From: Oscillatoriophycideae cyanobacterium NC_groundwater_1537_Pr4_S-0.65um_50_18
GTDB lineage: Bacteria > Cyanobacteriota > Cyanobacteriia > Elainellales > Elainellaceae
DNA: 64,000 nt
Direction: 5' to 3'
NCBI GenBank assembly: GCA_016208305.1
Contig: JACQYI010000007.1
Span: 62,001 to 126,000, forward strand
The notes under the pieces were generated by a model. The model was not told where the DNA came from. It saw only the letters and a program-made list of their open reading frames with translations, and did no database searches. This document shows, one piece after another, positions 1-64,000 of the stretch. Position 1 is the stretch's first letter, and each line of letters opens with the position of its first letter. The position numbers were made by a program, and so were the translations under genes.

Positions 1-208
1 CTATCGCTTACCTAACCTTAAAGTGATTGTAAGGTAGGTCATCCCGCACCTTGAAGCATTCTTACAAGAATGCAACAATCGAACAAGCATAAATTAGTTC
101 TTCTCCTCTAGTTTTCCCCGATTATTCTCTGTAGAAGTTACGATGCTTTGGGATCTCAATCCATTTGCACGCTAATACTCACAGTTCGCGCAGGGTTGCA
201 ACCTGTAC

Positions 209-1993
209 TTACATGTGACTAAAATCAGCAGCCGTAATTTGATTGACCCGTACTCCAGATATAGTTGCCAGTTGATCATTTCCAGCACTCACGAGGATGC
301 TGCCGCCGCGTTGAATGATTTTTAAGTCTTTGAAACTCAGTCCTGATGTCAATCCAAGCTTGTCCTGGCGATCGCTAAAATCTTTAATTAGATCCCGCCC
401 CACACCACTTTCTAAGGCAAAAATATCTCGCCCTCGATCGCCCTTCAGCACGTCATTGCCAGTCCCGCCCCAAAGCTGATCATTACCCTTCCCGCCTCGG
501 AGGATGTCATTATCACCCGATCCTGTAAGCTTGTCGTTGCCGTCCAAGCCAAGCAGCGTATCTTTAGCAGCAGTTCCCGTGAGTCTATCGTTGCCAGAAG
601 TTCCTTTGCCACCACGAGTGCCTTGATCTGGAGGCGTGACTGAACCTGGAAGAACAATGTCGCGGAATCCTCCAGTCAATTCATAAGTACTCGGCTTGGA
701 ATCAGGCTCTTTGGGCTGATAAGTGCCGTTGACCAAAACTGCATCATCCAGCAAGATATATTTGCCGCGAGCACCTTCGCCATGAACCCAAAGCTTGTGC
801 TCAGTCGCTAGTCCTCTTGTTTTAACTTGTGTGGAGTATACTCCACCATTGAACTGCTTTGTTGTTTCTTGAACTGGAGTCATTGTAATCACTCCGTTCG
901 CATCAACAGTATATCGACCAACGGTAGTCACCTTAAAATTAACTCCAACCTGGCCGGCAGTAGTCGTATCAGATGCATAAGTACCATTGGGGTTGAACAT
1001 ATAAGCAGTGGTGCCACTGCTTGTAATTGTCCATTCCCCATGCAGCAGAGCCGGATTATTGGCGTTGCCAGGTATCTGCCGAGTTGGCAGACGGTCTTGA
1101 TAGGCATAAATATGATGATAACCAATCGTAGGTTGCCAGTTGAGGGTTGCGATCTGGGTTTGGGCAGTGCTGCCTATGCCATCAGGATCAAAGAATAGAT
1201 TTCCGGTAGTGCTGTCGTAAATGAAGCGATCGTTCGCATCGATCGCCGCTGTTCCTTGACGAAATTGATCAGCCGTAATGTTGGTATTAGGTATGAGTCC
1301 GGTGTTGGCATAGCCAGCAAAATTTATATCAACGACAATGTAATCTCGCGTAATCTCGAAATCGCCAATCTTGTCGATGCCATCAGCAAATAAGTTGTTA
1401 AAGATAAAGAAATCACTGCCAAATCCGCCAACCAGCAGATCTTCACCAACACCACCCACTAAGGCATCTCTACCGGAATCACCTATGACTTCGTCATTAC
1501 CCAAGCCACCATTAATTATGTCATTGCCTTCGTTGCCGAAAAGAAGGTCGTCAGCAGCTTCGCCAGAAATGATGTCATTACCAGAACCACCGTAGACCCA
1601 GTCATACCCTGTGCCAGCGAAAATTTGATCATCCCCCCCATGACCTGATATGACGTCACCATCGTAAGTATGTTGTTCTTGATCAAGTCCGCGCAAAATA
1701 TCATTGCCGCTCGTTCCTTCGATCGTCATAGGTAAAACTCCATCTAGTTGTAAAAAGTTGCCGGGAGCAACCTGGCTGATTACAGAATAGGAGCGAAAAG
1801 GGGAGAAATCGGGAAGTTGAGCAAGTGTGGCAATCTCCTCTACAAAAGGAGTAGAAAATGCATTAGAGCGATCGTGTTTGAGCTTGTTCAGAATTATTAC
1901 TTTGACAGCGAAATATAAGACAGAAATGGGAGCCGAGGCTGCTTGACTGACAAAACTAAGAGGCTGGAATACGGCTAAGGACGGTGAATTCAC
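209..1993 (-). CDS. RTX/hemolysin-type calcium-binding repeat protein, 5' end replaced by IS sequence
   Basis: A 594-residue protein with two blocks of glycine/aspartate-rich RTX nonapeptides (GGxGxDxLxG type), roughly residues 93-180 and 465-530, for example GNEGNDIINGGLGNDEVIG. RTX repeats bind calcium and fold into parallel beta rolls in exported proteins, often type I secretion substrates. Between them, around residues 315-450, is a beta-rich segment of lipocalin-like appearance. The first 18 or so residues are read from the terminal sequence of an IS4-family remnant that starts at 1940, so this start is probably not ancestral. The native N-terminus may be lost, or translation may begin further in, for example at Met89 (MTIEGTSGNDIL). 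No secretion genes are adjacent. RTX assignment is firm; substrate and role are unknown. Confidence 0.8.
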   Translation of the reverse strand: MNSPSLAVFQPLSFVSQAASAPISVLYFAVKVIILNKLKHDRSNAFSTPFVEEIATLAQLPDFSPFRSYSVISQVAPGNFLQLDGVLPMTIEGTSGNDILRGLDQEQHTYDGDVISGHGGDDQIFAGTGYDWVYGGSGNDIISGEAADDLLFGNEGNDIINGGLGNDEVIGDSGRDALVGGVGEDLLVGGFGSDFFIFNNLFADGIDKIGDFEITRDYIVVDINFAGYANTGLIPNTNITADQFRQGTAAIDANDRFIYDSTTGNLFFDPDGIGSTAQTQIATLNWQPTIGYHHIYAYQDRLPTRQIPGNANNPALLHGEWTITSSGTTAYMFNPNGTYASDTTTAGQVGVNFKVTTVGRYTVDANGVITMTPVQETTKQFNGGVYSTQVKTRGLATEHKLWVHGEGARGKYILLDDAVLVNGTYQPKEPDSKPSTYELTGGFRDIVLPGSVTPPDQGTRGGKGTSGNDRLTGTAAKDTLLGLDGNDKLTGSGDNDILRGGKGNDQLWGGTGNDVLKGDRGRDIFALESGVGRDLIKDFSDRQDKLGLTSGLSFKDLKIIQRGGSILVSAGNDQLATISGVRVNQITAADFSHM

Positions 1994-2520
1994 GCTTTAG
2001 AGTATCATCGTATTGTCGCTTGGATGCAATGGCAGGTTGCGGGTCTGGTACAGAGGATAAAAACGGATGAAGCTGAATTTTCCATTGATGCGTGATGGCG
2101 AGGCGAATCCAATTCCAACCTAGCTTGAGATAACTCATGCCGCGATACCAGTGGCTATCGACCTGGCAACGCTTGCCTGATGCCACAACTTGCACCCCTT
2201 GCAATACCAAAAATAACATCGTCAAAGCAATCACTCCGCACAACTGAGACAGGGCAAACTTGTCTCTGAGTCTGGAGGCTTCGAGATTAAATCCGTTGGA
2301 CTTCAAATCCAAAAACGATTCCTCGACCTGAAACCGGAGTCGGTATTGAGCAAAAGTCTGTAAGTTCGTCGGCTCATCGCTGACAATCGTCCAGTCTTCA
2401 TCACTTTGCTTGTCATGGGCAAACGCCAGATAAACGTTGGGGTAGGGTTTCGTTTTGCCGACCGAGATCGCATCTGTGAAGTAAGCCTGTCCGGGCTGCA
2501 ACAGTACTGACGACACTTTG
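1940..2520 (-). mobile_element. IS4-family remnant A, 3' half with one terminal repeat
   Basis: The terminal 17 bases at 1940-1956 (TGCTTGACTGACAAAAC) are identical to the ends found at 51478 and 52773. The following transposase-coding sequence is clearly related to the copy at 52773. The other end is missing: similarity stops near 2520. The element abuts and enters the RTX gene. Confidence 0.75.
1956..2516 (-). pseudogene. IS4-family transposase, C-terminal fragment
   Basis: An open frame of 186 codons equal to the C-terminal part of an IS4-family DDE transposase. The family's Y-(2)-R-(3)-E-(6)-K signature is intact as YRLRFQVEESFLDLK, followed by the hydrophobic ALSQLCGVIALTMLFL stretch. 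The N-terminal half with the first two catalytic aspartates is absent, so it cannot transpose by itself. A second degraded copy lies at 52.8-53.3 kb, where the Y of the signature is H and a stop codon interrupts the frame. Confidence 0.8.
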
Positions 2521-2733
2521 CGCCATGTATACCTTTCAATTTGAGGCTGATGTATACCTTTACTCTGTCAATCCGTTTGGCTGGGCTATTTCCTCGGTAG
2601 TCCAAACTCCGGTTAAAACAATACGTATGAAAAAATCTACTTTTCAAACGGATTCTAACCAACAAGGTCTTGTATCAATTTATGCAACAAAAAAATTGGC
2701 TGATACAAAGTGATGAATACTGACGGAAGCTGA

Positions 2734-2870
2734 GTGCATCTCGTCGTTAGAGGAGCAGATATTTTGAGTGATGAGAGAGTGGGATAATGATGGAGCGAAC
2801 AATAGCGATCGCATCATCCCAACCTCCCACTCTCGTAACATTTGGAGGCTCCCCCAACGGCTAGATGCAC
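2734..2870. repeat. imperfect long inverted repeat, MITE-like
   Basis: Ends GTGCATCT and AGATGCAC are inverted, and the similarity continues inward through GGAGC and GAGAGTGGGA-type blocks towards a centre near 2800. The whole 137-bp unit could fold as a long imperfect hairpin. It sits in the 427-bp gap between the IS4 remnant and the gene starting at 2948. A smaller inverted pair, TTGTATCA/TGATACAA, lies at 2670-2677 and 2701-2708. No transposase frame is inside. Confidence 0.5.
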
Positions 2871-2947
2871 CCCGGAATCTCGTATTCTGTTGATTGCCCA
2901 TGAGCGATCGCACTGGAATCGTATGTTTGTTTTGCAGGTGCTTACTC

Positions 2948-3538
2948 ATGTCTAAAATGCAAATTCTGAAGCCGTTAAGCTGTATCTTGACGGTAGCTCT
3001 AGTCACAACTACGACGCCACCTGTGCCTGCCCAAACGAATCCCTACCGGGTCACTTGTCAAACAATGGTTTCTCTGGGTCAGGGAGTGAGTTTGACCTAC
3101 CGACTGGCGGGCAGCCTGCCGGAGACCCCTGCGGCAGAAATTCCTCAAAACCCAGTTGCAACACCCTTGACCCTAACGGTGCAGTGGCAAGGTCAAAATG
3201 GTCGCATTCAAACCTTGCTCAATGCTTCTGCTTTGAGTAATTATGAGCAGTTGGCTCCCGATGCTGACTATTCTCAACTGCCCTTTGAAGAACCTTTTCG
3301 CGCTCAGCCCAACAAAGCCGATCGCCTGTACGGGACACCCGCTTCGGTGCATGGAATCTATGTCAGTCTGCGTCCCACCAGCGGACAGCCCCAGCAGATG
3401 CAGACTGTCCACTATTTACGCCCTGGGGAGTACGTGCGCTCAATGGTGGGTACCTGCCAGACTGAAAATGCTGATCTTGACAGGGCTATTGACGAGCAGT
3501 TGACACGGTTACAAGGACGACTCCAGGCGAAAGACTGA
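2948..3538 (+). CDS. secreted protein of unknown function, upstream half of a split GUN4-domain protein
   Basis: Starts at the ATG at 2948, which directly precedes a signal peptide (MSKMQILKPLSCILTVALV, cleavage likely after VPAQ). An upstream in-frame ATG at 2894 would put hydrophilic and Cys-rich residues before it. The exported part is about 170 residues with two cysteines (VTCQTM and GTCQTE) and no catalytic motif I recognise. It ends GRLQAKD followed by TGA, and the same frame then continues into a GUN4 domain. That stop falls where GUN4 proteins normally have tryptophan (xxW-x-AD-x-ET), so the original protein was probably a signal peptide, this domain and GUN4 in one chain. Confidence 0.65.
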   Translation: MSKMQILKPLSCILTVALVTTTTPPVPAQTNPYRVTCQTMVSLGQGVSLTYRLAGSLPETPAAEIPQNPVATPLTLTVQWQGQNGRIQTLLNASALSNYEQLAPDADYSQLPFEEPFRAQPNKADRLYGTPASVHGIYVSLRPTSGQPQQMQTVHYLRPGEYVRSMVGTCQTENADLDRAIDEQLTRLQGRLQAKD

Positions 3539-3565
3539 GCCGCTGCCGATAGAGAAACTCGGCGG

Positions 3566-4036
3566 TTGCTTGCCCCAGAGTCGGCTTCACTGCCGCCGTT
3601 TAATTCAGTATTTCTGTCGCCGGAGCGGATTCGTGCCATTGACCAGATGTGGCTAACGGCCAGCAATGGACGGTTTGGACTCAGTGTTCAGTTGCGTCTT
3701 TGGCAGGAGGCACTGGCTGATCACCCTAACAATAATGAAGCGGCTGTCAATGCCTTTCGCGATCGCGTCGGCTGGAAAATCGCGGCTCCTCGCGCTGAGG
3801 TTGACTTTATCAGCAGTGACTGGTTGAATGAGTCGGAGCTGACCTACGCCTTGCAGGCTCCGGAGGGACATTTGCCCTGGGGTGGAGTGTCAGATGAGGT
3901 GGTGCAGTCGGTTGCTGTTCCACCGCCAGGGGTACATTGTGGCAGCTGTACTGTCGATGCTATGCAGCTTCGCAACGAACGCTTCTATCGCTACATTCCT
4001 CAACTGATGGAACAGGTGAAGTTGTCTTTAGACTGA
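3566..4036 (+). CDS. GUN4-domain segment, separated from its 5' half by an in-frame TGA
   Basis: The frame is open from 3539, directly after the TGA at 3536-3538, and reads AAADRETRRLLAPESASLP, the first helix of a GUN4 domain. The domain core follows: ERIRAIDQMWLTASNGRFGLSVQ, then FRDRVGWK and TYALQAPEGHLPWG. GUN4 domains bind protoporphyrin or Mg-protoporphyrin in chlorophyll synthesis; GUN4-fused proteins of other architecture are common in cyanobacteria and often of unknown role. No good ribosome site precedes the TTG at 3566, so independent translation is doubtful. It would be made only by TGA readthrough or if the TGA is a sequencing error. Confidence 0.65.
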   Translation: MLAPESASLPPFNSVFLSPERIRAIDQMWLTASNGRFGLSVQLRLWQEALADHPNNNEAAVNAFRDRVGWKIAAPRAEVDFISSDWLNESELTYALQAPEGHLPWGGVSDEVVQSVAVPPPGVHCGSCTVDAMQLRNERFYRYIPQLMEQVKLSLD

Positions 4037-4081
4037 TCGGTATCTCAGACTTCGGAATCGTTCCAGATACTGCCCTAGAGG

Positions 4082-4441
4082 ATGACTGAATTACAGCACA
4101 ACCGAACATTGCCGCTCGATCGCATTTCTGAAGCTGTAATATCCTCAGCGCAAGGGCAGTGGCAATCGGGATTAGATACCCTGGATGCAGAAATGCATAT
4201 TCTTGGCAGCTTAGCTTTTGCCTATCAATCCCGATAGGAAGATATCTCAAGTGAATGGATGGCAGAACAACCCAATACACGCCTCAATACACGCCAAGTG
4301 GTACGCCGCATTTCAAGTACCTTCTGGTTCTTTCGAGAAATTCTTCCCTATGGTGAGGATTGCGTCATTATTGGCATAGAGAGTTTGCGGAATCGATTCA
4401 TCACAAAACTACGATCGCTCTATAAACCATACGAGCTTTAG
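4082..4441 (+). pseudogene. WYL-domain transcriptional regulator, broken C-terminal fragment
   Basis: Reads MTELQHNRTLPLDRI, then LAFAYQSR, an in-frame TAG, and in the same frame EDISSEWMAEQPNTR and ISSTFWFFREILPYGEDCVI, ending KLRSLYKPYEL. The order and wording match the C-terminal part of cyanobacterial WYL-domain regulators, where a lysine codon normally stands at the TAG. The N-terminal helix-turn-helix half is absent. It is a relic of a DNA-binding regulator. Confidence 0.65.
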
Positions 4442-4574
4442 ACCTGATTTCTGCTCACCCCACATCAATAATTTAATGCATTACCAATAACTCTTGCGAC
4501 AGAACCCTGTCCGAAAATCGGGAGTCATTTCAGTCGTGTTTCAATATGGCATCCATTTCGAAAAGCTATGCCAA

Positions 4575-5708
4575 TTAATTAGGGATATGTTTCTGAAGCA
4601 GCTGCAGCAATTCTATGGAATCTGGAGGTTTGATCAAAAATTCAGTTGCGCCAACCATTTTGGCACGTATGCGATCGATTGAAGAGTTCTTCCCCGTGAG
4701 GATAATAATGGGGGTCTTTTCAAACACAGGTGTATCTCGCAAAAATTTGCAGATACTATAACCGTCAGCATTGGGCAAAAGGAGATCCAATAAGATGAGA
4801 TCGGGTTTATGCTCAATGAGTTGAGTAAACCCTCTCATGGGTTCCTGAATACTCAATACCTGATAGCCTTCAGGCGCTAAGATTTTTTTCAAACTGTGAG
4901 CGATTACAGGGCTATCATCAATGCAAGCAATGAGGGGAGTTCTGCTCCTCGATTGTAAGACTGGTCGATCGGGCAGGGTGCTCGTCTCTGACAAAGGCAA
5001 TTTAACCGTTGATAAAGACAAATCTGGGATGGTTTGAAACTCTAACGCTCTCTGCTGCGCCAAGGGAACCAGATCTTGAGCCACTTCTACGACTGATTTA
5101 CCTAGCTCCCCAGCGAGATCCCAAAGGGTAAATTGACCGTTCAGATAAGGCTCTAAAATCGGCAGGGTTTGAGAAGAGGCAAGACCCTTTAAAGTGGGCG
5201 AAAGGGTTGGGCTGAGATAGCCTAAATTAGCAGACTGCCACTGTCGCTGTAGTTGAGCCACTCGCGTTTGAATACTACGCATTTCCAAGAATGATAATGC
5301 GACAGTTTGGAAATTACGCGCTGTAGCCGTTGAGTTAGGTTTATGGCTCTCTTTAAAGTCTGTACATAAACTCAGCTCAAATAAACATTCTTGAAAAATG
5401 CTACGAATAATCAATTTAGCCCGAACTAAGCTCAGTTGTTCCTGCTTAATGCCTTGCTCCAAGAGCCTCAGTTGCCAATCTGGGTGATTGAGAAGCTCTA
5501 GAGCCTCAGATCTCCAATCCCATCTGGGGCAATGCTGTTTCAATGCTCGATCCCACCGTCGTATCGGGTGAGATTCATCTGAAGCATAAACGACCTGTCC
5601 ATTCACAAGGGAAAGATCCCAAGTAACGGTATGAGCGTCCAGAATCAGATTCGCATTAGTATATCTATTAGAATGCTCTAGGATTTTAATCAGTTTTGTG
5701 GGTAACAT
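4575..5708 (-). CDS. PatA/PixG-like response regulator
   Basis: A 377-residue protein. Residues 1-120 form a DUF4388/PATAN-type N-terminal domain (TWDLSLVNGQVVYASDE, LELLNHPDWQL), the middle carries a helical region, and residues about 255-377 form a CheY-like receiver. The receiver has acidic residues in IACIDDSPVI, the phospho-acceptor Asp in LILLDLLLPNADG, and the conserved Lys in FLIKPPD. PatA-family regulators work with chemotaxis-like kinases in cyanobacterial phototaxis or heterocyst patterning. It is transcribed away from the CheA cluster that begins 1.7 kb to the right and is a plausible extra phosphoacceptor for that CheA. Confidence 0.85.
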   Translation of the reverse strand: MLPTKLIKILEHSNRYTNANLILDAHTVTWDLSLVNGQVVYASDESHPIRRWDRALKQHCPRWDWRSEALELLNHPDWQLRLLEQGIKQEQLSLVRAKLIIRSIFQECLFELSLCTDFKESHKPNSTATARNFQTVALSFLEMRSIQTRVAQLQRQWQSANLGYLSPTLSPTLKGLASSQTLPILEPYLNGQFTLWDLAGELGKSVVEVAQDLVPLAQQRALEFQTIPDLSLSTVKLPLSETSTLPDRPVLQSRSRTPLIACIDDSPVIAHSLKKILAPEGYQVLSIQEPMRGFTQLIEHKPDLILLDLLLPNADGYSICKFLRDTPVFEKTPIIILTGKNSSIDRIRAKMVGATEFLIKPPDSIELLQLLQKHIPN

Positions 5709-7084
5709 CAGTTAGAGGCAAAATTTGACTTATTGACTTTTAGAAATCCAACGTCAATTGCAAAAAAGGGGCTTCAGGATTTCACCCCTCTATTCTTCAA
5801 ATCATCTTTAATTTAATTAAATTTCAAAATAACTTTAAAAATTCTGCGATGCAGAGTCAAGATATAAATTTTTTTAAATATTTTATCAGCCCACAAAATG
5901 AATATAACACAATGCAATTGAACTATTATTTTCGATAACAAAAGCGCTTCCTATATATTTTCTAGCATTCCTCAAAGAATCAGGACAAATTAAAGAAATA
6001 GTGCACTATCAGCATCAGCTCTCAGCTAAGAGCAGGCATCAATGCTTCTTGCAACTCAAATACGATCGCTACAGATCAGATTCATGAGTGGTTTAAACCT
6101 GTCATTCATCTATCAAAACTGTCCCTAAAGCATCGGCCTATTTGCTGAAACTCAGCATCGATCTATGAAGTAACTACCCGAATGCAACTTCATTCTTTAG
6201 ACTCATCAACCGTAAAAATCAGCCAACAAACAGTATTACTTAATTTTATTTGAGAGGTTGGTGAATTTTTAGTAAAGGTTGAATAATTCTGTTGCGTTCG
6301 TTCAAAAAGTTTTAGATCATTCTGGGCAGTACAGGAAGGAAATCGAATATTGTAAATAAAAGTTTCGTATTTCCTGTTTCGGATTTAAAGGCATTGCTTA
6401 AATAGTAAGAGGGATCTTCTGTAACCCTAAATTCCTGGACAGATGATCTTTTATTGATGGTTCATGGATGTTTCATTGATGACTTCCATGATTCGCCTAA
6501 AGAAACGTATGGATCAGGGCTGCTTTATCTCTACCTTTGACTTATTAGGCAATTTTTAACTGACTCTTACTTAAAATTAGGTTTAACAGTGCAGGTCTCA
6601 GCGCTGAGACCAACTCAATCAGTAGTGTTTTTCAATTTATTTCTGACTAAGCCAATTCAATTAATTTTTTAACCCTTGATTCTCTAGGGCAATGTTTCAG
6701 TTTGGAGCGCATGATAAAGGTTTTGCAACGGAATTCACAAACTTGTGGGGTGGAGCAATAATTTGCCGCGAAGATCAATACCTTACATGTCGCAAGTATT
6801 CGATTTTATTCAATCCACAATCCTAAACAGCTTTAGGATTCAAGGAAATCATGTAGTTGATCCATCAGTGGAATTCTGCGTGCCATGCTCTGCTTACAGA
6901 AATTTTTGTTTGCATAAGCCACGCCAAAGAGTGTGAGTGTCTCACGCACGCGAGCAAGATGTCAGCGCAAAGAACTCGCTCCGCGTTTCTGGTATGTCGT
7001 GGGGCTTTACGCACTGTAGCTAACCCATATGACAACCGCCGTAATTCTCGTTAACCATCTCCAACCAATAGTGACTAACAAACG
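5709..7084. other. long AT-rich gene-free interval between divergent units
   Basis: No convincing gene in 1.4 kb: only short frames without family features. It separates the PatA-like regulator (leftward) from the MCP-cheA unit (rightward) and must hold both promoters. The only strong structure I see is the 18-bp palindrome at 6594-6611. The right part leads into the cheA relic at 7085. Confidence 0.6.
6594..6611. promoter_or_regulatory. perfect 18-bp palindrome, candidate operator
   Basis: GGTCTCAGCGCTGAGACC is a perfect uninterrupted palindrome within AT-rich DNA. It has no spacer and no T-run, so an operator for a dimeric regulator is more likely than a terminator. The target gene is unclear because it lies far from either flanking start. 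Confidence 0.4.
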
Positions 7085-7283
7085 AATCATGATGATCAAG
7101 GACGATGAGCACCGGAATCTGCACAACGCTTCTAGAGACGAGCAATTGCAAAAGCTGGGAAGTAGTTTGCTACCCCTAGAGGAGCATCCTGATGAGGCCC
7201 CAGCCAATTGAAGGCGTTGTGTAAAGACTCCAAGCGTGTGAGAACGAGTTAACGCTGGAGTTGAGCAACTATGGTGTGCAGTG
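7085..7283 (+). pseudogene. relic of a cheA 5' end (first Hpt domain)
   Basis: From the ATG at 7088 the frame gives MMIKDDEHRNLHNASRDEQL and then GSSLLPLEEHPDEA. This aligns with the start of the intact cheA at 8977 (MMIEDDELRNLYKASSEERL). After a stop and an internal deletion, the DNA resumes similarity to the later part of the same domain (GAGGGCGTTGT and GTTAACGCTGG-type words). The phosphorylatable HSLKG segment is deleted. It is a decayed partial duplicate lying 150-350 bp before the first MCP gene. Confidence 0.7.
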
Positions 7284-7430
7284 AGTCTCGAGGAATTGAA
7301 CGGAGTGCCGGGTTGAAGCCCCTGCCTAGAAGCGTAGCCCTTATACGCTTGTTCACAACCGATTGACGACTGCCATAGCACGATCGAGCATTAATCCAAT
7401 TCAAGTCATCACTCGAATGTAGCGGAAACC

Positions 7431-8888
7431 ATGAAGAAGTTTAATAATTTAAAGCTCAAGACACAGATCGCCATCGGTTATCTCGTCCCCATTAGTCTCT
7501 TTTTGACCTTGGACGTATTTGCCTATAGAAACAATGTGCAAAGGGCAGCAACACAGAAAGAATACGATCGTGTTGTCCTGCTGGGTCAAACACTCAACGA
7601 TATAGGTTTATCTTCGGGAAACATTCTTCGTGCGGTGCGGGGCTATGGTCTTGACCCTACGAGCAAAAGGCTGCGAACGACAAAGACGACGGTTGAGCAA
7701 GAAGAGAAGGCATATGAAGAAGCCATTTCAACATTAAACACGCTGATTCCAGAAGCTAACCAATCAGAGGACATCAAAGCGCTGGTTAAAGAATCTAAGC
7801 GAGTGATCGACGAAGTTACTGAAAGCTACACGCTCATGCAAACTGGGCAACTTGCTCAAGGGATTGCAGGAGTCAATGAGGTGGTGTTTAGAACCACTGA
7901 AGACCTCCGTATCAAGCTGGAAGACCAGAATGAAGAAGCAGCAAAGAAACTACAAACAGCCGACCATGCAGCAGCCGACTTTTTGACGCACTTACTCATT
8001 GTGGGCACTATTCTAGTTACCATGTCTTCGGTTGTGTTGGGCTGGTTGATTACAACCTTGATGACAACCAAGCTTCAGCAAGCTGCCTACAACCTTACCT
8101 CCTCCTCGAATGAACTGGTGGCAACCATGGATGAGCAGGAGCAAGTTGCCAGCCAACAAGCAGCAGCGATGAATGAAACGACCACGACGATGAGTGAACT
8201 GGAGGCCTCTTGCCAACAAGCGGCTGAGCAGGCTAAAGCAGCGGTTATGGCCGCTAGCTATGCTCTGGAATCGGTAACACAGGGGAGTCAGGCTGTGGGA
8301 CAAACACAAGAAGGCATCCTGACGCTTGAACGAAAGGTAGCGGCGATCGCTGAACAAATCATTCATCTCAGCGCTCAAGCCAAGCAAATTGGCAGCATCT
8401 CTCAACTTGTTTCTGACTTAGCCAGCCAAACCAATATGCTCGCCCTTAATTCCGCTGTAGAAGCAAATCGAGCCGGAGAACATGGTAAGGGTTTTACAAT
8501 TGTGGCAACCGAAATTCGTAAACTCGCGGATCAGAGCCAACAATCGGCTGAGAAAATTAAAACCCTTGTCGTTGGCATTCAGAAGGCGGTTAACTCTGCT
8601 GTAATGGCAACCGATGAAGGCAGCAAAACAGCAAAGCAAGGGGTGCAAATCGCTCAAACAACTGATCAAGCCTTTGTAGGAGTGAGAGAGGCCGTAGACC
8701 AAGTAGTGTTGAACAATCAGCAAGTGTCGTTGAACCTGAAGCAGCAGGTGGATGCTATTCGGCAAGTGATGCAAGCAATGGATGTCATTAACCATGGAGC
8801 CAAAGAAACGGCGGTAGGCTTAATCCAAACGAAAGAAGGTAGCCAACGACTGAACCAAACAGCTCTGATATTAAAGGAAATTGTGTAG
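7431..8888 (+). CDS. methyl-accepting chemotaxis protein
   Basis: A 485-residue chemoreceptor: short cytoplasmic N-terminus, TM1 about residues 13-31, a periplasmic four-helix-bundle-type sensor region, TM2 about 183-208, then the signalling coiled coil. The hairpin tip that contacts CheA and CheW is clear around residues 325-365 ([36 protein letters not shown]). No canonical HAMP domain is evident between TM2 and the signalling part. It is the first gene of the chemotaxis unit, 88 bp before cheA. Its signalling half is closely related to the MCP at 16480, so the two probably feed the same kinase. Confidence 0.93.
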
Positions 8889-8976
8889 CCGAGCTGCTCT
8901 AGGTGGAAGTCTGCAGTCGTAATTAATTCGAACGCCTCATAGCAATTTCTGGACGGTAACAGGTTAATAACACATC

Positions 8977-11900
8977 ATGATGATCGAAGACGATGAACTC
9001 CGGAACCTGTACAAAGCTTCTAGTGAAGAGCGATTGCAGAAACTAGAGGTTGGTTTGCTGCATCTAGAGGAACGCCCTGATGATGAGGCTGTTTTAGAAA
9101 CGCTGAGGCATGAACTTCACAGCCTCAAAGGCGACTCTCGAAGTTTGGGACAAGCAGATATCGCGGCCTTTACCGAGCAGATAGAGGGCGTTGTCAAACA
9201 TATTCAGCAGCGTGAAGTCCAGTTAACGCTGGGGCTAAGTAATTATCTTTATCAAGGGGTAGATGCGATCGCTCAGTTGGTGGATGAGGCTATCACAGGT
9301 GAATCCAGGCAGATAGATCTCACTCACATTTCTGAGCAATTACTAGCCGCAGTTGCAGCCATTTCAGAGCCAAAAGTACCGCAACCTGAAGCAGCACTGC
9401 CCCTACAGCCTTCAAGACCCGTCCCAACGTTGCTTGAAGATGACGAACTGCGAGAAATCTATCAGATAACCAGCCAGAGACGGTTGCAGAACTTGAAGCT
9501 TGGCTTAGTTCAATTAAGTAAACAGTCAACCGATGCAACGACCTTAGAGCATCTGCGACGGGAAATTCACAGCCTTAAAGGTGACTCTAAAGCGGTAGAA
9601 TTGGAAACCGTCGCAGGTCTTGCCGAACAGCTTGAAACCCTTTTCAAGGCCATTCAACGGCAGGAAATTCAATTCAATGCGGTTTTGAACGATCGCCTCG
9701 AACAAAGCCTAGAGGCCGTCGCACAACTGGTGCATGAAGCGGTTACAGGTGAACCCAGTGCAGCAAACATCCCTCAAGTCCTTGAGGGTCTGGCGCAAGC
9801 AATGCTGGATAACTCTGCGCCCCAGCAAAACCCAGCACCAGAAACTCACGATGCCTCTCCGGTCGCATCTGTTGGCGAGGATGCAGAGCTATACGAGATT
9901 TACAGAACCACCAGTGAGGAGCGGCTACAACGGCTAGAGGCCGGTTTGCTGCGTCTAGAACAGCAACCGCAGAATGCCGCGACGTTGGCAGACCTGCTAC
10001 GGGAAGTTCACAGTTTGAAGGGGGATTCTAGAAGTGCCGGGATTGATACCGTAGAGACCCTCACGCATGCTATCGAGGAGGTTCTAGGTGGGATTCAACG
10101 TCGTGAAGTGGCCTTGACGCCCGCGTTAGGCGATCAGCTTTTCCAGGGCTTAACGGCGATCGCACAACTCATACAAGCAGCACTCACAAACACACCCGGT
10201 ACTATCAATCTCACTCAACTTCTGAGTGAGTTAGCGCAGGCAGTGCCATCCCCGATCGCCTCTACAGAACCCGCGATCGAGTCAGGGGTAGCCGACGTGA
10301 TGATCCAGGACGTACCATCCCTGGCGCTCAGTGATCCGCAGCAGATTGACACCATTCGCGTGCCAACTCGCGACCTGGATACCTTAATGAACCAAGTGGA
10401 GGAATTGATCGCCACTCGTATTCAAATTGATCAGTCCATGATCCAGATGAAGCAATTCACAACGCTGTGGGACGAATGGAAAACCAGCCGAAGCCAGGGT
10501 CAGCAGGTTACTGTCCCAGCCTCTAACGCCTATGAGGGGCAACTAGAAACCCTGATCGATCGCTTGAGACGATCCGCTCAAGAAAGCAGCACTAAACTGG
10601 ACTTTATCACCGAAACCCTTGGGGACCGCATTCGCACCTTGCGGATGTTGCCTTTAGCTAGCCTTTTTCAATCGTTTGCTCGCGTGGTGCGTGATTTAGG
10701 CAGGCAGCAGTCTAAAGAGGTGCAGTTAATTATCGAAGGGGGAGACATTACCGCTGACAAGCGCATCCTCGAAGAAATGAAAGATGCGTTAATGCATCTG
10801 ATACGGAATTCGATCGATCACGGCATTGAAGCATCCGACGATCGCGCAAAACTGGGTAAACCTCGACTAGCAACCATTTGGCTAAGGGGCTACCAAACCA
10901 GCAACAGCATTGTGATTGAAGTTGCAGATGACGGGCGAGGACTGAACCTGGAGCATATTAAACAAACGGCAATCAAGCGTCGGCTCTACAGTCCTCAAGA
11001 ACTGGAAGCGATGGCTCCTATCCAGCTTTATGACTTAATCTTTGCGCCTGGCTTTTCCACCCGCACCTTCATCACAGAACTCTCTGGCAGAGGCGTTGGG
11101 CTGGATGTTGTGCGCACCAAGGTCGATCGCCTCAAGGGGACAATTCAGGTTAACTCTACGCCCAATCAAGGCTGTACCTTCCGGTTGCAGCTCAGCACCA
11201 ACCTGACAACAGCCAATGTGATGCTGTTAGAGGTTCATGGCATTATCCATGCCTTGCCGATCGAGTTTTTACAGACCAGCTTGCTCATCTCCCCGGATGA
11301 CATTGTAACGGTTGACGGTCAAGACACCCTCACCATAGACGGCCAAGACATCCGCATTGCTCAATTGGCTGACGTACTAGAACTCTCCAGCTCTCCAGCC
11401 TATGCCACCGTCGCGAAGGTGAACCCCCAACACAGCGATCGCCAACCCTGCCTGCTGCTCCGGGTCGGTGAAGAAGTGGGTGGCTTTTTGGTTGATCGAC
11501 TCTTGACGATGCAGGAAGTTATCCTCAAACCCCAGAGTCCCTTACTCAAACGAGTACGCAATGTAATGGGTGCAACCATTCTCGGCACAGGCGATGTTTG
11601 CATGATTTTGAATCCTGTCGATCTGCTCAAATCACTCCAGCGATCGACGTCTTTGGCGTCTGCCATTGATCTGAGAACGATCACTCAGCGCAAGCGTGTC
11701 ATTCTCCTGGTAGAGGATTCGCCACCCGTTCGCATTCAAGAAAAACGCCTATTTGAAAGTGCTGGCTATGAAGTAGTTATCGCCATTGATGGCTTAGATG
11801 GCTACAAGCAATTGCGATCCCATACTGTGGATGCTGTTGTCTCAGACGTTGAGATGCCAAATCTAGACGGATTATCCCTAACAACCAAAATCCGCCAGCA

Positions 11901-12054
11901 TGCAGAATATGCTCAGTTGCCCATCATTTTAGTCACGACCCTTTCGGGAGATGAGGATCGGAGCCGGGGAGCGGCGGCGGGAGCAGATGCCTACATTATT
12001 AAAGGGAAGTTCAATCAAGAAGTGCTGCTGGAGACGTTGGAAAGGCTGATATAA
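8977..12054 (+). CDS. cheA: CheA-type hybrid histidine kinase with three Hpt domains
   Basis: A 1025-residue kinase. Three similar N-terminal Hpt modules carry phosphorylatable histidines at about 48, 198 and 345, each in the motif HSLKGDS. They are followed by a dimerisation region (about 455-590) and a CheA ATPase with N-box HLIRNSIDHGIEAS, then DDGRGLN and GRGVGLDVV. A CheW-like domain spans about 745-885 and a C-terminal receiver about 905-1025 (ILLVEDSPP, phospho-acceptor Asp in VVSDVEMPNLDG). It phosphorylates response regulators under MCP control. The roughly 148-residue spacing of the histidines indicates internal triplication. CheB starts 12 bp downstream, so the genes are co-transcribed. 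Confidence 0.95.
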   Translation: MMIEDDELRNLYKASSEERLQKLEVGLLHLEERPDDEAVLETLRHELHSLKGDSRSLGQADIAAFTEQIEGVVKHIQQREVQLTLGLSNYLYQGVDAIAQLVDEAITGESRQIDLTHISEQLLAAVAAISEPKVPQPEAALPLQPSRPVPTLLEDDELREIYQITSQRRLQNLKLGLVQLSKQSTDATTLEHLRREIHSLKGDSKAVELETVAGLAEQLETLFKAIQRQEIQFNAVLNDRLEQSLEAVAQLVHEAVTGEPSAANIPQVLEGLAQAMLDNSAPQQNPAPETHDASPVASVGEDAELYEIYRTTSEERLQRLEAGLLRLEQQPQNAATLADLLREVHSLKGDSRSAGIDTVETLTHAIEEVLGGIQRREVALTPALGDQLFQGLTAIAQLIQAALTNTPGTINLTQLLSELAQAVPSPIASTEPAIESGVADVMIQDVPSLALSDPQQIDTIRVPTRDLDTLMNQVEELIATRIQIDQSMIQMKQFTTLWDEWKTSRSQGQQVTVPASNAYEGQLETLIDRLRRSAQESSTKLDFITETLGDRIRTLRMLPLASLFQSFARVVRDLGRQQSKEVQLIIEGGDITADKRILEEMKDALMHLIRNSIDHGIEASDDRAKLGKPRLATIWLRGYQTSNSIVIEVADDGRGLNLEHIKQTAIKRRLYSPQELEAMAPIQLYDLIFAPGFSTRTFITELSGRGVGLDVVRTKVDRLKGTIQVNSTPNQGCTFRLQLSTNLTTANVMLLEVHGIIHALPIEFLQTSLLISPDDIVTVDGQDTLTIDGQDIRIAQLADVLELSSSPAYATVAKVNPQHSDRQPCLLLRVGEEVGGFLVDRLLTMQEVILKPQSPLLKRVRNVMGATILGTGDVCMILNPVDLLKSLQRSTSLASAIDLRTITQRKRVILLVEDSPPVRIQEKRLFESAGYEVVIAIDGLDGYKQLRSHTVDAVVSDVEMPNLDGLSLTTKIRQHAEYAQLPIILVTTLSGDEDRSRGAAAGADAYIIKGKFNQEVLLETLERLI

Positions 12055-12066
12055 GCGTCAATTACC

Positions 12067-13128
12067 ATGTATGAAGTGCCTGTTCGAGTGCTGTTAGTTG
12101 AAGATTCAGAAATTGCCCTGGTCATCTTAAAACGAATTTTAGAGACCTCGCCTCAAATTAAAGTCGTTGGAACGGCTTGTAATGGCTTAGAAGCGCTACA
12201 GCTCATTCCTCAAACGCGGCCTGATGTCATTTGCACAGACCTTCATATGCCTCAAATGAATGGGCTAGAGTTAACAACAGAGGTGATGGCAATCGATCCT
12301 CGCCCCATTCTTGTAATTAGTGCATCCGTTCAAGAAGACGATCGCCACACTGTTTTCCAACTGTTAGAAGCGGGTGCAGTCGATATTTTTCCAAAGCCGT
12401 CGATTGGCTTAACAGCAGTTGATCGCTCCTTTGATCAAGCCTTGATTAGCAAAATCAAAGTGTTATCTGGCGTCAAGGTTTTCACTAGAAAGCGAAAAGT
12501 TTCGACTCAACGGCAACCCTTAGAATCTAAGAATTGGCGTACTGGTTCTTTCCATCCGTACCCAAAACCTCAAATTGTCGTCGTGGGTGCGTCTACCGGA
12601 GGACCGCAAGCGCTTCAAGAATTATTTACGTCTCTACCGGCAGATTTTCCGCTCCCCATCCTCTGTGTGCAGCACATTAGCCTTGGCTTTTTGCAAGGGT
12701 TAATTGATTGGTTAAGCAATGATTGTCGATTACCGATTCAAATTGCTCGACCTGGCGATCGTCCCTGTCCTGGAACAATCTATTTTCCTCAAGAAGGCCA
12801 ACATTTAGAGTTAGACACCAGAGGACGGTTTGTTTGCTCTGACAAGCCTTTAGTGGACGGACATCGCCCTTCTGCAACAGCAACATTTCAGTCTGTCGTC
12901 AATTTTTATGGTCAAAAAACAATTGGTATCTTGCTAACAGGAATGGGGCGGGATGGCGCAGATGGAATGCGCTCAATAGCGCAGGCGGGCGGCTTTACTA
13001 TCGCTCAGAATGAAGCTACTTCTGTAGTTTTTGGTATGCCGAAAGAAGCGATCGCATTAGGAGCTGCAAAACAAATTCTGCCCATTCACTTAATTGCGCC
13101 TGCACTGCTCAATTGGCTAAATAATTGA
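12067..13128 (+). CDS. cheB: CheB, receptor methylesterase/deamidase
   Basis: A 353-residue two-domain enzyme. The receiver (residues about 1-125) has LLVEDSEI and the phospho-acceptor Asp in VICTDLHMPQMNG. The methylesterase domain (about 165-350) shows the Ser nucleophile in VVGASTGGPQAL, His in CVQHIS and Asp in LLTGMGRDGADGM. It removes methyl groups from chemoreceptor glutamates and sets adaptation together with CheR encoded downstream. The last 374 bp plus 55 bp of downstream DNA are repeated immediately after the gene as a decayed copy. The intact copy shows no defects. Confidence 0.95.
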   Translation: MYEVPVRVLLVEDSEIALVILKRILETSPQIKVVGTACNGLEALQLIPQTRPDVICTDLHMPQMNGLELTTEVMAIDPRPILVISASVQEDDRHTVFQLLEAGAVDIFPKPSIGLTAVDRSFDQALISKIKVLSGVKVFTRKRKVSTQRQPLESKNWRTGSFHPYPKPQIVVVGASTGGPQALQELFTSLPADFPLPILCVQHISLGFLQGLIDWLSNDCRLPIQIARPGDRPCPGTIYFPQEGQHLELDTRGRFVCSDKPLVDGHRPSATATFQSVVNFYGQKTIGILLTGMGRDGADGMRSIAQAGGFTIAQNEATSVVFGMPKEAIALGAAKQILPIHLIAPALLNWLNN

Positions 13129-13183
13129 TCGCTAGATTCAACCAATTCATAAAGCCTTTACCGATTAAACTTAGTTAAATCTA

Positions 13184-13612
13184 GCGATCGTCCCTGTCCT
13201 AAAACAATCTATTTTTCTCAAGGAGATCAACCTTTAGAGTTAGACGATAGAGGAAGACTCCTCTGCTCTAATACGCCTTTAATGGGCGAATATTGTCCTT
13301 CTGCAACAGCAACATTTCAGTTTGCTGTCAATTTTTATAGCTAAAAATCAATGGGCTTCTTGCTAACAGAAATGTAGCAAGATGGCGCAGATGGAATGCG
13401 CTCAATAGCGTAGGCAAATGGTTTTACTATCGTTCAAAATGAAGCTACTTCTGTAGTTTTTAGTATGCCGAAAGAAGCGATCGCATTAGGAGCTATAAAA
13501 CGATTTTTGTCCATTCATTTGATCGCACCTGAACTGCTCAATTGGCTAAATGATTGATCACTAGATTCAACGAATTCATAAAGCCTTTACCTATTTAACT
13601 GAGTTGAGCAAG
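13184..13612 (+). pseudogene. decayed tandem copy of the cheB 3' end (429-bp duplication)
   Basis: Every anchor in this stretch lies exactly 429 bp downstream of its match in cheB. GCGATCGTCCCTG is at 12755 and 13184, GAAAGAAGCG at 13041 and 13470, and AAAGCCTTTAC at 13151 and 13580. The copy has scattered substitutions and stop codons (for example in ATTTTTATAGCTAAAAATC) but no net insertion or deletion. It fills the space between cheB and cheR and has no start of its own. Confidence 0.88.
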
Positions 13613-13622
13613 GTACGAACAA

Positions 13623-14741
13623 ATGGAAGAGTTGAGTACATGGTTAAGGCAAGCATTTATTCAATTAATCGCTGACCAGACAGGCTTAGAGATTAAGGAG
13701 CATGATCAGGCTGCTTTAGGTGAAAAGATTCACCAGCGAATGAAAGCGTTGGAATTGAATCGTCCAGAGTATTACTACCAACTCTTGGTTTCTCACACTG
13801 TAGAAAGCGAACAAGAATGGCAGGCTTTCATTGTTTTACTCACTAATCTTGAAAGCTTCTTTTTTCGCGATCAGGGTCAATTCTCTTTATTGCGTAAGCA
13901 AATTTTACCGCAGCTCATTCAACGTAAACAGTCCCAAAAAATCCTACGTCTTTGTAGTGCCGGTTGTTCAACAGGGGAAGAACCGTACTCGCTTGCAATC
14001 CTCCTGAAGGAACTCATTCCTGATTTAGAGCAGTGGAACCTGCTGATTTTAGGTGTTGATATTAATGCAGTAGCCTTAGAAAAGGCTAGAGAAGGAATTT
14101 ATCGTTCCTGGTCGCTCAGGGGTGTTGATCAAGTGATATTGCAAAAATATTTTCAGCTAGAAGACAATCAATATCGTCTCAACCATGAAATCAAGCAAAT
14201 GGTCAGTTTTGAGACTGCAAGCCTGGTCAAAGATCCAGTCTTCAAACCAAATTCAAAGTTGAGAGAGATGGATTTGATCATCTGTCGAAATGTTTTTATA
14301 TATTTTGAGACCTCAGCGATCGCCAAGGTTTTAGAGAAGTTTTACAAGCTGCTTCAACCCTCAGGCTACCTTCTCACAGGGCATTCTGAACTACATGAAC
14401 AGAATTTAGATCAGTTTGAAACAAAGGTTTTTCCAGAGTCAGTGATCTACCAACGCTCAGCAAAGCCACCGATTGAGTCTTATGGAACTGAGTCCTATAG
14501 GACACCTCTGTCGTCACAATCAACGCATCCTTACCCAGAAGATGCACCCGTAGAAAGTCCTGATCTTAAACTTGAAACCTCTTTCAAATCAAAGCATCTC
14601 AAAATGCAGCAAGCAGCTCTAGCCCTTCTCAAGCAGTTACCTGCTAATACGAAAATAGCAAGACTAAATAATCTCACCGCTGCTGAGTTAATCACGCACT
14701 TAGAACTTGAACTCAATTCAGCCGATCTACATACCCCATGA
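13623..14741 (+). CDS. cheR: CheR, chemoreceptor glutamate methyltransferase
   Basis: A 372-residue SAM-dependent methyltransferase. It has an N-terminal helical domain (residues about 1-75), then the Rossmann methyltransferase fold with RLCSAGCSTGEEPYSLAILL binding SAM and MDLIICRNVFIYF, a hallmark of CheR. Residues about 280-372 form a family-atypical tail. It methylates the MCPs encoded at 7431 and 16480 and opposes CheB. Its stop overlaps the start of the next gene by four bases (ATGA), indicating translational coupling. Confidence 0.94.
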   Translation: MEELSTWLRQAFIQLIADQTGLEIKEHDQAALGEKIHQRMKALELNRPEYYYQLLVSHTVESEQEWQAFIVLLTNLESFFFRDQGQFSLLRKQILPQLIQRKQSQKILRLCSAGCSTGEEPYSLAILLKELIPDLEQWNLLILGVDINAVALEKAREGIYRSWSLRGVDQVILQKYFQLEDNQYRLNHEIKQMVSFETASLVKDPVFKPNSKLREMDLIICRNVFIYFETSAIAKVLEKFYKLLQPSGYLLTGHSELHEQNLDQFETKVFPESVIYQRSAKPPIESYGTESYRTPLSSQSTHPYPEDAPVESPDLKLETSFKSKHLKMQQAALALLKQLPANTKIARLNNLTAAELITHLELELNSADLHTP

Positions 14742-15811
14742 GCAAGCATTCTTACTTCACATTTAGTCTTGGCGATCGCCTATACGGTGTCAATATCATT
14801 CATGTCGAAGAAACATTTTCTTTGCCTGAGATCGTACTGATTCCAGACGCTTCCCAGAATTTAATTGGCATGGTTGATTTAAGGGGTGAAATGCTACCCA
14901 TTTTGGATCTTACCTCTAGGGCTGGATCTCGACTCTCAAATTATCACTTAACGGACAGCATTGTAATTTTAAGGCAAGCTGAAATCCGAGTCGGTATAAT
15001 TGTCAATCAGGTTCATGGGGTGACAGAGATCGCTGCTGAGGAAGTATCAACCAACTTTTCTCAAGAGCAGCTATCTTTAACCATTGAACAATTTATGATT
15101 GCTGGTATTACACTAAGCGAAGAGCTATGCATCTTAAAGGCTCCGGAGGAATGGATCGATTTTTCAGCCATTCAACAGGCGCTTATTGAAGCCGATTGGT
15201 TCAACAATAAGGGGAACAATGGCGATCGCGCAGATGAGCTTGAAGCGGACGAGTCTCAAGCGTTAGTAAAGCAATCCCTTGACTTTTATCCAGAAGCCTC
15301 TCTGCAAGAAAGAGCCGTTTTACGAGACCGCTCCAATAGACTCAAGCAACGAATAGACAGCAAGCAGGCAGAAGAATTAACCCCTTTAGCCGTGATCACA
15401 GTAAGCAGTCAACTTTTTGGGTTTGACTTAAAAAGCATCAAGGAATTCATTGAAGTGAGCCAGGTGATTCCAATCCCTTGCAGCCCAAGCTATTTCGTTG
15501 GCAATGTGAATTTACGGGGTGAGATTCTCACGTTGATCGATCTTCGCAGCTTGCTGAATCTGCCGCTAAAACCGTTCGCTATTCCATCTAAGATAATGGT
15601 TATAGAAATCGATAGCGTTATAGCTGGCGTTGTGATTGATGACATTCGAGATGCTCTCTTTTTAATAGATTTGCGAGCCTTGAAGAAGGGAGTGAAGCCA
15701 GTTGATTCTATTCCCAACAGCTATCTTCAGGGAAGCGTTCCTTATCAAGATCGATCGCTGTATATCCTTAATTTACAATCGTTGTTTGTTAAAGAATTAG
15801 TCACCCCATAA
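14738..15811 (+). CDS. cheW: CheW-like coupling protein with two CheW domains
   Basis: A 357-residue protein made of two CheW folds, about residues 1-145 and 205-357, joined by an acidic linker. Both halves have the family features: FTFSLGDRLYGVNIIHVEE with IGMVDLRGEMLPILDL in the first, and VITVSSQLFGFDLKSIKEF with VGNVNLRGEILTLIDL in the second. CheW links MCP tips to CheA; tandem CheW proteins can bridge receptors or kinases in the array. Coupled to cheR by a 4-bp overlap. Confidence 0.92.
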   Translation: MSKHSYFTFSLGDRLYGVNIIHVEETFSLPEIVLIPDASQNLIGMVDLRGEMLPILDLTSRAGSRLSNYHLTDSIVILRQAEIRVGIIVNQVHGVTEIAAEEVSTNFSQEQLSLTIEQFMIAGITLSEELCILKAPEEWIDFSAIQQALIEADWFNNKGNNGDRADELEADESQALVKQSLDFYPEASLQERAVLRDRSNRLKQRIDSKQAEELTPLAVITVSSQLFGFDLKSIKEFIEVSQVIPIPCSPSYFVGNVNLRGEILTLIDLRSLLNLPLKPFAIPSKIMVIEIDSVIAGVVIDDIRDALFLIDLRALKKGVKPVDSIPNSYLQGSVPYQDRSLYILNLQSLFVKELVTP

Positions 15812-15886
15812 AACAAGCTTTAGCAACGCAAAATGATCAATCAGCAAGGTACTCAGTCACTGGGACTCATTCGATAGAAAGCCGAT

Positions 15887-15970
15887 GTAGGTTGGGTTGA
15901 GGCACGTAGCCTGCTTCCCACAGGGTAACCCAACGCCCGCAGGGGTTACGCTATCGCTAACCCATCCTAC
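15887..15970. repeat. interspersed hairpin repeat, with the gene-free gap around it
   Basis: GTAGGTTGGGTT at 15887 and AACCCATCCTAC at 15959 form imperfect inverted ends. Inner words such as GGGTAACCCAAC and GGGGTTACGC add further pairing. This resembles the short TGGGTTACGC-type repeats scattered through many cyanobacterial genomes. It may end the chemotaxis transcript. The rest of the 668-bp gap to 16480 is AT-rich and presumably carries the promoter of the following MCP; I see nothing else in it. Confidence 0.5.
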
Positions 15971-16479
15971 AATTAATTCCACTCATCTACTTACCTACTT
16001 AATCGCTTAGTTTGTGAAAGCTGCCGTCGCCTCAGCCTCCTATTTCCAGAAGACTTTAGCAGTCATTTTAAGCCTCCAAAATTGAAGTTTAAAGGTTTCC
16101 AATTACTTTAAAGTGCGCAATAGAATTTGTGTACAAAGCACGACTAAGTCTGTCGGTTTTTCTATTTTAATTTGTGGTTTAACAACTGATTTTTAAGTCA
16201 AAATAAAGAGTTGCTTTTTTCATTTTCTCTTAATAATTAATTCCCGGATAGACTTCCTAATAATTGTTATATAAATTAGCTCTAGATAGTTTAATCTTCT
16301 AAATGCTTTCTAGCTTTTAATGACCATAAACTGACGTCGAAATACGATATTAATGATGAGCGCTATCACCATTTGAAACGAGTCAAGGACATGTTTCTTT
16401 TGATGTTCAACGCTCTGACTGACAGTTATTTTTGCTCGACAGCCATTTCAGGTTCTAGACGAAAGAGGAGATATAAACG

Positions 16480-17931
16480 ATGGCCTTCGGAATTCGTACT
16501 AAATTATTGATTAGCTTTGGAAGTTTGACTGCTTTGATTGCCGGAGTCGGCTTTTTGGGTTGGCAGAACACCCAGCACCTTTCTGTAGATGCTAAACAGC
16601 TCTATGAAGACCAACTCCTTGGCACAGTCAGCTTGTCTAATGCCGAAACGAGCTTATGGAAACTACGCTATGGTTTCCCACAGTTTATTGCTGCACCAGA
16701 AGCACGCAAAGATATTCGAGAGGAGGAGCCTAAGCTCTACCAAAGCATTCAAGAAGAGTTCGACAACTATCGTAAACTCAACCTCACTGCTACGGAAAAA
16801 GATAAGCTGAAGAAGCTGGAAGAGGCTTACAAGGTCTACATTGCCGCAAGACCTCAATGGTTTGATTTGATCGAAGCCGGTAAAATGGAAGAAGCCCGTG
16901 AGTATCGTGCCCAGAACACCACTCCGCTTGGAGCCGAAACCGTTAAGCTATTCAATGAACAGATCAACCTTAAACAAGACGTTGGCGCAGCGAAATATCA
17001 ACAAATCCTACAGGAAGCTGACCAGTTGACTGTTCTGATCGTCACAACTCTAGTCATCGCTCTCATTAGCGCAAGCATACTCTCGCTTTGGCTGGGACGC
17101 GACATCACTCGAAGTTTATTGCAATCAGCAAAAGGGATTACACTTACCACCGGTGGCATTGCCGCTACGATCGAAGAACAGGAGCGGATTGCGAATCAAC
17201 AGGTTGCGTCAGTCAATGAAACCACAACAACCATCGCAGAACTAGAAGCGTCCTGTAACCAAGCCTCAGAACAGGCACAGTCTGCGGCTGCGGCTGCACA
17301 ACGAGCCCTTCAGCTCACAGAGAATGGTACTCAGGCAGTAGGACGGACTCTAGAAGAAATGTTCATGATGGAAAAGCGGGTAGGCGCGATCGCTGAACAA
17401 ATTGTCTATCTGAGCGAACAGGCCAATCAGATTGGTAGTATCTCTGGTTTGGTGTCTGAGATCGCAAACCAAACGAACATGCTTGCACTCAACTCCGCTG
17501 TAGAAGCTTCTAGAGCCGGAGAATATGGCAAAGGCTTTACGATTGTGGCGAATGAAATTCGCAAATTAGCAGATCAGAGTCAACAATCTGCTGAGAAGAT
17601 CAATCTATTGGTTGCTGGCATTCAGAAATCAATTAATGAAACCGTTATGGTGACGGATGAAGGCACAAAAACCGTGCAAGCAGGCGTAAAAGTTGCTAGA
17701 GAGACCGAAGAGGTCTTTGCTGAAGTGGAAAGTGCGGCCAATATCGTTGTGCTCAACAACCAACAGGTTTCTCTTAACCTGAGGCAGCAGACCGATGCAA
17801 TGCGTCAAATTGTTGAAGCAATGAATAACATTAACCACGGAGCCAAAGAAACAGCCACGGGCCTCACACAAACGAAGGAAGGGACTAAGCAGCTCAACAC
17901 TGCGGCGCTGGTGCTTCAAGAGCTTGTGTAG
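16480..17931 (+). CDS. methyl-accepting chemotaxis protein
   Basis: A 483-residue chemoreceptor with TM1 about residues 8-26, a periplasmic four-helix-bundle sensor region, TM2 about 185-206 and a long signalling coiled coil. The conserved tip lies around residues 325-365 ([36 protein letters not shown]). A good ribosome site (AAGAGGAG) precedes the ATG. The signalling half is very similar to that of the MCP at 7431, whereas the sensor halves differ, so the two sense different signals through one kinase. It lies after a 668-bp gap and probably has its own promoter. Confidence 0.93.
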   Translation: MAFGIRTKLLISFGSLTALIAGVGFLGWQNTQHLSVDAKQLYEDQLLGTVSLSNAETSLWKLRYGFPQFIAAPEARKDIREEEPKLYQSIQEEFDNYRKLNLTATEKDKLKKLEEAYKVYIAARPQWFDLIEAGKMEEAREYRAQNTTPLGAETVKLFNEQINLKQDVGAAKYQQILQEADQLTVLIVTTLVIALISASILSLWLGRDITRSLLQSAKGITLTTGGIAATIEEQERIANQQVASVNETTTTIAELEASCNQASEQAQSAAAAAQRALQLTENGTQAVGRTLEEMFMMEKRVGAIAEQIVYLSEQANQIGSISGLVSEIANQTNMLALNSAVEASRAGEYGKGFTIVANEIRKLADQSQQSAEKINLLVAGIQKSINETVMVTDEGTKTVQAGVKVARETEEVFAEVESAANIVVLNNQQVSLNLRQQTDAMRQIVEAMNNINHGAKETATGLTQTKEGTKQLNTAALVLQELV

Positions 17932-18217
17932 CTGAAGCAAGACCTGAAGCGATCCCCTCGCTTCGGACAGCAAAAGCTGATTTCTAAGATGATTTCCCTT
18001 TTGTATCGCATTCCCGCTGCTGCTCATTCCACCTCATATTCACTTTCTGATTCTGGCTCCTTTGAGGATTTCAACGTACTCACGAGCAGCATCCTGTACC
18101 TCCTGATCTAAATGATGGAGGCGGAGGTCATAGTGGTCAAACGCCCGCTATTGAATCACTCTTGGCTGCGGGCTGAGCTTTTAGGCATGAGCGTTCTCCC
18201 TGGCTCCAATAAATAAA

Positions 18218-18288
18218 TGAGAGTTGCTCACATTTTGCTTGACAAAACATGAGAACTGCTCGTATTTTATAAACATGAGCTTTGCTCA
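18218..18288. promoter_or_regulatory. array of three operator-like 13-mers
   Basis: Three copies of a TGAGnnnTGCTCA-type palindrome: TGAGAGTTGCTCA at 18218, TGAGAACTGCTCG at 18250 and TGAGCTTTGCTCA at 18276. The third is centred in a larger perfect palindrome, 10-bp arms 18271-18280 and 18284-18293 around TTT. The form is typical of TetR-family operators, but no TetR gene is in the window. It lies upstream of the small ORF at 18322 and the Coq4-like gene. The preceding stretch 17932-18217 contains no gene I can support. Confidence 0.6.
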
Positions 18289-18321
18289 TGTTTAACTCAG
18301 TTTGCTCCAGAGAGATATGTC

Positions 18322-18579
18322 ATGACCCAAAATCTACTGGCTACTCCAAACTCTGCCTCTGTCAGTATGCGCTCTTGCTCCCTTCTACAATATGGCTACC
18401 TTGGGTTTCGTTTTATCCGCTACCAATGTTTTCCCTGGTTAAAATTGACGATCGCCCTGCTCAAGTTGCCTTTTGCATCGGGGGTGGAACGGATTCATGA
18501 ACAGGTTCGTTATCTCAATGCGATCGCCCGGATTGATTTTGTTGGTGTTTATGGGCTGCTCAATGACTTGCTTTGGTAG
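18322..18579 (+). CDS. small hypothetical protein
   Basis: An 85-codon frame starting about 30 bp after the operator array and ending 64 bp before the Coq4-family gene. The product (MTQNLLATPNSASVSMRSCS...) has a moderately hydrophobic middle and ends IARIDFVGVYGLLNDLLW. I recognise no family, and the ribosome site is weak. Its position directly under the putative operators is the main reason to list it. It could also be untranslated leader or a gene remnant. Confidence 0.35.
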   Translation: MTQNLLATPNSASVSMRSCSLLQYGYLGFRFIRYQCFPWLKLTIALLKLPFASGVERIHEQVRYLNAIARIDFVGVYGLLNDLLW

Positions 18580-18643
18580 AAGCCTCAAGATATTTGATGG
18601 TGTTCAATTTGTTAACGTTTAAGTTTTTTGGGAGTGATTTTCT

Positions 18644-19375
18644 ATGGAGCTGTTTAATTCAGCTACGTCTAATCTGTCTGCGATCGCCCCTACTCAACAG
18701 CAAGCGCAGCATCCAATTTTGCAGGGGTTTAAGTCATTTCTATCAAGGCTGCTGATCGTTAAATCCTCGGTATCGATGCTTTTTGGAGACAATAGCCTGC
18801 AAACAGTTGGTGAACTGACTTATGGATTATTAGGTACGCCTGCTTACGATTTAGTAGCTCGCCATCTCAATCAAGATCCGGCTTGTGCTGCCTTGATCCG
18901 CGATCGCCACATTCCACCTGCCCACGACCTAGAAACCCTACTCACCTATCCCATTGATTCCCTGGGATATATCTATGCGGTGGAGATGAAGAAAAAGGGG
19001 TTCGATCCCAATCTCCATGCTGGAATGACGGCAAAAACAGATGCTGAATACGTTGAGCTACGGCTGAGCCAGACCCACGATCTCTGGCATATCGTCACCG
19101 GATTTGACACCTCTGTGGTGGGTGAAATTGGCTTACAGGCATTCCATTTGCCCCAGTTTCCCTACCCGCTAGCAACCCTGCTGATTGCCACTAGTTTGAT
19201 ATCCACCACCTTGAAAGAACCCGAAACGTTACCTAAATTGCTGGAGGCGATCGCCCAAGGATTCCAAATGGGTAACACGGCCAAGTCCCTCTTTGCCCAG
19301 AAGTGGGAAGAGGGGTGGGAAAAGCCTCTGAGCCAATGGCAAACAGAGTTGAACATTCAGCCCCTTCTGAATTAA
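18644..19375 (+). CDS. Coq4-family protein
   Basis: A 243-residue protein. The central and C-terminal part matches Coq4: LIRDRHIPPAHDLETLLTYP, LGYIYAVEMKKKGFDP, and the metal-binding motif HDLWHIVTGFDTSVVGEIGL with HDxxH and a downstream Glu. Coq4 is required for ubiquinone synthesis in eukaryotes and bacteria. Cyanobacteria make plastoquinone, so here it may act on another prenylated or lipid substrate. It begins with a ribosome site (GGGAG) 64 bp after the small ORF and may share its operator-controlled promoter. Confidence 0.85.
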   Translation: MELFNSATSNLSAIAPTQQQAQHPILQGFKSFLSRLLIVKSSVSMLFGDNSLQTVGELTYGLLGTPAYDLVARHLNQDPACAALIRDRHIPPAHDLETLLTYPIDSLGYIYAVEMKKKGFDPNLHAGMTAKTDAEYVELRLSQTHDLWHIVTGFDTSVVGEIGLQAFHLPQFPYPLATLLIATSLISTTLKEPETLPKLLEAIAQGFQMGNTAKSLFAQKWEEGWEKPLSQWQTELNIQPLLN

Positions 19376-19558
19376 ATGTTCATTAATCAGTTTGAGTTTG
19401 GCTTAACCTAAGTAAAACAACAAGTCTGGAACACTACCCCCTAAATTTCTCAGCAAGGAATCTGGGGGATTACCGAGTCTTACCAGCATAGCATCCCTTC
19501 ACATTCTCCAAAACGCTGCTAGGATATTCCATAGCTTAAAGCTGCGCCTCTCTTGCTC

Positions 19559-20665
19559 ATGCTGAAATCTATGTCTAACCAAGCATCCGATCGTCTAAAA
19601 CAAAATGCTGAAAAAATTATGCGCCTGTGGGAAGAAAGGACACGGAGCGAAGTTTGGGCATCGGTGCATCAAGATTCTCTGGTTTTACAAGACTCGCTGC
19701 CGTTGTACTTAGACCAACTGGTAGACGAACTTTCAACCCGTATCATCAGAACCTCTGCCCGCATCTCTGCTGACGAGGTAGAAAGCACGCGAATTGGCAA
19801 ACTGCATGGGCACGAGCGGGCGGGCTATGCCGATTACTCCATGAGCCAGCTCATTTTTGAGTATCACCTCCTGCGTCAAGTCATCTTCCAAGTTTTAGAA
19901 GAAGAGTCACCTTTGGAAGTGGGCGATCGAGACATTATCATTGGCTCAATTGAGCAAGCGGTTAACGACGCTGCCACTCAGTTTTCTGAAACACTGCGCG
20001 ATATTCAAGAGCTGTTTATGGTGACGCTCACTCACGACCTCAGAGGTCCCATCAATGTTGTAAAAATGGGGACGCACCTCACGTTGCGGCGGCTCGATCG
20101 AGGGGACACCCATGTGGATATAGCCATGAGGATGATGGGCGCAATCGATCGGCTAGACTCGATGATTCAAAATCTGCTGGATGCCAGTCGGCTACGAACA
20201 GGGCAGAGCCTCAAGCTTCAATTTGAAGAATGCAATTTAGACAATCTCGTTCGGGAAGTCACAGAAGATTTGAAGCTTGCCCACGGCGATCGGTTTATCG
20301 TCGTTTCTAATTCTGATATTACAGTCTGTTGCAGTTCCAAAGAAATTCGGCGGGTCATTGAGAACTTAGCTATCAATGCTGTTAAGTACGGTTGGCCCTA
20401 CACACCAATTACCCTCACGCTTGAGCAAACCGAAACGCAGATTAATCTGACTGTCCACAACGAAGGCGACCCGATCGAATTGAACGCTCAATCCATTTTA
20501 TTTCAACAGTTTCGCCGCCTTGCTGCTGCTGAAGAACAAACCGGCTGGGGGTTAGGATTATTCTTAGCGAAAAGTATTGTTGAAGCGCATGGCGGCACGA
20601 TCGCAGTTGAAAGCTCAGAAGACAAAGGGACAAGCTTTATCATCCAGCTCCCTGTATCTGTTTAG
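19559..20665 (+). CDS. sensor histidine kinase with RsbRD-type N-terminal domain
   Basis: A soluble kinase of about 368 residues. Residues about 10-150 resemble the RsbRD/RsbT-antagonist N-terminal sensor fold (IMRLWEERTRSEVWAS, YSMSQLIFEYHLLRQVIF). A HisKA dimerisation domain carries the phospho-accepting His in TLTHDLRGPINVV, and the ATPase has VIENLAINAVKYG, WGLGLFLAKSIVEAHGG and TSFIIQLP. No membrane segment is seen. Start taken at the ATG at 19559; an internal ATG at 19571 is equally possible. No response regulator is adjacent, so it is an orphan kinase. Confidence 0.88.
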   Translation: MLKSMSNQASDRLKQNAEKIMRLWEERTRSEVWASVHQDSLVLQDSLPLYLDQLVDELSTRIIRTSARISADEVESTRIGKLHGHERAGYADYSMSQLIFEYHLLRQVIFQVLEEESPLEVGDRDIIIGSIEQAVNDAATQFSETLRDIQELFMVTLTHDLRGPINVVKMGTHLTLRRLDRGDTHVDIAMRMMGAIDRLDSMIQNLLDASRLRTGQSLKLQFEECNLDNLVREVTEDLKLAHGDRFIVVSNSDITVCCSSKEIRRVIENLAINAVKYGWPYTPITLTLEQTETQINLTVHNEGDPIELNAQSILFQQFRRLAAAEEQTGWGLGLFLAKSIVEAHGGTIAVESSEDKGTSFIIQLPVSV

Positions 20666-20700
20666 TTAGCCTCGTGTGATTTATCGAGAGACATGACAAA

Positions 20701-20855
20701 TCTGGTGTAACGAACTTCTGCCTCCGGGAGGAGAAACGGTCGATTGATTACACGGTGATGTTCTAGACATGTTGTTAATTTTTTTGAAAGGCGCGCTCCG
20801 CGCGCCTTTCAAAAAAATTAACAACACAATTGAAACACTACCCGATTACACCAGA
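20701..20855. repeat. nested inverted repeat with a 27-bp perfect hairpin
   Basis: The inner arms, 20770-20796 and 20800-20826, are perfect 27-bp complements around a 3-base loop (TCC), with a GC-rich apex (GGCGCGC/GCGCGCC) and AT-rich base. The outer arms TCTGGTGTAA (20701) and TTACACCAGA (20846) are a second perfect pair. The right arm is followed by no T-run, so this is not a standard intrinsic terminator, although it could block transcription between the kinase gene and the opposing gene at 20979. Confidence 0.75.
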
Positions 20856-20978
20856 GGTAACCATATTCACAACTAAGCTGTTCAGTATTTGATTTTCCAG
20901 AGCGATCACCTGACTTCAAGAGTTGTGGCGATCGTTTCCTACCCTTCAAATGAGTGACAGCTAATCTAACCCATTGAC

Positions 20979-21299
20979 TTAGTTTTTACACTCTCCTTTG
21001 ATCGGACGACCTTCACCATCATGGGCTATTGGCGTAAAGTCCCCTCCACTAGCGGCACAGAGAGCAATGAAATCATTGCAGGAACTGGCTCCATCACAAG
21101 TTGTCACGATCACTTGTCTGCCGCCACCGCCTGGAGCCGCGAATTGATTTGAGCCACCTAAAGGCTGCGGATTAACTCTCGCTGGGCTGCGATTAACCTC
21201 AGAGCGGTTGCCAACGTTCGTTCCAGCGATGGCGATCGGTGTGGAAGCTGCCAATAGTGCGGTTGCCATCAAAGTTGTGAGAAGACGAGATGATTTCAT
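20979..21299 (-). CDS. small secreted hypothetical protein
   Basis: A 106-residue protein with a clear signal peptide (MKSSRLLTTLMATALLAAST, cleavage after IAIA), a Ser/Pro/Gly-rich linker and a short C-terminal domain with four cysteines in TTCDGASSCNDFIALCAASG and GECKN. The four cysteines suggest two disulphides in the periplasm or outside. I recognise no family. It is monocistronic, with the hairpin element beyond its 3' end. Confidence 0.7.
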   Translation of the reverse strand: MKSSRLLTTLMATALLAASTPIAIAGTNVGNRSEVNRSPARVNPQPLGGSNQFAAPGGGGRQVIVTTCDGASSCNDFIALCAASGGDFTPIAHDGEGRPIKGECKN

Positions 21300-21430
21300 G
21301 GGATAACCTCATAAGATTTACATTGTCACGGTTTGTTAGGTGGGAGATGGTGTGTTTATGCAAATCACCGGGTGAGAAACTGCCCTTTGATCTAGGAAGG
21401 GAAGAGGGCAAACTTAGAGGATGTTTGAAA

Positions 21431-21470
21431 AGTATTAAAAGTATTAAAAGTATTAAAAGTATTAAAAGTT
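21431..21470. repeat. 9-bp tandem repeat AGTATTAAA, about 4.4 copies
   Basis: The unit AGTATTAAA is repeated head to tail four times plus a partial AGTT, just beyond the 3' end of the epoxide-hydrolase gene. Simple slippage repeat, likely variable in copy number. Confidence 0.85.
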
Positions 21471-21492
21471 TTGCATTCGCCGCAATGCTTTC

Positions 21493-22821
21493 TCACTCAC
21501 GCAGTGACCGAAACGCCGCACGGATTTCTTCAGAGAAAAGCTGTGGCTCCTCCCACGCGGCAAAGTGTCCGCCTTGGTCTACTCGGTGATAGTAGATGAG
21601 GTTGTGGTAGGCGCGCTCCACCCAGCTCTTGGGTGGCTGGTAGATCTCTCCAGGGAAGATGGTGACCGCTGCGGGAATGGAGATCTCGAACGCACCAACG
21701 TTGTCAGCATTGTTCTCCCAGTAGATGCGTGCGCTCGACGTGCCAGTATTTGTCAGCCAGTAGAGGGTGATGCCGTCCAGCATTTCGTCGCGAGTCAGCG
21801 ATCGCTCTGGTTCACCACGGGTAAACACCCACTCCGCAAACTTGTCATAGATCCACGCGGCCAAGCCTACGGGTGAATCTGCGAGGCTATAGCCAATCGT
21901 CTGTGGACGCGTGCCCATGATCGCCGCATAGCCACTGCCTGTTTTGTAGAAGTCCTTGATCTGAGCAAATACCGCCTGTTCCTCGTCGGTCAGGTTGACT
22001 GGCGCAGGCTCCCCGTTGGTCAGGGCTGCTGCAACATCTGGTGGAAGGGTCACTGCACGCTCCAGGCGATTGACATGGATGCCGAGCAAACCCGGAGGAG
22101 CCTGACGAGCCAGGGCATCGGCAATGATTGCACCCCAGTCGCCGCCTTGGGATACGTAGCGCGTATATCCGAGGCGCTTCATCAGCACGTCCCAGGCGCG
22201 AGCGATGCGATCGGGACTCCAGCCAGTGTCCGTCGGCTTACCGGAGAAACCGAAACCGGGTATGGATGGGAGAACGAGGTCGAATGCATCCTCTGCCTGC
22301 CCTCCGTAGGCAGTGGGATCGGCGAGCGGTTCAATGACCTTCAAGAGTTCAAAGACTGATCCAGGCCAGCCGTGGGTCATGATCAGCGGCAGTGCGTTTG
22401 GGTGACGGGAGCGGATGTGGATGAAGTGAATATCAACCCCGTCAATCGTGGTCATGAATTGCGGTAGGGCGTTGAGTTTTGCCTCCGCTTTTCGCCAATC
22501 GTAGTCCGTCTGCCAATAGCCCACTAGCTGCTTGATCGTTGCCAGTTGCACACCCTGCGATCGCTCTGTGACTGTCTCCGGGTCGGGCCAGCGCGTCATC
22601 ACAAGGCGACAGTGCAGATCGTCGATCGCCGCTTGTGGAATATGGACTTGAAAGGGGCGGATGGCGTTGTCCGAAACTTGGGCTTGTACATCAGTAGTCT
22701 GGGCGGGTTGCTGCGCTAGCACGCGGGTGAGCGGTACCCAAAACACCATTGCCACAAAGAGCACGATGAGAAATTGTGAGAGGGCTTTGGTCTTGTAATG
22801 GACTTTTTTGAGTTGGGGCAT
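21493..22821 (-). CDS. membrane-anchored or secreted epoxide hydrolase
   Basis: About 442 residues from the ATG at 22821; an earlier in-frame start at 22842 would place charged residues before the hydrophobic signal-anchor FLIVLFVAMVFWVPL. It then has the epoxide-hydrolase N-terminal domain (RPFQVHIPQAAIDDLHCRL) and an alpha/beta-hydrolase fold with HGWPGS, the nucleophilic Asp in SQGGDWGAIIADAL and the charge-relay His in DQGGHFAAWE. It hydrolyses epoxides to diols. Last gene of a minus-strand run of detoxification genes; its N-terminal segment suggests periplasmic action. Confidence 0.88.
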   Translation of the reverse strand: MPQLKKVHYKTKALSQFLIVLFVAMVFWVPLTRVLAQQPAQTTDVQAQVSDNAIRPFQVHIPQAAIDDLHCRLVMTRWPDPETVTERSQGVQLATIKQLVGYWQTDYDWRKAEAKLNALPQFMTTIDGVDIHFIHIRSRHPNALPLIMTHGWPGSVFELLKVIEPLADPTAYGGQAEDAFDLVLPSIPGFGFSGKPTDTGWSPDRIARAWDVLMKRLGYTRYVSQGGDWGAIIADALARQAPPGLLGIHVNRLERAVTLPPDVAAALTNGEPAPVNLTDEEQAVFAQIKDFYKTGSGYAAIMGTRPQTIGYSLADSPVGLAAWIYDKFAEWVFTRGEPERSLTRDEMLDGITLYWLTNTGTSSARIYWENNADNVGAFEISIPAAVTIFPGEIYQPPKSWVERAYHNLIYYHRVDQGGHFAAWEEPQLFSEEIRAAFRSLRE

Positions 22822-22859
22822 GGTGTTTTCTCGCTGCTGCAAAGTGTCCGTTTCACGAC

Positions 22860-23927
22860 TCAGCCCAAATACGATTCGTAACTGTCAACTTCAAGGATTG
22901 CTTCTGCAAACTGCCGTGGCGCTTCTTGCGGCAGGTTGTGCCCAATCCCCCCGTTAATCACCCGGTGTTCATATCTGCCCGTAAATTTTCTGGCGTAGGT
23001 ACTGCTGTCGGGGTGCGACGCGCCATTGGCATCACTTTCAAGGGTGATGGTAGGTACAGTGATCACGGGAGCTTCGGCAAGTCGCCTTTCAAGCTCGGCG
23101 TACTGCGGCTCGCCTTCGCTTAGACCGAGCCGCCAGCGATAGTTGTGAATCACGATGTCAACGTGATCGGGATTGTTGAAGGACGTAGCGGTGCGATCGA
23201 ATGTCGCGTCATCGAATTGCCACTGCGGTGATGCAATCTGCCAGATCAGCTTGTTGAAATCGTGCCGATTTTGTTCGTAGCCGAGCCTGCCGCGTTCCGT
23301 CGCAAAATAAAATTGATACCACCATTGCAGTTCAGCCTGGGGCGGCAGTGGCTGCTGATTGGCTTCAGGGTTGCCGATCAAATAACCGCTCACGGAGACC
23401 AGCGCCTTGCAGCGTTCGGGCCAGAGTGCCGCGATAATGTTGGCGGTGCGTGCGCCCCAATCATAACCCGCGAGGATCGCCTGCTCGATCCCTAGAGCAT
23501 CCATCAAGGCGATGATATCGAGCGCGATCGCTGACTGCTGCCCATTACGGAATGTCTCGCTGGCAAGAAAACGCGTCGTACCATAGCCGCGCAGGTAGGG
23601 GATGATCACCCGGTATCCTGCCGATGCCAACAACGGGGCGACATCGACATAGCTGTGAATGTCGTAGGGCCATCCGTGCAGAAGGATCACCGGACGACTG
23701 TTTGCGGAACCCGCTTCGGCGTAGCCGACATTTAAGACACCCGCGTCAATCTGCTGGAGTGAACCGAACGACGGGGTTGTCTCCGACTTTGTGATGTCCT
23801 GAATGGCGGTTTTTGGTTTGCTCGATTGGGCGATCGCAGAACCGACTCGACCAAACTGCGTAGCTGCAAGGGTCATAGCTGCAATGCCCAAAAAGTGGCG
23901 GCGCTGACGGTTGATTTTTTCAGACAT
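22860..23927 (-). CDS. Tat-exported alpha/beta hydrolase
   Basis: A 355-residue protein with a twin-arginine signal (RQRRHFLGIAAMTLAATQFG). The mature part is an alpha/beta hydrolase of the epoxide-hydrolase/haloalkane-dehalogenase type: LLHGWPYDIHSY, the nucleophile Asp in LAGYDWGARTANI, and a C-terminal His in NGGIGHNLPQEAP. Export by Tat implies folding in the cytoplasm before secretion. It follows the NmrA gene by 46 bp and precedes the epoxide hydrolase, so the two hydrolases are likely co-expressed in the periplasm. Confidence 0.87.
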   Translation of the reverse strand: MSEKINRQRRHFLGIAAMTLAATQFGRVGSAIAQSSKPKTAIQDITKSETTPSFGSLQQIDAGVLNVGYAEAGSANSRPVILLHGWPYDIHSYVDVAPLLASAGYRVIIPYLRGYGTTRFLASETFRNGQQSAIALDIIALMDALGIEQAILAGYDWGARTANIIAALWPERCKALVSVSGYLIGNPEANQQPLPPQAELQWWYQFYFATERGRLGYEQNRHDFNKLIWQIASPQWQFDDATFDRTATSFNNPDHVDIVIHNYRWRLGLSEGEPQYAELERRLAEAPVITVPTITLESDANGASHPDSSTYARKFTGRYEHRVINGGIGHNLPQEAPRQFAEAILEVDSYESYLG

Positions 23928-23973
23928 TGATTTTCGATTGAATTCGACTCAACTTGCTGGAGTGAACTGCCCC

Positions 23974-24909
23974 TCAAGCCGTGACTTTACTGGGTGTGAA
24001 TTCGGCAGCGTGCCGTTTCACAAAGTCATACAGGCTCGTCGGCGTCTTGCCCGTGAGCTGGAACAGATCATCCGTCATGCGGTCATATCGCCCCTGCGCG
24101 TGAAGGTCAGCCATCACTGCCAGGTGGTTGACGAGGTGTGTTGGCACTCCAAGCTCACGAAGCTGATTAGTCCATGCTGAAAGTGGCACGTTCCGATAAC
24201 GGATCGTTCGACCGAGTGCATCGGAAAAGACGTGGGCGTAGTGGTTCAAATCCGCCGACTCAAATCCGGTCAGATTGTAAACCTGGCCGATGTGTGGCAC
24301 CGGGTCGTCGAGGATCACAGAAACAGCGCGCGCCACATCAACCGCCGAGATCGGCGAGGTCTTGCTGTTCCCCAACGGCAGCGCCAGTTCGTCGTTATCC
24401 CGGATGCCCGCAGCAGCGAGACGCAGAAAGAAGCCTTCGAGGAAAACTGTCGGTCGCACCGTGACGATCGGCAGCCCCGACCATGCCAACGCCTGTTCCG
24501 CCAGCCAGTGCAGCTTGTGTTGTGGGCTGTCCGTGGTTTCGGTGATGCTCATCTGCGTTACGGTCATCTGCGACATGTTCACGAAGGCTTCCACCCCGTG
24601 GTGACGCGCTACGGCAGCAACGTTGACCGTGGCTCCCAGATACGCCGCCGAAACCGACATGCCGAAATAGATGCGTGTAACTCCTGCGATCGCCCGATGC
24701 ATCGAGTCCAGATCGGTCAGATCGCCCTGCACAACCTCGGCACCGAGTTGGCGCAGGCTCTCAGCGCGTTCATCCTCCCGCCGCACCAGGGCGCGCACCT
24801 GATGCCCTTTGGCAAGTAACATGGCGGTGAGGTTGCGACCGATCGCCCCGATATCGCCAGCTGCCCCGGTCACGAGAATTGGGCTGTCCTGCGTAGATTT
24901 CATCGTCAT
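23974..24909 (-). CDS. NmrA-like NAD(P)-binding protein
   Basis: A 311-residue atypical short-chain dehydrogenase. The nucleotide-binding loop is ILVTGAAGDIGAIGRNLTAM; then come VVQGDLTDLDSMHRAIAGV, VEAFVNMSQMTV and a C-terminal domain of NmrA type (TVRPTVFLEGFFLRLAAAGI, SPISAVDVARAVSVILDDP). Such proteins sense or reduce with NAD(P)H. It lies 30 bp after the NIPSNAP gene. The GC content appears higher than in the chemotaxis region, consistent with acquisition by transfer. Confidence 0.85.
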   Translation of the reverse strand: MTMKSTQDSPILVTGAAGDIGAIGRNLTAMLLAKGHQVRALVRREDERAESLRQLGAEVVQGDLTDLDSMHRAIAGVTRIYFGMSVSAAYLGATVNVAAVARHHGVEAFVNMSQMTVTQMSITETTDSPQHKLHWLAEQALAWSGLPIVTVRPTVFLEGFFLRLAAAGIRDNDELALPLGNSKTSPISAVDVARAVSVILDDPVPHIGQVYNLTGFESADLNHYAHVFSDALGRTIRYRNVPLSAWTNQLRELGVPTHLVNHLAVMADLHAQGRYDRMTDDLFQLTGKTPTSLYDFVKRHAAEFTPSKVTA

Positions 24910-24939
24910 ATCCCTTACCGTTCACTTGTGTTTCACCGA

Positions 24940-25266
24940 TCACTTCACCGAAGAAAAGGCGGTTGGTGCCAACAACTCACTGCTGATGTTCTGCACGAGT
25001 GGAGCATCCTTCTCGGTTTCAGCTTTGATTGCGATCCATTTAGGGTCGCTGAGAAATGCACTCCAACACTGCTCACGTTCAGCCATACTGTTCCAGGCAA
25101 GCAGGTAGGTGAGCTGGCTTTCGCTCTTGCCAATCAGCGTTGTCCAAAATCCAGCTTGGCGAATGCCATGCTTTTCCCAAATCGGCAACGTGTGGTTTTG
25201 GAATCGCGACAGCAGCGCGGGTAGGCGTCCCGGCATGGCGTGATAAATGCGTAATTCGTAGATCAT
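24940..25266 (-). CDS. NIPSNAP-family protein
   Basis: A 108-residue ferredoxin-like (dimeric alpha/beta barrel) protein: MIYELRIYHAMPGRLPALLS, PIWEKHGIRQAGFWTT, then TYLLAWNSMAEREQCW. The start at 25266 lies 4 bp after the stop of the preceding dehydrogenase; an upstream frame would overlap that gene. NIPSNAP-like single domains in bacteria often accompany oxidoreductases, with unknown substrates. Confidence 0.85.
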   Translation of the reverse strand: MIYELRIYHAMPGRLPALLSRFQNHTLPIWEKHGIRQAGFWTTLIGKSESQLTYLLAWNSMAEREQCWSAFLSDPKWIAIKAETEKDAPLVQNISSELLAPTAFSSVK

Positions 25267-25270
25267 GTCT

Positions 25271-25981
25271 TTAATGCCCTGCGCTCTGTCCGCCATCGAC
25301 ATGCAGGATTTCGCCCGTCACAAAGTTGGCAGATTCCAGGTAGAGGATGGCATCAACAATGTCGGAGATCTGGCCCATCCGACCGTTTGGGTGCATGGCA
25401 GCAAGCTGTGCATGAGTCTCGGCAGGATGCATAGGCGTCTTGATGTTGCCCAACGCGATCGCATTCACCCGAATGCCCCGCGTAGCGTACTCGATCGCCA
25501 GCGATCGCGTCGCGCTATTCAAACCGCCCTTGGTGAGCGACGCCAGCACAGAGGGGACACCCGCAACTGGGTTGTCTACCAGGCTAGTTGAGATCTGCAC
25601 GATATGACCGCTGCCCAGTTTCTCCATCTCGGCGATCGCCAGTTGCGTCATGTGAAAGAAGCCAGCGACATTGGTGCCCAGATACGCCTCATAGTCTGCC
25701 TGGGTGTACTCAGTAAAGGGTTTGGCGATGAAGATGCCCGCATTGTTGATTAGCGTATCGATGCGTCCAAAGCGGGTTACGCCTTCGATAATTGCCCGCT
25801 CGGCAGTTTTTCTGTTAGCGATGTCGCCTGAGATTGCCAGGACTGCCTCATCATCCGATGGCTGAATGGATCGTGAGATGGCAATTACTCGATAGTGGCG
25901 ATCGCGATACGCCTTGACGAGAGCTGCGCCGATGCCCTGGGATGCGCCAGTAACCACAGCCACTTTCTGTTCAGTGCCCAT
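25271..25981 (-). CDS. SDR-family oxidoreductase lacking the usual catalytic Tyr
   Basis: A 236-residue Rossmann protein with VVTGASQGIGAALVKAYRD, NNAGIFIAKPF and VDGGQSAGH at the end. In the active-site region it reads VPSVLASLTKGGLNSATRSL: the lysine is present, but the residue four before it is Ala instead of the Tyr of YxxxK. I recall this variant in one SDR subgroup, so it may have altered catalysis and need not be decay. It overlaps or adjoins NIPSNAP (4-bp gap) and follows another SDR by 51 bp. Confidence 0.88.
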   Translation of the reverse strand: MGTEQKVAVVTGASQGIGAALVKAYRDRHYRVIAISRSIQPSDDEAVLAISGDIANRKTAERAIIEGVTRFGRIDTLINNAGIFIAKPFTEYTQADYEAYLGTNVAGFFHMTQLAIAEMEKLGSGHIVQISTSLVDNPVAGVPSVLASLTKGGLNSATRSLAIEYATRGIRVNAIALGNIKTPMHPAETHAQLAAMHPNGRMGQISDIVDAILYLESANFVTGEILHVDGGQSAGH

Positions 25982-26032
25982 CGTAAAACCTCCTTTGGAA
26001 GCATTTGTGAATGAATGTGTGAATGTTGCAGG

Positions 26033-26899
26033 TCAGGCGAGGGTCGAAGCAGCGATGCGTTGGTCATGGTCGGTGCTGGTCGCGACGGGCAACCAAGCTG
26101 CGATGTCCTCTGCCATTTTTGCGGCGTTATTTTGATACATCGAGACTGCATCTTTCCCCACAGGCAAATGCAGCGGCGGACGGTCTGTATCGGCGAGTTG
26201 AAGAATCACCTGGGCAAACTTTTTCGGATCACCGGGTTGGTTGCCATGTAGCGCATCGGCTCCGCTCCGCATTGAGCCTACCGTTGCCTGGTAATCGTCG
26301 ATGATGGTTTTGGCCGCGACATAGGAGTCAGTGCTGAGGAAGTCGGTCGTAAACAGACCGGGAGCTACTACCGTGACCTGGATGCCGAGCGGTGCCAGTT
26401 CCACGGCCAGCCCTTTTGAAAGACCTTCGACTGCAAATTTAGTAGAGCCATACAAGCCCCAGCCCGGAACGGCATCATAGCCAAACAGCGACGAGAGATT
26501 GATGATCTGCCCCGACTGTTGCTGGCGCAGGTAGGGCAACACCGCACGGGTGACGTTGAGTAGCCCAAACACGTTGGTGTCATACTGTTTGCGAACTTCG
26601 GCATCCGTGGCTTCTTCGATCGCCGTCACGATGCCATACCCAGCATTATTGACTAAGACATCAATTCGACCAAACTGGGTAATGCCTTGCTTGACTGCCG
26701 CCTGCACCTGGTCTTCTTCGGTGACATCCATCTGCACCACGGCCAGTTCCGGGTGGTTGTGTAGGGTCGTGGCGAGCTGTGCAGGATTACTGCGAACTGT
26801 TGCTATGACCCGATCGCCCGCTGCCAGAGCGGCTCTGGCAATTTCTAAGCCAAAGCCTCTGGAGGCTCCGGTAATGAACCATACTTTCTGCGTTTTCAT
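26033..26899 (-). CDS. SDR-family oxidoreductase
   Basis: A 288-residue classical short-chain dehydrogenase with cofactor loop FITGASRGFGLEIARAAL, NNAGYGIVTAIEE, catalytic Ser in IINLSSLFG and the Tyr-Lys pair in GLYGSTKFAVEGLSKGL. It reduces or oxidises a carbonyl/alcohol with NAD(P)H; the Gly-Phe-Gly loop is typical of the subgroup. It lies 18 bp after the VOC gene in the same minus-strand run. Substrate unknown. Confidence 0.9.
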   Translation of the reverse strand: MKTQKVWFITGASRGFGLEIARAALAAGDRVIATVRSNPAQLATTLHNHPELAVVQMDVTEEDQVQAAVKQGITQFGRIDVLVNNAGYGIVTAIEEATDAEVRKQYDTNVFGLLNVTRAVLPYLRQQQSGQIINLSSLFGYDAVPGWGLYGSTKFAVEGLSKGLAVELAPLGIQVTVVAPGLFTTDFLSTDSYVAAKTIIDDYQATVGSMRSGADALHGNQPGDPKKFAQVILQLADTDRPPLHLPVGKDAVSMYQNNAAKMAEDIAAWLPVATSTDHDQRIAASTLA

Positions 26900-26917
26900 C
26901 GGGTGTCCTCGTTTGAG

Positions 26918-27607
26918 CTATCTAGAAAGAACTGGAAAAACTTCTGCCATGTGGCGGTCAGCGGCAGCGGCGGCCTCTTCTGGACTGCTGCCCTTTTGAC
27001 GTGCGCTTAGATAAGGCGCATACCAGTCCCACCAGTCGTGCTTGGCGTGCGTTTTCTCGTAGCGATCGTGGTGTTCTGCCGTCTCCCGCAGCAGGGTCGC
27101 CAAAGTGGCAACATCTACGGCTTGTGCTGGCGTAGAGTCCCACACGCGACCGGGAAGCCGCTCCTGGATCTCCTGAAGCAGCCAGAGGTTGCCGTCTGGG
27201 TCTTCAAACGAGGCAAATGAGAAGTAAGAACGCCCTTGCGGATCGCGTCCGGCGATGCGCGGATTCTCCACTGCGTTGTTGAAGGGGCCACCCGCGTAGT
27301 GGAAGATTTCGCTGATATTGACGCCGCGATCGCTCAGGTCAGAGCGGACAGCATCGAGGTCGTCTACGGCAAGCACCAAGCTGTGCGTCGAGCCAGGCTT
27401 GTTTGGAGTGACGCCCTTGCCAAAGATGATCGAGGCATCTGAGTTGGGCGGTGTCATCTGTATGGCGCGGAAGCCGCCATCTACGAGGTCGATGTCGAAC
27501 CGCCAGCCGAGAGTCTCGTAAAATGCCTTGGTGCGATCGACATCGGCAACGGTGAACACCACAACTTCGAGTTTCATGTCTGAATTGTTTACGTTATTGC
27601 TACTCAT
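26918..27607 (-). CDS. VOC/glyoxalase-fold protein with C-terminal extension
   Basis: A 229-residue protein. Residues about 10-130 form the vicinal-oxygen-chelate fold (LEVVVFTVADVDRTKAFYET, THSLVLAVDDLDAVRSDL, FASFEDPDGNLWLLQEI), which binds a divalent metal in glyoxalases and ring-cleaving enzymes. The remaining 100 residues are helical and rich in charged residues (HHDRYEKTHAKHDWWDWYA). It lies 57 bp after the DJ-1-like gene and 18 bp before an SDR. The company of carbonyl reductases and a DJ-1/PfpI protein favours aldehyde or dicarbonyl detoxification. Confidence 0.87.
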   Translation of the reverse strand: MSSNNVNNSDMKLEVVVFTVADVDRTKAFYETLGWRFDIDLVDGGFRAIQMTPPNSDASIIFGKGVTPNKPGSTHSLVLAVDDLDAVRSDLSDRGVNISEIFHYAGGPFNNAVENPRIAGRDPQGRSYFSFASFEDPDGNLWLLQEIQERLPGRVWDSTPAQAVDVATLATLLRETAEHHDRYEKTHAKHDWWDWYAPYLSARQKGSSPEEAAAAADRHMAEVFPVLSR

Positions 27608-27664
27608 TTTGTTCTCCTCTAAATGGGTTGATTTAAGCTTCAGATGGGTTACTTTTCAATCAGC

Positions 27665-28348
27665 TCAAACAGAGCGAAGCAGCTTCAGCAACTCTTCTGC
27701 TGCGGAGCCCGAAGAAGCCGGATTCTGCCCCGTCACAAGCTTCCCGTCCACTTGGACATAGGGAACCCAGTTGTCGGCTTTGCTATAAATGCCACCCCGT
27801 TCCTTCAGCCGATCTTCCAAGAGGAAAGGTACGACTGCGGTCAAGTCCATCGCTTCTTCTTCTGTATTCGTGAACCCGGTCACACGCTTGCTTTTAACCA
27901 GATACTCGCCGTCTTTTGTGCGCACATTGACTAACGCGACCGGCGCATGACATACTGCACCGACTGGCTTCTCGGCTTTCACGAAGGCTTCGATTAGCGC
28001 GATGGATACCGCGTTATCGGGCATGTCCCACATCGGACCATGTCCGCCAGGGTAAAAGATCGCGTCAAAATCGTCTGAGGAAACGTCGGCTAGCTTTTTG
28101 GTATTGGCAAGTTCAGCCTGCGCAGCACTGTCTGTGCTGAAGCGCTTCGTTAATTCAGTCTGGAACTCGGGTAACTCGCTTTTCGGATCGAGCGGTGGCT
28201 GACCACCCTTTGGTGAAGCCACCGTGATCTCTGCTCCCGCATCCTTCAGCACGTAATAGGGAGCCGCGAACTCTTCCAGCCAGAAACCAGTTTTCTTGCC
28301 AGTATCACCGAGTTGGTCATAAGACGTGAGAACCATGAGAATCTTCAT
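27665..28348 (-). CDS. DJ-1/PfpI (Hsp31-like) type 1 glutamine amidotransferase-fold protein
   Basis: A 227-residue protein from the ATG at 28348, where MKILMVLTSYDQLGDTGKK is the standard N-terminus; a longer frame exists but lacks a ribosome site. It has PGGHGPMWDMPDN and the nucleophile elbow Cys-His in PVGAVCHAPVALV, as in Hsp31/YhbO-type chaperone-glyoxalases. These act on methylglyoxal or damaged proteins. First gene of the eight-gene run, with an inverted repeat 59-84 bp upstream. Confidence 0.88.
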   Translation of the reverse strand: MKILMVLTSYDQLGDTGKKTGFWLEEFAAPYYVLKDAGAEITVASPKGGQPPLDPKSELPEFQTELTKRFSTDSAAQAELANTKKLADVSSDDFDAIFYPGGHGPMWDMPDNAVSIALIEAFVKAEKPVGAVCHAPVALVNVRTKDGEYLVKSKRVTGFTNTEEEAMDLTAVVPFLLEDRLKERGGIYSKADNWVPYVQVDGKLVTGQNPASSGSAAEELLKLLRSV

Positions 28349-28406
28349 TAGCAAACTCCTTCTGTTTAAGAATCTGTCTTGAAACGCCAATGTATTGCTA
28401 CTTCAC

Positions 28407-28432
28407 ACTTGATTCATTCTTTTGAATCAAGT
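28407..28432. promoter_or_regulatory. inverted repeat upstream of the detoxification run, candidate operator
   Basis: ACTTGATTCA, six bases, TGAATCAAGT: a perfect 10-bp inverted repeat located 59-84 bp before the DJ-1-like start and after the DsbA-like stop. No T-run follows on the minus strand, so an operator is more likely than a terminator. No adjacent repressor gene is visible. Confidence 0.5.
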
Positions 28433-28506
28433 TTAGTCACCCGTCCTTCGATCCCATCATGGAACGTTCGTTATGAAAACATTCGTTGGGATTATCATCA
28501 AAAACA

Positions 28507-29064
28507 TTACTGAGTTGCCGCCACGAAGGCTGCTATCAATTGCTCAATCGTCCAGCGATCGCGATACCGCATTCCATTTACAAACAGAGCGGGTGTAGCG
28601 TCTACTCCACTTCGATATCCACCTTGAATATCTGCAATGATGCGATCGGCATAGACTTTTTGGGATAAGTCTTGCAGAAATCGAGGAATGTCGAGTCCCA
28701 AACGATTGGCATATTCCACAAGATAGCCGTTCTCTAGCGCTTGTTGGTGGATAAAGAGCATCTCATGCATCTGCCAAAACTGACCTTGTATAGCTGCGGC
28801 TTCCGCTGCTTCCGCTGCCCGTTGAGCATGAGGATGAATCTGGATTTGGGGAAAATGACGAAAGATAAAACACGCATCATTCTCCTCGAAAGCAGGGCTT
28901 AACTGCTGTTGAGCTGCTTTAATCAACCGATAGGCATTGGCACTTTGAAAACATTCATAATCTCCATACATGACGAGTACAACACTGGCACTTAGCACAC
29001 CTTGAATGTGATCCTGAATTGAAGGCGGAACAAACAAGGAATCATGCGCGCGATCGTTAGCCAT
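28507..29064 (-). CDS. DsbA-family thioredoxin-fold protein with a single active-site Cys
   Basis: A 185-residue thioredoxin-fold protein related to DsbA/Na+/H+-antiporter-linked thiol oxidoreductases: VLVMYGDYECFQSANAYRLI, RHFPQIQIHPHAQRAAEAAE, cis-Pro loop DATPALFVNGMRYRDRW. The usual CxxC is reduced to CFQS, leaving only the first cysteine. No signal peptide. This monothiol form cannot make an internal disulphide and may act as a reductase, isomerase or glutathione-dependent enzyme. It is transcribed in the same direction as the detoxification run but separated by 158 bp with an inverted repeat. Confidence 0.85.
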   Translation of the reverse strand: MANDRAHDSLFVPPSIQDHIQGVLSASVVLVMYGDYECFQSANAYRLIKAAQQQLSPAFEENDACFIFRHFPQIQIHPHAQRAAEAAEAAAIQGQFWQMHEMLFIHQQALENGYLVEYANRLGLDIPRFLQDLSQKVYADRIIADIQGGYRSGVDATPALFVNGMRYRDRWTIEQLIAAFVAATQ

Positions 29065-29226
29065 TTTTCAGACCTGTCCAGCAAACTTAAACCCTGCAAC
29101 TCAATTGCTGTTAGCGTTTGCATAAATTCAATATAGAGAATTGAGTTCTCATCTGTCGTCCACTGAGAGTCTACAATTCGGCGCAGTCTAGGGATTGATG
29201 AAGCAATCCGGCTCAAGTGGGAGCTT

Positions 29227-29248
29227 GACTCCGACTAAAGTCGGAGTC
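29227..29248. terminator. perfect hairpin between the regulator operon and the DsbA-like gene
   Basis: GACTCCGACT, two bases, AGTCGGAGTC: a 10-bp GC-rich perfect stem 25 bp beyond the LuxR-regulator stop on the minus strand. No clear T-run follows, so it may be a factor-assisted terminator or a dispersed repeat. Confidence 0.45.
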
Positions 29249-29272
29249 CGGATCTCAACCCCAAACTACAAT

Positions 29273-29932
29273 CTATAAACTGACCAAGCCGCGTTTGACA
29301 CCCACAATGACAGCTTGGGTGCGATCGCTCACTCCCAGCTTGGTCAAGATATGAGTCACATGGGATTTGACCGTGCTTTCGCCAATATTTAAAGCCGTTC
29401 CAATGTCTTGATTACTCAATCCCTGCGCGATTAAACGGAGCACATCTAACTCGCGTTCACTCAGGACTGGGTTATTCATCCGCTCTACCAGCTTGCTTGC
29501 CACCGTCGAAGAAACATACGGCTGACCGCTATGAACAATCCGGATCGCATTCAAAAGTTCATTGGGTTTTGCATCTTTCAGCAGATAACCCTGAGCACCA
29601 GCCTGCAATCCACGATAAATATCTTCATCGCCATCATAGGTGGTCAGCACAATCATTCGAGCCGACTTAAATTCAGCGCAAATCGCAGTAATGGCTTCAA
29701 CCCCTCCCATTTCTGGCATGCGTAAATCCATCAGGGTGACATCAGGCTGGTGTTCACGATACCGGGTGATCGCTTGCTGCCCGTCCTCCGCTTGAGCAAC
29801 CACCGTCATTTCTGGATCATAGTTGATGATGTTTGCCAATCCTTCCGCAACAAGGGAGTGGTCATCCACAATCAGAACCCGGATGGGGGTGTGGGGTGTG
29901 GAGTGTGGGGTGTGGGATGTAGGGGAAGTCAA
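29273..29932 (-). CDS. NarL/LuxR-type response regulator
   Basis: A 219-residue regulator. The receiver has VLIVDDHSLVAEG, phospho-acceptor Asp in DVTLMDLRMPEMGG and Lys in LLKDAKPNE; the LuxR helix-turn-helix is LSERELDVLRLIAQGLSNQDIGTALNIGESTVKSHV. It uses a TTG start that overlaps the stop of the four-helix-bundle gene, and its first 17 residues (Thr/Pro/His-rich) are read from a G-rich simple repeat, so the native start may differ. It is the likely partner of the 1994-residue kinase upstream, which ends in a NarL-type kinase domain. Confidence 0.9.
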   Translation of the reverse strand: MTSPTSHTPHSTPHTPIRVLIVDDHSLVAEGLANIINYDPEMTVVAQAEDGQQAITRYREHQPDVTLMDLRMPEMGGVEAITAICAEFKSARMIVLTTYDGDEDIYRGLQAGAQGYLLKDAKPNELLNAIRIVHSGQPYVSSTVASKLVERMNNPVLSERELDVLRLIAQGLSNQDIGTALNIGESTVKSHVTHILTKLGVSDRTQAVIVGVKRGLVSL

Positions 29933-30300
29933 TTGTTGTCAATCCTCCTTTGAAGGCTTTGGCGAAGACGGTAGAGTAAGCGTCCTGCACTTTCACACAA
30001 ACTCATCAGTTCGGTAATGTCATCAATGTAATTCAAGCTATTAGCAAGCAGCAGCAGAGTTTCCAATTCTTTGAGACTTCCATTCGCAATACCAAGAAAC
30101 TGGATGTATTCCTTACAATGATTTCGTCCGTATCCCTCAGCGATATTAGCAGGCTCCGAGACACAGGCTCTACGAATTTGAGAGGTTAGCCCATAAATTT
30201 CATGCTTCGGCATGGCTTCTGTTGCCTGATAAACCTGCTTTGCTAATCCCATCGATACTTTCCAAACCTCCAAATCACGGTAACTTTCTAACTTCCCCAT
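29929..30300 (-). CDS. four-helix-bundle protein (S23/IVP, Avd-like)
   Basis: A 123-residue all-helical protein with the family pattern SYRDLEVWKVSMGLAKQVYQ, YGLTSQIRRACVSEPANIAE, GYGRN and LGIANGSLKELETLLLLA. This family includes proteins encoded in 23S rRNA intervening sequences and the Avd accessory protein of diversity-generating retroelements. No reverse transcriptase or variable repeat is nearby. It is inserted between a kinase gene and its regulator, with simple-sequence repeats on both sides, and its stop overlaps the regulator start. A basic, nucleic-acid-binding role is possible. Confidence 0.88.
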   Translation of the reverse strand: MGKLESYRDLEVWKVSMGLAKQVYQATEAMPKHEIYGLTSQIRRACVSEPANIAEGYGRNHCKEYIQFLGIANGSLKELETLLLLANSLNYIDDITELMSLCESAGRLLYRLRQSLQRRIDNN

Positions 30301-30302
30301 AA

Positions 30303-30357
30303 CCCACCTCCCCTACACCCCACACCCCTACACCCATACCCCCACACCCCTACACCC
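30303..30357. repeat. C-rich simple repeat, partner of the inverse G-rich repeat at 29883-29926
   Basis: Runs of CCCCACACCCCTACACCC-type words separate the kinase stop from the four-helix-bundle gene. The complementary-sense version (GTGTGGGGTGTGG) lies on the other side of that gene, inside the first codons of the response regulator. Together they form a loose inverted pair bracketing the gene. Confidence 0.75.
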
Positions 30358-33300
30358 CAATCACCACCACAATTTCTGTCCCCTGTCCAGGTTGGCTTTG
30401 AATCGCTAGGTGTGCGCCAATCTGCTCGGCTCGCTCGCTCATTCCTACCAAACCAAAGCCGCCCAGTGATGAAATGCTCCCTACCCCAAAGCCCTGTCCA
30501 TCATCTTGAATGCGCAGAAGACATTGAGCATCGTCGTACACCAACTCAACCAAAATTCTACGAGCGTTGGCGTACTTGATGGCGTTTGTTAACGCTTCCT
30601 GTCCAATGCGGAGTAAGTGATTTTCTACTTCGATCGGCAGAGCATAAACCACACCCTTGCTTTCGTAGCTCAATGTGGTTTCAGTCGTGGACTGCATTTG
30701 AGTGACGAGACGATGTAGCGCACTCGGTAACGTACTCTCTTCTAACAATTGGGGACGCAGCGCTGCCACGGAACGCCGAGCTTCAGCCAGTCCGGTTCGG
30801 GCTAATTCATCAATTTTTTCCAGCCTTTCCAGATAGATTTGAGCCGATCCCGAATCATCTGCCAGCATTTGTGTCGTAGACCCGATATGGAGCAAAATCC
30901 CCGTAAACGCCTGCGCTAACGAATCGTGAATTTCGCGCGCCATGCGGTTGCGTTCTTCCAGAATTGAGGCTTCTTCGGCGCGTCTGCGATCGCTGATGTC
31001 TGTAATCAGCCCATAATATCCTTTCACTTGACCATTGGCATCGAAATCAGGGATCAGGGAATTACTGATATATTTCCTGCCAAACGCACAGGGAATTTCT
31101 GCCTCATAGGTGGTGATTTGTCCTGCCAACGCTTGCTGGATGTAAGGTGCCACAACTTGATAAGATGCCTCACCCACGTTTTCGCGAACCTGCTTGCCTA
31201 GAATCTCACCTCGGCTACGGTGAAACCATTCCTCATAGGTGCGGTTGGCAAACCGATACCGCTGATCGGCATCGACATAAGTGATACAAACGGGTAGAGC
31301 ATCTGTGATCAGTCGTAATTCTTGTTCTCGTAAGCGAAGCTCGTCGAAGACATTGCGCAGTTCTGCTTCACTTTTCTGTAAAGCAGCAGTTCGTTCGGCA
31401 ACCTGTTGCTCCAATGTACGATTGTAATCGGCTAATAATTGCTCAGCCTGTCTGCGCTCAGTGATGTCTTGAAACGCAACAATCCCATAAACGACATTGC
31501 CCCGCTCATCAAACACAGGAGTACCCCAGACCTCAATGGGAATGGTGGCATTGTTCTGCCGAATATCGATGTCTTCAATTGTGGTACGTTCACCGTTCAA
31601 TGCCCGGATAACGGGCAGTCTCTCTGTTGGGTAGATTTGATTGGTTCCAGTCATATAGAACTGATACACTTCAGCGATTTGATCGGGGGGTACGGCAGGA
31701 TCAATTCCTTTGCCCATGAGCTGAATCCCTCGCTGATTGGCATAATAAGGGCGACCTGCCGCATCGACGATGCCAATTCCGACGGGAATCGCTTCTAGAA
31801 ACTGCGTCATCTGGCTTTTACTTGCGCGTTGCTCTGAATACAGTTTGGCATTCTCAATTGCAATGGCAGCCTGAGTCGAGAGGAGATTGAGAAGTTGCGA
31901 TCGCTCTGCTGTAAATGCTCCAGTTACCAATCGGTTTTCTAGATACAACACACCAATCAGATTGCTTTGATTTAGCAACGGCAAACACAAGACCGATTGC
32001 GATTGATAGCGTTGAATGTAGGCATCATTGATAAAATTGCCTTCATGCGTTGCATCATTGAGGATAACTGATTCACGCGTGCGAATCACATATTGAACAA
32101 TAGATTCAGGTAAGTGATTTGTCATGGGAGTCGATTGCAGCACTTGGGTTGTGCAGACCCTTTCCCCTTCAGCCAGTTCACAAGTTGCTGCGATCGCCCA
32201 TTCTCCTGCATTTTCTAAAAGCAAATATCCGGTTTGTGCCCCAGCATTTTCAATCAGGATCTGCATCAACGAACGCAGTAATTGTTCTAGTTCAATTTCA
32301 CTTGAAATAGCTTGAGATGCTTTCATCACCGTGGCTAGATCGATAGCAACCTGTGAAGTATTAGAAATCGTTCCAGTCGTGGTGTGAATGGGCACGGACG
32401 CTATATTCTGTGACTGAGGAAAGAAAGAAGGATAGCGAGCTTCTAAATCGTTGACCTTTGCCACTGCACCCCAACGCTCATAGCAATAATGGGCTTCCTT
32501 CATATAGAACTGAGCAAACCTGGCTCGACCACGCGCCAGGTAATGTTTGGCGGCTAACTCATAGCTCAAGGCTTCTTCTTGAAGGTACTCGTTTGCTTTA
32601 GCCCCCTCAATGGCTTGTTCGTAACACTCCTCTGCTTCCAAAAACTGACCCAAAACTCGCGCTTTTTCTGCTTCGACGAGATGAAATTTATGCAAAAAAT
32701 TCATCGGGGCGTGGTCTGCCCATTTCTGCATCTTTTCCTGGTTGGCGTTAACGCGATTCAACCAAACTTCTTTTTCAGCGCTAGAAGCATTCGCCCACAG
32801 GCTCAGAAGGATGAGGGAATCATAGAAATGAAAGACGGCAACAGAGATGATTGCGGTGGCTGCGCCTAAATATGGGGCTGATAAAGTAGCCGTTTCTGCC
32901 GCTTGCTCATACTCCCCAAACAGATAGCTTAAAATCAGCTTATTTAAGTAAAAGTAGTGAAGGCTCGTACCATCTTTGACTGCGATCGCCCGTGCTAGTG
33001 CTGCTTCTTCATCATAGAGAGAACCGACTAAGCGACTTGGATTTTCAGATTGACCTCGCAGATTCAAGATCGTTTGCTGCACCATTGCCAGCCAGGTAGC
33101 AGCCGTCTCTCGCCTAATTTGATGGGTGGCTTTGCGATAAATTGCGGTTTGGTGCTCCAGTTCGGTCAGGTCTTGTCCTGCCAAAAAGGGGTAATAACAC
33201 AGGCTGAAGGCACAGTAACTGGCAAATTCAAACTCTCCACTTTCGATCCCGCTTTGATACGCCTCCGCTAAACTGGGAAACGTCTCTCTCAGATGCTCTT

Positions 33301-36300
33301 TCCAATGAATGATATGGAAATTTACCATCAGCGATGCTTTGCAGTTGCCTCTCTTGTTGCTCAATCGGTTCGCTAACGTTAACGCTAATTTGCCAAATCG
33401 ATAGCCCAATTCAAGGTTCTCGACAACGCCACAGAGCATCATGCCATAGCCCGCATAACCGAGAATTGACCAGCTCGCGTTGCCGTGGGCGATCGATAAA
33501 TTCACCATCTGGCACACCATCAACACCATCAGAGCAGGTGTCACATTAAAAGCGGCACCCACGGTGCTGACTAACGTGTAGAGCGCGGCCAGGGGCACAG
33601 GCTCCGTCATCTCTGGCAGATCAATCAAAGCTTCGATGTCCCGCCCAGCCAAATGGGCAGCAGTTTCCTCTAATGCGGCTTGAACGTCTAACGGACTGGG
33701 CGATTCCACCAAGTTAACTCCCAAGCGTTGCAGCACTTCCAATCCCGTTTTCAGGGCTGCTTTTGGGTCGCCCCGCGACAACCCTGCTTGAATCCGGCTA
33801 TCGTAAACGTTCACGGTGTCTAGCACGGTCTTCGCATGACGGAGTACGGCTTCTACAAGCTGCTCCATTTCGTCAAAATGACCACTGAGGTAAGCGGCGG
33901 CAGCAGCCTCTGAATGCAGCACCAACGTCAAGTCATACTCACGCTGCCAACTCTCGACCTCAAGCAGTTTCAGCCCTGCCTTGAAATATTGAAAAGCGGC
34001 TTTATAAGCCGTTGCTGCCAGTGCTTTCTGCCCAGCTTGCACATTCAGTTGGGCAATCTCAGTTCGCTCAGATGGCGTAGTGACTGACTCGATGCCATGA
34101 TTCAGATGATCCACCATTTCAAACAACCGTTCCGATCGCTGCTCTGGCAATGTTTTTTCCAGTAAATTGCGACCGATTTGTAGATGTATCCCTTGTTTCT
34201 GCGACGCATCAATGAGCGCATAGGCTGCTTGCTGGACGCGATCGTGCAAGAACTTATACTCTTGAACGAACAAATTCTCATCTAACTCAGAGAGAGGTTG
34301 AATCAGTCCCGCTTGTACGGCAGTCAATAAATTCGGAAAAACGGTTTGAGGCAATTGGTCAGAGACGATCGCCAATGTCTCCAAATTAAATTCAGCCCCA
34401 ATGCAGGCCGCTAATTGCAGCAGTTGCTGCGTGTTTTCTGGCAGTTTCTTTAACTTGAGCAGCAACAATTCCACAACATTATCAGTGATATTCTGAGCCT
34501 CAATCTCAGCAATGTTCCACTGCCAGCTTCGGTTTTCTGGATTAAAACTCAACAAATTTTCGCTAGATAACAACTGCAAAAATTCACTCACAAAGAATGG
34601 ATTGCCCCCTGTTTTGCGCAGCACCAATTCAGCCAGAGAACGAACCGTATTCGTATCCTGATGCAACGTCTCGGCGATGAGTTGAGTCAATGGTTCCAAG
34701 GTTAAGGATGCCAGGACAATCTCCTCAAGCACAGCCCCTTGTTGCCGCAGCCTTTCCAGCGCCATTGCAAATGGATGTGTTGGGTTCACTTCATTGTTTC
34801 GATAGGCTCCAATCAAAAACAGGTATTGAGTTTGCTCATCGAGTAACATCAGCTCGATTAACTGAATGGTGGCAGAATCGATCCACTGCAAATCATCGAG
34901 AAAGATGACTAACGGATGATCGTTGGCACAAAACACTCGAATGAATTGTTGAAACACTCGATTAAAGCGGTTTTGCGTTTCTGTTGCTCCTACTTCTGAT
35001 ACAGAGGGCTGATTGCCAATGATGAGTTCTACTTCAGGAATCACATCAATGATCAGTTGCCCGTTGCTGCCTAATGCGTTGAGTAGGCGCGATCGCCACT
35101 GTTGCACCTGCTCATCCGGTTCCCCCAGCAATTGCTGCACCAGTTTTCGTAAGGCATCCACGATCGCGCTGTAGGGGATGTTGCGCTGCAACTGGTCAAA
35201 CTTACCTGAGGTAAAATATCCGTGCCTTGCTGTAATCGGTTTGTAAAGTTCTTGTACCAACGCTGATTTGCCGACGCCAGCATAGCCACTAATCAACATC
35301 ATTTCAGAAGACGTAGAGATACTATCACTCTCCACATCTTCCCCTCTCTTCCTTCCTACGCCCCCTCTCCCTGCAACTCTCTCAAACGCCGCTAGTAATG
35401 CTGCTATCTCCTCCTCTCGACCATACAGTTCTTGTGGAATCTGAAATTGATCGGAAATATCTTGCAGACCCAGTTGAAAAGAATCAATTTGACCACTTGT
35501 TTTGAGTTGATCAGCACAATCCTCTAAATCCGCTTTGATACCCCAAGCACTTTGATAACGATCCTTGGCATTTTTCGCCATCAGTTTCAAGATAATATCT
35601 GAAACTGGCTTGGGAATTTTAGAATTCAATTCACACGGTGGTATGGGGGGTCTGGCAAGATGACAATAGATGAGTTCAAGAACATCCGTTGCTGGAAAAG
35701 GCACTTGTCCGGTGAGTAATTCATAGAACGTCACTCCAAGCGAGTAAAAATCGGTGCGGTAATCGATCAATCGATTCATCCGCCCAGTTTGCTCCGGGGA
35801 GAGATAGCCAAGAGTTCCCTCTAAAACATGAGGACTTTTGAACGTAGGATTTTTGCGGTTAAATTGAGTCGCAATCCCAAAGTCGATAATTTTGACAACG
35901 CCTGTATCGAGATTGAGAACAATATTTCCGGGATTAATATCCTTGTGAATGATATTGGCGGCATGGATGCTGCCTAAAATGTTGCTGAGATTGATGGCAA
36001 GAGGAAGAAAGGTAGATACAGGCATGGGATGGAAAGCTTCCGAGCGCGATCGCATCCAGTATTCTAGTGACTCACCGCCAAAATCTTCTAATAGAATAAA
36101 AAGCGTGCGTTGATAGTCTTGCTGACTATATGCCTTGATCACGCCTTCCCGTTTGAGGGAACGGGTGATTTCATACTCCTGTCGGTAGCGCGTTAGTTCT
36201 TGGGCAGAGGGATAATCTTGCTTGAGCAGTTTGACCACGATCGCCATCCCATCGTCTCGAATGCCCCGGTAAATCAGAGAATTAGAGCTTTCGTAAATTT

Positions 36301-36334
36301 TGCTTTGGATAGCAATCCCTGGTAAAGCAACCAT
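30350..36334 (-). CDS. giant hybrid Ser/Thr kinase - AAA ATPase - GAF - PAS - histidine kinase
   Basis: A 1994-residue multidomain sensor. Order by rough position: protein-kinase domain 10-270 (HKDINPGNIVLN, KIIDFGIA); AAA-type ATPase 295-640 with Walker A GYAGVGKSALVQEL near 348 and Walker B LVIFLDDLQWID near 475; a long helical, TPR-like region 650-1310; GAF about 1340-1500; two PAS domains about 1510-1630 and 1670-1790; and a NarL-type kinase with the His in MAREIHDSLAQ near 1800 and ATPase to the end (LRIQDDGQGFGVG). Such proteins are typical of filamentous cyanobacteria and integrate several signals. Its cognate output is probably the LuxR regulator at 29273. Confidence 0.93.
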   Translation of the reverse strand: MVALPGIAIQSKIYESSNSLIYRGIRDDGMAIVVKLLKQDYPSAQELTRYRQEYEITRSLKREGVIKAYSQQDYQRTLFILLEDFGGESLEYWMRSRSEAFHPMPVSTFLPLAINLSNILGSIHAANIIHKDINPGNIVLNLDTGVVKIIDFGIATQFNRKNPTFKSPHVLEGTLGYLSPEQTGRMNRLIDYRTDFYSLGVTFYELLTGQVPFPATDVLELIYCHLARPPIPPCELNSKIPKPVSDIILKLMAKNAKDRYQSAWGIKADLEDCADQLKTSGQIDSFQLGLQDISDQFQIPQELYGREEEIAALLAAFERVAGRGGVGRKRGEDVESDSISTSSEMMLISGYAGVGKSALVQELYKPITARHGYFTSGKFDQLQRNIPYSAIVDALRKLVQQLLGEPDEQVQQWRSRLLNALGSNGQLIIDVIPEVELIIGNQPSVSEVGATETQNRFNRVFQQFIRVFCANDHPLVIFLDDLQWIDSATIQLIELMLLDEQTQYLFLIGAYRNNEVNPTHPFAMALERLRQQGAVLEEIVLASLTLEPLTQLIAETLHQDTNTVRSLAELVLRKTGGNPFFVSEFLQLLSSENLLSFNPENRSWQWNIAEIEAQNITDNVVELLLLKLKKLPENTQQLLQLAACIGAEFNLETLAIVSDQLPQTVFPNLLTAVQAGLIQPLSELDENLFVQEYKFLHDRVQQAAYALIDASQKQGIHLQIGRNLLEKTLPEQRSERLFEMVDHLNHGIESVTTPSERTEIAQLNVQAGQKALAATAYKAAFQYFKAGLKLLEVESWQREYDLTLVLHSEAAAAAYLSGHFDEMEQLVEAVLRHAKTVLDTVNVYDSRIQAGLSRGDPKAALKTGLEVLQRLGVNLVESPSPLDVQAALEETAAHLAGRDIEALIDLPEMTEPVPLAALYTLVSTVGAAFNVTPALMVLMVCQMVNLSIAHGNASWSILGYAGYGMMLCGVVENLELGYRFGKLALTLANRLSNKRGNCKASLMVNFHIIHWKEHLRETFPSLAEAYQSGIESGEFEFASYCAFSLCYYPFLAGQDLTELEHQTAIYRKATHQIRRETAATWLAMVQQTILNLRGQSENPSRLVGSLYDEEAALARAIAVKDGTSLHYFYLNKLILSYLFGEYEQAAETATLSAPYLGAATAIISVAVFHFYDSLILLSLWANASSAEKEVWLNRVNANQEKMQKWADHAPMNFLHKFHLVEAEKARVLGQFLEAEECYEQAIEGAKANEYLQEEALSYELAAKHYLARGRARFAQFYMKEAHYCYERWGAVAKVNDLEARYPSFFPQSQNIASVPIHTTTGTISNTSQVAIDLATVMKASQAISSEIELEQLLRSLMQILIENAGAQTGYLLLENAGEWAIAATCELAEGERVCTTQVLQSTPMTNHLPESIVQYVIRTRESVILNDATHEGNFINDAYIQRYQSQSVLCLPLLNQSNLIGVLYLENRLVTGAFTAERSQLLNLLSTQAAIAIENAKLYSEQRASKSQMTQFLEAIPVGIGIVDAAGRPYYANQRGIQLMGKGIDPAVPPDQIAEVYQFYMTGTNQIYPTERLPVIRALNGERTTIEDIDIRQNNATIPIEVWGTPVFDERGNVVYGIVAFQDITERRQAEQLLADYNRTLEQQVAERTAALQKSEAELRNVFDELRLREQELRLITDALPVCITYVDADQRYRFANRTYEEWFHRSRGEILGKQVRENVGEASYQVVAPYIQQALAGQITTYEAEIPCAFGRKYISNSLIPDFDANGQVKGYYGLITDISDRRRAEEASILEERNRMAREIHDSLAQAFTGILLHIGSTTQMLADDSGSAQIYLERLEKIDELARTGLAEARRSVAALRPQLLEESTLPSALHRLVTQMQSTTETTLSYESKGVVYALPIEVENHLLRIGQEALTNAIKYANARRILVELVYDDAQCLLRIQDDGQGFGVGSISSLGGFGLVGMSERAEQIGAHLAIQSQPGQGTEIVVVIGV

Positions 36335-36611
36335 GCAGCTTTTTTAGTGAAGTACGATGGGCATACCTCAAACTATAGAAGACTCATCACAATTTTTGGC
36401 GATCACACCCCTCCAAAATATATCCCTTCTATTCAAAACTCCGCCGTAGCTAGTCCAGCCTTCACCCGAAACTCAAGGTATTTGATGGCGTAATTTACAC
36501 CCTATCCTTGCCACAGATGAGTGACGTCAGAAGCAGAAACAACGCAGCCTTTCTTTTTACACCAGGAGCACAGCATGAAGATTCTGCCGATCGTATTCTC
36601 AAATTCAACTT

Positions 36612-37644
36612 GGCTCTATAGCTGTTTCGGGGAGATCGACAGTAAAGTTTCTAACAGCACTCCCAGCAACGCTTTCCCCCGTTTTTTAGCATTGTGGACA
36701 AACTCGAAAAAGCCCAGGTATAGCGGCAATTTCTCCTGTGAGATGCCCCGATGAGGACGCAGCCAGGAACGCAACAGTGACCAAAATCCTTCCATAGTGT
36801 TGATATGTACCTCACAAAATCCATCTTGGTCGTCGTCACGAGCATATTCTCCTGTTCCATGACAAACGGTTTCATGCTCATAGCCCCATGCCTTTAGCGC
36901 GTTGTAGATGCCATACTCATCGGTGTAAACTTTTGCTCCTTTGGCGATCGTGGCTTTGATCAGGGGTTCAATGGTCAGTTGCTGAACGTTTTCGAGCATT
37001 CGAATCACGACCTTTCCCCCTCGCTCAATCATGCCAAAAATTGGCGGTTTCTCTTTTTCGAGGGTGCCGCGACCGCGAACCCCTTTGAGGCGGTGCCGTC
37101 GCCCTGAACGACCTTTTTTTTAACCGCCTCCCGCTTGCCCTTGTGCCCTGCATTGAGATACATCTCATCACACTCTACCGCCCCGGACAACTTTACCTCT
37201 GGCTGCTGGGTGACAATCCCTGAGCGCAGCTGCATCGCCATCGCATAAACATCATCTTTGTCCAAATCCAGTTCGGCTGCAATCTGCTCACTCGATAGGT
37301 TCAATCCCATCAGGTACAAACAGCCAATCCACTGCCGTAATGGCTGATGATGTCCGGCAAAAATCGTGCCGCTCAAATCATCAAAGTTAAAGCCACAAGC
37401 CTTGCACAGATAGCGCTGTCGTTGAGGTTGGGTGTCATCTTTCCCCCGTTTTATTATCTCAGCGCTTTCACAGTGAGGGCAGCGAACCCCCTCTGACCAT
37501 CGCAATTGACGCACCATCCGGTAACATTTAGCATCATCAATCAGGTTGTTAAGGTTGAACATGGCTCTGCTCAATGCTTGTAGTCTCTTTATATCTAATC
37601 AATTCTCTCCTATACTTCGACCTCCCTGGAACAGCTATAGAGCC
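36612..37644 (-). mobile_element. complete IS1595-family insertion sequence with 8-bp target duplications
   Basis: Inverted ends begin GGCTCTATAGCTGTTTC at 36612 and, on the other strand, GGCTCTATAGCTGTTCC at 37644, with further similarity inward. TTCAACTT at 36604-36611 is repeated at 37645-37652: a perfect 8-bp target-site duplication, the size expected for IS1595. The intact ends and duplication indicate a fairly recent insertion. Its one transposase is encoded on the minus strand in two overlapping frames. Confidence 0.93.
36616..37574 (-). CDS. IS1595-family transposase, two frames joined by a -1 slippery site
   Basis: The upstream frame (37574-37029) has a zinc-ribbon N-terminus (CPHCESAEIIKRG, CKACGFNF) and the catalytic start GAVECDEMYLNAGHKG. 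The second (37032-36616) carries the rest of the DDE domain (VYTDEYGIYNALKAWG, DDQDGFCEVHINTMEGFWSL). They meet at an A8 run at 37114-37121 on the minus strand. In the first frame this reads GTT AAA AAA AAG, the A-AAA-AAG heptamer, and a -1 slip there continues GGT CGT TCA, giving KKKGRSGRRHRLKG and a full-length protein. Programmed frameshifting is likely; an inactivating indel is the alternative. Confidence 0.85.
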
Positions 37645-37930
37645 TTCAACTTTATTGCCTACTCATTTGACACTGCAACTCATCACCGTGCATAGGATTG
37701 CCATATGTGATCGAGTAATGGGTGAATTAATCCATCTCAAAATGGCAGCTCGGCTCCAACTAAAGTGGGTATCCAGTTTGCACTGAAGTACAGCCTACAA
37801 ACTGATAAAGTAGAGCTAACTTACCTGTCTTGCCTAGCCTGATGCTGCCAATTCTCTGATCTTGACTTAACTGAATCGCGCAAGAATCGCTTCCTCTTGG
37901 CACTCCCCATGATGGTATGAAGATAACAAA

Positions 37931-40417
37931 ATGAGCCGATCGCACCTGAAAGCCTGGATTTTGATGGGTAGTATCGTGAGTGCATTACTCTGTGCTCAAC
38001 CGATCGCAGCTCAAGTTGTGCCTGACAATACACTGCCTGTGGGAGAGCGATCGCAAGTTTCTGGCGATGCCAACGTCCAACTTGATGGCGGGGCAAGACG
38101 AGGAGGCAACCTGTTTCATAGCTTCAGCCAGTTCTCAATTCCCACGGGTGGTTCTGCCTACTTCAACAATGCTGCTGATGTGCGGAATATTTTTACTCGC
38201 GTTACAGGTGGGTCGGTTTCCCATATCGATGGTGTGCTACGGGCAAATGGGACAGCAAATCTGTTTTTGCTCAACCCGAATGGCATTCTGTTTGGTTCAA
38301 ATGCCTCACTCAATATTGGCGGTTCCTTTGTTGCCAGTACTGCTGACCGCATCAACTTTGCCGATCGGTTTCAGTTCAGCGCCACTCATCCCCAAACTTC
38401 GCCGCTCTTGACCGTTAGCGCTCCGGTTGGTTTGCAGATGGGAGCCAACCCAGGGCGCATTGCGGTGCAGGGAAATGGATATGATTTGTCCGTCACAGTG
38501 CCTATTTTCTCCCCTATTATTCGAGGTGGCAGTGCCGCAGGGTTGCGTGTGCCAGCAGGTCAGACTCTTGCTTTGATTGGAGGAGATATAAATATTGATG
38601 GAGCCACGCTGATAGCAGAGCAAGGACACATTGAGTCAGGCAGTGTGCGTGATGGGCAGGTGAGCCTTAGTAGTAGCCTTGCCTTCAGCTATCCAAGAAT
38701 ACAAACCTTTGGGGATATTCGTGTATCGCGACAGGCATTAGCCGATGCAAGCGGAGGCGGTTCAATTCAGGTGCAGGGGAATCAAGTCTCACTAACAGAT
38801 GGTTCACTGGTTTTGGTTCAAAATGGGGGAACTCAATCAGGAGGGAGCATTAGAGTGAATGCTGCCCAGTCGCTGGAATTAAGCGGAAGCAGCCCAGATG
38901 GTCGGTTGCGTGGCGGCTTGCATAATGAAACTGTGGGAATTGGACGTGGGGCGGATATTACAGTTTCAACTCAGCAGTTAATTGTACAGGGTGGGGCGGG
39001 AACTGTTACTCGCTCTTACAGTTCTGGGGATGCTGGCAATGTCACTGTAACTGCTTCTGACTCTATCCAATTGATTGGATTTTCGTCCACAAATCCCAGT
39101 CTTAACAGTGTTATTGGGGATACCGCGTTCAACTCTGGATCTGGAGGAACGATAACAGTATCAACAAGGCGACTAAGTATTCTAGAGGGAGCGGGCGTAT
39201 TTGCTCCTACTTTTGGAACTGGCAACGGTGGAACTGTGACAGTGAATGCAACTGAAGCAGTAAAAATAGTAGGAGTAACACCTCTTCTCACTTCAAGCGG
39301 TGTAGCTTCTAACTCTCTTGGTGCTGGCAATGCTGGGGCAATAACTATCAACACAGCGAGACTGATTGTTCAGGATGGAGGCGACACCAATTCTTCCAGT
39401 GTAGCAACTGGTAACGCCGGCAGTGTCACTATCAATGCCAGTGAGTTTGTTGAAGTCAGTGGTACGGTGCCAGGGGATGTTCCAGTTCCCAGTAATGCGG
39501 GTTCGGCTGTCCTCGTTGTGCCTGAATCCATACGAGAAATTTTTAACCTGCCTGACAGACCCAGCGGAAATGCAGGTAGCGTGACCATTAACACTCCCCG
39601 TTTGAGCATCAGTAATGGTGCAAACATTGGTGTCAACAATGAGGGAACTGGGAATGCTGGCACATTGCGGGTGAATGCCAACTCCATTCTGCTCGATCGC
39701 AACGGTTCAATTACTGCGGCTACCGCATCCGGAGAAGGGGGCAACATTGACCTCAACGTGCGAGACTTTCTGCTGCTGCAAAACAATAGTCAAATTACGA
39801 CCTCGGCGAGTGGCAATGGTGGCAATATTCGGATTAATGCCGGGTCGATCGCTGCTATTCCCCATGAAAATAGCGACATCCGTGCCAATTCTGTCAACGC
39901 TCGCGGCGGCAATATCTCAATTAATGCCTCTGGCATTTTTGGCATTCAGTTTCGCTCTCAAGACACGCCGTTAAGCAACATCACTGCTACCGGAGCCAAT
40001 TCTGCATCAAATGGTACGGTGCAACTCAACATCGAACAGTCTAACCTTGCCTCCGGGTTAGTCGAATTGCCTACAACTGTCGTCGATCCCTCGCGTCTGA
40101 TTGCTCAGGGTTGTCCTGCGACTCAAGGCAATTCTTTTGTGATGAGTGGTCGAGGTGGTTTGCCTCCCAATCCTGAACAACAGTTAGATGATGATGCCGA
40201 TTGGCAAGACAGACGCAGATTAGTTGTGGCTCAGTCCCCCCCGACTCCTGCATCCCCCATAAATCATCACACCCTATCCCCCATCCCTCACCCTCCACCC
40301 CCCGAAGCCACCGGATGGCAAACCACTCCTACTGGAAACATCAAACTCGTTGCTACGACACCTGACCCGATCGCGCTCAACAGACTGAATCCTCTTACAA
40401 CCTGTCCAGGCAGGTAA
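37931..40417 (+). CDS. TpsA-like filamentous haemagglutinin N-terminal domain protein
   Basis: An 828-residue exported protein. A signal peptide (MSRSHLKAWILMGSIVSALL) is followed by the haemagglutination/TPS domain (residues about 28-270) with FHSFSQFSIPTGGSAYFNN, NLFLLNPNGILFGSNASLNI and GSFVAST. Then come imperfect beta-helix repeats rich in G, N and T (GNAGSVTINASEF, GNAGTLRVNANS). Two-partner secretion normally needs a FhaC/ShlB outer-membrane pore; none is in the window. It is 178 bp upstream of the CHAT gene on the same strand. The C-terminal 90 residues are low-complexity and Pro-rich. Confidence 0.9.
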   Translation: MSRSHLKAWILMGSIVSALLCAQPIAAQVVPDNTLPVGERSQVSGDANVQLDGGARRGGNLFHSFSQFSIPTGGSAYFNNAADVRNIFTRVTGGSVSHIDGVLRANGTANLFLLNPNGILFGSNASLNIGGSFVASTADRINFADRFQFSATHPQTSPLLTVSAPVGLQMGANPGRIAVQGNGYDLSVTVPIFSPIIRGGSAAGLRVPAGQTLALIGGDINIDGATLIAEQGHIESGSVRDGQVSLSSSLAFSYPRIQTFGDIRVSRQALADASGGGSIQVQGNQVSLTDGSLVLVQNGGTQSGGSIRVNAAQSLELSGSSPDGRLRGGLHNETVGIGRGADITVSTQQLIVQGGAGTVTRSYSSGDAGNVTVTASDSIQLIGFSSTNPSLNSVIGDTAFNSGSGGTITVSTRRLSILEGAGVFAPTFGTGNGGTVTVNATEAVKIVGVTPLLTSSGVASNSLGAGNAGAITINTARLIVQDGGDTNSSSVATGNAGSVTINASEFVEVSGTVPGDVPVPSNAGSAVLVVPESIREIFNLPDRPSGNAGSVTINTPRLSISNGANIGVNNEGTGNAGTLRVNANSILLDRNGSITAATASGEGGNIDLNVRDFLLLQNNSQITTSASGNGGNIRINAGSIAAIPHENSDIRANSVNARGGNISINASGIFGIQFRSQDTPLSNITATGANSASNGTVQLNIEQSNLASGLVELPTTVVDPSRLIAQGCPATQGNSFVMSGRGGLPPNPEQQLDDDADWQDRRRLVVAQSPPTPASPINHHTLSPIPHPPPPEATGWQTTPTGNIKLVATTPDPIALNRLNPLTTCPGR

Positions 40418-40595
40418 TTAAACTACTCATCAATGAAGCTAACTCGACGATCTTGTCTGGCTTTTTCCTGCAAAACCTGCGATAACGATACTAATCCAGC
40501 TGCGAGTAGACAGCCGTTGATAGCAGCACCAGGAGGAGCATCATAGTCAGATGGATGGAGGGCACCAGAACAGGCGAATTAATCCAGAAGAGTCT

Positions 40596-43265
40596 ATGAG
40601 GCAGCGCTTCTTTGCCACGCAAGGATGGCTACAATTTTTGCGATTGGCTTTGTTAGGACTTCTCATTGCGGTTAGCCTTCATGCAGAGATTGCAGTGGCG
40701 ATACAAACGACTAGCCGACTGGAGCAGACCGGGCGATCGCTACACTCTCCAGTCCAGTCACTTCAGCCCTCTGCAACATCCCTTCCAGCACAACTTGTGC
40801 AACAAGCAGAAGACCGCTATCAAGCCGGACAACTCTCAGAGGCGATCGCTCTTTGGCAACAAGCAGTGACTCGCTATAAAATGAACGACGATCGCCTCAA
40901 TCAAGCCCTTGTACTGAGTCTCCTGGCTACAGCCTTTGACGATCTGGGGCAGTGGAAGCAAGCCAATGAGGCGATCGATCGAGCCATAGGCCAACTCAAT
41001 CCTCAAAACTTAGCCTCCCATCCAGAGACTTCGTCTGTACTTGCCCAAGTGCTGACCGCTCAGGGAAAGCTGCAATTTGATCAAGGTCAAACGTCAGAGG
41101 CGTTAGAAACCTGGCAAGCTGCCGAAGTTGCCTATCACGCAGCAGATGATCCGATTGGCATCCTCGGTAGCCAGATTAATCAAGCCAGAGCCTTACAGGC
41201 AGAGGGGCTTGACCGACGAGCAACAGCCCTCCTTATGCAGGTAGAACAATCGCTGCAAAACCAGCCTGATTTGCGCCTCAAGGTGACGGGATTGCGGAAT
41301 CTGGGCAAGGTTTTGAGGTTAGTCGGCGATCTGGCTCAGTCTCGCACTGTTTTAGAGCAGAGTTTGGCGATCGCTGAAAAACTTCAAGACGAAACATTCC
41401 AATCTGCGTCTGATCTGAGCGGCATTCTTTTAAGTCTAGGGAACACCACTCGCGCTCAGGGAGAAACCGATGCAGCACTGGCGTTTTACCATCGGGCGGC
41501 AATTACCGCTCCATCGCTTACCGCAAAAACTCAAATTCTGCTGGCTCAGTTAAGCTTGCTTGTGGAAGGCGAGCGACAGACAGAGGCTCAACGCTTACTG
41601 CCAGGCATCAAATCCCAGCTTGCCGATCTGCCACCGGGTCGTCTGGCAGCTTATGCCCATATCAATCTGGCTCAGAGCTTAATTAAGATGAGGGACTGGG
41701 AGGCAGGCGCGCTATCTCAATTCTTCAGTGCTTCGGCTCAAGCACTTGCCGCTTCAGCACAGCAAGTTCACCGTATGGGCGATCGGCGTGCTGAATCCTA
41801 TGCCCTTGGCACATTAGGCAGCCTGTATGAAATCACTCATCAATGGAACGATGCTAAAATGCTAACTCAACAGGCGCTCAGTTTAGCTCAATCTATTGAT
41901 GCGGCCGACATTGCCTATCAGTGGCAGTGGCAGATCGGACGGCTTTTCTGTCAAGGCGCACAGCCTTGTCCCTCTACGGAAGCTCTGCAAAGTGCTACTG
42001 CTGCCTATGGTTCAGCGGTCAAAACCCTGCAATCTCTCCGCAGCGATCTGGCGGCGATTAATCAAGAGGTGCAGTTTTCGTTTCGAGAAAGTGTCGAACC
42101 TGTCTACCGCCAGTTTGTGGAACTGCTATTGCAGTCTGAAAGTAGCACCCCCAGTCAAGAAAATCTGAAACAAGCTCGAAAAGCGATCGAAGCGCTGCAA
42201 TTGGCAGAACTTGACAACTTTTTTCGAGAAGCCTGTGTAAACGCTCGTCCGGTAGAAATTGATCAGATTGATCCTCAGGCTGCTGTCATTTATCCGATCA
42301 TTCTGCCCAATCAGCTTGCCGTAATCCTGGCGTTGCCCAATCAGCCCTTGCGCTATTACAAGACTCTGCTGCCTCAAGCCGAAGTTGAGCGTATCCTCAC
42401 CCAAATGCGGCAATCGCTCAGGCCCACTGCCTTTGTAGAAGATCATCTGCCCGTTGCCCAACAGGTTTACGATTTGCTCTTGCGTCCTGTGGAGACTGAA
42501 CTGGCGGCAAGTGGTGTCAAAACTCTTGTCTTTGTGCCAGATGGTTTACTGCGGAGTTTGCCTATGGCAGCCCTCCACGACGGTCAGCAATACTTGATTG
42601 AAAAATATAGCGTTGTGCTTACCCCTGGATTACAGCTATTGCAACCCCAACCGCTCGAACGTTTTCGGCTGCGAGGGCTATTAGTCGGCTTAAGTCAGGC
42701 GCGTGAAGGCTTTTCGGCATTGCCCAATGTTGCAGTTGAAATTAATCAAATTGGAACAGAAATTCCAGCGCGGGTGCTGTTAGATCAGGCGTTTACCAAT
42801 CAATCGCTTCAAGATCAGATTGACTCCATTCCCTCCTCCATCGTTCACCTAGCAACGCATGGTCAATTTAGCTCAAATGCGGATGATACCTTTATCCTGA
42901 CTTGGGATGGACGGATCAATGTCAAACAATTAGCTCAACTACTTCGCAGTCGAGAAGGAAACCTCAGCCCAATCGAGCTGCTGGTATTGAGCGCTTGTCA
43001 AACCGCAACGGGCGATCGGCGGGCGGCTTTGGGCATGGCAGGGGTGGCAGTCCGATCGGGGGCACGCAGCACGCTGGCTTCGTTATGGTCAGTGGGCGAT
43101 CGCTCCACCGCCTCATTGATGATTGAGTTTTACCAGGAGTTGGGCAAGCCAGGGGTGACAAAATCTGAGGCATTGCGTCGTGCTCAAGTTGCTTTGTTGC
43201 ACCAAGATAGCTACACGTCGCCTTATTATTGGGCACCGTTTGTTCTTTTAGGAAATTGGTTATAA
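40596..43265 (+). CDS. secreted TPR-CHAT caspase-like protein
   Basis: About 889 residues from the ATG at 40596, which begins a signal peptide (RFFATQGWLQFLRLALLGLL); an upstream in-frame ATG at 40551 adds 15 hydrophilic residues. TPR-like helical repeats run over residues about 60-480. The C-terminal CHAT domain (about 630-889) has the catalytic His in SSIVHLATHGQFSS and Cys in LLVLSACQTATGD, the caspase-family dyad. CHAT proteins are proteases of the separase/caspase clan. The signal peptide points to action outside the cytoplasm. Next gene follows after 4 bp. Confidence 0.9.
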   Translation: MRQRFFATQGWLQFLRLALLGLLIAVSLHAEIAVAIQTTSRLEQTGRSLHSPVQSLQPSATSLPAQLVQQAEDRYQAGQLSEAIALWQQAVTRYKMNDDRLNQALVLSLLATAFDDLGQWKQANEAIDRAIGQLNPQNLASHPETSSVLAQVLTAQGKLQFDQGQTSEALETWQAAEVAYHAADDPIGILGSQINQARALQAEGLDRRATALLMQVEQSLQNQPDLRLKVTGLRNLGKVLRLVGDLAQSRTVLEQSLAIAEKLQDETFQSASDLSGILLSLGNTTRAQGETDAALAFYHRAAITAPSLTAKTQILLAQLSLLVEGERQTEAQRLLPGIKSQLADLPPGRLAAYAHINLAQSLIKMRDWEAGALSQFFSASAQALAASAQQVHRMGDRRAESYALGTLGSLYEITHQWNDAKMLTQQALSLAQSIDAADIAYQWQWQIGRLFCQGAQPCPSTEALQSATAAYGSAVKTLQSLRSDLAAINQEVQFSFRESVEPVYRQFVELLLQSESSTPSQENLKQARKAIEALQLAELDNFFREACVNARPVEIDQIDPQAAVIYPIILPNQLAVILALPNQPLRYYKTLLPQAEVERILTQMRQSLRPTAFVEDHLPVAQQVYDLLLRPVETELAASGVKTLVFVPDGLLRSLPMAALHDGQQYLIEKYSVVLTPGLQLLQPQPLERFRLRGLLVGLSQAREGFSALPNVAVEINQIGTEIPARVLLDQAFTNQSLQDQIDSIPSSIVHLATHGQFSSNADDTFILTWDGRINVKQLAQLLRSREGNLSPIELLVLSACQTATGDRRAALGMAGVAVRSGARSTLASLWSVGDRSTASLMIEFYQELGKPGVTKSEALRRAQVALLHQDSYTSPYYWAPFVLLGNWL

Positions 43266-43269
43266 CGCT

Positions 43270-44058
43270 ATGTCTTGGATTAAATCGCTGCTTTACTACC
43301 AACCCATCAGCATTATCCTGGCTTTAGAACTGGCGATCGCTTCCGGTACAAGTTCGCCAGCCCTATCCCAATCTTTCTCAATGATGCGGGTAAGACAGAT
43401 ACAGGTGAAACAGATGCAAATTGCACAAAGCAATCCGCCGCCGCCCCCGACAAATCCGGGTAGCTCATCAGCAGGAGGGCGACGGGATTCATCTGCTTGC
43501 CCGCAAGATCCGACTGTAACAACCAGCCCATTACTGACCGCTCTTAGCCCAGTCACTGCGCCTGGCTTAACTCTAGAGGAGCATCCTACATTTCTGGTAT
43601 ATGTGCCCGGAACCAGCGCCAAGAACGCAGAATTTAGTCTACGTGATCAAGAGGGTCGTGGCGTTTATCGGACAATGGTTGCCTTGACTCACACTCCTAA
43701 TCTGATCAGCGTCAGCATTCCGACTCAAACAGCGGCTTTAGAAGTGGGTAAGCCATATGCCTGGGCGTTTGCCATCATTTGTAATCCAGACGATCGCCTT
43801 GAAGATCGATTTGTCACAGGCAGCGTTCAACGCGCCGCACTGGATGCCACTCGCTTACGCCAAATTGAGCAAGCGTCTCTCAGGCAGCGCCTTGCACTCT
43901 ATCAGCAAGATGGCATTTGGTATGAGGCTCTTGCTCTCTTGTTGCAATTAAATCACAGTCAACCCAATGACCCAGACCTCAGCACAGCTTGGCGTGAACT
44001 TTTACAATCGGGGGGAGTAGATACCCTAGTAGACATCACCTTGGATAGACAAAAATAA
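43270..44058 (+). CDS. DUF928-family exported protein
   Basis: A 262-residue protein with an N-terminal signal peptide (SIILALELAIASGTSSPALS) and a Pro-rich linker (PPPPPTNPGSSSAGGRR). The DUF928 domain shows LTLEEHPTFLVYVPGTSAKNAEFSL, VGKPYAWAFAIIC and AREL-type helices to the end (QQDGIWYEALALLLQL). DUF928 is mainly cyanobacterial, of unknown function, and often found next to CHAT, haemagglutinin and CHASE2 genes. It lies 4 bp after the CHAT gene and 3 bp before the kinase gene, so the three form one unit. Confidence 0.88.
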   Translation: MSWIKSLLYYQPISIILALELAIASGTSSPALSQSFSMMRVRQIQVKQMQIAQSNPPPPPTNPGSSSAGGRRDSSACPQDPTVTTSPLLTALSPVTAPGLTLEEHPTFLVYVPGTSAKNAEFSLRDQEGRGVYRTMVALTHTPNLISVSIPTQTAALEVGKPYAWAFAIICNPDDRLEDRFVTGSVQRAALDATRLRQIEQASLRQRLALYQQDGIWYEALALLLQLNHSQPNDPDLSTAWRELLQSGGVDTLVDITLDRQK

Positions 44059-44061
44059 GTT

Positions 44062-46356
44062 GTGTTGAGCGATCGCACGGATCCTATGTGGACAACCCTG
44101 AAACGGCAACTTTGGCACTGGCGTGGAGTTTTAGTAACAGTTCCCAGCATTGCGGGGGGGTTGCTGCTTTTGCGATGCGCGGGCGCACTCCAGATGATGG
44201 AGCTAGTGGCGCTTGACCAGATGTTTCGCCTCCGCCCTTTTGAGCCGACTGATTCTCGCATCGTTCTCGTAACGGTAGATGAGTCCGATATCAAGCAGCT
44301 TGGGCAATGGCCGATGTCGGATGCTATGCTCGCTCGCACGATTACATTGCTCAAACAACAGCAGCCTAAGGTGATGGGTCTGGATATTTTTCGAGATCTA
44401 CCCGTAGAACCGGGGCACCAAGCCTTAGTCAACGTCTTTACCTCCACGCCTAATCTAATTGGGATTGAGAAGGTGATTAAAACAGCTCAGGGTGAAGTTA
44501 TTCAAGCGCCAGAACTGTTAAAGCAGCGGAACCAAGTCAGTGCTAGCGATCTGGTATTAGATTCAGATAACAGAATTCGTCGCAGTGTACTGTATTTGAA
44601 AACGCAAGACAATCGATCGATCTTTACTCTGGGAGCACGTTTAGCCTTTGCCTATCTTGCAGCCGAAGGCATCGATCGCCAACCCCTGAACGCTGAGCAG
44701 ACGAAGTTTCGGTTGGGTCGAGCCGTCTTTACGCCGTTGCAGCCTTATGATGGCGGCTATGTGGGCGTGGATGCAGGCGGATATCAAATTCTGTCAAATT
44801 TCCCCAATTTCCGGAAGGGTTTCCGCATGATTTCACTCACGGATGTCTTGCAGGGACGGCTGCCACAGAATTTTGTGCGCGATCGCATCGTCTTCATCGG
44901 ATTAACGGGAGAGAGTGTCCAAGATAGCTTTTTCACATCCTATACGACTAACTCCATTGCAGCTCCTGCGGGTGTTGAAGTTCATGCTCTGTTAACTAGC
45001 CAATTGCTGAGCGCCGCGTTGGATGGGCGACCTTTGCTTAACGGCTGGTCAGAACCGATCGAGTGGCTGTGGATTGTCGGTTGGTCAACGATCGGAGCCG
45101 TGATTGGCTGGACATCCTCATCGCCTCGACAATCAGCTGTTAGAGTCGTCCTGCTAGGAATTGCTCTTTTCGGCGGTGCATACGGGCTATTTCTGGCAGG
45201 TTGGTGGGTTATGGTTATTTCACCGCTGCTAGCTCTCGCCGGATCTGCTATTACGAGCAATGGCTACCTGCTTTGGGAAAACCTGAAGGAATATGCCCGC
45301 ACGCTGGAGCAAAAGGTTGAAGAACGAACGTTGGGATTACAACAGGAAATTGTCGAGCGCAAGCAAACAGAGTTAGCCCTTGTGGAAAGCGAAGCCCGCT
45401 TCCGGCAGCTTGCGGAAGCAGCCGTGGAGGCAATCGCTCTGATCGAGCAAGGTAAAATTGTGGATGGGAACAAAGCCCTCACCCGAATGTTTTGTTACTC
45501 TTTTGCTGAAGCGATCGGCATGCCTGTGAGCCAGCTTGTGACTTTGGACGACCGCGCACTCGTGGTTCAGCATCTACAAGCTCAGGATGAAGCGTTTTAT
45601 GAGGTGGTCTGTCTCCGCCAGGATGGCACGACCTTTCCGGCCGAAATCCGCACTAAAGTCGCTACCTATGGTGAGCGGGTGGTTCAGATTGCTTCCATCT
45701 ATGACATCACAGATCGCAAACGCGCTGAAGAAGCCTCCCTCCTGGATGAACGCAACCGCATGGCGCGGGAAATTCATGATGTCTTAGCGCAAGCCTTTAC
45801 GGGCATTCTGCTGCATGTCGGAGCCGCAATGGAGCTAGTCATCAAAAAACCAGCCAAGGCAGAAGCCCACCTGGAAACCGTAGATGAACTGGCGCGAACG
45901 GGACTGGCTGAAGCACGGCGATCGGTGGTTGCCCTACGTCCAAAACTGCTAGAGGAAGGGGATTTAGCCAGTGCCCTCAAACATCTGACCACGCAAATGA
46001 AAGTGTCTAGTCAAACCCACCTCACCTGTGAAGTGATTGGGGTTGCTTATGCTTTAGCCCCCTACGTTGAGAATCACCTCTTACGGATTGGGCAAGAAGC
46101 CCTGACCAATGCCGTTAAATATGCTCATGCGACTGAGATTCACATTGAATTAGCATATGAGGAAACGCAGTGCCTTTTGCGCGTGAAGGACGATGGAGAG
46201 GGCTTTGACGTGAGTCAGGTATCTGTGGAGCATGGCTTTGGTCTATTGGGCATGAGTGAACGGGTTGAGCGAATGAACGGTGAATTAAGCATCCAAAGCC
46301 ATCCCGGTCAAGGTACAGAAATCGTTGTGATTGTGAATCGGGAGCAGGGTTTATGA
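44062..46356 (+). CDS. CHASE2-PAS NarL-type histidine kinase
   Basis: A 764-residue membrane kinase starting at GTG 44062; an internal ATG at 44086 is possible. A first TM (VPSIAGGLLLLRCAG) is followed by an extracytoplasmic CHASE2 domain (about 45-320, RIVLVTVDESDIKQLGQWPM, DRIVFIGLTGESVQDSF) and two or three TMs around 330-400. A coiled coil, a PAS domain about 446-549 and a HisKA_3 region with the His in MAREIHDVLAQ near 569 come next. The ATPase ends the protein (LRVKDDGEGFDV, GHPGQGTEIV-like tail). Its stop overlaps the regulator start (ATGA). Confidence 0.92.
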   Translation: MLSDRTDPMWTTLKRQLWHWRGVLVTVPSIAGGLLLLRCAGALQMMELVALDQMFRLRPFEPTDSRIVLVTVDESDIKQLGQWPMSDAMLARTITLLKQQQPKVMGLDIFRDLPVEPGHQALVNVFTSTPNLIGIEKVIKTAQGEVIQAPELLKQRNQVSASDLVLDSDNRIRRSVLYLKTQDNRSIFTLGARLAFAYLAAEGIDRQPLNAEQTKFRLGRAVFTPLQPYDGGYVGVDAGGYQILSNFPNFRKGFRMISLTDVLQGRLPQNFVRDRIVFIGLTGESVQDSFFTSYTTNSIAAPAGVEVHALLTSQLLSAALDGRPLLNGWSEPIEWLWIVGWSTIGAVIGWTSSSPRQSAVRVVLLGIALFGGAYGLFLAGWWVMVISPLLALAGSAITSNGYLLWENLKEYARTLEQKVEERTLGLQQEIVERKQTELALVESEARFRQLAEAAVEAIALIEQGKIVDGNKALTRMFCYSFAEAIGMPVSQLVTLDDRALVVQHLQAQDEAFYEVVCLRQDGTTFPAEIRTKVATYGERVVQIASIYDITDRKRAEEASLLDERNRMAREIHDVLAQAFTGILLHVGAAMELVIKKPAKAEAHLETVDELARTGLAEARRSVVALRPKLLEEGDLASALKHLTTQMKVSSQTHLTCEVIGVAYALAPYVENHLLRIGQEALTNAVKYAHATEIHIELAYEETQCLLRVKDDGEGFDVSQVSVEHGFGLLGMSERVERMNGELSIQSHPGQGTEIVVIVNREQGL

Positions 46357-46982
46357 GTCAACCCGCGATCATACGGGTGCTGATTGTCGATGATCATGCG
46401 ATCGTTCAGGAAGGAATTGCCGCAATCATTAATGAAGAAGAGGATATGACCGTAATTGGTCAGGCCAAGGACGGTCTTGAGGCAATCAAGCTATTCCGCG
46501 AAGCACAACCGGATGTAACTTTGATGGATTTGCGGATGCCTCAAATGGGAGGAGTGGAAGCAATTACAGCGCTTTGTGCAGAATTTCACTCGGCTCGTAT
46601 CATTGTTTTGACTACTTATGATGGCGATGAAGATATCTATCGTGGCTTGCGATCGGGTGCGAAAGGCTATCTGCTTAAGGATTCTAAACCTAGCGAACTA
46701 CGAACCGCTATTCGCAGCGTTCACGGTGGGCAGCAATATATTCCATCACATGTTGGCGCTAAGTTAGTGCAGCGCATGAACACTCCAGAGTTGACCGATC
46801 GTGAGTTAGAAGTTCTTCAGTTAGTTGCTCAAGGCATGAGCAACTTGGAAATCAGTGCTGCCTTGACGATTACTGAAAGCACCGTCAAATCTAACATCAA
46901 CCGCATTTTGAGCAAGTTGGGCGCTAAAGACCGGACACAAGCAACGATTATTGCACTGAAACGTGGGCTTACCAGCCCCTAA
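46353..46982 (+). CDS. NarL/LuxR-type response regulator
   Basis: A 209-residue regulator. The receiver has VLIVDDHAIVQEG, phospho-acceptor Asp in DVTLMDLRMPQMGG and Lys in LLKDSKPSE; the LuxR domain reads LTDRELEVLQLVAQGMSNLEISAALTITESTVKSNI. The 4-bp overlap with the CHASE2 kinase makes this its cognate regulator. The sequence is very similar to the regulator at 29273, so the two pairs are paralogous and could cross-talk. No terminator of note is seen after it. Confidence 0.93.
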   Translation: MSQPAIIRVLIVDDHAIVQEGIAAIINEEEDMTVIGQAKDGLEAIKLFREAQPDVTLMDLRMPQMGGVEAITALCAEFHSARIIVLTTYDGDEDIYRGLRSGAKGYLLKDSKPSELRTAIRSVHGGQQYIPSHVGAKLVQRMNTPELTDRELEVLQLVAQGMSNLEISAALTITESTVKSNINRILSKLGAKDRTQATIIALKRGLTSP

Positions 46983-47223
46983 GCCTGCCATAACAAACTT
47001 GAGGTTGATCAAGCTTATGAACTTAAGTTGGATCAAAGCCCATACCTTGGATCAATCAATTCGTAATCGATTGGTTGCTTAGACGATAGACCTGGAATGG
47101 ATGACAAACTTGAGTCAGCCCCTTAAATTAAGGTGATATAAGCGGTTACAGAGTTACAGCAAAGAAGGTGGACAACTGTAAGGGATTGTTTCCTCTTCAT
47201 AATTCAATAATGTGGAGCTGAAC

Positions 47224-47862
47224 ATGGAACTTATCTCTGTTAATGTCGGACTTCCACGTGAAGTGCTCTGGAAAGGGAAAACAGTTAGCACTGGCATTTT
47301 TAAAGAGCCAGTAGGTTATCGTGTCATGGTGCGATCGCTCAATTTGGACGGCGATGGACAGGCCGATCTCACCGTTCATGGTGGCTTAGAGAAAGCCGTC
47401 TATGTCTATCCTTTTGAGCATTATGATTATTGGCGTAGTGAATTGCCTGACACCGAATTGACTTTGGGTAACTTTGGTGAAAATTTTACAACCACTGGGC
47501 TGAGAGAAGAGGATTTAAACATTGGTGATCGTTTCCAAATTGGCACCGTCAAATTGATGGTGACACAGCCACGTATGCCCTGCTACAAGCTGGGGATTCG
47601 GTTTGGACGACCCGATATGGTGAAACGCTTTCTTGCCAGTCGTCGTACTGGTTTTTACTTCTCTGTCTTGCAAGAGGGCGAAGTCGGAGCCGGAGACACT
47701 CTAGAACTGGTCAGTCGAGATAAGAACAACATCACGGTTGCAGACATTACTCAACTTTATACGCGTGAGCAGACTGATCCAGAGTTACTTCACCGCGCGG
47801 CTCACTTAGAAACATTACCCGAAAGTTGGCGCGATTACTTTCAGCAACAAAGCCGTCGTTAG
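47224..47862 (+). CDS. MOSC-domain protein (YiiM-like)
   Basis: A 212-residue protein: MELISVNVGLPREVLWKGK, then DGQADLTVHGGLEKAVYVYP, NFGENFTTTGL and QPRMPCYKLGIRFGRP with the conserved Cys. YiiM-type MOSC proteins use molybdenum cofactor-dependent chemistry, for example N-hydroxylated base-analogue reduction. The ATG at 47224 has a GGAG eight bases upstream; a GTG twelve bases earlier is less likely. A weak hairpin (CACAGCA/TGCTGTG) at 47912-47932 may mark its 3' end. Monocistronic. Confidence 0.9.
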   Translation: MELISVNVGLPREVLWKGKTVSTGIFKEPVGYRVMVRSLNLDGDGQADLTVHGGLEKAVYVYPFEHYDYWRSELPDTELTLGNFGENFTTTGLREEDLNIGDRFQIGTVKLMVTQPRMPCYKLGIRFGRPDMVKRFLASRRTGFYFSVLQEGEVGAGDTLELVSRDKNNITVADITQLYTREQTDPELLHRAAHLETLPESWRDYFQQQSRR

Positions 47863-48088
47863 GCTACGAACCAGCGATCAGAGGCAATCATACTCAACTC
47901 CTCACATTTATCACAGCATTCTTTTTGCTGTGCCTTGGTTCTTATTCTAGCGTCCTGAGATCAGGAGTAGAGACGAACGTTTAAATTCTTCTCCCTGAAG
48001 AGAAGAGTTTGGGGTAAGGGCAGCTCACATCCACATTCAGCAGTAGCACAATTTCATCTTTACTAAGGAATTTACAAGGAGTAATGCC

Positions 48089-48958
48089 ATGACTACATAT
48101 CACACTGTTTCGATCGATGGTTTAGATATTTTCTACCGTGAAGCAGGTTCTCGTGATAATCCAACCATTTTGCTGTTGCACGGTTTCCCAACTTCCTCTC
48201 ATATGTTTCGTAATTTAATTCCGATCCTTGCCGATCGCTTCCATCTCGTTGCTCCTGATTATCCGGGCTACGGCAATAGTTCGATGCCAACGGTGAGTGA
48301 GTTTGACTATACATTTGATCACTTGGCTGAAATTATAGAGAAATTTATTACCGCGATTGATCTCAAGAAATATAGCCTTTACGTGATGGATTATGGCGCA
48401 CCTGTTGGTTATCGCATTGCCGCTAAATATCCAGAGCGGGTGCAAGCTTTGATTGTGCAAAATGGCAATGCTTACGAGGAAGGATTGCGCGAGTTTTGGG
48501 AGCCAATCAAGGCATATTGGCAAGAGCGATCGCCTGAGAATGAGAGCAAGCTGACTTACCTTGTTACTCTAGAAGCAACGAAGTGGCAATATACCAATGG
48601 CGTTCGCAACCTGGAAGCAATCAGCCCAGATAATTGGACGATCGATCAACACTTCCTTGATCGCCCAGGTAACGGTGAAATTCAACTGGCGCTCTTGTAC
48701 AGCTATGGTTCAAATCCACCGCTCTATCCCCAATGGCAGGCGTATTTCCGCCAATATCAACCGCCCACGTTGATTGTGTGGGGCAAGAACGACTACATCT
48801 TTCCTGCTGAGGGTGCCTATCCTTACCAGCGCGACCTGAAAGATGTTGAACTCCATTTGCTCGATACCGGACATTTTGCGCTAGAGGAAGAGGGAGAGGC
48901 GATCGCAAGCTACATCGCTCAATTTCTTGCGTCACGGCTGCAACCCATTCCGGCCTAA
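48089..48958 (+). CDS. alpha/beta hydrolase, haloalkane-dehalogenase-like
   Basis: A 289-residue hydrolase: [20 protein letters not shown] oxyanion region, Asp nucleophile in [16 protein letters not shown], and His in [12 protein letters not shown]. The DYGxPVG elbow groups it with haloalkane dehalogenase-like and epoxide-hydrolase-like enzymes. The first codons ([10 protein letters not shown]) recur as a relic before the esterase gene at 49601. Clear ribosome site (AAGGAG). Substrate not predictable. Confidence 0.9.
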
Positions 48959-49072
48959 TCAACGCAAGGCTTGGTCGCTGACTTGTCCACAACTCAGCGC
49001 CGCTAAACGCTTTCTCAATTTAGTCAGAAGTTTGAGCATTCATTACACAAAGCACTTATCAACAGGAGCATC

Positions 49073-49510
49073 ATGACACAAACTCTGTGGTTATTTGGCA
49101 CTCGGCTCACCATCGTCGCGGATCACACGACAACCGGTGGCCAATACGATCTAATTGAAGGTTACTTTCCCCCTGGCGCACAAACTCCTCCCCATCGCCA
49201 CACGCGCTATTCCGAACAGCTCTATGTGCTAGAAGGGGAGTTTACAGTCTGGGCAGGTAAAGACAAAGTGGTGCTAAGCCCTGGTGAAAGTTATCTCATT
49301 TCTCCGAGCACCCCTCATGTTGTCGCTGTGCTTAGTGATAAGCCAGCCCGTGGGTTAGTCGTTGCTGCCCCCAGTGCCTTTGCTCGATTGATTGAAGCCA
49401 CTGGAACGGTGGATGAGACAGAACCAACAGACATGGAGCTGTTTGACCGCATTTCTGCCGAAATTGGCGATGAGCTTTTGGGCGTGCCTGGAGATTTGCC
49501 CAAGGCATGA
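49073..49510 (+). CDS. cupin-domain protein
   Basis: A 145-residue single-cupin protein: PPGAQTPPHRHTRYSEQLYVLEGEF is the metal-binding motif (HxH and Glu) and PGESYLISPSTPHVV is the second motif with its His. Quercetin dioxygenase-like cupins bind Fe or Ni. Residues 119-145 (TDMELFDRISAEIGDELLG...) reappear, almost unchanged, at the end of the chimeric frame at 58622. Confidence 0.9.
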   Translation: MTQTLWLFGTRLTIVADHTTTGGQYDLIEGYFPPGAQTPPHRHTRYSEQLYVLEGEFTVWAGKDKVVLSPGESYLISPSTPHVVAVLSDKPARGLVVAAPSAFARLIEATGTVDETEPTDMELFDRISAEIGDELLGVPGDLPKA

Positions 49511-49600
49511 GGTGACAAACCTGTCCCATGAATTTATGAGGATTACTGCATGATCAGATATCACACAGTCTCGATTAATGGTTATCAAAAGGAGAACGTC

Positions 49601-50596
49601 ATGGTTGCTCAAGTAAATTCACCAGCAGTAAAACTTTTGGAAGTTGCAGATGATCCGCGTCTTTCTAGAGAAGTAAAGGCATTTTTGAAATTGCTAAATT
49701 CAGGGGGTGTGGCGTTAGAAAAACTTACTCCGATCGAAGCGCGTCAGGTACTCGTAGATGCACAAGCTTCTGTGACCGTAGATCTTTCAGGTATTGAAGA
49801 GTCTGAGAAGACAATTAATGCTGATGGCTATCCAATTACACTTAATATCGTGCGACCTGAAGGGGTTAAAGGCAAACTGCCTGTTTTCATCTTCATTCAT
49901 GGGGGCGGCTGGGTGCTGGGTGATTACCCAACGCACAAACGCATGGTTCGCGATCTCGTCGTGCTTTCAGGCTTTGCAGGTGTCTTTGTCAATTACACGC
50001 GCACACCAGACGCTCAGTACCCACAAGCGATTAATGAGATCTATGCCGCGACGAAATGGGTTGCCGAGCAGGGTGAGGAGATTGGGGTGGATGGCAAGAA
50101 TCTAGCAGTTGTCGGCAACAGTGTCGGCGGCAATATGACGGCTGTCACCACATTGAAGGCGAAAGAAAATGGCGATCCACACATTAAGCTGCAAATCATG
50201 ATGTGGCCGATCGTAGACGCTAATTTTGAAACGGATTCTTATCATCAATTTGGTGACAAACGTTTCTTAACTGTACCCACGATGAAGTGGATGTATGACA
50301 TGTACATCGCTGACCCCGAAAAGCGCAAAGACATCCATGCCTCTCCCCTACAGGCAACCGTTGAGCAATTGAAAGGCTTGCCTCCAGCGTTAATTGTAGT
50401 TGCAGAAAGTGATATTTTGCATGACGAAGGTATAGCCTATGGGCGCAAGCTTAACGAAGCTGGAGTAGACGTGACACTCATACAGTACGACGGCATGATT
50501 CATGACTTCGGACTGCTCAATGGTTTAGCCGAGGTTCCGGCAGTTCGCTCTCTGTTTGTCCAGGCTGCTGCTGAACTGAAGAAACACCTGCAATAG
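49601..50596 (+). CDS. HSL-family alpha/beta hydrolase (acetyl-esterase-like)
   Basis: About 331 residues from the ATG at 49601, preceded by AAAGGAGAACGTC. It has the oxyanion-hole motif HGGGWVLGDYPTHK, nucleophile Ser in VVGNSVGGNMTAV, Asp in VVAESDILHDEG and His in DGMIHDFGLLN. It is a carboxylesterase of the hormone-sensitive-lipase family. A longer frame from 49550 is open, but its first 17 codons (MIRYHTVSINGYQKENV) match the start of the hydrolase at 48089, so they are probably a duplicated gene-start fragment. Confidence 0.9.
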   Translation: MVAQVNSPAVKLLEVADDPRLSREVKAFLKLLNSGGVALEKLTPIEARQVLVDAQASVTVDLSGIEESEKTINADGYPITLNIVRPEGVKGKLPVFIFIHGGGWVLGDYPTHKRMVRDLVVLSGFAGVFVNYTRTPDAQYPQAINEIYAATKWVAEQGEEIGVDGKNLAVVGNSVGGNMTAVTTLKAKENGDPHIKLQIMMWPIVDANFETDSYHQFGDKRFLTVPTMKWMYDMYIADPEKRKDIHASPLQATVEQLKGLPPALIVVAESDILHDEGIAYGRKLNEAGVDVTLIQYDGMIHDFGLLNGLAEVPAVRSLFVQAAAELKKHLQ

Positions 50597-50741
50597 GCAG
50601 CGATCGTTTCTTTACCCGCCTGTTGCCGCAAATTTTTACTCTCACTGGGTTGTGAAGATCGCAAACTTGAGATTGCTCTGACTTATCTAATCTTCGTTGG
50701 GTAAGTCAGACGGCAATGAACAGTAAAAAATAAGGAGAGAC

Positions 50742-51389
50742 ATGAACATCAACAAAAATGACACCGCGATCGTCGTGATTGATCCACAGAATGATGTCTT
50801 AAGTGAAACAGGAGTCTCCTGGGATTTAGTCGGTGGAAGCGTCAGGCAAAATAAAACCGTCGAGAACATTGAGCATATCTTCAAAGCCGCGAAGCAGAGT
50901 GGTTTTGAAGTATTCATCTCTCCCCATTATTACTATCCCACCGATTACAATTGGAAATTTGTTGGAACTCTTGAGCAGATGATGCTGGGCGTGAAAGAGT
51001 TCACTCGCAGTGGCCCCTTAACTCTTGATGGTTTCCTCGGTTCTGGTGCCGACTGGCTCGATCGCTACAAGCCTTTTATTGAAGATGGCAAGACGATTGT
51101 GGTCAGTCCCCATAAGGTCTATGGGCCGCAAAGCAATGACCTCGTTTTGCAACTGCGGAAGCGCAACCTCGGCAAAGTGATACTGCTGGGAATGCTGGCA
51201 AATCTGTGTGTGGAAGCTCACCTGCGCGATTTAATTGAACAGGGCTTTGAGGTGCTTGTTGTCAAGGATGCCACAGCTGCCCCCTGCCATCCAGAGCTAG
51301 GGGATGGTTACAAGGCGGCACTGATTAACTTTGGGTATGTCGCCAACGCTGTCTTGTCTACAGACGATGTTATAGCAGCCATGCAGTGA
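50742..51389 (+). CDS. isochorismatase-family cysteine hydrolase
   Basis: A 215-residue protein with the D-K-C triad of the family: Asp in AIVVIDPQNDVLSETG, Lys in VVSPHKVYGPQSND and Cys in LLGMLANLCVEAHLRDL. Such enzymes hydrolyse amides or vinyl ethers, for example nicotinamide or isochorismate; the particular substrate is not clear. Ribosome site AAGGAG is well placed. Monocistronic. Confidence 0.9.
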   Translation: MNINKNDTAIVVIDPQNDVLSETGVSWDLVGGSVRQNKTVENIEHIFKAAKQSGFEVFISPHYYYPTDYNWKFVGTLEQMMLGVKEFTRSGPLTLDGFLGSGADWLDRYKPFIEDGKTIVVSPHKVYGPQSNDLVLQLRKRNLGKVILLGMLANLCVEAHLRDLIEQGFEVLVVKDATAAPCHPELGDGYKAALINFGYVANAVLSTDDVIAAMQ

Positions 51390-51477
51390 TAGTAGGGTTG
51401 TATTGCGAAGAAAGAGAGCAGCGATGGTGAGAACCAACTGCTATTCCTTCTTCTCGCTCATGGGCGTTTCTAATTCT

Positions 51478-51680
51478 TGCTTGACTGACAAAACTAAGAA
51501 GCTGGGAAGCGAGAGAGGACGGTGAATTCACGATTGAGAGCATCATCATAAAGTCGGGAGATGGGAGTCATCGGTTTGCTGTTAGGGGTGGTAACTTTCC
51601 AGGTAACTTTCCAGCTTAAACCAAGCTCCGCTTCCCTCCTAGCTTTCGTTTCAGCCGCAACCTGTTTTGTCAGTCAAGCA
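51478..51680. mobile_element. IS4-family remnant B, internally deleted 203-bp element with both ends
   Basis: TGCTTGACTGACAAAAC at 51478-51494 and its exact inverse at 51664-51680 define both ends. The left inner part matches the transposase 3' end of the copies at 1940 and 52773, while most of the coding region is deleted. No target duplication is evident. It is a MITE-like derivative that could be mobilised by a full-length relative, which is not in this window. Confidence 0.8.
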
Positions 51681-51753
51681 GGGCAGTTTGGGGCTGTGCT
51701 GTTGAGTCAACCCACTATAGATAAGGAGTTAGAACATAAAGCCAGCAACCACT

Positions 51754-52731
51754 ATGCACGCGCTGATTGTAGATGATTTTCAAATTCCGACATTTCATGC
51801 CGTCGAGATTCCGCGACCAGAACCGACCGTCAATCAAGTTTTGGTGCGAATCAAAGCAAGTGGTGTCAACCCACTCGACAGTAAAATCCGTACTGGTAAA
51901 GCGCCTCATGCTAAACCTGTACTCCCTGTTGTGCTGGGCACCGATCTGGCTGGGGTGGTTGAAGCCGTTGGGCAGGATGTGACCGCATTCAAAGTCGGTG
52001 ACGAGGTTTACGGGCTGACAGGTGGAGTCGGTGGACTGCAAGGTTCACTGGCGGAGTTTGCTGCCGTTGATCCCGATCTATTGGCAAAGAAACCAACTAA
52101 CCTCAACATGCGCGATGCTGCTGCCTTACCACTGGTCTTTTTGACCGCATGGGAAGGACTGGTCGATCGTGCAAATGTACGTGCCGATCAGACCGTGCTA
52201 ATACTCGGTGGTTCTGGCGGTGTTGGACATATCGCTGTGCAGATCGCCAAGGCGCGTGGTGCCCAAGTATTTGCAACTGCCTCGGTTGCTAAGCACGACC
52301 TAGTACGACAACTGGGTGCTGTGCCAATTGACCGCAACACTGCGATCGCGCAGATTATGGAGACGTTTACGGATGGTCACGGCTTCGATGTCGTCTACGA
52401 CACGGTTGGTGGCTCTATTCTGGACGATGCGTTTCAGGCAGTGAGCAACTATGGTCATGTCGTTAGCAGTTACGGCTGGGGTGAACACTCCTTGATGACA
52501 CTCTCGCGGAAGGCAGCGACGTATTCAGGCGTATTCGTACTTCTGCCTCTGTTAACGGGTGAGGGTCGTGCCCATCATGGAGAGATTTTGCGTCAGGCAA
52601 CGCGGCTAGCAGAAGCCGGACAACTGCGCCCCGTGGTTGATCCTCGCCAATTCACACTAAATACGGCTCTGGCTGCCCATGAAGCAGTGGAGCAAGGAAC
52701 AGCCGTGGTCAAAATCGTGATCGCTTTATAA
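51754..52731 (+). CDS. zinc-independent quinone oxidoreductase (MDR family)
   Basis: A 325-residue medium-chain dehydrogenase. The catalytic domain begins VNQVLVRIKASGVNPLDSKI and contains PVVLGTDLAGVVEAVGQDV, and the NADPH-binding loop is VLILGGSGGVGHIAVQIAKARGA. The structural zinc cysteines of alcohol dehydrogenases are absent, as in quinone oxidoreductases. It reduces quinones or enones with NADPH. It sits between IS4-family remnants in the same orientation (51478-51680 and 52773-53310), so it may have moved with them. Confidence 0.9.
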   Translation: MHALIVDDFQIPTFHAVEIPRPEPTVNQVLVRIKASGVNPLDSKIRTGKAPHAKPVLPVVLGTDLAGVVEAVGQDVTAFKVGDEVYGLTGGVGGLQGSLAEFAAVDPDLLAKKPTNLNMRDAAALPLVFLTAWEGLVDRANVRADQTVLILGGSGGVGHIAVQIAKARGAQVFATASVAKHDLVRQLGAVPIDRNTAIAQIMETFTDGHGFDVVYDTVGGSILDDAFQAVSNYGHVVSSYGWGEHSLMTLSRKAATYSGVFVLLPLLTGEGRAHHGEILRQATRLAEAGQLRPVVDPRQFTLNTALAAHEAVEQGTAVVKIVIAL

Positions 52732-52772
52732 GTTTGGACAGTGAATCTCGTTGCAATCTAACGTGTCAAGGC

Positions 52773-53310
52773 TGCTTGACTGACAAAACCAAGAAGCTGG
52801 GAAGCGAGAAAGGACGGTGAATTCACGCTTGAGAGCATCATCTTGTTGTCGTCTGGAGGCAAAGGTAGGCTGAGGATCACGATCACTGCAAGAAACGGAT
52901 GAACTGGAATTTTTAACTGTTGGGTGATGGCAAGCCAAATCCAGTTCCAACTGATTTTGAGATAACTCATGCCCCGTTTCCAGTGCATATCAACCTAGCG
53001 ACGCTTGCCCGATGCAACGAACTGCACCCCTTGCAGGATTAGAAATAGCATTGTCAAAGCAATTACACCACACAACTGAGACAGGGCAAACTTGTCCCGG
53101 AAACGCAACGCTTCTAGATTAAACCCATTTGACTTAAGGTCTAAAAATGACTCTTCCACACAGAACCTCAGCCTATGTTGAGCAAAGGTTTGCAAAGTTG
53201 TCGCTTCGTCGCTGACAATCACCCAATGCTCCCCGCTCTGCTGGTCATGAGCGAAGGCAAGGTAGACATTTGCGTAGGGTTTCGTTTTACCGACCGAGAC
53301 TGCCGGGGTG
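52773..53310 (-). pseudogene. IS4-family remnant C with broken transposase
   Basis: The end TGCTTGACTGACAAAAC at 52773 is identical to those of the other two copies. Read on the minus strand, the C-terminal part of the transposase is recognisable: GKTKPYANVYLAFAHDQQSG, HRLRFCVEESFLDLKSNG, LSQLCGVIALTMLFLILQG. It has a stop after GKRR, where the copy at 1956 reads GKRCQVDSHW, and His replaces the Tyr of the signature. The N-terminal half is missing. Dead copy. Confidence 0.8.
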
Positions 53311-53371
53311 CAGTCATTATTAACCTGTACCACATTGGCGATTCATGGCTTTCCTCGACAATCGACTGGGT

Positions 53372-54379
53372 TCAGGCAGCTTTTGCAGGTATCGATGACG
53401 GCAGGAGCTTGCCCAGCAGCAGCAGTCGTACCGTTCCTAAAGCAATACTGCCGATCGCGATATTGGCAGCAATGAAGAGCAATACTGCTAATCCTTCCAT
53501 CATGCCAGTCGTGCCTCGTTCCACAAAGCGCAAGGGTGCCAGCGACACAGCAGCAACGCCGAGCGTGAATGCCCAATAGGAAGCGTTAAAGGGTTGTTGG
53601 CACAACCAGGGCAGTAGCCGCAGTAAAATCACTGCCTGAAACAAACCGTAGCCCAAGAGCATTTGGGCAAAGATGTCAGGCTGACCACGGGTGAGACTTA
53701 AGTAGGCAACACAGCCTACCGCCGGGGGTGCCAGTTGAATGCCCAGCGTTGGACGTAGGGGTTTGGGCAAGGCTTCCAACAGGTACAAGCGCTGCATGAT
53801 GATGGATTCTAATGCCAGCCACGAAAATAACCCCATTCCAAACAGCAACGTACCCCAGTCTCGATAACCGAGACTACAGGCAACGATCGTACTGACAAAA
53901 CTACCTGCAACTCCTGTCAGATAAAGTACAGGCGTGGTCGCTTCTGGCTTGCGTCCGCCCATCCAGAACTGACCGGAACGATACACACCAAAACCCAATT
54001 GACCGATCGCGCTGACCACGAATAGCCCGACCGCGATCGCCTGGGAGTAGGGTGCGATCGCTAACGCCACCAGCAACGAAGACACCGGCATCAAACTGAT
54101 AAAGCAACATGAAACAGGATGCTTAAACTCAGCTAAAGCCTCTTCGCGCGCCCACATCCATTTGCCGAAATAAAGCAACAACAACACGAGCCAGACTGCA
54201 ACTGCCAGCAGCATAATCGCTTCGCCAATCCAGACAGGCAGGTGCCAAATTTTACCCGCCACACGCCAGCAATTCCCTAATCCCACTAAACCCAGAATCA
54301 TACTAAAAAAGGAGGCGGGAACAGCAATGCGATCGATCTTCAAGACGGCAAATTTTAAACGTGATTTTTTCATAGTCAA
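53372..54379 (-). CDS. SLAC1/TehA-family anion channel or dicarboxylate transporter
   Basis: A 335-residue membrane protein with about ten hydrophobic helices, for example RIAVPASFFSMILGLVGLGN, EAIMLLAVAVWLVLLLLYF and WGTLLFGMGLFSWLALESII. PVLYLTGVAGSFVST and FWMGGRKPEATTPVLY match the tellurite-resistance/SLAC1 family of anion channels and dicarboxylate transporters. It lies in the inner membrane. The 3' end is close to IS remnant C and terminates normally. Confidence 0.87.
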   Translation of the reverse strand: MTMKKSRLKFAVLKIDRIAVPASFFSMILGLVGLGNCWRVAGKIWHLPVWIGEAIMLLAVAVWLVLLLLYFGKWMWAREEALAEFKHPVSCCFISLMPVSSLLVALAIAPYSQAIAVGLFVVSAIGQLGFGVYRSGQFWMGGRKPEATTPVLYLTGVAGSFVSTIVACSLGYRDWGTLLFGMGLFSWLALESIIMQRLYLLEALPKPLRPTLGIQLAPPAVGCVAYLSLTRGQPDIFAQMLLGYGLFQAVILLRLLPWLCQQPFNASYWAFTLGVAAVSLAPLRFVERGTTGMMEGLAVLLFIAANIAIGSIALGTVRLLLLGKLLPSSIPAKAA

Positions 54380-54462
54380 ACTTCCTAGCCGTTATCGAGG
54401 GATGCAAACAACCAATGACACAACTTCCCCCACGTCCGTGGAGCCGTCACAAAAACGCCTAC

Positions 54463-54894
54463 TCATCGCTGAGAATCAGGCAGCGTGAAATGCACCGTTT
54501 CGCTGGTGATGACTTTGTGCGTGGGATCAGCAAGTTCGATCAGTACTTTGTGTTGTCCGGGTTCCAATCCGACGAGGATAATCGTTTCACCGCTGGCATC
54601 CACAAAGTGCCAGGGCGCGTCATCGACAGTGATGTGGATATGACCGATGCGCGGCGATACGTCGAGGGCACCGCTGCCAAACACGGGTAATACGCGCAAG
54701 TTCTCCGTTCGGTACTGGATGAAAACACGACCCTGTGCCAGCGGTTCGGGAAGTGGTGGATCGACAATTAGCTTGGCGGGTGGTTCGTTGGCGATCGCAA
54801 TCAACGGAGATGAACCACGAATCGCTTTAGCGCTCGGAGTATAACCAGTCATAGCTGTTAAGTGCTTGAATTGTTTTATCGTCAAGTATTCCAA
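54463..54894 (-). CDS. DUF6130-like protein
   Basis: Up to 143 residues; the start could be the ATG at 54852 (MTGYTPSAKAIRG), giving 129. It has a conserved beta-sandwich pattern: LIVDPPLPEPLAQGRVFIQY, LDVSPRIGHIHITVDDAPWH and GQHKVLIELADPTHKVITSE. I recognise it as the DUF6130 type, of unknown function. No clear signal peptide is visible with the shorter start. It shares strand with the DUF302 gene and SDR upstream. Confidence 0.75.
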   Translation of the reverse strand: MEYLTIKQFKHLTAMTGYTPSAKAIRGSSPLIAIANEPPAKLIVDPPLPEPLAQGRVFIQYRTENLRVLPVFGSGALDVSPRIGHIHITVDDAPWHFVDASGETIILVGLEPGQHKVLIELADPTHKVITSETVHFTLPDSQR

Positions 54895-54914
54895 TAAGTG
54901 GATTACAGTGTTGT

Positions 54915-55355
54915 TTAGAGGAATGCCTGATAGACGAGCGGTACAATCACATCAATATTTTTCACCAACGCATCCGGGAGCGCGAACCGTTGTTGTAAGT
55001 AATAGGCATCGTTGTAACTCAGCCATACCTTGCCATCCGCCGCTTCCCATGCCAGCACTTTTAGCGGTAAATCCAGAGCGATCGTCGGTTCTGCGACCAT
55101 CAGCGGCGTTCCAGCTTTTGAGTTACCAAACAACAACAACTGTGTGGGACATAAGCTCAGCCCAACTTTTTCGGCTTCCGTTTGTTGATCAATGCGGGCA
55201 AAAATAGTGATGCCTTTTGCTTGAAGGATGGTGGCAAAGCGATCGATCGTTTCAGTCACCGAATAGGGGCTAGGCTGGCTGATGATGCCATTCTTTGCAG
55301 TCATAGCAATGAGTTCTTTGATGGTTTCGGTGATGGGTGTCTTCGGACGCTTCAA
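54915..55355 (-). CDS. DUF302-family protein
   Basis: A 146-residue protein, or 129 if it starts at the internal ATG at 55304 ([20 protein letters not shown]). The DUF302 fold is evident: [46 protein letters not shown], and [23 protein letters not shown]302 proteins are small alpha/beta proteins of uncertain role, sometimes tied to oxidative or metal stress. The 4-bp overlap with the upstream SDR gene indicates co-translation if the long form is used. Confidence 0.85.
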
Positions 55356-56101
55356 ACCTGTGCCATTCCGCCATCGACAAACAGCTCAATACCGTTCACA
55401 AAGCTGCTGTCATCTGAAGCGAGAAAGACCACGGCTTTGGCAATCTCATCGGGTGTACCCACTCGTCCCAGCGGGATGGTGACAGCTTGGCTATCCACAA
55501 ATTCCTTCAATTGCTCATCACTCAGCCCTAAGTGATCGTAACCAGGAGTTGGCACCACGCCAGGACTGATGGCGTTCACCCGGATGTGGCGCTCTTTGAG
55601 GTCGAGCGTCCAATTACGGGCAAACGATCGCACGGCAGCTTTGGTGGCACTGTAAACACTGAAAGCTGGAGTGCCCTTGATGGAAGTAATCGAGGCATTC
55701 AGAATGATGGAAGCACCGTCTGACAGCAACGGTAGCGCTTTTTGCACGGTGAACAGCAGACCTTTAACGTTGATATTGAACGTTTTATCAAAGTGTTCTT
55801 CGGTGATTGATCCGAGTGCGGCGAGTTCTCCAACACCCGCATTGGCGAAGATCACATCCAGGTGCCCTTGATCTTGCTTGATAGTGGCGAACAGGTGATC
55901 GAGGTCTGCTAGATTAGAAACATCGCTCTGCACACCCGTAACATTTTTGCCGATTGCCTTTACGGCAGCGTCCAGTTCAGGCTGACGACGACCTGTAATA
56001 AAGACATGCGCTCCCTCAGCCACAAAGCATTTGGCAGTAGCAAGACCAATACCGCTAGTGCCGCCAGTAACAAGCGCAACTTTTCCATCGAGTTTAGTCA
56101 T
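55352..56101 (-). CDS. SDR-family oxidoreductase
   Basis: A 249-residue classical short-chain dehydrogenase: [33 protein letters not shown], catalytic Ser in IILNASITS, Tyr-Lys in [18 protein letters not shown], and C-terminal [11 protein letters not shown](P)H-dependent carbonyl reduction is expected. First of a three-gene minus-strand group with the DUF302 and DUF6130 genes. The intergenic interval to the FAD reductase upstream is 67 bp. Confidence 0.92.
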
Positions 56102-56168
56102 GATGAGTCCTATATTTGTTAAGTGTGAACCTGAGTGTTAAGTAAACTGGGTGTCTGCGTTGGTTGTC

Positions 56169-57557
56169 TTACAGCTTTGAGAACAGCAGATTTAACCCTT
56201 CCGTCATCGTGGGATGCGTCAACACCCCATCGCGCAAAACGGTGTAGGGCATCTGCGCTTGCATGACCATCTGCACCGTTGAAATCATTTCACCTGCTGC
56301 ATGACACAGCAGTGAACAACCAAGAATGCGATCGGTTTTAGCATCCACGATCGCCTTCAGTAAGCCATCGGTTTGACCGGATGTTCTCGCTCTAGGAATG
56401 GCGGACGCCTCTAGTTTCGCCACGCGGATATCATGCCCTTGTTGGCGTGCGGCGATTTCAGTCAGACCCACCTGCGCTAATTCTGGGTCAATGAACAAAC
56501 AAGATGGAATGGGTCGATCGCCCGTGCGACGGTTGCCACCCTCAATGAGATTCGCTTTAACAATCCGATAATCGTCGAGCGCGATATGGGTATATTGCGG
56601 TCCCCCATTGATGTCGCCCAATGCCCAAATGTTGGGAACGCTGGTTTCCAGACGATCGTTGACTTGAATAAACCCACTAGCATCTATTGCAACACCCGCA
56701 GCCGCTAGGTTCAAGGTATCAGTGGTAGGAGCGCGACCGACAGCAACAAGCAAATGTGAACCCTGAAGACTGATTTCTCGATCGCCTACTTGGATTTGCA
56801 GGATGGTTTCATTGCCAGCGCGATCGATCCACAATACTTTCGACTTCAAAAGGAATTCAATGCCGTCTCGTTCTAAAAGAGCTTGTATGGCGATCGCAAT
56901 ATCGGGATCTTGAGAGGACAGAATTTGCTCACGCTGCCCGATTACGGTAACGCGAGAGCCAAAGCGCCGGAACATCTGGGCAAACTCCAAGCCAATGTAG
57001 CCGCTACCCAGAATGATCAAATGCTCCGGCAACTGTTCTAACTCCATGATCGACTCACTCGTCAAAAACTCAGCTTCTTTGAGTCCAAGTACGGGTGGAA
57101 TCAACGGTCGTGTGCCTGTGTTGATAAACAGCCGCTCTGCGACAAGTAAACGGGTATTACCTTCAGTGTTAGTGACTTCGATCGTTTTAGCATCAATAAA
57201 TCGTGCTGTGCCAATGATTAAATTTTCACCCAGAGCTGCTTCCAAGTTGTGCAAATTCATTTCACGCGCAGCCAGCACCACCGATCGCTTCCGTTGGATA
57301 ATCGCTGCTAAATCAACGCTAGGTTGATAGGTCTTCACGCCATAAGCCGCACTGTTCCGCATAGTATGGGCAACCTCCGCGCTTGCCACCATCGTTTTAG
57401 TAGGAATACAGGCGATGTTAATGCACCCGCCCCCTATCATGGTCAAGCTCCGTTCTACCAGAGCGGTCTTTCGCCCACTCGCTGCTAATGCAGGTGCCAG
57501 TGTTTTACCTGCTTTGCCGCCACCAATCACAATGTCATCGTAGTATTCCGTGTTCAT
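56169..57557 (-). CDS. FAD-dependent pyridine-nucleotide-disulphide oxidoreductase, mercuric-reductase-like
   Basis: A 462-residue flavoenzyme: FAD loop DIVIGGGKAGKTLAPALAAS, redox-active disulphide motif GGCINIACIPTK (CxxxxC), NAD-binding LIILGSGYIGLEFAQMFRRF, and FAD-binding VPNIWALGDINGGPQYTH. A C-terminal dimerisation domain ends MTEGLNLLFSKL. Dihydrolipoamide-dehydrogenase/mercuric-reductase group; without the C-terminal Cys pair or N-terminal metal-binding domain, mercury reduction is unlikely and a reactive-species or thiol reductase role is plausible. The N-terminal residues are as expected for the family. Confidence 0.92.
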   Translation of the reverse strand: MNTEYYDDIVIGGGKAGKTLAPALAASGRKTALVERSLTMIGGGCINIACIPTKTMVASAEVAHTMRNSAAYGVKTYQPSVDLAAIIQRKRSVVLAAREMNLHNLEAALGENLIIGTARFIDAKTIEVTNTEGNTRLLVAERLFINTGTRPLIPPVLGLKEAEFLTSESIMELEQLPEHLIILGSGYIGLEFAQMFRRFGSRVTVIGQREQILSSQDPDIAIAIQALLERDGIEFLLKSKVLWIDRAGNETILQIQVGDREISLQGSHLLVAVGRAPTTDTLNLAAAGVAIDASGFIQVNDRLETSVPNIWALGDINGGPQYTHIALDDYRIVKANLIEGGNRRTGDRPIPSCLFIDPELAQVGLTEIAARQQGHDIRVAKLEASAIPRARTSGQTDGLLKAIVDAKTDRILGCSLLCHAAGEMISTVQMVMQAQMPYTVLRDGVLTHPTMTEGLNLLFSKL

Positions 57558-57672
57558 TCATACTTCCTTATTCTACGATCGGCACGTTCAGCTTGTTTTT
57601 TACAAACTTTTGGCGGGTCATTATTTGTAATCATCATTACTCCACCAGTCTCTTTAGAACAAATATTTCATC

Positions 57673-57850
57673 TCAGATGAAGAAGGCATTCATATCATTA
57701 ATGCCAGAAAGGGAAGCCTCAATCTCGGTAATCTTGCCATTCTTGAGCCGATAGCCTATGGCCACATACTCATCAAGGACGCGATCGCCTTGCGTTTTCG
57801 TAGACAATGCTTCTCTGCCAGAGATGCACTCAACGCGTTCTACGCAATCT
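57673..57850 (-). pseudogene. C-terminal remnant of an NTF2/SnoaL-like protein
   Basis: The minus-strand frame reads RVECISGREALSTKTQGDRV, then LDEYVAIGYRLKNGKITEIE and stops at 57673. The ending resembles SnoaL/ketosteroid-isomerase-like proteins. No start is visible: the frame runs backwards into the response-regulator gene whose stop is at 57849. The 5' portion has probably been lost by the rearrangement that brought the regulator here. Confidence 0.45.
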
Positions 57851-58583
57851 AGGGCCTTAACACATATCCAACACTGCGCACTGTGTGGATTAATTGTTTT
57901 GCAGCTTGTGATTCCAATTTGATTCGCAAGTAGCGAATGTAAACTTCAATAACATTTGAACCGCCAAAATTTTGACAATTCCAAACATTATCTAGAATTT
58001 GTTCACGGGTTAATACCTGGTTCGGATGCCTCATTAAATAGTTCAGCAAATCAAACTCCTTGGCAGTCAGTTCAATTTCCTGATTCCCGTAGTAGACTTG
58101 TCGCGCTTTTTGATTGAGGATGAGCTGCCCGAATTGTAAAAGATGCACTTCTTTTGGTACATGTCTTAAATGCGCTCGAACTCTGGCGATCAGTTCTTCT
58201 ACAGCAAAAGGTTTGCTAAGGCAATCACTTGCTCCTGCGTTTAGAGCAGTGATTCGTTCATAAACTCGTCCTTCGTAGTCCAATACAATGATAGGTACAT
58301 AGTTGTAGGTTGAGCGCAGCCGATGACAAAACTCTATACAGGAAACTCCTGAAAGAGGCCAACCGATGATAATCAACTGTGGATTCGTTTGACGAGCAGC
58401 CAGCAATCCACTGATGCCATCCCCCATTAAGCTAACCTGGTACCCTTCACAACTTAGTTCTTGCATAATTAGCTGAGTCAGTTGGCTGTCATTTTCGATT
58501 AGTAAAACATGGGATGTTACAGCTGTCATCGCTGCTCTATTAGTTGGATCGTTCGCACTGAATTGAGGAATGGTTTGTAGCAT
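57849..58583 (-). CDS. OmpR-type regulator with pseudo-receiver domain
   Basis: A 244-residue regulator. The receiver has VLLIENDSQLTQLI and the conserved Lys in SDCLSKPFAVEE, but the phospho-acceptor position at the end of strand 3 is Gly74 (LIIIGWPLSG) instead of Asp. The C-terminal winged helix is intact (LTAKEFDLLNYLMRHPNQVL, VIEVYIRYLRIKLES, IHTVRSVGYVLRP). It therefore binds DNA but cannot be phosphorylated in the usual way. An N-terminal extension of about 19 residues precedes the receiver; a start at Met19 (MTAVTSHVLLIEN) would give the standard length. No sensor kinase is adjacent. Confidence 0.9.
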   Translation of the reverse strand: MLQTIPQFSANDPTNRAAMTAVTSHVLLIENDSQLTQLIMQELSCEGYQVSLMGDGISGLLAARQTNPQLIIIGWPLSGVSCIEFCHRLRSTYNYVPIIVLDYEGRVYERITALNAGASDCLSKPFAVEELIARVRAHLRHVPKEVHLLQFGQLILNQKARQVYYGNQEIELTAKEFDLLNYLMRHPNQVLTREQILDNVWNCQNFGGSNVIEVYIRYLRIKLESQAAKQLIHTVRSVGYVLRP

Positions 58584-58621
58584 CTTGAAGTCTCGTCTAG
58601 ATTGCGTCTATTCTCGTAGCA

Positions 58622-58984
58622 TCATGTAGGCAGCATTCCGGGAAAACCCAAAAGCTCATCGCCAATTTCAGCAGAAATGCGTTCAAACAGTGCTATGTCC
58701 GTATCAGACACAATTGCCGTGCTGATCGGAGTTGCTGTGTATCTGCTATTCAAACCGATCGCTGTTTCAGCGACATCCGGTGCGAAAGCATTAACATAGA
58801 CCAGAGCTTTCACCTGCGGATTACCAGCCGCCGCACCTATGATCACGTTTCCAGCATAGGCATGCCTGACCACAACAATGGAACCTGCCTGATTGTCAAT
58901 CACCCGCTTAGCCGTTGCCACATCCTCAGCAAGTGAGGTAAGCGGAATTTGGGCAGCAGTGACTGTATAACCATCCTGCTCCAA
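58622..58984 (-). pseudogene. chimeric frame: inactive alpha/beta-hydrolase fragment joined to a cupin tail
   Basis: Residues about 1-90 match the middle of the neighbouring hydrolase at 59012 (SIVVVRHAYAGNVIIGAAAG versus PIVLVGHSYGGSVITNAVNG), but the nucleophile Ser is Ala and the N- and C-terminal parts of the fold are missing. Residues 95-120 (TDIALFERISAEIGDELLG...) match the tail of the cupin gene at 49073. The DNA is similar over the same stretch, so a recombination joined two genes. The product is unlikely to be an active hydrolase. Confidence 0.75.
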
Positions 58985-59011
58985 CAGGAGAATAACATAT
59001 GGGTTTTCTGG

Positions 59012-59833
59012 CTATGGCGCAGTTGCAGCATGCTCGATGATCTCTGCTACGGCATCCGAATGGGAAATCATCACGACATGAGACGCACCATTCACAGCGA
59101 TCGTCTCCTTTGAGTTAGCGCGCTCCGCCATGAAAGCGTGCATCGCTGCTGGAATGTTCAAATCACGCTCGCCATAAATAAACCAGGACGGGGTGGACTT
59201 CCATGCAGGCATGCCGGATGCCTCGTTCAGCGCAGCGTCCGTCACGGGTCGCTGGGTGCTCGCCATCAGCTCTGCATCTGCGACTGGCACATCCGCAGCA
59301 AACTGAGCGTGGAACTTGGACTGCTGGATGTAGAGATCCTTACTGCCATCGGGCAGGGCGACTGGCGGCGCGAGCGTCGGTCCGAGTGTGCTGCCTGGGT
59401 AACGACCTGAGAGGTCGGCAGCCGATTCACCTGTATCAGGAGCAAAGCCTGCAACATAGACCAGTGCCTTCACGTTTGGGTTGCCATTGACGGCATTCGT
59501 GATTACCGAGCCACCATAGGAGTGCCCGACCAGAACGATGGGCCCTTCAATGCTCTTAAGGATACTGGCAATATAGTCCGCGTCGCTCTTGACTCCGCGC
59601 AGGGGATTGGCAGCGGCAATCGTTGGGTATCCTTTTGCAATCAGCTTGGTTAATACGCCGTTCCAACTGTCAGACTCAGCGAACGCGCCGTGGACGAAGA
59701 CGACAGTAGGCTTGCTGTCTTGGGCGATAACAGGGTTCATGATGGTTCCTAAAGAAGTGATTAAGACGACTGCCAGGGAAAACAAGGCGATCAAAAGCAG
59801 ACGGGTAATGTTTCTAATGGTGAGCATGTTCAT
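59012..59833 (-). CDS. secreted alpha/beta hydrolase
   Basis: A 273-residue exported hydrolase. A signal peptide (ITRLLLIALFSLAVVLITSL, cleavage after VIAQ) is followed by VVFVHGAFAESDSW, the nucleophile Ser in PIVLVGHSYGGSVITNAV, Asp in YGERDLNIPAA and His in VNGASHVVMISHSDAV. Related to the esterase/lipase group often called RsbQ- or pimeloyl-esterase-like, with unknown substrate. The decayed chimera lies immediately downstream (27 bp). Confidence 0.9.
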   Translation of the reverse strand: MNMLTIRNITRLLLIALFSLAVVLITSLGTIMNPVIAQDSKPTVVFVHGAFAESDSWNGVLTKLIAKGYPTIAAANPLRGVKSDADYIASILKSIEGPIVLVGHSYGGSVITNAVNGNPNVKALVYVAGFAPDTGESAADLSGRYPGSTLGPTLAPPVALPDGSKDLYIQQSKFHAQFAADVPVADAELMASTQRPVTDAALNEASGMPAWKSTPSWFIYGERDLNIPAAMHAFMAERANSKETIAVNGASHVVMISHSDAVAEIIEHAATAP

Positions 59834-60066
59834 GTCGTAAGCTCCTTTGTGTTTGTTGCTCTCGTTGAATTGCGAAAAATGGTTCTTCTAGCCGATTCGA
59901 TCGGGCGCAGTCACCTTTGCCAAGCCTTTATATCCTTGACGTTTCAGTAGTAAATTACTCAGCAACGCATCGCAGACGCTGCATAATGTCAAGAAAAACA
60001 CCCTATTCACATCCTTGGTGAATCTTGTCTTGTGACTCCTACTGCATGACAAATGACGCATAGAAA

Positions 60067-60984
60067 TCACTGACCCAATAAGCGCAACGATTCATCCCAG
60101 AGGCGATCGGCATTATCTGAATCGAGGGCATAGGGGGCAACGCCGCTATAGTCTTCAGTGCGCTTCGTTGCGATCGCGGCTTCATTGCAATCCACAAAAT
60201 AACGACCGCCAATACCCTCCAGTAAAGGAGAAGTTGCCAGCAGCACTGAGGTGGCAGCACCCTGCTCTGGTGTCTTCTGTCGCTCTGGTGGAGTCTGGAT
60301 GCCCCCAACGTGGCGCTGGAGGTTGGTGACAATCGCGCCAGGCATCAGCGCATTCGCCGTAATACCATCCCTGAACCAGCGTTTAGTGGTACCGACAGCG
60401 AAAAGAATACTGGCAGTTTTGGACTGTCCATATGCCAGCCACGGGTCATAGGGACGGAACGCGAAGTGAATATCGTCAAAGACAACGGGCGAAAGCAAGT
60501 GTCCGCTAGAGCTAACGGAGACGATCCGTGCCGCACCATCTGCTGCCAATGCCTTGTGGAGTCCCAGTGCCAGAACAAAATGTCCAAGATAATTGGTGGC
60601 AAACTGCATTTCCCAGCCTTCAGGTGTGTGCTGTTCGGGCAGTGCCATCACACCTGCGTTGTTGACAAGGATATGTAAGGGTTTATCCCATGCGGCGACA
60701 AATGTGGCGATCGAGGCGCGATCAGCTAGATCAAGCGAGGCGACGTGAATGTTTCCATTCCCAGTGGTGGCAGTAATATCAGCCGCTGTCTTTTCGCCTG
60801 CATCGATGTTACGCACAGCTAGGGTCACCTCAGCCCCTGTTTGAGCTAGTGCCCGTGCTGTCTCGATGCCGATACCCGATGCCGCGCCAGTGACGATCGC
60901 TCGCTTGCCAGAAAGATCAATGCCCTTTACAACTTCAGCAGCGGTGGAATGCCGACCAAAGGGTGTTTTAATCTGTGTCATCAT
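60067..60984 (-). CDS. SDR-family oxidoreductase, retinol-dehydrogenase-like
   Basis: A 305-residue short-chain dehydrogenase with RAIVTGAASGIGIETARALA, HILVNNAGVMALPEQ, catalytic Ser in IVSVSSSGHLL and Tyr-Lys in WLAYGQSKTASILFAVG. Longer than classical SDRs and of the retinol-dehydrogenase-like subgroup. Monocistronic, between a gene-poor 230-bp gap and the GMC oxidoreductase. Confidence 0.92.
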   Translation of the reverse strand: MMTQIKTPFGRHSTAAEVVKGIDLSGKRAIVTGAASGIGIETARALAQTGAEVTLAVRNIDAGEKTAADITATTGNGNIHVASLDLADRASIATFVAAWDKPLHILVNNAGVMALPEQHTPEGWEMQFATNYLGHFVLALGLHKALAADGAARIVSVSSSGHLLSPVVFDDIHFAFRPYDPWLAYGQSKTASILFAVGTTKRWFRDGITANALMPGAIVTNLQRHVGGIQTPPERQKTPEQGAATSVLLATSPLLEGIGGRYFVDCNEAAIATKRTEDYSGVAPYALDSDNADRLWDESLRLLGQ

Positions 60985-61109
60985 CTGTTCCTTTATGATG
61001 TCAACTGTTATATATGTGGCTTTTTCTGATTAACAGATAAACTTTTATCGCTCAACGCCCAAATAGCCTCAGTAGGCAGTTTTTTGATGCTGTACTGGGT
61101 TATCAGAGT

Positions 61110-62660
61110 TTATCGAGTACGGCTGGCTTTGATACAATCTGCCGCCTTTTCACCAATCATAATTGTGGGGGCGTTAGTATTGCCTGTCGTGATGGTTGGC
61201 ATGATGGAAGCATCCACGACACGTAATCCTTCAACCCCATGTACCCGAAGCTCAGAGTCTACCACCGCCATTGAATCTGTACCCATTTTGCAGGTGCCGA
61301 CCGGATGATATACTGTACTGCAAATGTTCCGGATATAGGCTTCGATCGCTTCATCACTCTGAACCTCAGCACCCGGAGCAAGTTCTCGACCACGAAACTC
61401 ATCAAAACCGTTGCTATGAAGCAATCGTCGCATTAATTTAATCGCAGCCACCAGCTTTTGCACATCGACTTCACTTTGCAGATAGTTCATCCGAAACATT
61501 GGTGAATCTTTTGGATTACGCGATCGCAAACCAACGCTGCCAACATTTTGGAGATGGGTTAATGAGACAGCACCCGTAAAGCCAAACTCTACCGGAGTAT
61601 AACCAGGTGGCAAGAACTGAATGGGACCAAAAAAGAACTGTAAATCGGGCGCAGTATCCAGATTGTCCTGACTATGCAAAAATAAGCCTGCTTCAACTCC
61701 ATTACTAGTAATAGCAGGGTATACAGCCTGCGTTGCCTCATACACTATAGAGACAAGAATGTGGTCTTGCAGATTTTGACCGACACCTGGCAAATCAGCC
61801 ACTACCGGAATTCCCATGTCTCGCAGATAGGATGCATTGCCAATGCCAGACAGTAGCAACAGTTTTGGTGAATCAAACGCACCTGCACTCAAAACTACTT
61901 CCTGGCTAGCTTGCACCTGATGGAGCTTGCCTTCATACAAATATTCCACTCCGACGGTACGCGCACCCTCAAATAGCAACCGAGTCACTAACGCGCCTGT
62001 TGTCACAGTCAAATTGGGACGCTGAAGAATGGGTAGAAGGAAGGCAGCAGCAGCACTGTGTCGTTTGCCATTCTTAACGGTCAATTGATAGGAACCTACT
62101 CCTTTCTGTTGTGTCCCGTTGAAATCAGGATTGTAGTCATATCCCATTGCTACACAGGCATCTACAAATCGTTGGGATACCTCAGAGGGAGAAATAATAT
62201 CGGTAACGCTCAACTCCCCATCTACCCCGTGATATTTAGAGGCTCCTCGCTGCTGGTGCTCAGATTTTTTGAAATAGGGTAGAACATCTTGGTAACTCCA
62301 ACCGGGATTTCCCAATGAATACCAGTGGTCATAATCGCGAGGATTGCCTCGGACATACATCATGAAATTAATTGAACTGCTGCCCCCTAAGACTTTGCCA
62401 CGGGGACAAAACATTTTGCGACCCGCCAAAGGTGGCGCTCCGCGATCGTTGAGGTAAGGTTCTGGTTCAGAAAAGTATGCCCAATCTACATCAGAGCCAA
62501 GGAGGCTCATAAATTCTGAGGGGATATAAATCTCCGGTTTCGTATCCGAGTTGCCTGCTTCGAGGAGTAACACAGTTGCACCCCTGTCTTCAGTCAAACG
62601 ATTGGCAACGACGCAGCCCGCCGAACCTGCACCAACTACAATGTAGTCATAGTCAGCCAT
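61110..62660 (-). CDS. GMC-family oxidoreductase (choline-dehydrogenase-like)
   Basis: A 516-residue FAD enzyme from the ATG at 62660, where [20 protein letters not shown] is the canonical FAD-binding start; a longer frame begins at 62744. Also present: [20 protein letters not shown], the catalytic His in [14 protein letters not shown], and the second-signature end [20 protein letters not shown] with the paired Asn. It oxidises an alcohol using FAD. Ribosome site GGGAAAAG is moderate. Substrate unknown. Confidence 0.92.
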
Positions 62661-62765
62661 AATATTCTTTTCCCTGTGAGTCTGCTCAATTGGAGTTACT
62701 ATCCAAACTGATACGTCCATAGCCCAAGAACTGACCCAATCCATTCTCCCTGGCTGGATAGATAA

Positions 62766-62909
62766 TCACACCAAATAGGTAAATTCCACCCAACCTTGGA
62801 TTACTCTGGACTCGTGTTGGGTTGCAGCGATCGTTGCTGCTGGCAAAACAGTGGCGATCGCCAAAGCTACACGAATGGTAAGCTTGAAAAACGGTATAGA
62901 TTGAGTCAT
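62766..62909 (-). CDS. 47-residue signal-peptide-like ORF
   Basis: MTQSIPFFKLTIRVALAIAT then VLPAATIAATQHESRV: a hydrophobic signal sequence with an Ala-x-Ala cleavage region and only about 18 residues after it. It may be a truncated exported protein or a small secreted peptide gene. No family recognised and no strong ribosome site. Confidence 0.4.
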   Translation of the reverse strand: MTQSIPFFKLTIRVALAIATVLPAATIAATQHESRVIQGWVEFTYLV

Positions 62910-63096
62910 CGGCTGACTCCTCATGATGAATGATTTGTGTAATAAAGGGTCGCTAAAAACAATTCTTCAATTGTTACTTGATCGATTTGCAACAAACTAG
63001 AATCATCATTTACTTCCTTAGCGACCCATTTTACCTGTTGCTCCTCAGGGGGAAATCATGGAATAGATGCTGGTTCAAACCAGAACCACTCACACA

Positions 63097-63345
63097 TCAT
63101 TTAATAAAGCCTTCCGTGGGTCCTAGACCTGGATTTTCATGGTTGAAGCCACCATCTTCTCCACCCGTAATCTGTGAAAGCTGATCGTCACTCAGCACAT
63201 CACCAGAAGTATCTCCACTCTTACGGGAAATATCCTTCGTAGGATCTAAGCTTGGATTTTCATGGTTAAAGCCCCCGTCTTCTCCACCCGTAACCTGTGA
63301 AAGTTCGTCTGAATTCAATTCTTCATCATTGCGTTTCGTAGACAT
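63097..63345 (-). CDS. tandem double-glycine peptide precursor
   Basis: An 82-residue protein from the ATG at 63345, preceded by AGGAGAAATT. Two near-identical modules, 41 residues apart, each carry a double-glycine leader (DELSQVTGG and DQLSQITGG) followed by EDGGFNHENPxLxPT. GG leaders mark substrates of C39-peptidase ABC exporters in bacteriocin and related peptide systems. The precursor would release two very similar peptides. The DNA of both modules is highly similar, so the duplication is recent. No exporter or modifying enzyme is within the window. Confidence 0.75.
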   Translation of the reverse strand: MSTKRNDEELNSDELSQVTGGEDGGFNHENPSLDPTKDISRKSGDTSGDVLSDDQLSQITGGEDGGFNHENPGLGPTEGFIK

Positions 63346-63594
63346 AATTTCTCCTGAAAAAGTTTTGACCGTTGAGCTTAAAGAAATAGACTGAGCTGAC
63401 GCACGTTCCAAGGACATCTGCATGGACAAGATGCAATCGCCATTGTCACGGAGAACGATTGCCAACTATCCCTATTAGATCTTTAAGGTTTTCGCGAGAA
63501 TTTGTTGGATTATCCATCACACAATTCATAATTAACTCAAAGGTAGACGACTAGGACTAATAGAGTTCTGTTATCTGCAATTGAATACTCTCAC

Positions 63595-64000
63595 TCATTC
63601 ATTTACATTGAGTAAATGAGCAAGATGCCTCAAATCCTGCATTAGCCGTTGATATAATTCAATGAGTTCCTGATAGGAAAAATTTGTTTCAACGTTATGA
63701 ACAGTGGAGTTTAGGTAGAATGAGAGACTTGTCATAGATTGATCTAATGACCAATATTTAGCAGTTGCATAATCAGTATTTTCAAGACATAAGCCAAACG
63801 CTGTAAAAAAGGTTTTCAATGTTCGCTTATCTACTCTGACTTCGCAACTGAGAATGCGACTGATAGTGCGCTCGTTGAGAAGCGATCGTTCACTTAATTT
63901 TTCATAAGTGTGACGATTGCCGTATTCATCATAAAGAACATCAGCTTGAGCCAGCTTCTGCAATCCCTGACTGGACAGCACTACGCCTCGAGTACGATTG
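63595..64000 (-). CDS. HTH-type N-terminal domain protein, truncated at the window edge
   Basis: The frame is open to the right edge (NRTRGVVLSSQGLQKL at its upstream end), so the true start is outside. The protein reads YGNRHTYEKLSERSLLNERTI, then SRILSCEVRVDKRTLKTFF and AFGLCLENTDY. This resembles the HTH-like N-terminal domain of cyanobacterial effector-associated proteins. A helical C-terminal stretch ends LYQRLMQDLRHLAHLLNVNE. It is a short stand-alone form upstream of the double-glycine peptide gene and could be its regulator. Confidence 0.65.
   Translation of the reverse strand, partial: NRTRGVVLSSQGLQKLAQADVLYDEYGNRHTYEKLSERSLLNERTISRILSCEVRVDKRTLKTFFTAFGLCLENTDYATAKYWSLDQSMTSLSFYLNSTVHNVETNFSYQELIELYQRLMQDLRHLAHLLNVNE

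Follow-up and report, generated by a model that had tools for sequence, protein, structure and literature searches.

A cyanobacterial double-glycine precursor gene with two leader–core modules and its relatives of variable module number

Introduction

Double-glycine (GG) precursors are usually described as consisting of one leader and one product. Several similar peptides per precursor, with protease sites between them, occur in cyanobactins, microviridins, and fungal KEX2-processed repeat proteins. There, the sites serve other proteases, whereas the repeated units that we describe here carry complete C39-type leaders.

The closest described systems are the NHLP/NHLM systems (TIGR03796, TIGR03797, and TIGR03794; Haft 2010, PMC2887384), and the same exporter adjoins members of the gene family described below. 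Tandem precursor pairs of TIGR03795 are fused in Delftia and Acidovorax (PMC2887384), which provides a precedent for two precursors per polypeptide. Unlike NHLP/NHLM substrates, the present family has no nitrile-hydratase-like or Nif11 leader; its leaders are short (about 20 residues), are repeated up to four times, and have near-identical cores behind them. The GG precursors of Wang 2011 (PMC3140520) and the EbfG1–4 proteins (PMC4997328) have the GG leader, the C39 exporter, and the cyanobacterial host in common with this family. Most NHLP and N11P precursors carry a negative charge (PMC3140520). A cyanobacterial C39 peptidase domain is required for efficient secretion of EbfG1–4, and the EbfG proteins play a part in biofilm formation (PMC4997328). 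The EbfG proteins are encoded by separate genes, unlike the repeated-leader precursor studied here, and term searches of the two papers gave no account of a precursor that carries its GG leader more than once.

Here, "the window" is the whole 64,000-nucleotide stretch of DNA that was analyzed. We call its genome G000, its contig C5, the genome of another species of the same genus G002, and the protein of interest P0001.

A precursor with two modules

P0001 reads, in order, MSTKRNDEELNSDELSQVTGG, EDGGFNHENP, SLDPTKDISRKSGDTSGDV, LSDDQLSQITGG, EDGGFNHENP, and GLGPTEGFIK (Table 1). The open reading frame and the two units reported in the earlier note are present, on the minus strand: LSQVTGG-EDGGFNHENP and LSQITGG-EDGGFNHENP lie 41 residues apart, and the reported 123-bp period corresponds to a 91-nt DNA repeat of 76% identity at a 123-nt spacing. 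The repeat is not a chance resemblance, because 19 of 22 residues are identical between the two units and 0 of 2000 shuffles gave more than 9. A longer reading, of 122 aa from a TTG, appears in the ORF listing. We prefer the ATG at 63345 because AGGAGA precedes it and because the starts of relatives coincide with it; specifically, the G002 relative begins at an identical MSTKRND, and relatives start with MST.

Table 1. Features of the precursor gene and its immediate neighbors, in window coordinates
Feature	Position	Strand	Basis or remark
Tandem leader–core precursor gene (P0001, 82 aa)	63097..63345	minus	ATG at 63345, stop 63099-63097; relatives
Ribosome-binding site AGGAGA, 4 nt ahead of the ATG	63350..63355	minus	read from sequence
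Leader 1 LNSDELSQVTGG (L-12, L-7, V-4, GG)	63283..63318	minus	NCBIfam TIGR01847 match
Core 1 EDGGFNHENP	63253..63282	minus	0 nonsynonymous and 6 synonymous differences vs G002
Variable spacer SLDPTKDISRKSGDTSGDV	63196..63252	minus	first 17 codons: nonsynonymous rate 0.32, gene maximum
Internal leader 2 LSDDQLSQITGG (L-12, L-7, I-4, GG)	63160..63195	minus	motif positions; predicted short helix 53-56
Core 2 EDGGFNHENP	63130..63159	minus	0 nonsynonymous and 3 synonymous differences vs G002
C-terminal tail GLGPTEGFIK	63100..63129	minus	layout as in relatives' tails (GxGPTEGxx)
GMC oxidoreductase ORF, downstream	61110..62744	minus	position after GG gene kept in G002, 79% identity; candidate role only
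HTH-like gene, upstream, runs past window end	63595..64000	minus	HTH_26 14.9 bits, below cut-off 22

In ComA, the C39 recognition positions are -15, -12, -7, and -4 (PMC10885120). Both P0001 leaders carry the double-glycine signature (hydrophobic residues at -12, -7, and -4; GG or GA at -2/-1), and TIGR01847 matches P0001 in two stretches (29.3 bits; cut-off 15.7). The sequence at the C39-recognition positions thus bears out the idea that the internal motif is a second leader. No long leader of the NHLP/Nif11 kind was detected on P0001: TIGR03798 scores 12.8 bits against a cut-off of 32.3, and TIGR03793 is not among the matches listed.

A model of P0001, built with 13 relatives, is mostly unstructured and of low confidence. 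Its sole helices, at residues 12–16 and 53–56, fall in the two leaders and fit weakly with two docking helices. Because the model is otherwise disordered, the GG residues appear to lie outside any folded domain, and the buried GG that would have spoken against a leader is not seen, a weak argument given so poor a model. Among solved structures, the sole similarity was a weak one, between the leader and NHLP leaders (E about 0.6).

A family with two to four modules

With a module profile, we searched the 36 genomes of the taxonomic family to which the window belongs, together with a sample of other genomes of the class. Matches were present in 11 of the 36, and no convincing relatives were found among the other sampled class genomes; matches in G211 and G023 were judged to be due to chance. 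The resulting EDGG-type family comprises 14 genes, all from one cyanobacterial family and spread over 11 genomes. A scan of 84,980 genomes matched Drouetiella hepatica, Phormidium tenue FACHB-886, and Leptolyngbyaceae/Oculatellaceae assemblies, and a phage or plasmid origin of the window gene was rejected because phages, plasmids, and viral contigs gave no match. The sole non-cyanobacterial match of that scan, a gene of Lachnospiraceae JC7, has a single leader and was set aside. Its locus (L069:7127-7629, plus) holds two adjoining GG-leader precursors with near-identical leaders, one of them followed by EDGGFW, and an apparent radical SAM gene lies close by. The resemblance to the window core seems convergent.

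As had been anticipated, homologs with GG leaders vary in module number: the 14 genes have 2, 3, or 4 modules each, spaced 21–41 aa apart. Among the 28 internal leaders, L at -12 is present in 28, L at -7 in 25, V, I, or A at -4 in 28, G at -2 in 27, and G at -1 in 28; the three exceptions at -7 (T or A) belong to G035 and G025. Within a gene, cores are 61% identical over residues 5–12 after GG; between genes, the figure is 19%. Copying or homogenization of modules inside each gene would be expected to give such a pattern. Candidate peptides predicted from the relatives Drouetiella hepatica Uher 2000/2452 and Phormidium tenue FACHB-886 include EDGGFLHQTEGSLNQEDLSKISGG and EDGGFRRQLDGELSEDELSTVSGG. 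The four-module precursor of G013:C72 (L017:8924-9304, minus) contains two core types (GGDDNGYPG twice and GGEDGGYRR twice; DDNGYPGI / EDGGYRR.NP). Its two kinds of core indicate that a module is able to diverge, and it is a possible mixed-product precursor.

The duplication in the window gene had been taken to be recent. Our data do not support this, because the G002 ortholog (67% identical) already has two modules and because synonymous differences between modules are about 0.5 per site (0.48 in G000, 0.53 in G002). Between the orthologs, the overall synonymous difference is 0.58, and the two cores together show 0 nonsynonymous and 9 synonymous differences; the spacer is freer to change. Elsewhere in the family, duplication is recent. 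Specifically, in Drouetiella hepatica (G003; same genus as the window genome) two of the gene's modules are identical across 72 nt, and two modules of G013:C443 agree at 82 of 87 nt.

Exporters and neighboring genes

Ten of the 14 family genes adjoin an NHLP/NHLM exporter gene. In eight, the C39-ABC gene is 93–363 bp away (G029, G035, G025, G013:C443, G000:C47, G002:C871, G003, and G032). The G008 and G020 genes adjoin the partner ABC gene; the G008 contig ends there, and the stretch examined at the G020 locus showed no C39-ABC gene. The other four copies stand alone (G000:C5, the window copy; G002:C2; G013:C72; G010:C81), with an exporter elsewhere in each genome. The missing neighbor at G002:C2 and G013:C72 is weak evidence because those contigs are short.

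The window genome encodes a single NHLM-type exporter. It lies on contig C47, and each of its four named parts scores above cut-off (TIGR03796, 1122.5 vs 853.3 bits; TIGR03797, 963.8 vs 709.4; TIGR03794 and TIGR03896 also above). Its C39 domain (about the first 165 residues encoded by L023:9921-12170; Pfam Peptidase_C39, E 1.8e-34) has apparent catalytic Cys, His, and Asp residues, and the two ABC genes flank a three-module paralog (L023) that has the opposite orientation. The earlier note had proposed looking for a C39 ABC transporter close to the window copy; none was detected on contig C5, and such adjacency is common, not obligatory. The assignment of the window gene to the C47 exporter is indirect.

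Two NHLM loci have further features. At one, a Nif11-like precursor (L020:1742-1972, plus; TIGR03798 24.1 bits, cut-off 32.3) shares the locus with a four-module GG gene, which suggests two substrate kinds at one exporter. In two genomes, genes resembling sulfatase-modifying factors and histidine-specific methyltransferases (EgtB/EgtD-like, ergothioneine) are located near the NHLM locus (L023:2896-5213, plus; L020:11416-13704, plus).

Around the window copy, the HTH-like gene noted earlier is indeed upstream on the same strand, but it is not conserved and has no match in the syntenic G002 contig. What the G002 locus keeps is a DsbA-like gene (76%), a LuxR-type regulator (69%), and the GMC oxidoreductase (79%). 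The first two adjoin one another upstream of the GG gene, and in the DsbA-like protein (L014:13574-14128, minus, past the window's right end) the usual CxxC site reads SPQS. A short ORF at 58622-58984 (minus) resembles the middle of the neighboring alpha/beta hydrolase (59012-59833, minus) and is possibly a degraded tandem duplicate of it.

Tandem precursors with a different core

Across 91 surveyed stretches, most of them NHLM loci, we found a second group, the RRENLDK-type precursors, which repeat the leader–core alternation of the EDGG group near NHLM exporters in other cyanobacteria, about 1.9–2.3 kb from the C39-ABC gene. The G019 precursor consists of LSDTELEGVSGG-LTQRFEDARLENLDKG and a second similar unit. 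Similar genes exist in G009, G004, G010, G028, G034, G033, and G014, and in G329 and G217 the precursors run leader-core-core, twice. Other NHLM-linked precursors have one leader and two RRENLDK cores (L138:16556-16747, plus; L141:16520, plus; L156:3134, minus; L159:215, minus; L164:16838, plus), an arrangement intermediate between single and tandem architecture. The leaders also resemble that of the CTB family bacteriocins (NF038167): the RRENLDK-type relative in L102 is just above cut-off (32.6 vs 32), whereas P0001 falls below it (16.0 vs 32).

In G112, G217, G329, G205, G384, G019, and G028, the second-group core (FDELRRENLDKDAV, RFDEARRENLDKG) is repeated in tandem, with no GG, after a sequence that resembles a Sec signal peptide (MKRFALALTALTIS...AA). 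These Sec-type proteins have at least three tandem copies of FDELRRENLDKDAV or RFDEARRENLDKG, about 11 in L217, and in several cases the GG-leader form is present in the same genome. The repeat proteins were located at L215:3892-4422 (minus), L216:3253-3843 (plus), L217:4655-5332 (minus), and L218:4162-4752 (plus), and further at L213:2807-3364 (plus), L210:4398-4775 (minus), and L211:3787-4032 (minus). No Pfam family covers them, and no known family describes them well; the sole NCBIfam match above cut-off is TIGR02953 in L217 (47.2 vs 41), on the signal region and first repeats. A structural model is all-helical with very low confidence (pLDDT 46).

In the second group, the occurrence of one core behind both apparent Sec signals and GG leaders shows that it is the exported unit, and by analogy the EDGG core may be one too. 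No Sec-type version of the EDGG core was found in the 36 genomes of the family. We do not claim homology of the two cores, as the profile match is to the leader and extends over just a few residues of the core.

Proposed cutting and export of the precursor

P0001 is very probably an exported GG precursor. Each module pairs a C39-type leader (L-12, L-7, V/I-4, GG) with a short acidic core made up of EDGGFNHENP and a tail, and most likely the cell's single NHLP/NHLM-type exporter on C47, beside the three-module paralog, would recognize, cut, and export the protein. That exporter consists of a C39 peptidase-ABC protein and its partner ABC, HlyD-like, and cyclic-nucleotide-binding subunits. We lean toward a cut at every GG, yielding short acidic peptides. 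The internal leader would allow the second cut by the same peptidase. The proposal of two similar short peptides needs qualification here: two cuts would release a 41-mer (EDGGFNHENP...TGG) that keeps leader 2 at its C terminus and a 20-mer (EDGGFNHENPGLGPTEGFIK), or trimmed derivatives of these.

A product that ends in leader 2 and GG would be an odd mature peptide, which speaks against cutting at every GG, as do the three internal leaders with T or A at -7. A rather unlikely alternative is that the exporter removes the N-terminal leader only and secretes a concatemer, here of ~61 aa, with two display units, the internal leader having been carried along by duplication. This reading is favored by the one-leader, two-core precursors near the same exporters, which imply that cores need not always be separated, and by the tandem RRENLDK cores that follow an apparent Sec signal with no GG present. 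However, a relic leader would be expected to decay as the spacer has, whereas all or nearly all internal leaders retain the C39 contact positions although the cores differ among genes.

The products of cutting at each GG are predicted to be acidic and hydrophilic (charge -3 to -6; gravy about -1), and the cores have no Cys. These properties bear on a class II-like bacteriocin precursor, whose cut peptides would kill related strains. The bacteriocin-type leader (TIGR01847) and an exporter named for bacteriocins fit that reading, but we consider it improbable given this composition. No immunity gene was recognized, and Pfam Bacteriocin_IIc reaches 25.5 bits against a cut-off of 27.1, in the leader region only.

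Equally doubtful is a RiPP precursor whose cores are modified before export by a distant or unrecognized enzyme. The leader does resemble RiPP leaders (weak matches to TIGR04149 and TIGR04497), and a peptide could be a substrate of the GMC oxidoreductase conserved downstream. Yet a look for RiPP enzymes, as the earlier note had suggested, recognized no LanM, YcaO, radical SAM, or ATP-grasp gene in the 20-kb stretches around the C5 and C47 copies, although the contig ends 7.6 kb to the right of the window copy. The aromatic cores had suggested a radical-SAM cyclophane RiPP, a candidate that we rejected because no such enzyme was recognized near either copy. Finally, the absence of a nearby exporter and neighbors unlike those at C47 might suggest that the window gene duplicates the C47 paralog, is no longer used, and is decaying; this is highly improbable given the strong constraint on both cores and the gene order kept in G002.

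Short, acidic, hydrophilic cores and the lack of any recognized modifying enzyme nearby lead us to favor an unmodified product. Our guess, from composition and the EbfG precedent, is an extracellular signal or surface factor rather than a pore-forming bacteriocin.

Perspective

The exporter and the leader type are already known. Repeated full GG leaders with variable copy number have no description that we could find in the open-access literature, which is weak evidence because subscription papers lie mostly outside that scope. We tentatively speculate, at somewhat less than even confidence, that the family is a prohormone-like system of alternating C39 leaders and cores, in which every GG is cut during export, module number changes, and cores are homogenized within genes; the second group's core also lies behind Sec signals, so there would be two export routes.

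With 2–4 full leaders and conserved peptidase contacts, polyprotein processing by a peptidase-exporter becomes directly testable. Such processing would change the way in which GG precursors are sought and their products predicted. The RRENLDK group, in which one core follows either of two kinds of export signal, suggests that cyanobacteria secrete a class of peptides as yet undescribed. One precursor could yield several secreted peptides that resemble one another, in a manner loosely reminiscent of prohormones in animals.
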